Below are positions 1 through 36,217 of a stretch of 36,217 bases of DNA, one piece after another. The stretch's first letter is position 1. Every line of letters begins with the position of its first letter. A program made the position numbers and the translations under genes. The DNA is taken from positions 1 through 36,217 of the forward strand of contig JAAUSR010000054.1 of the NCBI GenBank assembly GCA_012032555.1, read 5' to 3'. This DNA comes from Thioploca sp. GTDB lineage: Bacteria; Pseudomonadota; Gammaproteobacteria; Beggiatoales; Beggiatoaceae. The notes under the pieces were generated by a model, which was not told the origin of the DNA, made no database searches, and worked only from the letters and a program-made list of their open reading frames with translations.

Positions 1-1158
1 CACCAACGTATTTTGGAAGAATTTTAAATAACAAATCACAATTTTAAAACTAATTCGTGCTGTTCCCCTGATGATAATGACTCTAACGGTAAAAGTTTTT
101 TATCACGGCCTTCAGCTAAAAAACCTTTTTTCCGATCAATTTTGATAGTTTTATGCTGAAACTTCCGGTTGACATTGTCCAGAAAAACTTTGATACGTCG
201 TGCTAGATCATCTAGTACTTTTAGTTTATTTTGTGTATCTTGAACGTAGAGTGCCATAACATTCTGTTGGGCGTCGTTAAGACTATCCAGTTGTTCAATA
301 TTGAAAGGATGAGACTCCGTTTCGTCTAATAAAATTCCAATCTCTTTGAATCCGCTCCGTTTTGAATCCAAATCCGTCATGCTCTGTTTGAGTTGTTCTG
401 CTGAAATCTTAGCGGTATGGTTCAGTAAGCGTTGCGGAAAAGACTGATCTAATTGCTGTGAAATTTGCCCATATTCTGCCATTTTTTCTTTGATAAGCAC
501 CTGAAGATTCTTGGCATATTCATTGACCGTTGAAACCATCTTAAACTCATGACGATAAGGAGAAATACGTTCGTTCAGCTGTAATAAGCGTTGCGTTTCG
601 ATTAGATGGATCTTTACGTTTTCCTGAATTTCACGGAAAACTTAAGTTGTGGAAATCTATTCTGCCTTTTTTTATTAGCAGAAAGAGAAATTTGACTATA
701 ACGTTTTACGAGTTCGGTTGCATCAATTTCATCTCCTCTATGTTCATCAAGCCAGCGTTCCTCGCTAATTTGAACTAACCACGGCAGCCGGTCTGTAATT
801 TTTTCACTTAATGTAACAATATCAAAATCAGTAATTGGTTCCTTCCCCAGATTTTTTTTCCATCATTCAATGAAAGATATATCTTCTTTAGTGAACTGTC
901 ATTCATTTCTTCTGAAAGAATAATTTCATAATCATTGGTCAGAACCACACGGAATTCTTGAAATGGAATGCTGCTGAAATAGCCAAACCGGCCGGAAAAT
1001 AGCGCGTTAATCATGAAAAGTATCACGGTTTTACCCACCCCGTTAGGACCATGCAAAATCGTAATATTATCGTCCAGATTTAGATTTATAATATGATCAT
1101 GTAGATTAAATAATTTTTTAACCTCAATGCGTTTGATTCGTAACGAAGTATCTGTCAT
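1..1158 (-). pseudogene. AAA ATPase (AAA_15/RecF-like), frameshifted and left-truncated
   Basis: The frame starts at ATG 1158 and has a Walker A motif GPNGVGKT about 40 residues in. Later, near 62-85, comes an ABC-type signature LSSGEQHELVL, with a predicted coiled coil between. The protein resembles SMC/RecF-like AAA_15 ATPases found in defence and repair loci. It is split into five frame segments. Adding one A to the A8 run at 851-858 restores ...DGKKNLGKEPITDFD. Adding one T to the short T run at about 637-640 joins PQLKF to FREIQENV. A fourth shift of opposite sign at about 39-47 joins HELVL to a DLLFKIL segment that runs off the edge. Walker B lies outside the window. At least two breaks are missing homopolymer bases, so this is either a pseudogene or an intact gene with sequencing errors. 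No partner gene is visible that would tell its pathway. Confidence 0.75.
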
Positions 1159-1531
1159 TTATTTTATCCATTATTAAACTAGCTGAGGTGAGTTAATTAT
1201 TATATAGAATAAATAGTAGGTGAGACAAGTGAAGGCTTTGAATTGTAGAGATTGCCAATTTGCTAATGCTATGTTTATTGATAAGCTAGTATAATTTAGA
1301 TAAAACTGAATAGAATCCAGGGCAACGATTCCTGATTTTGACAAGCTGACTATCCAGCCCCTGCAAGTAGCGAAATTCCAAGTCAGCTACCGGCTACATA
1401 AAGCCGACTTAATAACCATTAAATAGAAATTTTTTATTATTAAAATTATCACGTTACTGTATAAAGCTAGACTGGAGCACATACTTTCAGTTAGAATAAC
1501 ACCTGTCAATAATTACTTAATTTTGACTTAC
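1159..1531. other. Intergenic stretch without recognisable gene
   Basis: These 370 bases lie between the divergent ATPase remnant and tRNA-Ser. They are AT-rich and contain no convincing reading frame. TATAAA near 1460 and TAGAAT at 1492-1497 could be -10 elements for the tRNA/SRP RNA unit, but neither has a good -35 partner. Confidence 0.4.
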
Positions 1532-1622
1532 GGAGAGGTGTCCGAGAGGCTGAAGGAGCACGACTGGAAATCGTGTGTACGCTAATTACGTACCGAGGGT
1601 TCGAATCCCTCTCTCTCCGCCA
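1532..1622 (+). tRNA. tRNA-Ser (anticodon GGA)
   Basis: This is a class II tRNA of 91 nt including an encoded CCA. The acceptor arm GGAGAGG pairs with TCTCTCC (one G-T pair). The anticodon stem CACGA/TCGTG encloses the loop CTGGAAA, giving anticodon GGA for serine codons UCC/UCU. A long variable arm (TACG...CGTA) is typical of tRNA-Ser. The T arm is GAGGG-TTCGAAT-CCCTC. The SRP RNA gene starts about 10 nt downstream on the same strand, so the two may be co-transcribed. Confidence 0.97.
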
Positions 1623-1631
1623 ATGATTTAT

Positions 1632-1746
1632 GGTGGTTCGTGTCGGTCCCCTCGCAACGTAAAGTTGTGAACCCCGTCAGGTCTGGAAGGAAGCAGCGGT
1701 AGCAGCGAAAACGGGTGCCGGGGTGTGGCTGACATGGGCTACCGCC
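1632..1746 (+). ncRNA. ffs: Signal recognition particle RNA, bacterial small (4.5S) type
   Basis: The conserved SRP apical domain is present: GTCAGGTCTGGAAGGAAGCAGC at 1676-1697 has the GGAA tetraloop and the asymmetric internal loop that binds Ffh. The two ends pair into a long hairpin, with GGTGG near 1632 facing CTACC near 1739. The length of about 115 nt fits the gammaproteobacterial 4.5S RNA. With Ffh and FtsY it targets nascent inner-membrane proteins. Exact 5' and 3' ends are inferred from pairing. A C-rich run then TTAATTTT follows, not a strong terminator. Confidence 0.93.
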
Positions 1747-1802
1747 CCCTTAATTTTAAGGTTTAATGCTTGTGCTTATAACGAGATTCAATTGATGCCT
1801 CA

Positions 1803-2768
1803 TTAAGATGACTGCATTTGAGTGGTCGTTTCAATATCAAAGTAACTAGCGGCAATCGCATCGTGGACATGACCCAAACTGGTTTGTAGTCCTTCGATAA
1901 ATTCATGTAATCCTTTATGAGCGAGGACTCGCACATTGGCTGATTGGACTTGTCGGTGTACCCGAGCTAGCCCGCGAAGTGAGGGATCATTTTTCGGTAA
2001 TCCCGACAAACAATTTTCAACGGTGGTGATACAATAACTGACTGTTCTAGGAAATTCAGTGTCTTGTAATAAAAATTTCAATACATCTTCACCCTTAACT
2101 CGTAATCGCATACAGCGACGATAAGCTTGGTAAGCGGTTAGTGACTTGAGAACACTCATCCACTGAATATTATCAAAAGGACTTAGAGTAATATTATCTT
2201 CTTCACTTTGTTCCGGTAATAAATTAGCGGAACGAACATCTAAAATCCGCGTCGTCATATCGGCTCGTTCTAAATAGCAGCCCATACATAAGAAATGGTA
2301 AGCTGTATCATGGCTTATGGTACTCGTAATAATGCCGGTTAATTGTTGACAACCTAAAATAACTTTTTTGAGAAAATCATAAAGATTTCTCTTACTGACT
2401 CCCGTTGAGAGGGAACGCTTAACTAATAAATATAATTCATTCACTTGTTCCCAAGCTTCTGTAGGAATAATATCGCGGCTAGTGCGCATATTTTCACGCG
2501 TTTGTGCTAAGCAACTTAAAATAGAACTATGATTATAAGTATCACCGAGCAAAAATTTGATCACATTCCGTTCGGTGGGTTCACGGTAACTGACATAAAA
2601 AAGTTCTTCATTACTCATAATCTCAATCAGTGGTGCCCAACCAAAAGTCGTATTTTTGGGTAAATCTAATAACAAATGGCTATTAACACTAACTAAACGA
2701 GCAGTATTTTCGGCACGTTCTAAATAGCGCGCCATCCAATAAATATTGCCAGCAACTCTCGATAACAT
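1803..2768 (-). CDS. Alpha-E domain protein (DUF403)
   Basis: The 321-residue protein starts with MLSRVAGNIYWMARYLERAE, the characteristic N-terminus of the alpha-helical Alpha-E (DUF403) family. I chose ATG 2768 over an upstream in-frame start because it gives this family N-terminus and lies one base after the stop of the preceding ATP-grasp gene, suggesting translational coupling. Alpha-E proteins are almost always encoded beside a circularly permuted ATP-grasp (DUF404/DUF407) protein and often a transglutaminase-like protease; that set is thought to make and process a peptide tag or modification, but the reaction is not established. Here no transglutaminase gene follows; SRP RNA lies beyond on the other strand. 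The protein has no signal peptide and appears intact. Confidence 0.88.
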   Translation of the reverse strand: MLSRVAGNIYWMARYLERAENTARLVSVNSHLLLDLPKNTTFGWAPLIEIMSNEELFYVSYREPTERNVIKFLLGDTYNHSSILSCLAQTRENMRTSRDIIPTEAWEQVNELYLLVKRSLSTGVSKRNLYDFLKKVILGCQQLTGIITSTISHDTAYHFLCMGCYLERADMTTRILDVRSANLLPEQSEEDNITLSPFDNIQWMSVLKSLTAYQAYRRCMRLRVKGEDVLKFLLQDTEFPRTVSYCITTVENCLSGLPKNDPSLRGLARVHRQVQSANVRVLAHKGLHEFIEGLQTSLGHVHDAIAASYFDIETTTQMQSS

Positions 2769-2769
2769 G

Positions 2770-4221
2770 TTATTTATCCTCCAAATCAATAACCCAAGTA
2801 TCTTTACTACCACCACCTTGAGAAGAATTGACAACTAACGAACCTTTTTTCAGCGCCACCCGGGTAAGACCGCCGGTGGTGACATAGGTGGTATCACTTT
2901 GTAAAATGAAAGGTCTTAAATCAACGTGACGCGGTTCGACCTGATCATCACAGAGTGTTGGAACGGTTGAAATCGTTAAAGTTGGTTGGGCAATATAATT
3001 GCGGGGATCTTGTTCAATTAATTCGGCAAATTTTTCGCGTTCCTTTTTGCTCGCATGCGGGCCAACTAACATACCATAACCACCCGACTCATTAGCTGGT
3101 TTCACCACGAGCTTATCCAGATTAGCTAATACATACTGGCGTTGTTTGTCCTCTAGACAACGATAAGTTTCAACATTAGGAATAATGGGATCCTCATTTA
3201 AATAATATTTAATAATATCGGGAACATAAGAATAAACTACTTTATCATCAGCAACGCCAGCACCGGGGGCGTTAGCTAACCCGACCCGACCTTTGCGCCA
3301 AGCGCGCATTAATCCTGGGACACCTAATAACGAATCGGGATTAAACACTTCTGGATCTAAAAACCAATCATCCACTCGCCGATAGATGACGTCGACTCGC
3401 TTAAGACCTTGAATATCACGCATATAGACACAATCATTGTCGCCAACTACTAAATCCGGAGCTTCTACCAATTCAGCACCCATATTTTGAGCCAGATAGG
3501 CATGTTCAAAATAAGCCGAGTTGTAAATTCCGGGCGTTAATACGACCACCTGCGGGTAATCTAACGGACGTGGCGAAATAGCGGCTAACATATCAAATAA
3601 TTTGGAGGGATAATCATCAACCGGTTGAATATTTTGATACTCAAATAGTTCCGGCAAAACCCGTTTCATGACCGAGCGATTTTCTAACATGTAAGATACC
3701 CCCGAGGGCACACGAAGATTATCTTCTAACACATACAGAGTACCATCCCGGTCACGTACTAAGTCACTACCACAAATATGAGCCCAAATGTTAAAGGGTG
3801 GTTTAATGCCTACACATTGTGGACGAAAATTTTTAGATTTTGCTAATAATTCTGCTGGAAAGTGACCCGCTTTAACAATCCGTTGTTCACTATAAAGATC
3901 ATCAATAAATAAATTAAGTGCGGTAACTCGTTGCTTTAACCCGGCTTCAGTGCGATCCCACTCTGATTTAGGAATAATCCGCGGAATGATATCAAAAGGC
4001 CAAGCTCGGTCGATGGTTGAACCTTCAGAATAAACTGTAAAAGTAATTCCCATGACTTGAATAGCTAGTTCCGCAGCGTCCTTACGTTCCTTCAATTCTT
4101 CATCGTTCATGGAACTTAAATAATTACCTAGCTCAGCGGCGGCTGGTTGAAGTTCAGCCGTTTTGCCTATCAGTTCATCATAAATATCTTTTATTGGATA
4201 ATTTTTCCAATCAATTGGCAT
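2770..4221 (-). CDS. Circularly permuted ATP-grasp protein (DUF404/DUF407)
   Basis: This 483-residue protein has hallmarks of the CP_ATPgrasp family: GVSYMLENRSVMKRVLPE around residues 174-191, VVVLTPGIYNSAYFEHAYLA around 225-244, LVGDNDCVYMRD-like segments, DVIYRRVDDWFLDP near 277-290, and the glycine-rich LVVKPANESGGYGMLVGP around 370-387. The family is predicted to be an ATP-dependent carboxylate-amine ligase that forms peptide-like bonds; the substrate is unknown. A Shine-Dalgarno GAGGA sits about 8 nt upstream of ATG 4221. The stop codon is separated by one base from the Alpha-E gene, so the two form an operon. The 550-bp gap upstream presumably holds the promoter. The gene looks complete. 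Confidence 0.9.
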   Translation of the reverse strand: MPIDWKNYPIKDIYDELIGKTAELQPAAAELGNYLSSMNDEELKERKDAAELAIQVMGITFTVYSEGSTIDRAWPFDIIPRIIPKSEWDRTEAGLKQRVTALNLFIDDLYSEQRIVKAGHFPAELLAKSKNFRPQCVGIKPPFNIWAHICGSDLVRDRDGTLYVLEDNLRVPSGVSYMLENRSVMKRVLPELFEYQNIQPVDDYPSKLFDMLAAISPRPLDYPQVVVLTPGIYNSAYFEHAYLAQNMGAELVEAPDLVVGDNDCVYMRDIQGLKRVDVIYRRVDDWFLDPEVFNPDSLLGVPGLMRAWRKGRVGLANAPGAGVADDKVVYSYVPDIIKYYLNEDPIIPNVETYRCLEDKQRQYVLANLDKLVVKPANESGGYGMLVGPHASKKEREKFAELIEQDPRNYIAQPTLTISTVPTLCDDQVEPRHVDLRPFILQSDTTYVTTGGLTRVALKKGSLVVNSSQGGGSKDTWVIDLEDK

Positions 4222-4771
4222 GGATTTTTCCTCGGTGGTTTCTCGATATCGTTTAATAAATTATCAGATTTTTTTCTTATATTAAAAAATAAATATAACT
4301 TATTAACAACAAATGACCTTCTTGTTAAATTATTAGCGGTGATTTAATTGCAACCGGAAAAACAGTTGTGAAGGAATAAAGTATTATCTAAATGATGACG
4401 GCAATAGTTATACCCAATTTATAACCAATTAAAATTAATATAATATTATAAAATTAATTCAACAATTGTTATAAATCTAACAAAAAATGAGGAGATCGTT
4501 GTAAGCAATTTGACATTATTTAGGGAGCAAGAAACCATGATTAAATCAGTCAAAGGATAATGAAATGGCAGTTTTAGCAGTGATTGAATCTGAAGACTTA
4601 GTAGATAGAGTGCGTTAAGCGTCAGCCGTAACGCCCTAGCTCGGTAGGGTGGGCAACGCTTCGCTTTTGCCCACCATTTCTAAATAAATGAAAGTAAGTT
4701 GGGAAGAGATTGCTAACCTATTTAGCTTAAAATATAATCATATTGGTTTTCCAACAGCGGATTAACTCATA
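4222..4771. other. Intergenic region with repeat and short frame remnants
   Basis: The first 330 bases are AT-rich and show no gene. On the + strand a short frame starts at 4565 (MAVLAVIESEDLVDRVR, stop about 4618). It is followed by the palindromic repeat at 4643-4678 and another short frame from 4688 (25 codons, MKVSWEEIANLF...) ending in TAA at 4763-4765, in the same frame as the next gene. The two short frames could be pieces of one older gene split by the repeat. I cannot assign either. Confidence 0.35.
4643..4678. repeat. Palindromic intergenic repeat, family A
   Basis: GGTAGGGTGGGCAA and TTGCCCACCATTT flank the core CGCTTCGCT, making a hairpin with a roughly 9-bp GC-rich stem (GGTGGGCAA-type). 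The same unit occurs at 25202-25236 with the arms exchanged, showing it is dispersed. It resembles the REP/MITE-like repeats common in Beggiatoaceae. Confidence 0.8.
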
Positions 4772-6481
4772 GTGAATAACAATGAATCCCAAGATTCTGC
4801 TCAACACTTCGCTTCCTTAAAAGCCTATTATAAGGCAGATCAATATCAAGATTACTCATCAGCTAGCCTACTTTATTTCATTTTAAGAAAAATTGATGCC
4901 GGTATTTTGCTAACCGATTTAGAATTTTCTTGGTTAAGGGAAAATAATCTTGTCGATACGATTGAGTGTATTGAGAGAAAAGCAAAGTATTTTGATAAAT
5001 TTTTAACAGAAGTAAATGAATTATTTAAGCAATATCTACCATCGACTTATCTGACTTATGGAATAATGGGGCTAACCGGAGAGTCATTAAGTAAGCCAAT
5101 CCATTTCATACTTAAAAAGTTAGAAATATTACAACCATTAACCCCAGATGATATAAGCTATCTTAATGCTAACGGGTTTCCGCGATTAGTTACTTTTGCC
5201 GAATTTCGAACATTGAAAGCTAAATATCAAGCTGTCCAATATCCAGATTCTCAGCCTTCTAGTCCATTGTATGCAATATTAAAACAATTAGATGTTAAAG
5301 AACGCTTAAGCATTGAACAAATTGAATGGTTACAATCTCAGCAACTTCCTGAAATATTTGCTATTTTCGAGCAACAAGAATCAAACAAAAATAGCCAATT
5401 CGCCACGTTAAAGGAAAAATATCAAGCCAGCAGTTATGCTGATACCTCTTATTTAAGTCGTCCTCTTTATGAGATTTTGCAACAATTAGACGCTAATAAG
5501 CCCATATCTAAGTTACAAATAAATTGGTTAAAACAACAAGGACTGGCTGAAACCATAGCTGTTGCGGAAGAACAGAAAAATATTAGAGATTTTGAGACAC
5601 TCAAATGTAAATATAAAGCCACTACCATTCAAGAGTCCTCTATTTCCAGCCATTTATATAAAGTACTTAAAAAAATTGACGCAAAAGATTCACTCAGCGA
5701 ACCCGATTTTAATTTTCTTAACAACCGTAAATTAGTACCCACATTCGTGATTTACGTTCAAATGAAAATAAAACATAACCAAGTATTGACAGAATTCGAA
5801 TATAATTGGTTAGTACAAAATAGGCAACATAATGAAATTATTGATAATAACAAAATACGCCACTACTTAATTTCAAGAAAATTAGATGATGGAAAACGAC
5901 TTGATGAAATTGAGGCGACTTGGTTGTATGATTAATATAAAGATGAAGTTGCTCTTCGGATTCGCCATCATGAAATAGAAGCCTTGTTTTATGAAAATGA
6001 ATATAAATGCACAAAAAATAAATGGAACTTAGCTAATGCAAGCAGTCATTGGCGTAAAGCGGAAAAGCCCAAATCGGCATTAGCCGTAACAGATGAATTG
6101 AACTTTGTAACAATTAAAGAAGATAAGCTTAAATCAGCTTTGTTAACAACACGCGGTGGTGCTTTTCGTGATCTTCATGAATTAGATCAAGCTGAAAATT
6201 GTGCTAAACAAGCCATTCAAGGCTATCCACAAAGTTATCATCCCTACACATTAATGGGAACCATTTGTTTTGAACGTGGTCAATATGGAGAGGGTGAAAA
6301 GTGGTTCGAAAAAGCCATTCAGCGGGGTGCTTCTCCACAAGACCACGACGCCGAACTAAAACGAATTGTTAAAAACACTAAAGTTGAAAGTAAACTTCTA
6401 GAATTAATAACTTATCTATTAAATAAAGACAAAGAACGATACGCTTGGGCTGAAAAATATTTAAAAAATAAACACCGGTAA
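4772..6481 (+). pseudogene. 60-residue-repeat protein with C-terminal TPR domain, in-frame TAA
   Basis: The frame starts at GTG 4772 (stop at 4763-4765 upstream; no better start) and reads about 569 codons with one interruption, TAA at 5933-5935. Reading through keeps the same frame (...EATWLYD, stop, YKDEVALRIRHHEIEALF...), so only one codon is affected. The N-terminal part holds five to six imperfect units of about 60 residues with the pattern F..LK.KY.A..Y.......PLY.IL..LD....LS...I.WL. Residues after about 430 hold a TPR-like region (LLTTRGGAFRDLHELDQAEN, YTLMGTICFERGQYGEGEKW) ending KKYL-like. There is no signal peptide. Function is unknown; TPR and helical repeats suggest a protein-binding scaffold. 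Either the gene was inactivated very recently, two proteins are made, or the TAA is a base error. Confidence 0.7.
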
Positions 6482-6910
6482 TGCAGTTGTTTTCACATGT
6501 GAATTAAGAGCAAGTCTGTAAATAACACCAAAAGAACATAGCCGCAGCCAGTCTACCAAACACCTGAACAAGGTAACGATACCGTTCGCTCCGGTGTAGT
6601 TTACCGTATTTTCATATAAGACCAATACCTCGGTTGGTATCCTTAAGCACTTAAATAAAAATGATAAAAACGCCAATTACACAAAACACATGACAAATCC
6701 AACGCCATCATCTAAATCGTGATCTCATTATCTATTCTGAATGTACTTCAACCACGTACTCATATTTTTTGGGGAGTAGTTTGGTTATTGATAAAGATAA
6801 AAGCTTTTATTGAACAATTCTATCAGGCCATTTTAGCTTTAGTTTGGCGTGAATTTAAAAATAGCTTAAACAATTCATCTTCTACAACTACTAACCTTTT
6901 CATCATATTC
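6482..6910. other. Intergenic stretch without recognisable gene
   Basis: Some 430 bases lie between the TPR gene and a family B repeat. A 70-codon frame on the + strand (6719-6931) runs into the repeat and has no family resemblance or ribosome-binding site, so I do not count it as a gene. Nothing else is recognised here. Confidence 0.4.
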
Positions 6911-7001
6911 AGCTTGGTAGGGTCGGTGTAACGCAGTGAAACCGACCATTAGAAATATCAATAAAGGTCGGTTTCGCGTTGCTGCACCGACCCTACAGCC
7001 T
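6911..7001. repeat. 91-bp palindromic repeat, family B, copy 1
   Basis: The unit starts AGCTTGGTAGGGTCGGTG and ends CACCGACCCTACAGCCT. Outer arms TAGGGTCGGTG/CACCGACCCTA and inner arms GAAACCGACC/GGTCGGTTTC are complementary, with an AT-rich loop containing AATATCAATAAA. It matches the copy at 8616-8706 at all but about two positions. A diverged copy in reverse orientation is at 22356-22430. It has no coding capacity and looks like a MITE- or REP-like element. Confidence 0.88.
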
Positions 7002-7156
7002 AAGATAACTGGAGATAACTTCAGTGTAAGACTTATATTAAGTTAATTATAAAGCATGGAATGAATATTTGTCCGCGTAGCATAAACTATGCGCGGACTT
7101 AATTTAGTTCTTTATAGCCTTCCTCATAAACTAAATAGCTTCTTATTCATATGAAT

Positions 7157-7498
7157 TTACTTTAAAGGCGGTTGAGGAATTGGACAAGGTGCTTCTACAG
7201 TGGTTATTTTGCCATTACTATATGTAGTAGTCTTTATCTGAGTGCAACTACTACCTAACGGTACTACAATAGGAGAAACTGGACAAGGCTCTTCAGTGGT
7301 AGTGGCTTGATTATTACGGGTAGTAATAATTCGTTGTACACAACCACTCGAAATCATTGTTGGTTGTGGTGGAGGTATTTCTTTTTTAGAAATACCGTGA
7401 CTTAGTGGGTTGTTATAGTAATATTCTCCAGCCCAACCAGCTACACTCATAAAGCTACATAAGCTTAATATACTCAAACTTAATCTCACCTTATTCAT
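7157..7498 (-). CDS. Small secreted protein with two Cys-pair repeats
   Basis: The 113-residue product has a signal peptide (MNKVRLSLSILSLCSFMSVAGWAG, probable cleavage just after AGWAG), preceded by GGAG about 9 nt upstream of ATG 7498. The mature part contains two related units: SGCVQRIITTRNNQATTTEE followed by PCPVSP, and SSCTQIKTTTYSNGKITTVE followed by APCPIPQP. Each unit has one Cys at the start and one in a C-P-x-P motif, so disulfides in the periplasm are likely. I do not recognise the family. Intergenic repeats and an IS remnant flank it, so it stands alone as a transcription unit. Confidence 0.7.
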   Translation of the reverse strand: MNKVRLSLSILSLCSFMSVAGWAGEYYYNNPLSHGISKKEIPPPQPTMISSGCVQRIITTRNNQATTTEEPCPVSPIVVPLGSSCTQIKTTTYSNGKITTVEAPCPIPQPPLK

Positions 7499-7639
7499 AA
7501 TATTGCTCCCAGTAAGGAAATAGCATGTCTCGAAAAGATTTTAGATAGTTCTAATCCAGATTATTTCATAAACACCGCGCGATATTTTAGCATACTTTTA
7601 CTTTTATCCTAGTCTGGTCTGTCGATAAGCAGGGCTACC

Positions 7640-8615
7640 TCATAAAAAAGTCTGAGCAAGAATATTCGTTAAGGTGGCATTATCCCAGCCAGCGGCCTTA
7701 CGCATTCCTTTAATACTTACCCGTTTCTTTTTAATGGATTGGATCATGTTTAAAGCCGCGTGACGGATAATGCCGAGATTAGTAGGGGCGTTGCCTCTGC
7801 GTATACGACTCTGGTCTTCGCCAAACGACCTATCTAATACCCAATGTAGTTAATTGTCGAGGCTCCAAGGGAAGCGAACCGCAGCCAACGCTTCTGATGC
7901 TGTTGTTAGTGAACTACTAATAAAATAGCGTGTTTCTGGTGAAATCGTGTCGCCAACCTGACGCTCACTTTCGATGGCTACTATGCTGTTAAGGCTTTGA
8001 CATTCGGGATGCCGAAGTTGAAGCCACTCCATGTCAGTACTTAGCCGACCGCGTCTGATTTCAATACGTCCATGCCCTTTATCAAGGGTTTCTGCCGTAC
8101 TCATCTTCGCTAATGATGAAGCCGGGGAGAGTGTAAAATACAGTTCGACATCTTCAGGTAAGTTACTTTGATTGCCTTTTAGGGCCAGGAGGTAATCGCC
8201 ACCTCGATGGACAATTTTCTCAGCAAGGTTTTTTTGGCAACCCATCGCATCAATCGTGACAATGGCCCTACGCACATTTAACCATCCCAATAGTTCGGGA
8301 ATGGCAGTGATTTCATTGGATTTTTGGTCAGTTTTCATTTGACCTAAGACAATGCCCGCTTCGCTAGCAAAGGTGGAGACTAAATGAATCGGTGATTAGT
8401 AGGTATCGTAACTACCTCGTAGGGTTTTACCATCAATCGCCACCACTGATTTAGCCACTTCGGGGTTTAACCAAGCTTGAATCCATTGCATAAATAACCG
8501 TTGGAACTGATTACTATCTATTGCCCGAAAGAAACGCCTTAAGGTATCATCGCTGGGAATACCATTTCGGTATGCTAAATATTGCCTTAACAAATCCAAC
8601 TTTGACCAACCAAAT
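7640..8615 (-). pseudogene. ISAs1-family transposase remnant (two in-frame TAA, N-terminus lost)
   Basis: Read leftward from about 8615, the frame gives LFGWSKLDLLRQYL..., FFRAIDSNQFQ, the ISAs1 motif AIDGKTLRGS, then TAA (8396-8398). It continues in the same frame with SPIHLVSTFASEAGIVLGQM, the DDE-domain segments VTIDAMGCQKN and DYLLALKGNQ, and KGHGRIEIRRG. A second TAA (7850-7852) comes before LHWVLDRSFGED and a tail ending at TGA 7640. Both TAA codons sit where homologues usually have a residue such as Gln, so one C-to-T change each would explain them. The N-terminal 40-60 residues are missing and the frame meets a family B repeat at 8616. The element cannot make an active transposase. 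Confidence 0.87.
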
Positions 8616-8706
8616 AGCTTGGTAGGGTCGGTGTAACGCAGTGAAACCGACCATTGGAAATATCAATAAAGGTTGGTTTCGCGTTGCTGCACCGACCCTA
8701 CAGCCT
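8616..8706. repeat. 91-bp palindromic repeat, family B, copy 2
   Basis: Nearly identical to the unit at 6911-7001 and in the same orientation; the differences I see are CCATTGGAAA for CCATTAGAAA and GGTTGG for GGTCGG. It lies exactly where the ISAs1 transposase frame loses its N-terminus. Confidence 0.88.
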
Positions 8707-8892
8707 TACCTTAGCGAGCGTAACCTGGATAAAACGAAGCCAAGTAGGTCGGGTTAGCGAAGCGTAATCCGACTCTTTGAATGGATAACCCCAAAAACGT
8801 ACCTTGAGGGTTGAGTAAAGCTTCACTAACTCGACCAACTTAACTAGCACTGGATTGAGGAATAAAGCCCAGCGAACCTGAATCGTACTTAG
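8707..8892. other. Mosaic of short degenerate palindromic repeats
   Basis: This stretch is made of repeat-like pieces. GTCGGGTTAGCGAAGCGTAA with TCCGAC just after it forms a hairpin near 8743-8768. Related arms occur near 8812-8875 (GGGTTGAGTAAAGCTTCACT; GGATTGAGGAATAAAGCCCAG). The motif type recurs at 25122-25140 and 28870-28892. No gene is visible. Confidence 0.5.
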
Positions 8893-9063
8893 TATCTAGC
8901 TATCCGAAACGAAACCGGCAATGCTCTTTTTGAAGAACCGATTGGTGTTTATCCCCTTAATTGGGCTACCCATCACCCCAAAGTGCTCCATATTACTCTG
9001 GAACCGGTTGGATTTCGTTCCTTAACCCAGCTGAGGGTTCGTATTAACCTTTATTTGAAGTAA
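8893..9063 (+). pseudogene. C-terminal gene fragment of unknown family
   Basis: An open frame without a start codon reads YLAIRNETGNALFEEPIGVY, then PLNWATHHPKVLHITLEPVG, and ends LRVRINLYLK before TAA at 9061-9063. Its composition looks like real protein, and it starts where the repeat mosaic ends. I do not recognise the family. It is probably a truncated tail left after repeat insertion or deletion. Confidence 0.4.
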
Positions 9064-9129
9064 TAGCAAATAATTTCCTTTGACATTTTTAATCCATTCT
9101 GGTCTCCTATACACAAAATATAATCGTCT

Positions 9130-9210
9130 TCGTTACCAAGCTCAGCTTGGCGAGAGAAACGAAGCCGAGCTTCGTGTACAGATACTATCAAGCTCGGTTT
9201 GGTAGCGAGC
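9130..9210. repeat. Palindromic repeat, family F
   Basis: The left arm CGTTACCAAGCTCAGCTTGG is an imperfect reverse complement of the right arm CAAGCTCGGTTTGGTAGCG, and a GAAGCCGAGCTTCG hairpin lies between them. The unit abuts the TnpB-like fragment that follows and probably caused its truncation. Confidence 0.6.
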
Positions 9211-9347
9211 TAAATGCTGCGCGAAACGTTTTAGCCAAACTTCATGATCGGGAGATAGATTCGCTGGACCTCCTATCACAAGGTGAAGTCCATCTTGCTA
9301 GAACGGACTTAGCGACACTGATTGGGGCTGCTCAACCAGGACTCTAA
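9209..9347 (+). pseudogene. TnpB-like (IS200/IS605 OrfB) C-terminal fragment
   Basis: About 45 codons remain, reading LNAARNVLAKLHDREIDSLD and ending LIGAAQPGL before TAA at 9345-9347. The D/N-x-NAARN-(I/V)L pattern is the conserved C-terminal end of TnpB/OrfB proteins, RNA-guided nucleases of IS200/IS605 elements. Everything upstream, including the catalytic part, is gone and replaced by the family F repeat. No omega-RNA or IS ends were recognised. The assignment rests on a short match. Confidence 0.5.
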
Positions 9348-9431
9348 TTGCAATTTTTCGGAGTTATCAATCGAGAGCAAATAACTTAAAAATATACAAC
9401 TTTGTATAACTTTTTAGGAACAGTAAAAACT

Positions 9432-9899
9432 ATGGAGTTAAAACTGGAATATGAACAAGATTTTCACCAGTGGATTAAACACCACATTACTTTGCTACGC
9501 AATGGTCGTTTTGAGGAGATTGATGTTGAACACCTGATTGAAGAATTAGAAGGTATGGCTAAACGTGACAGAAATGAATTGGTAAGCCACCTAAAAATTC
9601 TGATAGCTCATCTGCTGAAATGGCAATTTCAATTGCAACAACTCAATGAGAAATGGCAAGAATTTGACGGCAGAAGTTGGCAACGTTCTATTATAGAACA
9701 ACGTTCTCAGATTGCTGATTTATTAGAAAACATCCCCAGCTTAAAATCTCACTTGAGTGAGTCAGTGAAATTAGCTTATCCTAAAGCAGTCAGTTTAGCT
9801 ATTGATGAAACTAAGCTACCTAGATCTTTATTTCCTCAATTTTGTCCATACACCGTTGAACAACTGGTAGACAGAGAATTTTATCCACCTAGTGAATAA
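9432..9899 (+). CDS. DUF29 family protein
   Basis: The protein of about 155 residues starts MELKLEYEQDFHQWIKHHIT and contains DVEHLIEELEGMAKRDRNEL and LIAHLLKWQFQ, the hallmark pattern of DUF29 (YxxDFxxWxxxxxxLLRxxxFxxxDxxxLIEELExM...LxxLLxHLLKWQ). I chose ATG 9432 because the family begins just before Y-E-x-D-F; AGGA lies 12 nt upstream. DUF29 genes are abundant in cyanobacteria and large sulfur bacteria; the function is unknown. It is a single gene among IS remnants, complete, with C-terminus REFYPPSE. Confidence 0.85.
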   Translation: MELKLEYEQDFHQWIKHHITLLRNGRFEEIDVEHLIEELEGMAKRDRNELVSHLKILIAHLLKWQFQLQQLNEKWQEFDGRSWQRSIIEQRSQIADLLENIPSLKSHLSESVKLAYPKAVSLAIDETKLPRSLFPQFCPYTVEQLVDREFYPPSE

Positions 9900-9903
9900 A
9901 TAG

Positions 9904-10248
9904 TTCGCGTTGGTGTCCTGAGTGATTCCTAAAGTGGGGGCAGACTTTGTCTGTCGGATGGAAGAAGTGTTAGACGGGTATGAGCAACCCGATAATGCAA
10001 CCACCCGTTCGTCTGTTTGGACGCCCAGACAGTTGAGAGGGGAGCGGCGGAAGTCGTTTACGGATGAATATGGAGTTGAACATGTCGATTATAAATAGAC
10101 CCGAGAAGGCACTGTCGATCTCTATCTGGTCGTTGAGCCGTTGACTGGTAGACGTGAGGTCCTAGGAAAAGCTCAACATACACGGCTTGACTGGGCTGAA
10201 GTGGTGGCATATTTATCGCTCGTAACCTCGATAACCAGAATAAATTGA
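9904..10248 (+). pseudogene. IS630-family transposase internal fragment
   Basis: One frame reads VIPKVGADFVCRMEEVLDGY, then later EHVDYK, TAG (10096-10098), TREGTVDLYLVVEPLTGRRE and DWAEVVAYL. This matches the IS630 pattern W-x-I-P...FV..ME.VL..Y....VDY.Y.R.GT..L....EPL.G.R. A TGA at 9919-9921 replaces the expected Trp before VIP. Residues that normally carry the first catalytic Asp (V-C-x-D-E) are lost, and the frame ends at TGA 10246. Both ends of the gene are missing. Confidence 0.75.
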
Positions 10249-10505
10249 GGAAATAAGAGATGATCTTTTTTTCTACGGTGATGAATTACCATCATCCCTA
10301 TGCAAAATATAATAAACTATTGATTATTATAATATAATTTATGGTAAACGGAACCATCAAACTCTCACCGCTTAACTTACAAAAATTAAGTTATGTGAAA
10401 GCCAATATAGGGATTGCTAATTATCGGGTTGTGTTTTAATACATCGGAACGCATTTTTTTTCGCTACCCGTTCAGAGTCTTAGGACGGTCATTTGGATAC
10501 TGGAT
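10249..10505. other. Upstream region of the LplT-Aas fusion gene
   Basis: The region is AT-rich. A 32-codon frame at 10341-10439 (MVNGTIKLSPLNLQKLSYVK...) is preceded by no clear ribosome-binding site; it could be a leader peptide, a remnant or chance. The promoter of the large gene should lie here, but I cannot single one out. Confidence 0.3.
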
Positions 10506-13500
10506 ATGGAAACAGAAACCACTCTCTGGAAAAACCAGAGTTTTATCGCTTACCTGTCTATTTCTTTTTTAAATGCTTTTACTGATCTGGGACACAAGAT
10601 CATCATTCAAAATACCCTGTTCAAGATTTACGATGGTACCGAATTACGAGTTTACAGCGCTATCATTCAGGCAATAATATTATTGCCTTTTGTTATGGTG
10701 TTCACTCCTTCCGGCTATCTGGCTGATAAATTTCCTAAACCCAAGATTATCCAAATTTCTGCCCTGATTGCAATTTTCATTACTCTCCTGATCACGATCT
10801 GTTATTACCTAGGTTGGTTCTGGCCAGCTTTTATACTAACATTTCTTTTAGCTTTGCAAAGCGCATTTTATTCGCCTGCTAAATATGGTTACATCCGTGA
10901 ACTAGTTGGCCAACAGAAATTGGCAGCAGCCAATTCGGCACTACAGGCTACAACTATTGTAGCGATTCTGGGAGGAACCTTTATCTACACCTTGTTATTT
11001 GAAGGTATACTTCCAGTTGATTCCCATCTTTCTTCAGAAATTCTTCAGTCTGTCAGATATTTGGGTTTTTTATTGATTGGTGGCACACTGCTAGAATTTT
11101 GGCTGACTTTCCGCCTACCTAAAACTCGACCCGTTGAGGTCATGCTACATTTTGATTTTAAGCGCTATCTGCGTGCTGGATATTTGCGTGAGAACTTATA
11201 TGCAGTCTGGTCACGTGAAGGCATCTGGTTGAGCATTATCGGTCTGTCAGTATTTTACGCCATCAGCCAGGTGGTATTAGCCAATTTTGGCGCTTATCTC
11301 AAAGAAGTTACCGGAGGAACTGATACCCGGATCGCCAATGGATTAATGGCGCTCAGTGGCATCGGCATCATTTTAGGGTCACTGTTTGCCGGTAAGGTTT
11401 CAAAAAACTATATAGAAACTGGAATTATCCCGCTGGGCGCTGCTGGCATTTGCACTACATTGATAATACTGCCGCTATTAAGTAATTACCTGACTCTAGC
11501 GATTGTCTTTACCGCTTACGGTTTTTTTGGTGGGCTGTTCATTGTGCCACTTTACGCCCTAATTCAATATCTGGCCAATGAAGATCAAGCTGGGGTAGTT
11601 ATGGCAGCCAATAACTTCATCCAAAATATTTTCATGCTAATTTTTCTAGGGGTCTCGATTCTCCTAGCTTCCCTGGCCATTTCAAATCGCGTGACTTTCT
11701 ATCTGTTGGCTGTCGTTACCCTGATTGGTACGGTCTATGCCTTGCGCAAACTTCCACAATCATTTGTCCGTTATTTGGTAGCCTCTCTGATCAAACAACG
11801 GTACCGGGTTCAAGTCGTGGGCATGAAAAACCTACCATCTACTGGGGGAGTACTGTTACTGGGTAATCATATCAGTTGGTTGGATTGGGCCATTCTGCAA
11901 ATTGCTTCTCCCCGTCCCATCCGTTTTGTCATGATCCGGACTTACTATGAGAAATGGTATCTCAAATGGTTTCTAGATTTATTCCAGGTTATTCCCATCA
12001 CTGCCGGTGGCAGCAAGAATGCGCTGGGACAAGTAAAAAATGCGTTACAGGCTGGGGAAGTCGTTGCACTTTTCCCGGAAGGGCACATCAGCCACAACGG
12101 CCATCTGAGCTTGTTTAAAGCCGGTTTTGAACGGGCGGTACAAGATACTAACACTAATATCGTGCCTTTCTACCTGAGAGGGCTTTGGGGTAGCCTTTTT
12201 TCTTATGCTTCCGGGAAATATCGGACCGGTTCCCGTAGTGGAAGAGTCCGACACGTTACGGTTGGTTTTGGGCCGCCTTTACTTGCCACTACCAATGCCG
12301 CACAAGTCAAACAAGCGGTATTTGAAACCTCGATCCACACTTGGCGGCATTATATCGAGAATCTAGAACCACTGGCATTGAGTTTTCTGCGTACCGCTAA
12401 AGCCAGTGGTGGACAGACCGCTGTTCTAGAAACCCACGCTGGTCTTACCTATTATCGTTTATTAGCTGGTGCCTTGCTATTTACCCAACACTTGAAGACG
12501 TCACTCTCTACTCAACAGTATATTGGTATTCTCCTGCCACCTTCCGCCGGCGCGGTGCTAGCCAATCTGACAATCCTGATGCAAGGTAAGACTGTCGTCA
12601 ATCTCAATTACACTTCACCGCTAGAAGTCATTTCCGCGTCGGTGCAACGTGCGGATATTCAAACCATTTTAACTTCTCGCCTATTTTTGAAAAAACTAAA
12701 AAAACGGGGAATCGATTTGACTCCTTTGGGAGAATTGGTCAAGTTCATACCACTAGAAGATCTAGGCGAACAGATATCCTCTAAAGAACGTTTATGGGTT
12801 TATTTACAAGCGCGGTTTTTGCCCGTCTGGTTGTTGCGAAGTTGGTACTTTCATAAAAGTCGTTTAGGCGATACGGCGGCAATTCTGTTCAGCAGCGGCA
12901 GCGAAGGTACACCCAAGGGGGTGATGTTAAGCCATGCTAATCTCATGGGTAATCTCAAACAGATTGCCACGATACTCAATCCAAATGAAGAAGATGTCAT
13001 TTTAAATACTTTGCCGGCTTTTCACGCCTTTGGTTTAACGGTGACTACTTTTATGCCTTTAATCGAAGGAATTCCGATGGTGTGCCAGCCCGATCCGATG
13101 GATGCACCGACAGTCGGTCATCTCGTAGCCCAGTATAAAGTGACGCTGTTACTGGGTACTTCCACTTTTTTGCGGATTTATACCCAAAGCCGCAAAGTAT
13201 TGCCACTGATGTTTCAATCTCTGCGTATTGTGGTAGCTGGTGCCGAACGTCTTAGCGAAGAAGTTCGCAAAAGTTTCAAGGAAAAATTCAACCAGGACAT
13301 TTACGAAGGCTATGGTGCTACCGAAACTTCTCCGGTCGCCAGTGTCAATATTCCCGATATCTTACTTTCTTATTCAGGCGAAGTACAAGTTGGCAATAAG
13401 CCCGGTACAGTCGGACTACCTTTGCCGGGAGCACGAGTCAAAATTGTTGATCCCGAAACGATGGCAGAGCTACCAATTGGCAAAGCCGGTCTCATCTTGA

Positions 13501-13955
13501 TTGGGGGAACCCAAATTATGCAAGGTTACCTAAAAGAACCTGAAAAAACAGCGCAGGTTATCGTTGAACAAGATGGGGTTCGCTGGTACAAATCCGGTGA
13601 CAAAGGCTACCTTGACGAAGATGGTTTTCTAACGATTTTGGACCGTTATTCCCGTTTTGCTAAGCTAGGTGGTGAAATGATCAGCTTGGGAGCGGTAGAA
13701 ACGGAACTCACTAAGCTGTTTGATAATCCGGAACTGGAAATTTTAACCATCGCCATACCCGATCAGACCAAAGGCGAAAAAATTGTTTTGTTGATAGCCG
13801 GAGAAGCAGAAATGGATACCTTGCGGGCTCAAGTCCTGAAAAGCGGTATGAATCCGCTGATGCAACCGAAAGAATATTTAAAAGTGGCGGCTATTCCCAA
13901 ATTAGGGACTGGCAAAGCGGATTTCACCGCTGCAAAACATTTAGCGCTGAAATAA
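10506..13955 (+). CDS. aas: LplT-PlsC-acyl-ACP synthetase fusion (lysophospholipid transport and reacylation)
   Basis: The 1149-residue protein joins three domains. Residues 1-415 form a major facilitator transporter with about 12 membrane segments, like LplT, which flips lysophospholipids across the inner membrane. Residues 430-620 are a PlsC-type acyltransferase with NHISWLD (His455, Asp460, the HX4D motif) and FPEGHIS (523-529). Residues about 640-1149 are an AMP-forming acyl-ACP/acyl-CoA synthetase with FSSGSEGTPKGVMLSH, YGATETSP, YKSGDKGYLDEDGFLTILDR and a C-terminal catalytic Lys region GTGKADF. In E. coli LplT and Aas are separate genes, so here import, fatty acid activation and transfer to lysophosphatidylethanolamine sit on one chain. 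ATG 10506 has only a weak Shine-Dalgarno. The gene is intact and convergent with alr. The symbol names the acyltransferase part. Confidence 0.9.
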   Translation: METETTLWKNQSFIAYLSISFLNAFTDLGHKIIIQNTLFKIYDGTELRVYSAIIQAIILLPFVMVFTPSGYLADKFPKPKIIQISALIAIFITLLITICYYLGWFWPAFILTFLLALQSAFYSPAKYGYIRELVGQQKLAAANSALQATTIVAILGGTFIYTLLFEGILPVDSHLSSEILQSVRYLGFLLIGGTLLEFWLTFRLPKTRPVEVMLHFDFKRYLRAGYLRENLYAVWSREGIWLSIIGLSVFYAISQVVLANFGAYLKEVTGGTDTRIANGLMALSGIGIILGSLFAGKVSKNYIETGIIPLGAAGICTTLIILPLLSNYLTLAIVFTAYGFFGGLFIVPLYALIQYLANEDQAGVVMAANNFIQNIFMLIFLGVSILLASLAISNRVTFYLLAVVTLIGTVYALRKLPQSFVRYLVASLIKQRYRVQVVGMKNLPSTGGVLLLGNHISWLDWAILQIASPRPIRFVMIRTYYEKWYLKWFLDLFQVIPITAGGSKNALGQVKNALQAGEVVALFPEGHISHNGHLSLFKAGFERAVQDTNTNIVPFYLRGLWGSLFSYASGKYRTGSRSGRVRHVTVGFGPPLLATTNAAQVKQAVFETSIHTWRHYIENLEPLALSFLRTAKASGGQTAVLETHAGLTYYRLLAGALLFTQHLKTSLSTQQYIGILLPPSAGAVLANLTILMQGKTVVNLNYTSPLEVISASVQRADIQTILTSRLFLKKLKKRGIDLTPLGELVKFIPLEDLGEQISSKERLWVYLQARFLPVWLLRSWYFHKSRLGDTAAILFSSGSEGTPKGVMLSHANLMGNLKQIATILNPNEEDVILNTLPAFHAFGLTVTTFMPLIEGIPMVCQPDPMDAPTVGHLVAQYKVTLLLGTSTFLRIYTQSRKVLPLMFQSLRIVVAGAERLSEEVRKSFKEKFNQDIYEGYGATETSPVASVNIPDILLSYSGEVQVGNKPGTVGLPLPGARVKIVDPETMAELPIGKAGLILIGGTQIMQGYLKEPEKTAQVIVEQDGVRWYKSGDKGYLDEDGFLTILDRYSRFAKLGGEMISLGAVETELTKLFDNPELEILTIAIPDQTKGEKIVLLIAGEAEMDTLRAQVLKSGMNPLMQPKEYLKVAAIPKLGTGKADFTAAKHLALK

Positions 13956-14063
13956 AAGAACCGTAACGCCTCACCTCACATTTCAATACAACTCAAGTTG
14001 TGTTCAGATGCTTGAATGAGTAGGAGTCAGCAGTCCCTTGCCAACTCAATGTGGATAAACCGG

Positions 14064-15191
14064 TTACCCAAAATGGCGAAAAACGATTTCTGCCCGATTG
14101 GGCTGATGGTTGATAACTGATAACTGATAAATCCGTTTACTTACATTACATAGCAATTCATAAGCAATCGTACCCGCTAAATGAGCGATTTCTTCAATTG
14201 GTAAATCATTTCCCCATAATATCACTGGATCACCTACTTGAGCATGAGGTTGAGTTCGTAAATCCACGGTTATCATATCCATCGAAACTCTTCCTATTAA
14301 GGGAACTCGTTTTCCATTGACTAAAACTGGCGTTCCAGAAGGGACATGGCGTGGGTAACCATCCGCATAGCCAATGGCAACCACTCCAATAGGCATGTTT
14401 TCAGGGCAACGCCAAGTTCTCCCATAGCCAACACATTCACCTATTTGGCAATATTTTACGCTGGTTAACACCGATTGCAATTGCATAACCGGTTGTAATC
14501 CTTCTACTGTAGCAGTGGTGTCAGTAAAAGGTGAAACACCATACAGCATAATGCCTGGTCGTACCCAATCAACATGAGTTTGAGGCCAAGCTAAGATACC
14601 GGCTGAATTAGCGAAAGAAGCTTCAACTTTCAACGCATTAACTAGTGTCATGAAACGCTGAGTTTGTACTGAAGTAGTCTGATCTTGACGATCATCAGCA
14701 CAAGCTAAATGGCTCAGTAACCGAATCGGTGGACTAACTTGGGAACATTGTTGCAACCGCCCATAAATCGCTTCAATTTCATAAGGTGCAAATCCTAAAC
14801 GGTGCATACCAGTATCGACTTTTAACCACACCTGAATCGGTTTAGCTAACCGGCTACGGAGTAAATGTTCTAATTGAGTGGCATTGTGAACGACAATCTG
14901 TAATTGATGAGCAGCGACAAGCGGTAATTCATCGGCATGAAAAAAACCTTCCAATAACACAATAGGTACAGTAATACCGGCTTCTCGCAATGGCAAAGCT
15001 TCTTCGATACAAGCGACTGCAAAAGCATCAACCTGGGGTTCTAATACTTTAGCAATTGGAATAGCACCATGACCATAAGCATTCGCTTTAATGACCGCCA
15101 TGATACGCTGAGTTGGTGCGCAGGCAGATACCCGTTGTAAATTAGCGCGTAAAGCGGTTGTATCAATGATAGCGCAAGTTGGACGGCTCAT
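14064..15191 (-). CDS. alr: Alanine racemase (PLP-dependent)
   Basis: This 375-residue enzyme interconverts L- and D-alanine for peptidoglycan. It has the PLP-lysine motif VIKANAYGHG (Lys35), KVDTGMHRLGF around 124-134, RPGIMLYG around 211-218, and the second catalytic Tyr in ECVGYGRTW (Tyr256), followed by VAIGYADGYPR. Length and motifs match Alr rather than the biosynthetic DadX, which cannot be told apart here with certainty. ATG 15191 lies three bases after the dnaB stop, so it is the last gene of the rpsF-rpsR-rplI-dnaB-alr operon, an arrangement known in gammaproteobacteria. It ends 108 bases from the convergent LplT-Aas gene; no clear terminator is seen between them. Confidence 0.96.
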   Translation of the reverse strand: MSRPTCAIIDTTALRANLQRVSACAPTQRIMAVIKANAYGHGAIPIAKVLEPQVDAFAVACIEEALPLREAGITVPIVLLEGFFHADELPLVAAHQLQIVVHNATQLEHLLRSRLAKPIQVWLKVDTGMHRLGFAPYEIEAIYGRLQQCSQVSPPIRLLSHLACADDRQDQTTSVQTQRFMTLVNALKVEASFANSAGILAWPQTHVDWVRPGIMLYGVSPFTDTTATVEGLQPVMQLQSVLTSVKYCQIGECVGYGRTWRCPENMPIGVVAIGYADGYPRHVPSGTPVLVNGKRVPLIGRVSMDMITVDLRTQPHAQVGDPVILWGNDLPIEEIAHLAGTIAYELLCNVSKRIYQLSVINHQPNRAEIVFRHFG

Positions 15192-15194
15192 ACT

Positions 15195-17557
15195 TTATAT
15201 TCCCCCCCTTATCATTTCTTCACTCGCGTAATTTTCAAATTTAGTAAATTCTCCTAAAAAAGTGAGTTGAGTAGTTCCAATGGGACCATTTCGCTGTTTA
15301 GCAATAATGACTTCGGCTACCCCTTTATGTTCACTATTATCATTGTAAACTTCATCTCTATAAATAAATATAATTAAATCAGAGTCTTGTTCAATACTAC
15401 CGGATTCTCTCAAATCCGACATCCGTGGACGTTTATCCGGCCGTTGTTCTAAACTCCGATTTAACTGCGATAAAGCAATGACTGGAACATTTAACTCTTT
15501 GGCTAAGGCTTTCAGTGAACGGGAGATTTCTGATACTTCTACCGCTCTATTTTCTTTGTTATCAGCTATCTGCATTAATTGCAAATAATCTATCACCACT
15601 AAACCTAATTCACCTTGTTCACGGGCTAAACGACGAACTCTTGCCCGTAATTCGGTAGGATTAAGGGCTGGCGTATCATCGATAAACAATGGTGTTTCCT
15701 GTAACTGGCTAACTGCTGCTGTTAATTTAGGCCAATCATCATCATGGAGTTTACCAGTCCTTACTTTTTGCAAATTAATTTTGGCTAGAGAAGCAATCAA
15801 GCGCATAGCCAATTGTTCATTGGACATTTCCATGCTAAATACGGCCACCGGTAATTGACTTCGTAGCGCGACATTTTCAGCGATATTCATGGCTAACGAA
15901 GTGTTATGCACACAAATATCATTAGCCACAAAATTGTGAGTTTCAGCAATGGTTAAATCATAAACTGGTTTTTGTCCAATAAATTCAATCGTGGCAATTT
16001 TATCCCAGTAAATTTCTTCAACTGGTGATTGAGTATCAGCGAAATTGACTGGTGACTGCAACAAACCAATTTCACTAATAAAAATCTTAAGCGAATCAAT
16101 TTGTTCTACTATGAGTTGCCAATGATGCTGCTGAAGTTTAATGGCAGCAATGACACCAAAACGGAGCAACAAGTGTTGGACTTGTTTGGCTAATTCTTCA
16201 TGACTCAATGTGTAACCGATTGTTCCAAAGTGAGCTGCTGTTCGACTTAACCAACCGGTGTGAATAAATAAGTGATTTAAAAATAAAGCCAGTTGAGAAC
16301 GCTGTAAAGTAAAAATCACGGTAGGAATCAATAACCCTTTTTTCTGGCTATATTGTTGCAACCATAATAACCCGTGTTGATGAAGCCATAGCAGCCAATG
16401 GCTGCTGAAGTTAAAATAATGCGGGTTATCTAGACTGATGGCCTTGATTTGATTTACCCATCGAGTCAGTATTTCCGATAGTAAACTGAAGTTAGAAAAA
16501 TGACTATTGCCGATGATAGTTGCTAGCAATTTAATTTGACCTTCTGTTAAAGTTGTGGTACCAAAAATGTTAATTCGCCGAGGTACAGCAATTTTTTCGC
16601 CAATGACTAAATCAGCTAGCGGTTTCCAACCTTGCAACGTCAAGTAAGGATGATTAATCGTCGTTTCTACCGAGCGTCCTAATTGTGTGGTTAACCGAAA
16701 TACCGGTTTAATGCCATCTTTTACAAAAGCAATGGGCTTAGTTAACTGAAATTGTCCGTTGGTAGTTAAGGTCAATAATTCAACATCGTGACGCTGATAA
16801 ATTTCCTCTATCACGGTTAATTGGCCGGTTGAATCAACTATTCTAGCTTGACCGGCTAGGCATTTTCCCATCGAAGGACGACCGGCAATAATAATGAAAT
16901 CAGAACGTTGTAAGCCAGAGATCATTTCATCCAAATCGCTAAAACCAGTCGGTATACCGGTAATGAAACCTTGTTGTTGAGATAATCGGTCAATTTGATC
17001 CAGTGCTTCACTTAAAACCGCCTTAATTTTAACAAAGCCACCTTGACCTCTCGCACCTAATTCCGCAATCTCAAAAACTTTTTTTCAGCTTCATCAAGCA
17101 GTTGTGTACTAGTTCGACCTTGAGTATTAAAAGCATTGTCCATGATTTCAGTACCCACTCGCACCAACTGACGTAATATCGAATGTTCACGCACAATTTT
17201 GGCGTAAGCCTCAATATTAGCAGCGCTGGGTGTATTTCTAGCTAATAATCCGAGATAGGAATTACCACCAATTGCATCCAGTTTGTTGTTGTTTTCTAAC
17301 CATTCAGACAAAGTCACTGGGTCACAAGGATGCCCTTCTTCGGCTAAAGTTTGAATCGCTCTAAAAATAAATTGATGTTCACGGTGATAAAAATCATTTT
17401 CGGTCAATAGATCAGCAATCGTCATCCAAGCGGCATTATTCAGCATCAAACCACCGATAACTGATTGTTCAGCTTCTTTGGAGAAGGGGAGTGTTTTAAG
17501 AAATTCGGCAGTATTGCCAAAAGGGATATCAGGATAAACCGGTTCCGGCATAGTCAT
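15195..17557 (-). CDS. dnaB: Replicative DNA helicase DnaB, intein-split, with one frameshift
   Basis: The N-terminal domain starts MTMPEPVYPDIPFGNTAEFL (ATG 17557) and carries the typical LPFSKEAEQSVIGGLMLNNA. The ATPase domain has P-loop AGRPSMGK-T interrupted by an intein (15903-16862), SMEMSNEQLAMR, Walker B LVVIDYLQLM, and DLRESGSIEQDSDLIIFIYR. At 17079-17085 a run of seven A (coding strand) shifts the frame. One extra A gives DEAEKKVFEIAELGARGQ and restores a 787-residue precursor; removing the 320-residue intein leaves about 467 residues, close to the 471 of E. coli DnaB. As read, translation stops at 17057, which would be lethal if real, so a sequencing error or slippage correction is likely. 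DnaB is the hexameric 5'-3' helicase of the replication fork. Confidence 0.93.
15903..16862 (-). mobile_element. DnaB P-loop intein (320 residues) with decayed homing endonuclease
   Basis: The intein sits between Lys and Thr of GRPSMGK/TSLA. Splicing block A starts at Cys1 (CLAGQARIVD). Block B is GRSVETTINHPYLT, with the T-x-x-H motif. Blocks F and G are VYDLTIAETHNFVANDICVHN, ending in the His-Asn pair, with Thr as the +1 nucleophile. All splicing residues are present, so protein splicing should work. In the middle, the two places where LAGLIDADG enzymes carry their catalytic Asp read LLATIIGNSHFS (G-N for G-D) and FLNHLFIHTGWLS (H-T-G for A/T-D-G). The endonuclease therefore looks inactive and the intein is probably fixed. 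The splicing call rests on motifs I can read; the alignment of the endonuclease blocks is my inference. Confidence 0.9.
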
Positions 17558-17636
17558 TGTTCTGCCAATGGGGGTAGGAAGATTGAATTACATCAACCTT
17601 CCCTTGAGTTAGTGTTATTTGGAAAGTTTTGATTTC

Positions 17637-17667
17637 AACTTTTGAAGGGTGATACCCTTCAAAAGTT
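17637..17667 (-). other. Perfect 13-bp hairpin between rplI and dnaB
   Basis: AACTTTTGAAGGG and CCCTTCAAAAGTT form a perfect 13-bp stem around a 5-nt loop, 17 bases after the rplI stop. No U-run follows on either strand, so it is not a standard terminator. It may stabilise the ribosomal protein mRNA or reduce read-through into dnaB-alr. Confidence 0.55.
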
Positions 17668-17683
17668 TAGTTAAAAACTCAAA

Positions 17684-18133
17684 CTACTCTTCAGCAACAA
17701 CGTGGACGGTGATAGAGGCATCTACATCTGGGTGTAAATGAACCGCTATTTCATACTCACCAACTTGGCGTAGGGGGCCATTAGGTAAGCGAATTTCATG
17801 TTTAGAAATTTCTACTCCACCATCATTAATCGCTTGCGCAATATCAGCAGCACTCACTGAACCAAAGAGTTTTCCTTCCACACCAACTTTACCAGTGATT
17901 TCCACAATCAAATCTTTTAACTGTATAGCCCGTTCCTGAGCATAAGTTAAAGCATCTCGCTGCGCTTTCTCAAACTCCGCTCGACGCTTGTCAAATTCAG
18001 CAATATTGGCTGGTGTAGCTAAGGCGGCTTTATTTTGTGGAATTAAATAATTGCGTGCGTAACCCGGCTTAACACTAATTTTATCACCGAGATTACCTAA
18101 ATTCTTGATTTTTTCGAGCAGAATAACTTCCAT
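17684..18133 (-). CDS. rplI: 50S ribosomal protein L9
   Basis: The 149-residue protein starts MEVILLEKIKNLGNLGDKIS and has the L9 signature VKPGYARNYLIPQNKAALAT, then a charged connecting helix (AEFDKRRAEFEKAQRDAL) and a C-terminal domain ending SITVHVVAEE. ATG 18133 gives exactly the E. coli length, so an in-frame start five codons upstream is less likely. L9 binds 23S rRNA near the L1 stalk and affects frame maintenance and ribosome quality. It follows rpsR by about 90 bases in the same operon. Confidence 0.97.
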   Translation of the reverse strand: MEVILLEKIKNLGNLGDKISVKPGYARNYLIPQNKAALATPANIAEFDKRRAEFEKAQRDALTYAQERAIQLKDLIVEITGKVGVEGKLFGSVSAADIAQAINDGGVEISKHEIRLPNGPLRQVGEYEIAVHLHPDVDASITVHVVAEE

Positions 18134-18225
18134 AGCTAACAATCTCACTTGGGAAAAGTGGTAGGTTATTCATTGAGGTTTTCAGTTTAACGACTCGCCT
18201 CAATTGTCACCCCCTGATTTAAAAC

Positions 18226-18453
18226 TTAATCATGGGCATCGGAATAAGGCAATAAAGCCAAATAACGAGCACGTTTAATCGCTTTAGCTAATTGCCGCTG
18301 GTATTTTGACCGTGTACCGGTAATACGGCTTGGTACAATCTTACCGGTTTCGGTAATATAACTCTTAAGCGTATTCAAATCTTTATAATCAATTTCTTTA
18401 ATGCCTTCCGCAGTAAATCGGCAATATTTTTTGCGGCGGAAATAACGTGACAT
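18226..18453 (-). CDS. rpsR: 30S ribosomal protein S18
   Basis: This 75-residue basic protein reads [20 protein letters not shown], then [13 protein letters not shown] and [20 protein letters not shown], matching S18 from end to end. The Shine-Dalgarno GAGGT lies about 9 nt upstream of ATG 18453. S18 binds S6 on the 30S platform; the two genes are adjacent, separated by 52 bases, as expected for proteins made in equal amounts. Confidence 0.98.
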
Positions 18454-18505
18454 GGTATCTTTACCTCAATTCAGACTGGGGAGAAAAAATAGCTGATGAG
18501 CCAAT

Positions 18506-18928
18506 CTAAGCGATCTCTTCTTCAGATTCATCGCTAAAATCACTGTCATCATCAATGGAATCGTCATATGAGTCTTCATCAAATGAAGGTAGTGATGTTT
18601 CTTTCTCATCTTTGGTCTTAGCCATTGGCGAAGGTTCAGTAATCGCTTGTTTCCGATTCAAAATTAGATAGCGGATCACGGCATCATTAAAACGAAATAG
18701 ACTATTTAATTCATCAAGAACTGTTATATCACACTCAATATTCATCAACACATAGTGTGCTTTGTGGATTTTATTAATGGAATAGGCTAATTGGCGACGT
18801 CCCCAATCTTCGAGGCGATGAATATGACCAGTTTTACCTTCTATAACGGCTTGATAACGTTCAATCATCGCCGGCACTTGTTCACTTTGGTCCGGGTGAA
18901 CCAAAAATACAATTTCGTAATGTTTCAT
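18506..18928 (-). CDS. rpsF: 30S ribosomal protein S6
   Basis: The protein of 140 residues starts [20 protein letters not shown] and contains [20 protein letters not shown] and [11 protein letters not shown], typical S6. After residue 100 an acidic, low-complexity tail rich in Asp, Glu and Ser (ending SDESEEEIA) replaces the glutamate tail that E. coli RimK extends. AAGGAG lies 6 nt upstream of ATG 18928. It is the first gene of the operon; the leader of roughly 110 nt is where the autoregulatory S6:S18 binding site would be, but I could not confirm that structure. Confidence 0.97.
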
Positions 18929-19043
18929 GAGGCTCCTTCTGGGTTAAACAGCTTTATGTCCAAATTTATTTAGTATCATAAAGCAAGGAGGCAATTTTAA
19001 CCGAACTGGGTGTATAAATTGACCTACGTTTAAAAAGCACGTT

Positions 19044-19072
19044 AGTATAGTTAAGTTGAGAAGAGATGGCAA
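19044..19072 (-). promoter_or_regulatory. Putative sigma-70 promoter of the rpsF operon
   Basis: On the minus strand TTGCCA (19067-19072) and TATACT (19044-19049) are separated by 17 bases. The predicted start, near 19037, gives a leader of about 108 nt before rpsF. No other good pair was seen closer to the gene. Confidence 0.55.
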
Positions 19073-19123
19073 CTGGTACATTAAGCCAGCCAGCAATTCT
19101 TATTTTGAGATTGAATTGAGAAT

Positions 19124-19780
19124 TCAAGTGGGGACGGGATGACGAGATAGCCTTCCTTGGAGCATAAAGGTCAAAAGAGCGGGCCAATTTTCCAAGTAGA
19201 GATAAGTGGTCAGCGCCAACCAATCGTTAAATAATCGCTGTCTTGATGGCAATTGCTGACGCCGAAGTTTGAAGTCCTCATCCATCAATTCCATCTGGGT
19301 GTGAAGGAGAAATGCCAGAATAATCAGCGTAGCGAGTAACGCGGCTAGATGGTGTTGTCCATGCCCAAAGTTATGATTAAAATGATAACCCTTAGTCTTG
19401 AGGATGTTATTGTTCTCATTCTCAATCTTCCAGCGTGTCCGTCCGGCTTGAACGGCTTCAATCACGGATTGATCATCGAGTTGGTGAGAGATGATAACGG
19501 TATTGCGATAAACGATGGTCCCGTCATCTGGTACTGTCGTCAGTTCGCACCAGTTAACTTTTAGGGCATCATCATCATTCCGTAGAAGGATTGGTTGCAC
19601 ATAGCGGTAAGTGTCCGTTTCATAGCCTGTTCCCCTCCAGCGTTTTTTAACTAACGTTTTGACTTCACCAATTTTTTCCAGATAATTGACCACTTCAGAT
19701 ACAGTCACCTGAGAGTCTGGTTTACACACTAATAAAAAATCCATTCGTTGAGCTAATAACACTTCACAACAAGGTTTTTG
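19124..19780 (-). pseudogene. IS4-type transposase, C-terminal part
   Basis: About 215 codons remain: QKPCCEVLLAQRMDFLLVCK, LVKKRWRGTGYETDTYRYVQ and the conserved block RTRWKIENENNNILKTKGYH followed by FNHNFGHGQHHLAALLATL. The Glu in KIENENN is the third DDE residue; the first Asp and about half the protein are missing. The frame merges at about 19780 with the head of an unrelated DUF3782-like gene. No terminal inverted repeats could be identified. The element is dead unless another copy supplies transposase. Confidence 0.75.
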
Positions 19781-20028
19781 CGTTCCAAGTCGAGCAATCG
19801 CTGTTGATTTTCTTCCCATTGGCGGGTTTGTGCTTCTCTTGATTGGCGGTCTTCTTCAATTTTTTGTTGGATAACCTGTATCATTTGCTCAAAGCGTCCT
19901 TCGGTAGCAGCTTTGTCAGCAAATTGGGGACACCCAATATTGAGTACCCATTCCCGCAAACCACTATCTGGTTGCATTAGTTTTGGTAATTCTTTTAAAA
20001 TAAGCTCTTTAATCTGTTGAGGTTCCAT
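19781..20028 (-). pseudogene. DUF3782-like coiled-coil protein, N-terminal fragment
   Basis: The fragment starts MEPQQIKELILKELPKLMQP (ATG 20028) and continues FADKAATEGRFEQMIQVIQQ and a Glu/Gln/Arg-rich coiled coil (REAQTRQWEENQQRLLDLER). This head is typical of DUF3782 proteins, whose C-terminal half carries a PD-(D/E)XK nuclease-like fold and which abound in cyanobacteria and sulfur bacteria. The C-terminal half is gone, replaced by a transposase tail. The assignment rests on the general pattern of this N-terminus. Confidence 0.55.
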
Positions 20029-20226
20029 ATCAAGTCTTTCCTCATAAACCGGGTGATTAAGCTCATTATACTGTAATTTTAGGCCTCGGTACGGAACTTG
20101 CCCCGTTCACTTTTCCTTTATTCCTAATAAAATTTGGTGTAACCCAAAGACGCACCCTTATTCTATTTGGTATTGGGGGGACTGTTTTTGAACAACTGTA
20201 GCCCCGTGTCCTTCAATGAAATTCAT

Positions 20227-21624
20227 TCATTTCTGTTTTTTCACGTATTGCAATAATCGTTGACGTTTTCTTTGTTGACGGGGTGTTAAGGTATTTTTAC
20301 GGCCCTCATAAGGATTACCTCCGGATTTTAATTCTAAACGAATGGGAGTTCCCGTTAAGGCAAAAACTTCTCGAAAAGTATTCATTAAATAACGTTGATA
20401 GGAATCAGGTAACGCATTAACTTGATTACCATGTATTACGAATACGGGGGGGTGATGTCCACCTTGATGTATATAACGCAATTTAATGGGTCTACCCCGA
20501 ATTAAAGGCGGAGGATGATTTTTCATGGCTTGGCGTAAAACTTGATTTAATTGGGACGTGTTAATTTGTTGATGTGCTGATTGCCAAGCCGTATTGACTG
20601 CCCCCAATAATTGACCGACACCACTCCCATGTAAAGCAGAGATATAATGAATTTGAGCAAAATTAACAAAATGTAGTTTTCTACCTAAATGATAGCGCAC
20701 TTGCTCTCGATGGTTTGGTTCTAAACCATCCCATTTATTAACCGCTATCACTAAAGCACGCCCACTGTCTAAAATATGACCTAACAAATGGGCATCTTGA
20801 TCAGTCATGCCTTCACGAGCATCGAATATCATGATGACGACATGTGCAACCTCAATGGCTTGTAGAGCTTTAATTATGCTAAATTTCTCAATTTTTTCAG
20901 CAACTTTTGCTCGTCGCCGAACACCAGCGGTATCGATTAAAGTATAGCGTTGTCCTTCACGTTCAAAGGGGGTAAAAATACTATCACGGGTAGTACCGGG
21001 TTGATCAAAAGTGATAACCCGCTCATAGCCCAATATGCGATTAACTAGTGTTGATTTACCTACATTAGGGCGACCAACAATAGCAATGTTAATCCCTTCC
21101 TCTGCTGAAGTATCGGTTTCTTCGTTAGACCGAGATGAAAAAGGAGCTAATACTGATTCCATTAAACTATCAATGCCCCAACGGTGAGCCGCCGAAATGG
21201 TATGAATGTTTTCCAATCCTAACTGCTGAAATTCGGCACTGACTAATTCGGGAAGTAAATTTTCGGCTTTATTGATGACTAAATGAATTGGGAGATTGAA
21301 TTGACGCAACTGCCCAGCAATGTTTTCATCTGCCGCCGTTAAACCACTACGTCCATCAACCAAAAATAGTACCCCTTGTGCTTCTTGGATAGCTAACCAA
21401 GCGTGTTGGGTAACGAGTTTACCTATCGCATCGGGTTCTCCTTCTAGTCCGCCAGTATCAATGACCCAATAGTCATGGTTGCCAATCTGACCGCGACCAA
21501 CTTGACGGTCTCGTGTTAAACCAGGTTCATTAGCAACTATGGCGTTGTGCGTTTTAGTTAATACATTGAATAATGTAGATTTCCCAACATTGGGACAACC
21601 GACGATGGCAAAAGTAGGTAGCAT
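20227..21624 (-). CDS. der: Ribosome biogenesis GTPase Der (EngA)
   Basis: This 465-residue protein has two tandem GTPase domains and a C-terminal KH-like domain, the Der layout. Domain 1: G1 GCPNVGKST near 9-17, G3 DTGGL, and G4 NKAE, where most homologues have NKxD. Domain 2: G1 GRPNVGKST near 183-191, G2/G3 PGTTRDS and DTAGVRR, and G4 NKWD. The tail has PPLIRGRPIKLRYIHQGGHHPP and FVIHGNQVNALPDSYQRYLMN, then a basic end. Der is needed for 50S subunit maturation. ATG 21624 is followed upstream by divergent tRNA-Asn. It is intact and probably monocistronic here; the IS remnant downstream lies beyond 200 bases. Confidence 0.96.
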   Translation of the reverse strand: MLPTFAIVGCPNVGKSTLFNVLTKTHNAIVANEPGLTRDRQVGRGQIGNHDYWVIDTGGLEGEPDAIGKLVTQHAWLAIQEAQGVLFLVDGRSGLTAADENIAGQLRQFNLPIHLVINKAENLLPELVSAEFQQLGLENIHTISAAHRWGIDSLMESVLAPFSSRSNEETDTSAEEGINIAIVGRPNVGKSTLVNRILGYERVITFDQPGTTRDSIFTPFEREGQRYTLIDTAGVRRRAKVAEKIEKFSIIKALQAIEVAHVVIMIFDAREGMTDQDAHLLGHILDSGRALVIAVNKWDGLEPNHREQVRYHLGRKLHFVNFAQIHYISALHGSGVGQLLGAVNTAWQSAHQQINTSQLNQVLRQAMKNHPPPLIRGRPIKLRYIHQGGHHPPVFVIHGNQVNALPDSYQRYLMNTFREVFALTGTPIRLELKSGGNPYEGRKNTLTPRQQRKRQRLLQYVKKQK

Positions 21625-21727
21625 ATATTGAACTTAAAAAGTTATTAATCTTCAGGAGTTATGTCATAATATCAGTAAGAATATAACGTTTTACTCAACG
21701 AAACTCAACTTGATATCAGTACCGGTA

Positions 21728-21756
21728 TTGACATAGATTAACAATTTGTTTATGAT
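21728..21756 (+). promoter_or_regulatory. Strong sigma-70 promoter for tRNA-Asn
   Basis: TTGACA (21728-21733), a 17-base spacer and TATGAT (21751-21756) are near consensus. The tRNA starts 15 bases after the -10 box. A GC-rich stretch (GCGCCCC) follows the -10, as in the stringent-response discriminators of stable RNA promoters. Confidence 0.85.
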
Positions 21757-21771
21757 GCGCCCCTGAGTTGT

Positions 21772-21847
21772 TCCTCGGTAGCTCAGTCGGTAGAGCAACT
21801 GGCTGTTAACCAGTGGGTCGGCGGTTCGAGCCCGTCCCGGGGAGCCA
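21772..21847 (+). tRNA. tRNA-Asn (anticodon GTT)
   Basis: The 76-nt tRNA includes its CCA. The acceptor TCCTCGG pairs with CCGGGGA. The anticodon stem ACTGG/CCAGT holds the loop CTGTTAA with anticodon GTT. D arm GCTCAGTCGGTAGAGC and T arm GGCGG-TTCGAGC-CCGTC are normal. A strong promoter lies directly upstream. Confidence 0.97.
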
Positions 21848-21859
21848 ACTATATATCTT

Positions 21860-22072
21860 GCTAATTTCATTGTTGCCAGTCGTTTTTAACACCTGCTGAA
21901 TTTCTTGATGTTCACTGAACACATTAAGATTTCTAAGTGGTTCTTTTAGATGATCTAAATCGGTTTCTGGAAGTGAGAGATTTTTTCTGCCGCTGTGTTT
22001 GATTTCTAGCAAGGCATTGAACCCTAATTGTCGGTCAGTTTTTAACCCATTCTTAATGGCTAGAATCAACAA
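21860..22072 (-). pseudogene. Possible gene remnant of unknown family
   Basis: A frame on the minus strand reads LGFNALLEIKHSGRKNLSLP, then LDHLKEPLRNLNVFSEHQEI. It looks more like real protein than chance sequence but has no ATG start: it emerges from a 20-bp palindrome at 22075-22094 and runs toward the tRNA. I do not recognise it. It may be the tail of a gene cut by a repeat. Confidence 0.25.
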
Positions 22073-22235
22073 CTACCGTCTAAAGACGGTAGCACGTAGT
22101 AGCACGTAGAAACCCAGCTTTCTTGGGATCATTCTTTTGATCATCATTGGGTAGTTCAAAGTATTTATCTAATGAGTTTAACATCAATAATAGTAAATTT
22201 TAGTTATAAAAACATTAACTTAATTCCACTAGCTG

Positions 22236-22306
22236 GTAGGGCGGGAATCCCTTCCCGCCCATTGCCTCAACGACATGTCGGCAAAGGATTGCCGACCTAC
22301 GCTTGC
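22236..22306. repeat. Two palindromic repeat units
   Basis: GGGCGGGAATCCCTTCCCGCCC near 22239-22260 is a hairpin, and GTCGGCAAAGGATTGCCGAC near 22276-22295 is a second. Flanking GTAGG and CCTAC ends are of the same type as the other intergenic repeats in the window. The units lie between the tRNA region and the M28 peptidase gene. Confidence 0.65.
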
Positions 22307-22355
22307 TATCAATTTATCTGGCGACAATTACCACCGCTCTGGTTCCTAAGAATCT

Positions 22356-22430
22356 GTAGGATCGGTGCCGCAACGCCAAACCGACCCTTATTTATTGATA
22401 TTTCAAAGGCTCGGTTTCACTGCGTTACAC
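22356..22430. repeat. Palindromic repeat, family B, diverged copy 3 (inverted)
   Basis: GTAGGATCGGTGCCGCAACG ... CGGTTTCACTGCGTTACAC, with loop TTATTGATATTTC, is the reverse complement of the family B units at 6911-7001 and 8616-8706, with more differences. It ends six bases before the stop codon of the M28 peptidase gene. Confidence 0.75.
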
Positions 22431-22435
22431 TTAAT

Positions 22436-24913
22436 TTATTGTTTAACAAAAGGTCCTAAATATTCTTTAGTTGAGGTTACTGTCGATACTTGTGCAACGC
22501 TGGCGGTACTAGTAGCAATATCAACCAGCGGTAAATTTGTCATCGCCAAGGTTAGTACAGCTTGGGCTGTAGCGTCCGCCATTTCATCGAGAATATTTTC
22601 GTTAAGATTGCTTAAATTATCGTTAGGGGTATGATAGTTTTGATCATAAGGAATTCCAACTGTTCCACCGCTACAAGCAACTTGCTCAATCGTTTTGTTA
22701 CCATCAGCCCCGGTGAATAGACCACCTACCGGGATACCCGCATTCATAAAAGGCAGATAATCCGAACGACCATCAAGTGGAGTTAACCAAACACAATCAC
22801 CAACGCCCTGGGAAGTGAAGTAATTTAACAACAGATCTTTAATATTACTCGAACCCTCTGGAGCCTCTGGATCATCACCATCGTAGATAAAACGAGTATA
22901 ATTGGGTGAAGCGACCATATCAAAATTCAGATAAAGTGCAATTTTTTTCTGCTCGGCGGGACTTAATTGTGCCACGTAATAAGTAGAACCACCTAAACCA
23001 AATTCTTCCGCACTCCAAAAAGCAAAACGCACCTTATTAGTGGGTTTGATACCCAGTTGAGCCAGCTGTAACGCTACTTCTAAGATCATGGCCGAACCAC
23101 TCCCGTTGTCATTGATTCCTGGCCCAGTCGGTACGGAATCGAGGTGGGCACCGACCATTATGGTTCGTTTATGGTTACCGGTTGGTGTTTCAGCAATGAT
23201 ATTACTCGTCATGGCCATTTCTGAAATGGCATCAACTATCATATGGACAGTAACATCGCCACTAAGACTCAGTGTATACAATTCCTCACCAAGGTTGAAA
23301 TGAGCACCCACAACTGGAATGGTAAAAATAGGCTGTTGTAAGGTACCTAGGAAGGCTTCTTGTCGACCGTCTTGACCTTCATTAAAAATAATTACCCCAC
23401 TCGCCCCAGCATTTTGAGCATTTAAGGCTTTGGTCAGGAAAGCGCAACTACCACGTTGAATTAGCGCAATGTGACCGGGGGTAAAGTGAGTAAAATCTTC
23501 TACTTCACAACCACTAGTGGAAGTATTAGGAGTCGCTCCAGGTGGAATAAGAACATCAACCGCTTCTACTACGGCAGTTACCTCAGCGCTGCCAGAGTAA
23601 CTCATGGTAAAAAAACCAGCCGGATCATTTGGCGGATAAACAGTAGAATTAGGTGCAGTTTGTTCGAGTAGCGGTGGATTGAGTTCAATGAACCGTGGAA
23701 ACTCAAACGGCTGAATTGTCACTTGGTAACCCGCTGTGGTTAATTGTTCAATGATATAATCGGTTGATTCGTCATAGCCCAAGCTACCGAAGACACGATT
23801 ACCATCGTGAACATCAGCGATATATTGTAAAGTCCGTAAATGTTCCATGATCCCTTCAAGGGTAACCGCTTCGTTAAGCGCTAATGGTTGGGTACTATAG
23901 GCTAACCCTTCAATATCGTTAAATTGAGTGGGAATTTCTCCATTCCAAAGCAATTCACAGGGGGGTAAAGGAACTGGCGATTCTGGTAGAGGTAAAGGCG
24001 GTGTGGCGATAATAGCATAAAGTAGTTGGTTGGGACCATGAAAGCCAACTAATAACAAATCCTGATCATCCGGAATAATGGGATTAAATAAATCATTAGG
24101 TAATGATTCTAAAGCTTCGACCTCAGCTGCTTGCCCGAGTTGATTAGCGATTTCCGTAGTGAGATCAGAACAAATTTCTCTAAGTACGCCATCATCAGTA
24201 GTATCATAAGCCCATAATCTGATACCTTCATCAAAGTCAAAATCAAAGTCCGGTAGTGACCAACGATTTTCGGGATCACCATGACTATCAGGTGGATCAG
24301 TATGTTGATTTTCGGTAGCATACAGTACAGTTCCATTCTGATTCCAGGTGATATCTTCTATTTCCATTGCGTCCACTCCTTGACGACGCACCACGACTTC
24401 AGCCGCAATCGCTGGAACCGCAGGGGTTGATAAGCATTGTGCTGAAATTAGCTCACCCTCTGATGGCAAAGGTGAATCAATAACAAATAAACCCGTATCT
24501 TGTCCCCATCCCCAAAGCTTATTAGTCGAGGGTTGAAAGGAAAGCGCATCAATTTCAGTAATCGCTAATTGAGTCGCTCCATCAATGATTCTGCCTATAT
24601 CAATAATAGCACCATTGCCTTTATTGACGCGATAAAGATGCCCTTTTCGCGGGGTATCATCACCGGAAGCCGCAAACAAATCGTCAGTTTCTGGCTGAAT
24701 GTCTAATGCTTCAATATCGCATTGTTGATGAAGCGGACCTAATGGTAAAATGTCTGTTGGTGGTGTGGGGAGTGGTGTGCCAAAACAAAATTGGCTGTTA
24801 TTGGTTCCTTGGTCGTGAACACAATAAATTGTGCTGGCTTGGGTTAATTGCAAGCTGGTCATTGCAACACCGCAAACCCACAAAGATAATTGTCGGTGAC
24901 AATAATTTTTCAT
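22436..24913 (-). CDS. Secreted M28 metallopeptidase with PA domain
   Basis: This 825-residue protein starts with a signal peptide (MKNYCHRQLSLWVCGVAMTS..., cleavage near residue 27). Residues 50-345 look like a beta-propeller-type region (DIEALDIQPETDDLFA, EIDALSFQPSTNKLWG, EIEDITWNQNGTVLYA). Residues about 348-400 and 565-810 are the M28 peptidase, split by a PA domain near 410-560. Zn ligands are visible: His590 and Asp602 in GAHLDSVPTGPGINDNGSGS, Glu636/637 in SAEEFG, Asp665 in NFDMV, His761 in YHTPNDN. It would be an extracellular aminopeptidase or carboxypeptidase. A TAGGAAA ribosome site precedes ATG 24913. The gene is intact and stands alone. Confidence 0.9.
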   Translation of the reverse strand: MKNYCHRQLSLWVCGVAMTSLQLTQASTIYCVHDQGTNNSQFCFGTPLPTPPTDILPLGPLHQQCDIEALDIQPETDDLFAASGDDTPRKGHLYRVNKGNGAIIDIGRIIDGATQLAITEIDALSFQPSTNKLWGWGQDTGLFVIDSPLPSEGELISAQCLSTPAVPAIAAEVVVRRQGVDAMEIEDITWNQNGTVLYATENQHTDPPDSHGDPENRWSLPDFDFDFDEGIRLWAYDTTDDGVLREICSDLTTEIANQLGQAAEVEALESLPNDLFNPIIPDDQDLLLVGFHGPNQLLYAIIATPPLPLPESPVPLPPCELLWNGEIPTQFNDIEGLAYSTQPLALNEAVTLEGIMEHLRTLQYIADVHDGNRVFGSLGYDESTDYIIEQLTTAGYQVTIQPFEFPRFIELNPPLLEQTAPNSTVYPPNDPAGFFTMSYSGSAEVTAVVEAVDVLIPPGATPNTSTSGCEVEDFTHFTPGHIALIQRGSCAFLTKALNAQNAGASGVIIFNEGQDGRQEAFLGTLQQPIFTIPVVGAHFNLGEELYTLSLSGDVTVHMIVDAISEMAMTSNIIAETPTGNHKRTIMVGAHLDSVPTGPGINDNGSGSAMILEVALQLAQLGIKPTNKVRFAFWSAEEFGLGGSTYYVAQLSPAEQKKIALYLNFDMVASPNYTRFIYDGDDPEAPEGSSNIKDLLLNYFTSQGVGDCVWLTPLDGRSDYLPFMNAGIPVGGLFTGADGNKTIEQVACSGGTVGIPYDQNYHTPNDNLSNLNENILDEMADATAQAVLTLAMTNLPLVDIATSTASVAQVSTVTSTKEYLGPFVKQ

Positions 24914-25177
24914 GATTTTTCCTACCGTAAGAGTTGGTTGAGAAACCCAACTAATAGTAAAAAAATAGTAACACTCTATGCAACTAATTATAAAACTTGC
25001 ACATCAAATGATATTATATTTGCGTTAATGTTATTTTGTCATTATTTATTTTAAGACGCGAAAAAAGTTGTTAGGCTAGGTATCGCGAAAAGTAAACCGA
25101 TTCAAGGAAGCCAAGTAGCCAAGTAGGGTGAGCGAAATCCCGTCTAAGCGGTTTAATATGGTACGAAACTCTCATGG

Positions 25178-25236
25178 CATTTTGCCCACCATCAATAGTG
25201 AAATGGTGGGCAACGCTTCGCTTTTGCCCACCCTAC
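25178..25236. repeat. Palindromic repeat family A (one full and one partial unit)
   Basis: TTTTGCCCACCATCAATAGT is followed by ATGGTGGGCAACGCTTCGCT and TTTGCCCACCCTACC. The full unit at 25202-25236 is the inverse of the unit at 4643-4678; the CCCACCAT...ATGGTGGG pair is a second hairpin. A degenerate AAGTAGGGTGAGCGAAATCC lies just before. Confidence 0.75.
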
Positions 25237-25277
25237 CTGGCTGCAAAACTAAACTGATTGAAGTTGTAACTATTTCC

Positions 25278-25325
25278 AGCCCACGTAGGTTGGAGTTTAC
25301 AGGCTCACTCCAACCTACGTGGGCT
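25278..25325. repeat. Palindromic repeat C, perfect 19-bp inverted arms
   Basis: AGCCCACGTAGGTTGGAGT (25278-25296) and its exact complement ACTCCAACCTACGTGGGCT (25307-25325) surround a 10-nt loop. No U-run follows, so it is not a typical terminator. The core GTAGGTTGG is shared with repeat D at 30318-30405. Confidence 0.85.
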
Positions 25326-25334
25326 AGCTACCCG

Positions 25335-25502
25335 GTTGAACATCAAGCGTGCTAGCGCATCACATTGGCCGATAATTTGACCGACTAGTATACCACCCCG
25401 AAGAACAATACCTGGAGCTAAAGACAAGTCAGCTAAAACATCACCAATTGGACTATCATTGATTATCGTGCCAGCTAGGATGCTACCGGTGATTCGTTCA
25501 CC
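25335..25502 (-). pseudogene. Remnant of a hexapeptide/beta-helix-like repeat protein
   Basis: On the minus strand, from a stop at 25503-25505, the frame reads GERITGSILAGTIINDSPIG, DVLADLSLAPGIVLRGGILV and GQIIGQCDALARLM, then enters repeat C. The pattern x-I-x-G-G-x-L-x-G-x-I resembles right-handed beta-helix or autotransporter-like repeats of large secreted proteins. There is no start codon, and the end is cut by the palindrome. It is a fragment, probably of a large surface protein. Confidence 0.4.
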
Positions 25503-25696
25503 TTAACAAGTATTATGAAATCCGCTAATTCATTGAGAAATAAATCAGATTGTTTTAAACCGAATCGGTGGTGTTGATATTTGGGAAAGCAAAATGGTTG
25601 ACTTTAAACTATAGTTAATCAAGAAGTTGTTAATCAAGAAGTTGTTGGGCAAGACTTCATTTCTTATCACCAACCGAATTGGAGGAATAATGCGTT

Positions 25697-28639
25697 ATGA
25701 AATCCTATCTTATTTATTTAGTTATTATTATCAACTTGTTAACTACCGTGGTTTTAGCCGACGAGTGGAAGTTTTCCTATCGTTCCCAACGGCATTTTAC
25801 CGCTATTTGGGGAAGTGCTGCCAATGATGTGTTTGTAGTTGGCGTTAGCGGTTTAATTTCTCACTATGATGGTTCGCAATGGCAGGAAATGGAGAGTGGT
25901 ACTCTTCTTAATTTGAATGGTATCTGGGGAAATTCTAGTACCGATGTGTTTGTGGTTGGTAATGGTGGTACGATTCTTCACTACGATGGTAATCAATGGC
26001 ACGCTGTGAATAGCGGGACTTCTACCAATTTTAACAAAATTTGGGGGAGTTCTAGCACGGATGTGTTTGCGATTGATGGGAGTATGATTTACCACTATGA
26101 CGGTAAGCAATGGTACCCGATGACTAAGGTAACCTCAGCTCATCTTAATGATATTTGGGGTAATTCCAGCACGAATGTATTTGTGGTTGGTAGTGATGGT
26201 GCAATTCTCCATTACGATGGCAATCAATGGAACACCACAAATATCGGTACTTCTGATAATCTTGTTGGTATCTGGGGTGCTTCTAGCACGGATATGTTTG
26301 TGATAGGGCTAGGTTGGAATGGGACGAATATGATTCTTCACTACGATGGCAACCAGTGGTATACCATGATTTTAACTGCGGATACTTTGATCAACATTTG
26401 GGGTAGTTCTAGTACGGGTGTATTTGCGATGGGGGGGAATACAATTTTTCATTATGATGGTAATCAATGGAATCCTATGAATAATCTTGTACCTCATTCT
26501 GCCTATTTTGTAGGAATCTGGGGCAGTTCCAACACCGATGTTTTTGTGGTGGGAGATAATACGATCTACCATTACGATGGTAATCAATGGAATATTATGG
26601 TCGGTGAGAATTACGTTAAGGCTAAAAGCATCTGGGGCAGTTCCAGCACTGATATATTTATGATCAGCGAGAATAATATAATTTCACACTACGATGGTAA
26701 TCGATGGAGCTCCATGAATAATGAGACTGCTACTGAACTTGATAGTATCTGGGGTAGTTCTAGCACCGATGTGTTTGCGGTGGGTAGGAATTGGAATGAT
26801 AGTATCATCCTTCATTATGATGGTAATCAGTGGAACACCGTAAACAGTGGAACTCCTCTTCTTGCTGACATTTGGGGTAGTTCTAGCAAGGATGTATTTG
26901 CGGTGGGAGAAGCAGGTACGATTCTCCATTATGATGGCAACCAATGGACTACTATGAACAGCGGGACGGATGATCCTCTTCTTGGCATCTGGGGCAGTTC
27001 TAGCGTCAATGTGTTTGCGATTGGTATTTTTACTATTCTTCATTATGATGGTAACCAATGGAAAACCATGGATATTGGAATCTCATCCACTTTTCAAGAC
27101 ATCTGGGGTAGTTCTAGCACGGATGTATTTGTAATAGGTGAAGGAAGAATTCTCCATTACGATGGTAACCAATGGAGCACCATGATCAGTGTGGTTTGTA
27201 ATGGTCTTACTCGTATTTGGGGTAATTCTAGCACGGATGTGTTTGCAGTGTGTAGGGATAGTACCATTCTCCATTACGATGGTAACCAGTGGACTACTAT
27301 GAAGAGTAAGAGTTCTCTTGATAATCTTTATGGGATCTGGGGTACCTCTAGCACCGATGTGTTTGCAATCGGAAACCGGATCTTCCACTACGATGGTAAT
27401 CGCTGGACTATAATTAGTGAAATTCCTACTTATTTTAAAAGTATCTGGGGTACTTCTAACACGGATGTGTTTGCAGTCGGCGCTTATGGTGAGATTTTTC
27501 ACTATGATGGTAATCAATGGATGCCGATGAACAGAGGAACTGAATTTCTTAGTCTTAATGGCATTTGGGGTAGCTCTAGCAAGGATGTATTTGTAGTGGG
27601 GTGTGATGGTGCTACAATTCTCCATTACGATGGTAACCAGTGGACCACGATGAACAATAGTACCGATACTTGTTTGAGCAGCATCTGGGGGACTTCTAGT
27701 ACAGATGTGTTTGCGGTAGGTGGGGGTATGATTCTCCATTACGATGGTAACCAGTGGACTACCATGATTAGTAGTGTTGATGTTATCAACATCTGGGGGA
27801 ATTCCAGCACTGATGTGTTTGCGGTGGGAGACAATACGATTCTCCATTACGATGGTAACCAGTGGACTACAACGACTATTGGTGTTGATGTTTATCTTAA
27901 CGATATCTGGGGTGATTCCAGCACCAATGTGTTTGCTGTTGGAAGTGTTATTAATCTTCCACCTGGCTATAGGATTATTCTTAATATGGAGAACTTAATT
28001 AGATCTTATCATTGTGAGGGTAGGATTTTTCATTATGATGGTAACCAGTGGACAACGATGATCAGTTTAACTCCTACTAGTAATTTTAGTGGTATTTGGG
28101 GTACTTCTAACACCAACGTGTTTGTGGGAAACACCGAATTGACAACAACAGCTAATTCAACTCCTTCAACAGGTACTCTTTTTCACTACAATGGTGATAA
28201 TTTGACAGCAACAACTATAGATTCCTATCCTACTGGAGCAAAATTTTATGGTTTTCTTGGTTTCCCTGTTATTTATGATATTTGGGGCAGCCCAGAAGGC
28301 GATGTCTTTGCCGCCAGTGACCAGGGCATTCTCCGCTGCGCCAATTGCCAACAACCTGCTGAAGCAACAACAGCAACGTGTGGGGTGGGTAAAAATTGTA
28401 GTGGCGAATATTTGCCTTTTACTCTAGCTAATTTAACCGCAACAACATTAGAAAATCAACTGGTTATCCAATGGAATACCGCTCTTGAAATCAATAGTTT
28501 AGGGATGAATCTTTGGTGTGCACAACTCACCGGAAATCAGTTTGAAAACGTTACTCAATTGAATGGCGAACTCATTCCTACCAAGGCAATTCTACCTCAG
28601 TTAGGTCCTCTTACTCTTCCGCTGACTATCCAACGATAA
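25697..28639 (+). CDS. Secreted protein with 21 IWG/DVF-HYDGNQW beta-propeller-like repeats
   Basis: The 980-residue protein has a signal peptide (MKSYLIYLVIIINLLTTVVLA, cleavage near ADEW) and GGAGG 11 nt upstream of ATG 25697. From residue 30 to about 890 it contains 21 copies of IWGxSSTDVFAVG, 20 of them followed by ILHYDGNQWxxM. Spacing is 37-60 residues. Similar repeats occur in secreted proteins of myxobacteria and sulfur bacteria and are thought to be beta-propeller blades; 21 equals three seven-bladed propellers, which is my inference. The C-terminal part has CxxC-like pairs (RCANCQQ, CGVGKNCSGEYLPF) and NLTATTLENQLVIQWNTALE. The last 12 residues are out of family because of a frameshift near 28595-28625. 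Probably an extracellular or surface binding protein. Confidence 0.85.
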   Translation: MKSYLIYLVIIINLLTTVVLADEWKFSYRSQRHFTAIWGSAANDVFVVGVSGLISHYDGSQWQEMESGTLLNLNGIWGNSSTDVFVVGNGGTILHYDGNQWHAVNSGTSTNFNKIWGSSSTDVFAIDGSMIYHYDGKQWYPMTKVTSAHLNDIWGNSSTNVFVVGSDGAILHYDGNQWNTTNIGTSDNLVGIWGASSTDMFVIGLGWNGTNMILHYDGNQWYTMILTADTLINIWGSSSTGVFAMGGNTIFHYDGNQWNPMNNLVPHSAYFVGIWGSSNTDVFVVGDNTIYHYDGNQWNIMVGENYVKAKSIWGSSSTDIFMISENNIISHYDGNRWSSMNNETATELDSIWGSSSTDVFAVGRNWNDSIILHYDGNQWNTVNSGTPLLADIWGSSSKDVFAVGEAGTILHYDGNQWTTMNSGTDDPLLGIWGSSSVNVFAIGIFTILHYDGNQWKTMDIGISSTFQDIWGSSSTDVFVIGEGRILHYDGNQWSTMISVVCNGLTRIWGNSSTDVFAVCRDSTILHYDGNQWTTMKSKSSLDNLYGIWGTSSTDVFAIGNRIFHYDGNRWTIISEIPTYFKSIWGTSNTDVFAVGAYGEIFHYDGNQWMPMNRGTEFLSLNGIWGSSSKDVFVVGCDGATILHYDGNQWTTMNNSTDTCLSSIWGTSSTDVFAVGGGMILHYDGNQWTTMISSVDVINIWGNSSTDVFAVGDNTILHYDGNQWTTTTIGVDVYLNDIWGDSSTNVFAVGSVINLPPGYRIILNMENLIRSYHCEGRIFHYDGNQWTTMISLTPTSNFSGIWGTSNTNVFVGNTELTTTANSTPSTGTLFHYNGDNLTATTIDSYPTGAKFYGFLGFPVIYDIWGSPEGDVFAASDQGILRCANCQQPAEATTATCGVGKNCSGEYLPFTLANLTATTLENQLVIQWNTALEINSLGMNLWCAQLTGNQFENVTQLNGELIPTKAILPQLGPLTLPLTIQR

Positions 28640-28860
28640 ATACACATCTAAAACCCGGTGTTCAACATTGTACTCTCGAAGATATGAATGTTGGGGGTCA
28701 ATGTACTCTTCATTGTGACCAGATTAAAACGGTTGTTATTGGTAATGAAAATGGTGTCGTGGACACCGAATTAAATGCCATGAATGCTACCGCGATAGCA
28801 CTTTGTCAGGAGTCCCAACTACCACAAGTGTGTTTGGCTCAACGCTTAGCAACAAATTAG
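28605..28860 (+). pseudogene. Frameshifted C-terminal end of the IWG-repeat protein
   Basis: In the next frame, from about 28605, the sequence reads SSYSSADYPTINTHLKPGVQ, then HCTLEDMNVGGQCTLHCDQI, KTVVIGNENG and ends QVCLAQRLATN before TAG at 28858-28860. This continues the C-terminal domain begun by NLWCAQLTGNQFENVTQLNG. One base added between about 28590 and 28625 would join the two into a protein of about 1050 residues. The Cys-rich ending suggests a folded, disulfide-bonded end domain. Confidence 0.65.
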
Positions 28861-28869
28861 CGCGGTAGG

Positions 28870-28892
28870 CTGGGTTGAGGAACGAAACCCAG
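28870..28892. repeat. Short degenerate palindromic repeat
   Basis: CTGGGTT and AACCCAG pair around GAGGAACGA. The unit CTGGGTTGAGGAACGAAACC is of the same kind as the GGTTGAGCGAAGCGAAACC-type repeats elsewhere in the window. It lies between the IWG gene's stop and the hepT stop. Confidence 0.5.
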
Positions 28893-28928
28893 CTTTATAA
28901 ACTATATAGGTTAAGGTTTTATTTAGCT

Positions 28929-29351
28929 TTACGAACTATCTTTAAATAGTTCAACAATTTCCTGAGCAAACATCACCAAATCCTCTAAACGATGTTCTAT
29001 AACATTCACCATAATAGACAAATCCACTTTTTTGTACTCATGGACTAAAATATTACGAAATCCGACCATGCCTTTAAGTTTTTCTGCCAGCAACTGATCA
29101 ATAATTTCCGCTTCAGCGAGGAGCAAAAAACTTTCCGCACTTTCTTTGGGTAAACCTAATTTTTTCTTACGAATAGTTAAATTCGCTAAATCAATACACA
29201 GTTGACAGGCTCTTTGTAAATTAAGGGCAATCGCATCTTGTTTAAGAAAATCTTCAGCAAAAACTCGTTCACTCGGTAAAGCGTAATAACGACGGATTTG
29301 TTGAACGCAACGTTCAATACTATCTTTTTTGTTCAAAACATTATCTAACAT
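28929..29351 (-). CDS. hepT: HepT family toxin (DUF86, HEPN ribonuclease)
   Basis: The 140-residue helical protein starts MLDNVLNKKDSIERCVQQIR and contains RNILVHEY near residue 100, the HEPN catalytic motif R-x4-H with the following x-Y whose Tyr is the known AMPylation target in HepT/MntA systems. I chose ATG 29351, which overlaps the end of the upstream mntA gene by 11 bases; the longer in-frame start has no family support. HepT acts as an RNase toxin that is silenced by MntA. The gene looks complete and ends with LFKDSS. Confidence 0.85.
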   Translation of the reverse strand: MLDNVLNKKDSIERCVQQIRRYYALPSERVFAEDFLKQDAIALNLQRACQLCIDLANLTIRKKKLGLPKESAESFLLLAEAEIIDQLLAEKLKGMVGFRNILVHEYKKVDLSIMVNVIEHRLEDLVMFAQEIVELFKDSS

Positions 29352-29760
29352 AGCGAAAACGTCCACTTTTAACAGCTTCTTCAATAATAAATTTGCGTTC
29401 GCTCTGTAATTGTTGATAAAAAGAGAGTGTGAGCATTTCAAACTCATCCGCCGCCATTTCGTCAGCACAATAAATTCGTCGTTCAGCCATAATGACTTCT
29501 TTTCGTAGGACCGTGTTTACGGTTCTAAGATTGATTAAATCGGCTTTTTCTTTACCAGCGGCACTCGCTATTGTCTGTGCTAACGCGATCCATTGCCAAA
29601 TGTTAATACATTTAACTTGTGCAACGGGTAATAGGAGTGCTACATCAATGTCGCTGTGTGTCCATTTATCTTCCGTACCCCAGGAACCAAATAGGTAAAC
29701 GGCTTGTGTTGTTGGGTAATCTTTTAAAATGAGTGAAATGATTGTTTGGTTGATAGTCAT
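29341..29760 (-). CDS. mntA: MntA-type minimal nucleotidyltransferase (antitoxin)
   Basis: The 139-residue protein has the nucleotidyltransferase motif GSWGTEDKWTHSDID (G-S-x10-D-x-D) near residues 25-39, followed by the third-strand acidic segment KADLINLRT. In characterised pairs MntA adds AMP groups to the Tyr of the HepT R-x4-H-x-Y motif and blocks its RNase. ATG 29760 lies first in the pair; the 3' end overlaps hepT by 11 bases, indicating one mRNA and coupled translation. All catalytic residues are visible, so the module looks functional. Domain homology is clear; activity is inferred. Confidence 0.87.
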   Translation of the reverse strand: MTINQTIISLILKDYPTTQAVYLFGSWGTEDKWTHSDIDVALLLPVAQVKCINIWQWIALAQTIASAAGKEKADLINLRTVNTVLRKEVIMAERRIYCADEMAADEFEMLTLSFYQQLQSERKFIIEEAVKSGRFRYVR

Positions 29761-29970
29761 TGAAAGCCGACGCTCAGAATGAGTTTGCGAATGCTAACGT
29801 TTAATACTAGCATTTTATTAAGTATATTACTTTAATTCAACAATTCAACCTATGCAAGCTACTAAATGTAATGATGGTTATTGGGAGTCAAGATATTGTA
29901 TTTGGAGAGATTGATCGGTAGAAACTTTAGTCCAACCTACTGATGATGATTATTTTAGATTAGCCGTTCT

Positions 29971-30317
29971 ATGAGGATATTTGTTTTTCTAATCACTTTC
30001 TTTGTCACCGGCTCTGGTTGTGAACAAAGCTCTGTTCCAACACCCGTTGTGAATGTGGTGTCAGGTGGTTATTGGGAGGATGCCGGTCAGCGTGGTATCT
30101 ATCGTGTGATCCTCACTGCTGAAGGTTGGGAGCACGTCAGCACTCGCGTGAAAGTTGAATGGATTGCTGAGCCGAAAACACAGAATGAACAATCAATCAT
30201 TGTTGCACCAAAACTTCCATTCGGCCAAGAGACTGCAAGTCTTAAGGTTGAAAAACTTCAGCCGCTTTCCGTAGGTTGTTTAGAGATTTTGCTGGTCGGA
30301 GTAATATCCGCAACTCG
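29971..30317 (+). pseudogene. Lipoprotein gene cut by a palindromic repeat
   Basis: The frame starts MRIFVFLITFFVTGSGCEQS, a lipoprotein signal peptide with a lipobox-like GSGC. It continues VVNVVSGGYWEDAGQRGIYR, VILTAEGWEHVSTRVKVEWI and KLPFGQETASLKVEKLQPLS, a region typical of a small beta-rich periplasmic domain. I do not recognise the family. After about residue 112 the frame runs into repeat D, and the remaining translation to 30411 is repeat sequence. The natural C-terminus is therefore missing. Confidence 0.6.
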
Positions 30318-30405
30318 CGTAGGTTGGGCTGACGTAAGGAAGCCTAACATTTGGGGGCATCATCGACCCATGAATGTTGGGCTTCGTACCTCAGCCCAAC
30401 CTACG
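30318..30405. repeat. Palindromic repeat D, perfect 15-bp ends
   Basis: CGTAGGTTGGGCTGA (30318-30332) and TCAGCCCAACCTACG (30391-30405) are exact inverted ends of an 88-bp unit; the inner part holds AAGCCTAACATT / AATGTTGGGCTT, a second imperfect pair. The lipoprotein gene ends at one edge and a recG tail begins at the other. Confidence 0.85.
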
Positions 30406-30904
30406 GGCTAAAGAGAAAGAAGAAATCATGGCTCAATTTCAGCGGGGACAAATTGATTTGCTCGTCGCTACCACGGTAATTGAAGTGGGTGTTGATGTAC
30501 CAAATGCTAGTTTAATGATTATTGAAAATGCCGAACGATTAGGTTTAGCACAACTTCACCAGCTACGGGGACGGGTTGGTAGAGGTGTTTTGCCTAGTTA
30601 TTGTGTGTTACTTTACCAACCACCATTGAGTGGGTTAGCTAAGTCACGCCTAGCTACCATACGTGATACCCATGATGGTTTTGTGATTGCCCAAAAAGAC
30701 TTAGAAATCCGTGGTCCCGGAGAAGTACTTGGAACTCGTCAAACCGGCGTAATGAACTTTCGGATCGTTGATTTACAGCGGGACCAAGACTTATTGAACG
30801 ATATTGTCCAAGCCGGTCAAATTTTATTTAACCAATATCCCGAACACTGTCAATATCTCATTCAACGTTGGGTAAAGACTGGCTTACATTATGGCGAGGT
30901 CTAA
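30406..30904 (+). pseudogene. recG: RecG helicase, C-terminal fragment
   Basis: About 165 codons from RAKEKEEIMAQFQRGQIDLL to the end remain of a protein normally near 690 residues. Motif V ATTVIEVGVDVPNAS, motif VI QLRGRVGRG and the TRG-type segment RGPGEVLGTRQTG are present, followed by the C-terminal helices. RecG drives branch migration and fork reversal using ATP. The wedge domain and motifs I-IV are missing: the frame emerges directly from repeat D, with no start codon. Either a second, intact recG exists elsewhere, or the repeat marks a rearrangement or misassembly joining unrelated loci. Confidence 0.88.
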
Positions 30905-31033
30905 TTTTACCGGTTGATTACTAGCGTCATTTACAGGAACAATCTAATTGCAACACTTTTTTGCTAACTTAATAAGAAAAAATTAATTTCAATATCAATA
31001 ACCTGAGTTCGATATAAGAAAAAGATAAAGAAA

Positions 31034-31701
31034 TTAAACAGAAACGAGACAAAAATCGTGATGGTGTAAGTTAAGAGAAGGCTTTTTAGGTTGCCAAGTG
31101 TAAGCAATGAGTGCAGCAATAAGATTAACCATAAAATTGGCAAGAGAACGATGACGAGTGTGCTCAATCTGAGAGATGTTTTTAAGCTGATCATTAACCG
31201 TTTCAATAATAGAACGTTTACGCAACAAAGCGTTATCAAAATCAGTGATAGAAATGGGTTTCATATTACGCTTCAATTTGGTAATAAGTTCCAGACCGCG
31301 TTCCAAAAGATTTTCTCGTAATGCCTTAGAAATATAACCTTTATCGCCAAACAGTTTCCCAGTTAGACCTTGGGTAAGTTGCTCCAAAACTTGACGGTCG
31401 TCAGTATTACCACGGGTGATAAAAAAAGCAATTAAATCACCACCGTCATTGATAACCAGATGTAACTTAAATCCATAGAACCCATCCACAGAATTTTTAC
31501 CTCGTCGGGCAACCTCTTCAAAAGTTCTATGCCGGTTTATCCGCCGGTTATGACCAACTCTAATAGGCATAGAGTCAATAAAAGCAATACCTTGAGACTT
31601 ACCCTTCCGGCTGTAGAGGTAAGCGCATAATGGAATTAGAACGGATTGCATCAGTTCAACAAAACGATTGTAACTCACTAAATTAGGGAAAGCATTTCTT
31701 A
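31034..31701 (-). pseudogene. IS982-family transposase, N-terminus removed
   Basis: The frame encodes FPNLVSYNRFVELMQSVLIP, FIDSMPIRVGHNRRINRHRT, GFYGFKLHLVINDGGDLIAF, LFGDKGYISKALRENLLERG, and RSIIETVNDQLKNISQIEHT, with the DDE residues Asp (IDS), Asp (GDKGY) and Glu (IETVND) all present. The IS982 family normally has about 50-60 more N-terminal residues. Here the frame crosses at 31702 into the terminal inverted repeat of another IS, so the first codons shown by that reading belong to the neighbouring element. The transposase domain is otherwise intact, but the 5' end and promoter are lost. Confidence 0.85.
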
Positions 31702-33007
31702 CAATGGTTCGGACAGTTTTAAGCAACTGAAGAAGATTTAAGTGAGAACCCAATTTGTGGGAGAATATAGTTGTTCCAAACGCTATTATCCATTTCCAGA
31801 GAGGGTTCTCATGAGCTTATTAGAAACCATTCTAGAGTCAATGTCCAGTGTGAACCAAGCACAACGTCAGTTTATCGTGGTAGTATTGATGGGCTTAATG
31901 TGTTTACGGGGTAAAGCCAACTTCCGTAACTTAAGCCGTTATAGTGATTATCATGAAAAAACCTACTCACGTGGGTTTCGACGTGACTTCGATTTGGTCG
32001 AATTCAAGCAACTCGGTCTAAGTCAAATCAACTTAAGTGGTCAGACCCGGATCGCGGCGATGGATTGTAGCTTTATTAGCAAGAGCGGTAAACAGACCTA
32101 CGGTTTAGACCAATTTTACCATAGCTCGCTGAGTAAAACTGAAACAGGTTTGGAAATCTCAACCTTAGCAGTGGTTGATGTATAATACGGCCTATAATCG
32201 CTCCACCCGTCAAACCCCAGCGTTGACTCAACCAGATACCCGTGTTGATCAGTATCTCGCTCATCTTCAACCAGACCGTATGGCACTGCCAAAAGGCGTT
32301 CGTTATCTGGTAGCCGATGGTTATTACAGCAAAACCAAATTTATTAATGGTGTGATGGCCTTGGAACTGGAGCTGATTGGAAAACTACGCCATGATGCTA
32401 ATTTACGTTGGCTTTATCAAGGTGAGCAAAAACCACGTGGTCGTCACCGACGCTATGATAGCAAAGTCAACTTTAAGGATTTAACTCGTTTGGAGTTGGC
32501 AGATGAAAGCGAGGCGGTAAAACTCTATACTGCCGTGGTTAATAGTGCCCATTTCCGGCGGGATCTCCGTATTGTCTACTTGGTTAAGCACATTAGCAAT
32601 CGGATACAAACGGCATTACTCTTTTCTACTGATCTGAAGTTAGCCGCTAAAGACCTTGACCGGTTTTATCGAGCCCGCTTTCAGATTGAATTTTTATTTC
32701 GTGATGCCAAACAATTCACCGGACTCAATGATTGTCAAGCACGCTGTAGTCAGGCATTACCTTTCCATGTTAATGCGGCTATGACCACATTGAATCTCAT
32801 CAAGTGGGAAGACCGTCAGCAAGCTGCTGATAGCCAGCGTCATGCGATCTCCATCGCCACTTGGAAAATCCAGAAAGCCAATGTTCATCTGCTAGAACGC
32901 TTTTCTTCTTGGTTAGGTTTGGACTTCAGTTCGATTAAATCTAGACCCGATTTTCAAACCTTATGTCACTATGGAGCTATTACCGTGTAAAACTGTCCGA
33001 ACCATTG
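31702..33007 (+). mobile_element. IS4-like insertion sequence with perfect 20-bp inverted repeats
   Basis: CAATGGTTCGGACAGTTTTA at 31702-31721 is the exact reverse complement of 32988-33007, giving an element of 1306 bp. It contains one DDE transposase gene in two frames. Sequence flanking the ends (CTTTCTTA left; ACTGACTA right) shows no clear direct repeat. On the left it interrupts an IS982 transposase and on the right a surface-protein gene, and the missing 5' part of each is not found next to it. This fits deletion or recombination after insertion. Confidence 0.88.
31811..32990 (+). pseudogene. IS4-like DDE transposase, frameshifted
   Basis: ATG 31811 is preceded by AGAGGG, a good ribosome site. 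The frame reads MSLLETILESMSSVNQAQRQ, then RIAAMDCSFISKSGKQTYGL (first Asp) up to TLAVVDV and a stop at 32183-32185. The next frame resumes at YNTAYNRSTRQTPALT, and contains VRYLVADGYYSKTKF (second Asp), FRARFQIEFLFRDAKQFTG-like YRARFQIEFLFRDAKQFTG (Glu) and the C-terminus. The shift at about 32178-32184 must skip one base or add two. It could be a true mutation or an error; no classical slippery sequence is evident. Otherwise the element looks young because the ends are perfect. Confidence 0.8.
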
Positions 33008-33008
33008 A

Positions 33009-33527
33009 CTGACTAAAGAACAAAAAAATGTACTTCCTCTTGATTGGAATCCGCCATTGACAACGAATAATCAGCCAAGTGCTACTGCGATTTTGTCTGA
33101 TAAAATGGGAAACGAAACGGTTATTTCGATTGATAACACGGTTGATGTATTATTGGAACCGATATCTGGTAATAACCCAAGTGATAACGAAGTTAAAGCA
33201 TCTGAATGCGCTTCTAACTACAAAAAAGTTGGTTCTAGATTATGCATTAGTTCTAACCTATATGATAGTGCTCGTTACAGATATGCTGAATATGATTGTA
33301 GACAGAAGCACTCCGGAGGAAGAGTTGCTGATTCTGCTGACTACTTCGCGGTGCAGTCCGAGTTGGGTGATGAGTCTTTCAACAATTATGCTATAAAAGG
33401 AATCTGGCTAGGACCTCGTATTGCTGATGATCAAGCGCTTTACCTCAACCTCGTTCGTTGGTGGGATATGGATGGTCAAACCAGCGTCTTTGATTTTAGA
33501 TACTATAGATATGCCTATGATCTATAA
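33009..33527 (+). pseudogene. C-terminal part of a secreted/surface protein cut by the IS
   Basis: An open frame begins just after the IS end and reads LDWNPPLTTNNQPSATAILS, DKMGNETVISIDNTVDVLLE, then a domain with ASECASNYKKVGSRLCISSN, YRYAEYDCRQKHSGGRV and LVRWWDMDGQTSVFDFRYYR. The C...Y.KVGSRLCIS...A...C pattern resembles C-terminal domains of bacterial surface proteins (collagen-like or tail-fibre-like). No ATG or ribosome site precedes it; TTG 33057 is only a formal start. The 5' part was lost at the IS boundary. Confidence 0.5.
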
Positions 33528-33618
33528 TGATTAAAATAGCCAGAGTAGAATGTGTTAACGATAGGAAGCACATCAACCGAAAATATCATAACAAATTATT
33601 GTTACGCTAACGTACTAG

Positions 33619-33786
33619 GCACAACTCGCGGAGGATGTGTTTCAGCTACTTCCTAACTCTGCTGCGAAGAAATTTGTGACTTTTTTATCAAAATATTTAA
33701 CCACTTATCAAATTGTCAAGATGTTACATCTTTTAAGCTGTAACGGTGGCTTTTCAAATAATCAGTGTGTTACGGTTAATAACTAA
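33619..33786 (+). pseudogene. Short gene remnant of unknown family
   Basis: After a TAG at 33616 the frame reads AQLAEDVFQLLPNSAAKKFV, TFLSKYLTTYQIVKMLHLLS and ends VTVNN before TAA. It looks helical and protein-like but is not recognised. It overlaps the end of the Tn5-like transposase remnant on the other strand by about 30 bases. Confidence 0.3.
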
Positions 33787-34974
33787 CGCACTATACCTTC
33801 GCTGCCTAGCGTATGCAATGGTCATAGCCACCTGGTCATTCTGAATTGCCCACATCCAATCTCGCCATCGTTGCAAACCAACCCCAATCGGTTGAGGCCC
33901 TAGGAAACCATCCCGTTTGCGCCCGAAGAAACCACCCAGTTTGGCTAACCTCAGAACCATCACACTCAGCGGCGGCGCGCGCTTTGCCATTGGGCTTGGT
34001 CAAACCGCGCTCCGCCATCCCTGTTGGGATATTCGCGGCCAAGCCAGGTCACCTACCATAACCGCCGCCGGAGAGAGAATCATTTAAAGGTTTCTAGCAC
34101 GCTAAAAATTAACGCCGGGTTTGCCGAAGAAATCAATCCGCCGGCAAACCAACCACCGGTGAATGGGCGGTGGTTGACCGGCCGGCCAATTGATACCTTT
34201 GAGCCGGTTTGGTTGATACGGCAATGGGATACGTCACGTTGGCAAATCGAAATTTTCGTTAGGGTGTTCCAACCCGGCGGCCAGATTGAAAAATTGCCGT
34301 TGGAAACCGAAAAACGCTTGGCCGTCGGCCTGGCATTTGATATCCTCCTCGCCTGGAGGATATGTGACCGTCGCGGCCGGCACGACTGGTCTAACCGGTC
34401 GTGCCGGCTGATCGTTTTGCGCTGGAATGGTGAACGGCGTTTCACCTAAAAGTCGTGTTCACGCCGATTCATCCGCTGGTCAGCGGCGGTCGGCACGAAT
34501 AATCCATGCCGCACGTTGCGCCGGTGCATAATCGAGCCTTTCGTTGACAAATTCGTCAATATCTGCTTCTCGAGCACTTAGGTTCACCATGAGTGTATCC
34601 GGTGCAGGTGCTTGAATATCGCGTGTAGCCTGATAGCCTTCAATCCCACCATAACTTTCTTTTGCTGCTATGGGTTTATTCCGGCGTGGTGCGCGGACAC
34701 TTTGCGGCGGGCGTTTCTACCTCTGCACCGAGACTGTTTCCGGCGTCATCGCTATCACCGGCTGAAGAAAATTTTCATCTTTTTCCGTCGGGTTGAGAGT
34801 GCCTAGTCCGGTTGAACCTGGGTTAGTGATTGGGATTATGTCCGTCGTATCTGGTGGTAATAGCACTACCAGCTGTGGTTTTATACGCTCTAGCGTTGCT
34901 TCAGCGTGTAGCTTTAGCACGGGTTCATCGGTGGATTTGTCCTTGTCAAAAAAGCGATAACCGGCTAGGGTTTC
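33754..34974 (-). pseudogene. Tn5-like (IS4 superfamily) transposase, decayed and internally inverted
   Basis: On the minus strand, from about 34974, the frame gives ETLAGYRFFDKDKSTDEPVL, QLVVLLPPDTTDIIPITNPG (first catalytic Asp), STGLGTLNPTEKDEN, VIAMTPETVSVQR, TAG, KESYGGIEGYQATRD, LMVNLSAREADIDEFVNERL (second Asp), AWIIRADRR, TGA, then GETPFTIPAQNDQPARPVRP to about 34350. The next part, with the Glu block RWQIEIFVRVFQPGG and LAWRI, lies on the plus strand (34085-34363). The C-terminus (APPLSVMVLRLAKLGGFFGR, GPQPIGVGLQRWRDW) is again on the minus strand at 33850-33985. DNA here is clearly richer in G+C than its surroundings, which suggests recent horizontal arrival. Confidence 0.82.
34085..34363 (+). 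other. Inverted middle segment of the Tn5-like transposase
   Basis: On the plus strand this segment reads STLKINAGFAEEINPPANQP, GRWLTGRPIDTFEPVWLIRQ, DTSRWQIEIFVRVFQPGGQI and LAVGLAFDILLAWRI. In relatives this stretch lies between the R-A-D-R-R and L-G-G-F blocks, both of which are on the minus strand here. The right edge coincides with a perfect 9-bp inverted repeat (34340-34348 / 34355-34363, ATATCCTCC/GGAGGATAT, 6-nt spacer). The left edge, near 34085, is set only by loss of homology. Confidence 0.7.
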
Positions 34975-35302
34975 ACTCCCGCTTCCTCATGCTTGAGGAA
35001 TACGGTAAGCGGGTTGGTCACTCAAGGCTCGACGCCGTTTTACCCGCCGCACGTCGAGCCGCTCACCAATGCACCGTTTTTATTTCAATGTGAAAATTCA
35101 TTAGCACAATGCCATTCAGTTAAGAACTCGTTCCTCTTTCACAATTCTCCTCTAACAACACCAAGGGTGAGAGTCAAAATGCTCGAAAAATCATCGCCTT
35201 TTTTCCCCCACTCCAAGGGAGGGTCGATTCAAAAACATAAAAATAATTTGTTATCATAAGATTATAGAGTTTGTTTTCACTAACGAACTGATACCAAAGA
35301 AA
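34975..35302. other. Region between two transposase remnants
   Basis: The part next to 34974 probably held the N-terminus of the Tn5-like transposase; a TGA precedes GSGSETLAGYRFF and no start is found. An imperfect hairpin CTCGACGCCG...CGTCGAG lies near 35028-35058. The stretch 35090-35300 is AT-rich and shows no gene; it should contain the 5' end of the ISAs1-type element. Confidence 0.35.
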
Positions 35303-36217
35303 ATGGAACCTAAAAGCTTAGTTATTTTTCGGGACGAAATGGAAGATACCCGTAAAGCCAAAGGTAAGCGACACTCCCAACGGTCCATCTTGGTGCTCAT
35401 GATAATGGCCATGCTCGGTGGTAAAACCAGTTTGAAAGCGATAGCGCGTTTTGCCAAAACGCATCGCGTTAAGTTAGCCGAATGCATTCCGCTACCAAGA
35501 GGTAAAGCACCATCATCTAGCACCTTTCAACGTTTAAGCCGAAGCTGGGTTGCTCACCCAGTATGCGAAAGTTTTAATCGTTGGATGGCGCCATACCAAA
35601 AGCCTGAAGCCACCGCCGTGGACGGCAAAAGCATTACCAGCACGGTCAACCACGCCACAGACCGAGACCCAAGTTTCGTTTCTCTGGTTTCATTGTTCGG
35701 TCAACCACGCCAGTTGCTTTACCAAATAGGCTGATTGGCAAACGACAAACGCAGTGAAATTCAGGTTGTACAGCAATTGCTGAGCAAACTACCGATTAGC
35801 AAAGCCATTTTTACCTTGGATGCGCTTCAGGGTCAAAAAAACCGACGCTGGGAATGGTCAACTCCGGAAATGGTTATGTCATCACGGTAAAAAATAATCA
35901 ACCCCGTTTATACCAAGCAATTGAAGCTCAAGCCCAAGCGAAACCGCTTGACGCACATAGTTGTGCAACAACTGGGACACGGACATGACACCCGCTGTCG
36001 GATTAAAGTTGGGGACGCCGATGAAGTCATGATGACCAACTGGGCGGGATGGCAACGTTAGGTGAGCGTCCGCCGTCAAGGCCTCCGCAACGGCAAAGCC
36101 ATTGATACCACGACTTTATGACGAGTGAACCGCTGAGTGCTTGGGGTCTCGCTCAGATTATCCGCAATCACCGCCAGATAGAAAACCCGCTTCATTGGAC
36201 CAAAGACGTGGGACCAA
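35303..36217 (+). pseudogene. ISAs1-family (H-repeat-like) transposase, decayed, right-truncated
   Basis: From ATG 35303 the frame reads MEPKSLVIFRDEMEDTRKAK, HSQRSILVLMIMAMLGGKTS, APSSSTFQRLSRSWVAHPVC and the motif TAVDGKSITST (first Asp). After TGA at 35732-35734 it goes on with EIQVVQQLLSKLPISKAIFT and LDALQGQKN (second Asp). Then further shifts give NGYVITVKNNQPRLYQAIEA, HGHDTRCRIKVGDADEV and, near 36115, EPLSAWGLAQIIRNHRQIEN-PLHWTKDV (Glu). At least two stops and three frame changes make it non-functional. It is a different, more diverged member than the ISAs1 remnant at 7640-8615. It leaves the window at the right edge. Confidence 0.8.

Follow-up and report, generated by a model that had tools for sequence, protein, structure and literature searches.

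The DNA analysed here is a stretch of 36,217 nucleotides from a Thioploca sp. (contig JAAUSR010000054.1 of the assembly GCA_012032555.1), which in its entirety is referred to below as the window. It contains two near-identical 91-bp palindromic units, which bracket a small open reading frame (ORF) and the remnant of a transposase gene, and farther along a truncated third copy of the same unit:

6911..7001, plus strand: REPIN unit 1, 91 nt including the shared edges AGCTTG and AGCCT; GTAG..CTAC core at 6917-6996
6917..6947, plus strand: left REP of unit 1, an unpaired GTAG with a 7-bp stem-loop; fold z -2.9
6966..6996, minus strand: right REP of unit 1, inverted, an unpaired GTAG with a 7-bp stem-loop; fold z -2.8
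7157..7498, minus strand: small ORF between the units, 113 aa; no Pfam match at E 0.001
7640..8617, minus strand: ISAs1-family transposase remnant with two internal stops, its 5' end missing at the edge of unit 2
8616..8706, plus strand: REPIN unit 2, core at 8622-8701; differs from unit 1 at 2 of 91 positions
8622..8652, plus strand: left REP of unit 2, identical in sequence to the left REP of unit 1
8671..8701, minus strand: right REP of unit 2, a decayed arm whose own stem is broken; z 0.5, equalled by 142 of 200 shuffles
22354..22430, minus strand: truncated third copy, 87% identity over unit positions 16-88, directly downstream of an M28 peptidase gene

The first-pass annotation had reported a pair of near-identical 91-bp twins in the same orientation, and its coordinates proved exact: units 1 and 2 lie on one strand at a spacing of 1705 and match at 89 of 91 positions (98%), the differences falling at unit positions 41 and 59. 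Beyond them the likeness ends at the edge, with the next 40 bases matching at 15/40 positions on the left and 14/40 on the right. The third copy, at 22354-22430, was absent from that annotation's list. Each unit consists of an inverted pair of REPs separated by a short AT-rich linker and is hairpin-forming: the inverted arms of the 91-nt unit measure 35 nt and are 80% complementary; the DNA fold of unit 1 reaches -31 kcal/mol against -9.7 +/- 2.3 for its shuffled versions (z -9.3, with 0 of 200 shuffles as good); and the whole-unit fold of unit 2 has a z of -8.0 relative to shuffles. The nested outer and inner arms that had been described are real in unit 1, both of whose arms are GTAG stem-loops; for unit 2 the description holds for the left arm, which folds alone, but not for the right one. 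Folded singly, three of the four window arms place the GTAG outside a short, GC-rich stem-loop, the exception being this right arm of unit 2. We consider the identity of the units as REPINs secure.

REPINs were described in Pseudomonas fluorescens SBW25 as inverted REP doublets that form hairpins (PMC3116915). The present units share with those of SBW25 the inverted REP pair, the variable spacer, the single-strand hairpin, dispersal, a specific RAYT and singlet remnants, but differ in constituting a sequence family of their own, in being found at 21 sites as against hundreds of doublets, and in that a cognate RAYT was not found in the draft genome of the host (PMC3116915). REPs of the GTAG type have published stems of 5-13 and loops of 2-20, and several REP families with repeat-specific REPtrons may occur in one species (PMC3733652); the outside GTAG, 7-bp stem and 13-nt gap of this REP fall within those ranges. 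The word 'Beggiatoa' is absent from the main text of that survey of GTAG REPs and REPtrons, and literature searches on REPINs and RAYTs, orphan RAYTs, Beggiatoa palindromes and Thioploca repeats listed no account of this REPIN family. The family is new, the kind of element known; its hosts are related to filamentous sulfur bacteria.

A nucleotide search of the window's own genome (G000) recovered 21 sites of this REPIN, which remained from 36 rows upon removal of 12 opposite-strand duplicates and three short, weak matches (C84, C192, C197); two of the 21 are on C22, 98 bp apart. These sites support the dispersed, non-autonomous palindromic element postulated in the first-pass annotation. The refutation which that annotation had named, a lack of further copies or their restriction to strictly conserved positions, did not come about: G000 has 21 sites and the one same-genus genome searched (G001) none. 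A pattern scan identified full GTAG..CTAC doublets at 8 of the 21 sites; in the remaining 13 the unit is cut short or rearranged, or the pattern's core has changed. The linkers are of two types, a short one as in the window units and a longer one. Site pairs less than 3 kb apart were seen three times, on three contigs, against an expectation of 0.23. The sites are mostly extragenic on an ORF-based measure, 11 of the 12 examined (out of 21) lacking an overlapping ORF of at least 100 aa. Such positions might also befit a functional RNA or transcription signal, for instance a terminator or an mRNA-stabilising hairpin, that is maintained by selection and is mobile only incidentally; unit 1 is flanked on both sides by the 3' ends of convergent ORFs (5984-6481 on the plus and 7157-7498 on the minus strand). 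However, an Rfam match is absent in 4000-10500, both units are devoid of a terminator-like site, and the element is lacking in G001; we therefore regard a selected RNA signal as improbable.

Family matches were obtained in five of the 57 genomes searched, the own genome included (G000, G002, G020, G027, G033), and the per-genome counts are to be read as at least the given values in the richest genomes, where the best 15 candidates were scored. While a first, stricter pattern scan of named genomes returned 0 loci, a looser one returned 38 loci in nine genomes; 32 of these are labelled Thioploca, Ca. Halobeggiatoa, Ca. Marithrix or Thiotrichaceae, and six come from one Aquificaceae-labelled MAG. 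The loci scanned provide 42 distinct full units (8 of them from G000), with arms that are alike and linkers that vary in sequence and length. G020 and G057, to which a Thioploca CSMAG_545 locus belongs, yield identical rows. The Aquificaceae-labelled genome that carries this REP, along with the sole intact cognate RAYT detected (G060; record "Aquificaceae bacterium MAG 28", loci L207 and L138), stands beside eight named genomes whose labels are those of Thiotrichaceae-type sulfur bacteria; its label may be wrong, or the element may have been transferred.

REP-associated tyrosine transposases (RAYTs, or TnpA-REPs) are HUH Y1 relatives of the IS200/IS605 transposases, and RAYT-like genes are common in these genomes. 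One of them has the palindrome of the window units, GTAGGGTCGG, beside it. It is an intact gene of 175 aa in G060 (L207:2183-2707), whose product scores 160.2 bits against a cut-off of 80 with the NCBIfam model NF047646 (REP_Tyr_transpos), stays below the cut-off of the IS200 model (34.8 versus 55 bits), contains a Y1_Tnp domain (PF01797, 42.8 versus 23 bits) and displays, as H-F-H, the HxH motif, which binds metal. A GTAGGGTCGGTG REP lies 10 nt after its stop codon, and an inverted CACCGACCCTAC lies further downstream. Likewise, two decayed RAYT ends in G020 (C122 and C155) and a decayed RAYT start in G058 (C477) are each at most about 30 nt from the same palindrome. When compared with 13 reference RAYTs, the three remnants match that of G060 best (67.6% over 71 aa, 70.5% over 44 aa and 47.4% over 57 aa), and for the last of these no other reference gave a match at E 1e-4. 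In a tree of 45 rows chosen from 66, with the G058 remnant left out, a branch with support of 100/97, recurring in 200/200 bootstrap trees, separates the G060 RAYT and both G020 remnants from all other rows; the remnants fill just 41% and 31% of the columns, and L071 is on a long branch. Among the 57 genomes, rows with more than 51% identity to the G060 RAYT come from G020 only.

Further, a GTAG palindrome occurs within 260 nt of 26 of the 34 other RAYT rows (at least 150 aa and at least 160 bits), a count from which chance palindromes are not subtracted, and the palindrome of the window occurs within that distance of none of the 34. Stem types beside these other RAYTs include GTGGGT, CTGGGTT, TCGGCAA and GTGGAATA. 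The suggestion of the first-pass annotation that the units are mobilised in trans by a RAYT is thus supported by palindrome adjacency, best matches and the 100/97 clade, and on these three lines of sequence comparison the pairing of the REPIN with the G060 RAYT clade is well supported.

A RAYT of this clade was not found in the G000 draft (198 contigs, 99.69% completeness). The best of nine G000 matches to the G060 RAYT reaches 46% (C142) and carries another palindrome; the RAYT-like sequences on C68, C88, C92, C125, C182 and C186 match other references best rather than that of G060; and on the tree the RAYTs of C142, C147, C22, C19, C72 and C68 fall outside the G060 clade. The separation is not a sharp one: nearest to the clade are the C147 and C22 RAYTs together with a relative from G001 (96/92), on long branches of a midpoint-rooted tree, and the palindrome of the C147 and C22 RAYTs also begins with GTAGG and holds TCGG. 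Two candidates for the cognate enzyme were set aside on account of their own palindromes. The Y1_Tnp match on C72 adjoins a unit, but the gene to which it belongs is paralogous to the C19 RAYT, has palindromes of the GTAGGGTGGGCAACG type upstream and breaks off at the unit, a junction that looks like that of unit 2; the C142 RAYT has a unit 0.8 kb off but carries GTAGGCTGGGTTGA palindromes.

With G000 split into 198 contigs, a cognate gene could be hidden between them; we infer that its loss is the likelier explanation. The REPIN hence looks orphaned in this genome, and its present mobility there is doubtful. Loss of the REPtron has been described for some strains, and a REPIN without a RAYT of its own is allowed for (PMC3733652). 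Orphan status and decay of the REPIN in G000 are likely on the evidence of the draft. We consider it unlikely, if somewhat less so than a selected RNA signal, that the orphan REPINs are still being copied by a non-cognate RAYT, such as those of C147 and C22, or outlive their enzyme inside MITEs bounded by terminal inverted repeats, like those of Halobeggiatoa.

Palindromes of other kinds also occur in the window. An element of the GTAGGTCGGGTTAGCG type, distinct from the REPIN, occupies 8726-8840, right after unit 2; similar stretches are found on C182, on C125 and some 140 nt past the Y1 domain of the RAYT on C19. A 28-nt palindrome, GGTGGGCAACGC..TTGCCCACC, is present in two identical copies, at 4648-4675 and 25205-25232, and resembles the REPs that surround the RAYTs of C19 and C72. 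Elsewhere in the window, at 25697-28639, a 980-aa ORF contains a repeat of about 114 nt with a 36-nt core that occurs 18 times around the motif HYDGNQW.

The edges of the units bear on how they might have moved. Target duplications, which the first-pass annotation had proposed to examine, were looked for over 42 units, and none of a fixed length emerged; the best excess is a 2-nt match, seen in 9/34 units from other genomes and 4/8 from G000, about 4 and about 2 above shuffled pairing. The lack of a fixed-length duplication agrees with a Y1 mechanism and counts against an ordinary DDE MITE. As for cleavage, a CT lies at most 6 nt before the GTAG in 22 of 27 G000 REPs, as against 25% of control positions; this count omits 2 of 29 rows (C22:70330 and C92:25551) in which GTAGGGTCGG is present and the REP absent. 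The corresponding figure in the other genomes is 22/83 versus 24% in the control, that is, no enrichment. The TnpA-REPs of E. coli, Stenotrophomonas and Marinomonas bind the single-strand REP hairpin, use its GTAG and cut at a CT beside the REP, in Marinomonas also at CA (PMC8266576). By analogy, the CT position in G000 would fit the C|T cut of a TnpA-REP, and the present REP and RAYT would be a pair of the same kind, with the differences that the G060 clade is known from its sequence and that the CT enrichment is seen in G000 only (PMC8266576). However, the REP edges in G000 share descent, so that the 22/27 cases are not independent, and common inheritance of the edges, not repeated cutting, may account for the excess.

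A MITE of a DDE insertion sequence, be it ISAs1 or another, moved via its terminal inverted repeats, would account for the 35-nt inverted arms with their 80% complementarity and for the fact that one copy touches the ISAs1 remnant. A relative offers a further point in its favour: in G033 (Halobeggiatoa HSG11; L070, L076, L078, L080) REPINs are found inside an element of about 190 bp with terminal inverted repeats of about 25 bp, both ends of which were seen in 4 of the 7 loci examined, so carriage of a REPIN by a MITE-like element happens in that organism. Ca. Thiomargarita nelsonii, a sulfur bacterium that belongs to this broad group, likewise has dispersed palindromic repeats; its hupL MITE is capped by 10-bp direct repeats (PMC4853749), whereas the REPIN units have none of a fixed length. 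Against a DDE MITE as the nature of the unit itself, the arms are GTAG-headed stem-loops, a single RAYT clade carries the palindrome, the flanks of the window pair beyond the unit are unrelated, and target duplications of a fixed length are absent over the 42 units. Considering as its source the ends of one insertion sequence, the ISAs1 remnant, whose 5' end is missing, we judge this origin to be very improbable.

The ISAs1 remnant is itself real, as the first-pass annotation had held: an ORF within it (7850-8338) matches the NCBIfam model NF033564 with 161.5 bits against a cut-off of 70, and the longer frame has two internal stops. The evidence gave no support to an involvement of ISAs1, or of the gene between the units, in the repeats. 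A fragment on G000:C18, comprising an N-terminal part of ISAs1, overlaps window positions 8555-8617 and continues beyond them, and the sequence on the far side of unit 2 is not ISAs1; hence, rather than to a clean insertion, the edge of unit 2 corresponds to a breakpoint left by a deletion or rearrangement. The same C18 fragment was rejected as an empty site, as it matches up to the left edge of unit 2 only and thus records a truncation junction. That the two units are the ends of a composite element carrying the bracketed gene and ISAs1 might be read from the direct-repeat copies flanking 1.6 kb, but the segment 7580-8900 is whole in the window only (among the best 40 candidates per genome in G000, G001, G020 and G033) and unit 2 adjoins a truncated ISAs1, which leaves such a composite scarcely credible. 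The ISAs1 remnant and the ORF at 7157-7498 look like bystanders.

The history of the window pair can be read in more than one way. The first-pass annotation took the repeats to be much younger than the transposase remnant and to have moved recently. In keeping with this, units 1 and 2 are the closest pair among the aligned copies and have in common the edges AGCTTG and AGCCT and the end of the linker, where the other aligned copies differ. What weakens this reading is that the copy on C181 agrees with unit 2 at both positions at which the two units differ, so an exchange between copies can also explain their near-identity. Either the one unit was copied from the other with two subsequent changes, or copies exchanged sequence, the pair perhaps being evened out by gene conversion; from the sequences, recent movement of the pair is plausible. 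It is also possible, though in our estimate short of an even chance, that the pair arose by local duplication or gene conversion rather than by recent transposition, the family having spread earlier. This would be consistent with the agreement of unit 2 with C181 combined with edges and a linker end as in unit 1, with a cognate RAYT not being found in the G000 draft, and with the state of the 13 truncated, rearranged or core-changed sites. Against it, the likeness stops a few bases outside the GTAG on both sides, as it would for a mobile unit, and close pairs are present on three contigs.

The search for empty sites gave no clean one for 8 of the 21 copies (three in the window, three on C75, and those on C46 and C149). 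In G001, the segment 4700-9400 of the window has short matches only, among the best 40 of 186 candidates; the genes on either side of the third window copy have their counterparts far apart, again with no clean empty site; the C46 and C149 copies sit between blocks that are about 0.2 and 1.2 Mb apart; and of the C75 copies, C75a aligns on one flank only, with C75b and C75c lacking an adjoining block. As gene order is heavily shuffled between G000 and G001, the test has little power. The two genomes have 80-90% DNA identity, with neighbouring blocks mapping far apart, and the C46 and C149 copies are located in such gaps; REPs are possible rearrangement points between them.

Taken together, we put the probability at roughly 85% that each 91-bp unit is a REPIN served by the RAYT-clade enzyme seen in relatives, of which the window's genome retains relict copies. 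By this account, we advance the following mechanism, modelled on the published TnpA-REPs. The REPIN, which codes for no protein of its own, would fold into hairpins as single-stranded DNA; the RAYT would recognise a REP hairpin by its palindrome and GTAG, cut beside it, and move or copy the REPIN elsewhere. The cognate enzyme would be of the RAYT clade that lies beside the same palindrome in G060, G020 and G058, and with this enzyme lost from G000, or missing from its draft, the copies there would probably represent a relict population in decay.

These findings identify an initially puzzling repeat as an element of known kind and assign it a likely enzyme. They also point to genomes rich in RAYT genes; the majority of the intact genes scanned have a GTAG palindrome nearby, in which the stem differs on both sides by clade, and this variety of RAYTs and palindromes is a natural panel for how RAYTs read their REPs. 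If a RAYT of the C147/C22 type were to act on the present palindrome, the pairing of one RAYT with one REP would look looser than thought. Finally, the apparently orphaned set in this Thioploca genome allows the fate of REPINs after the loss of their transposase to be asked.
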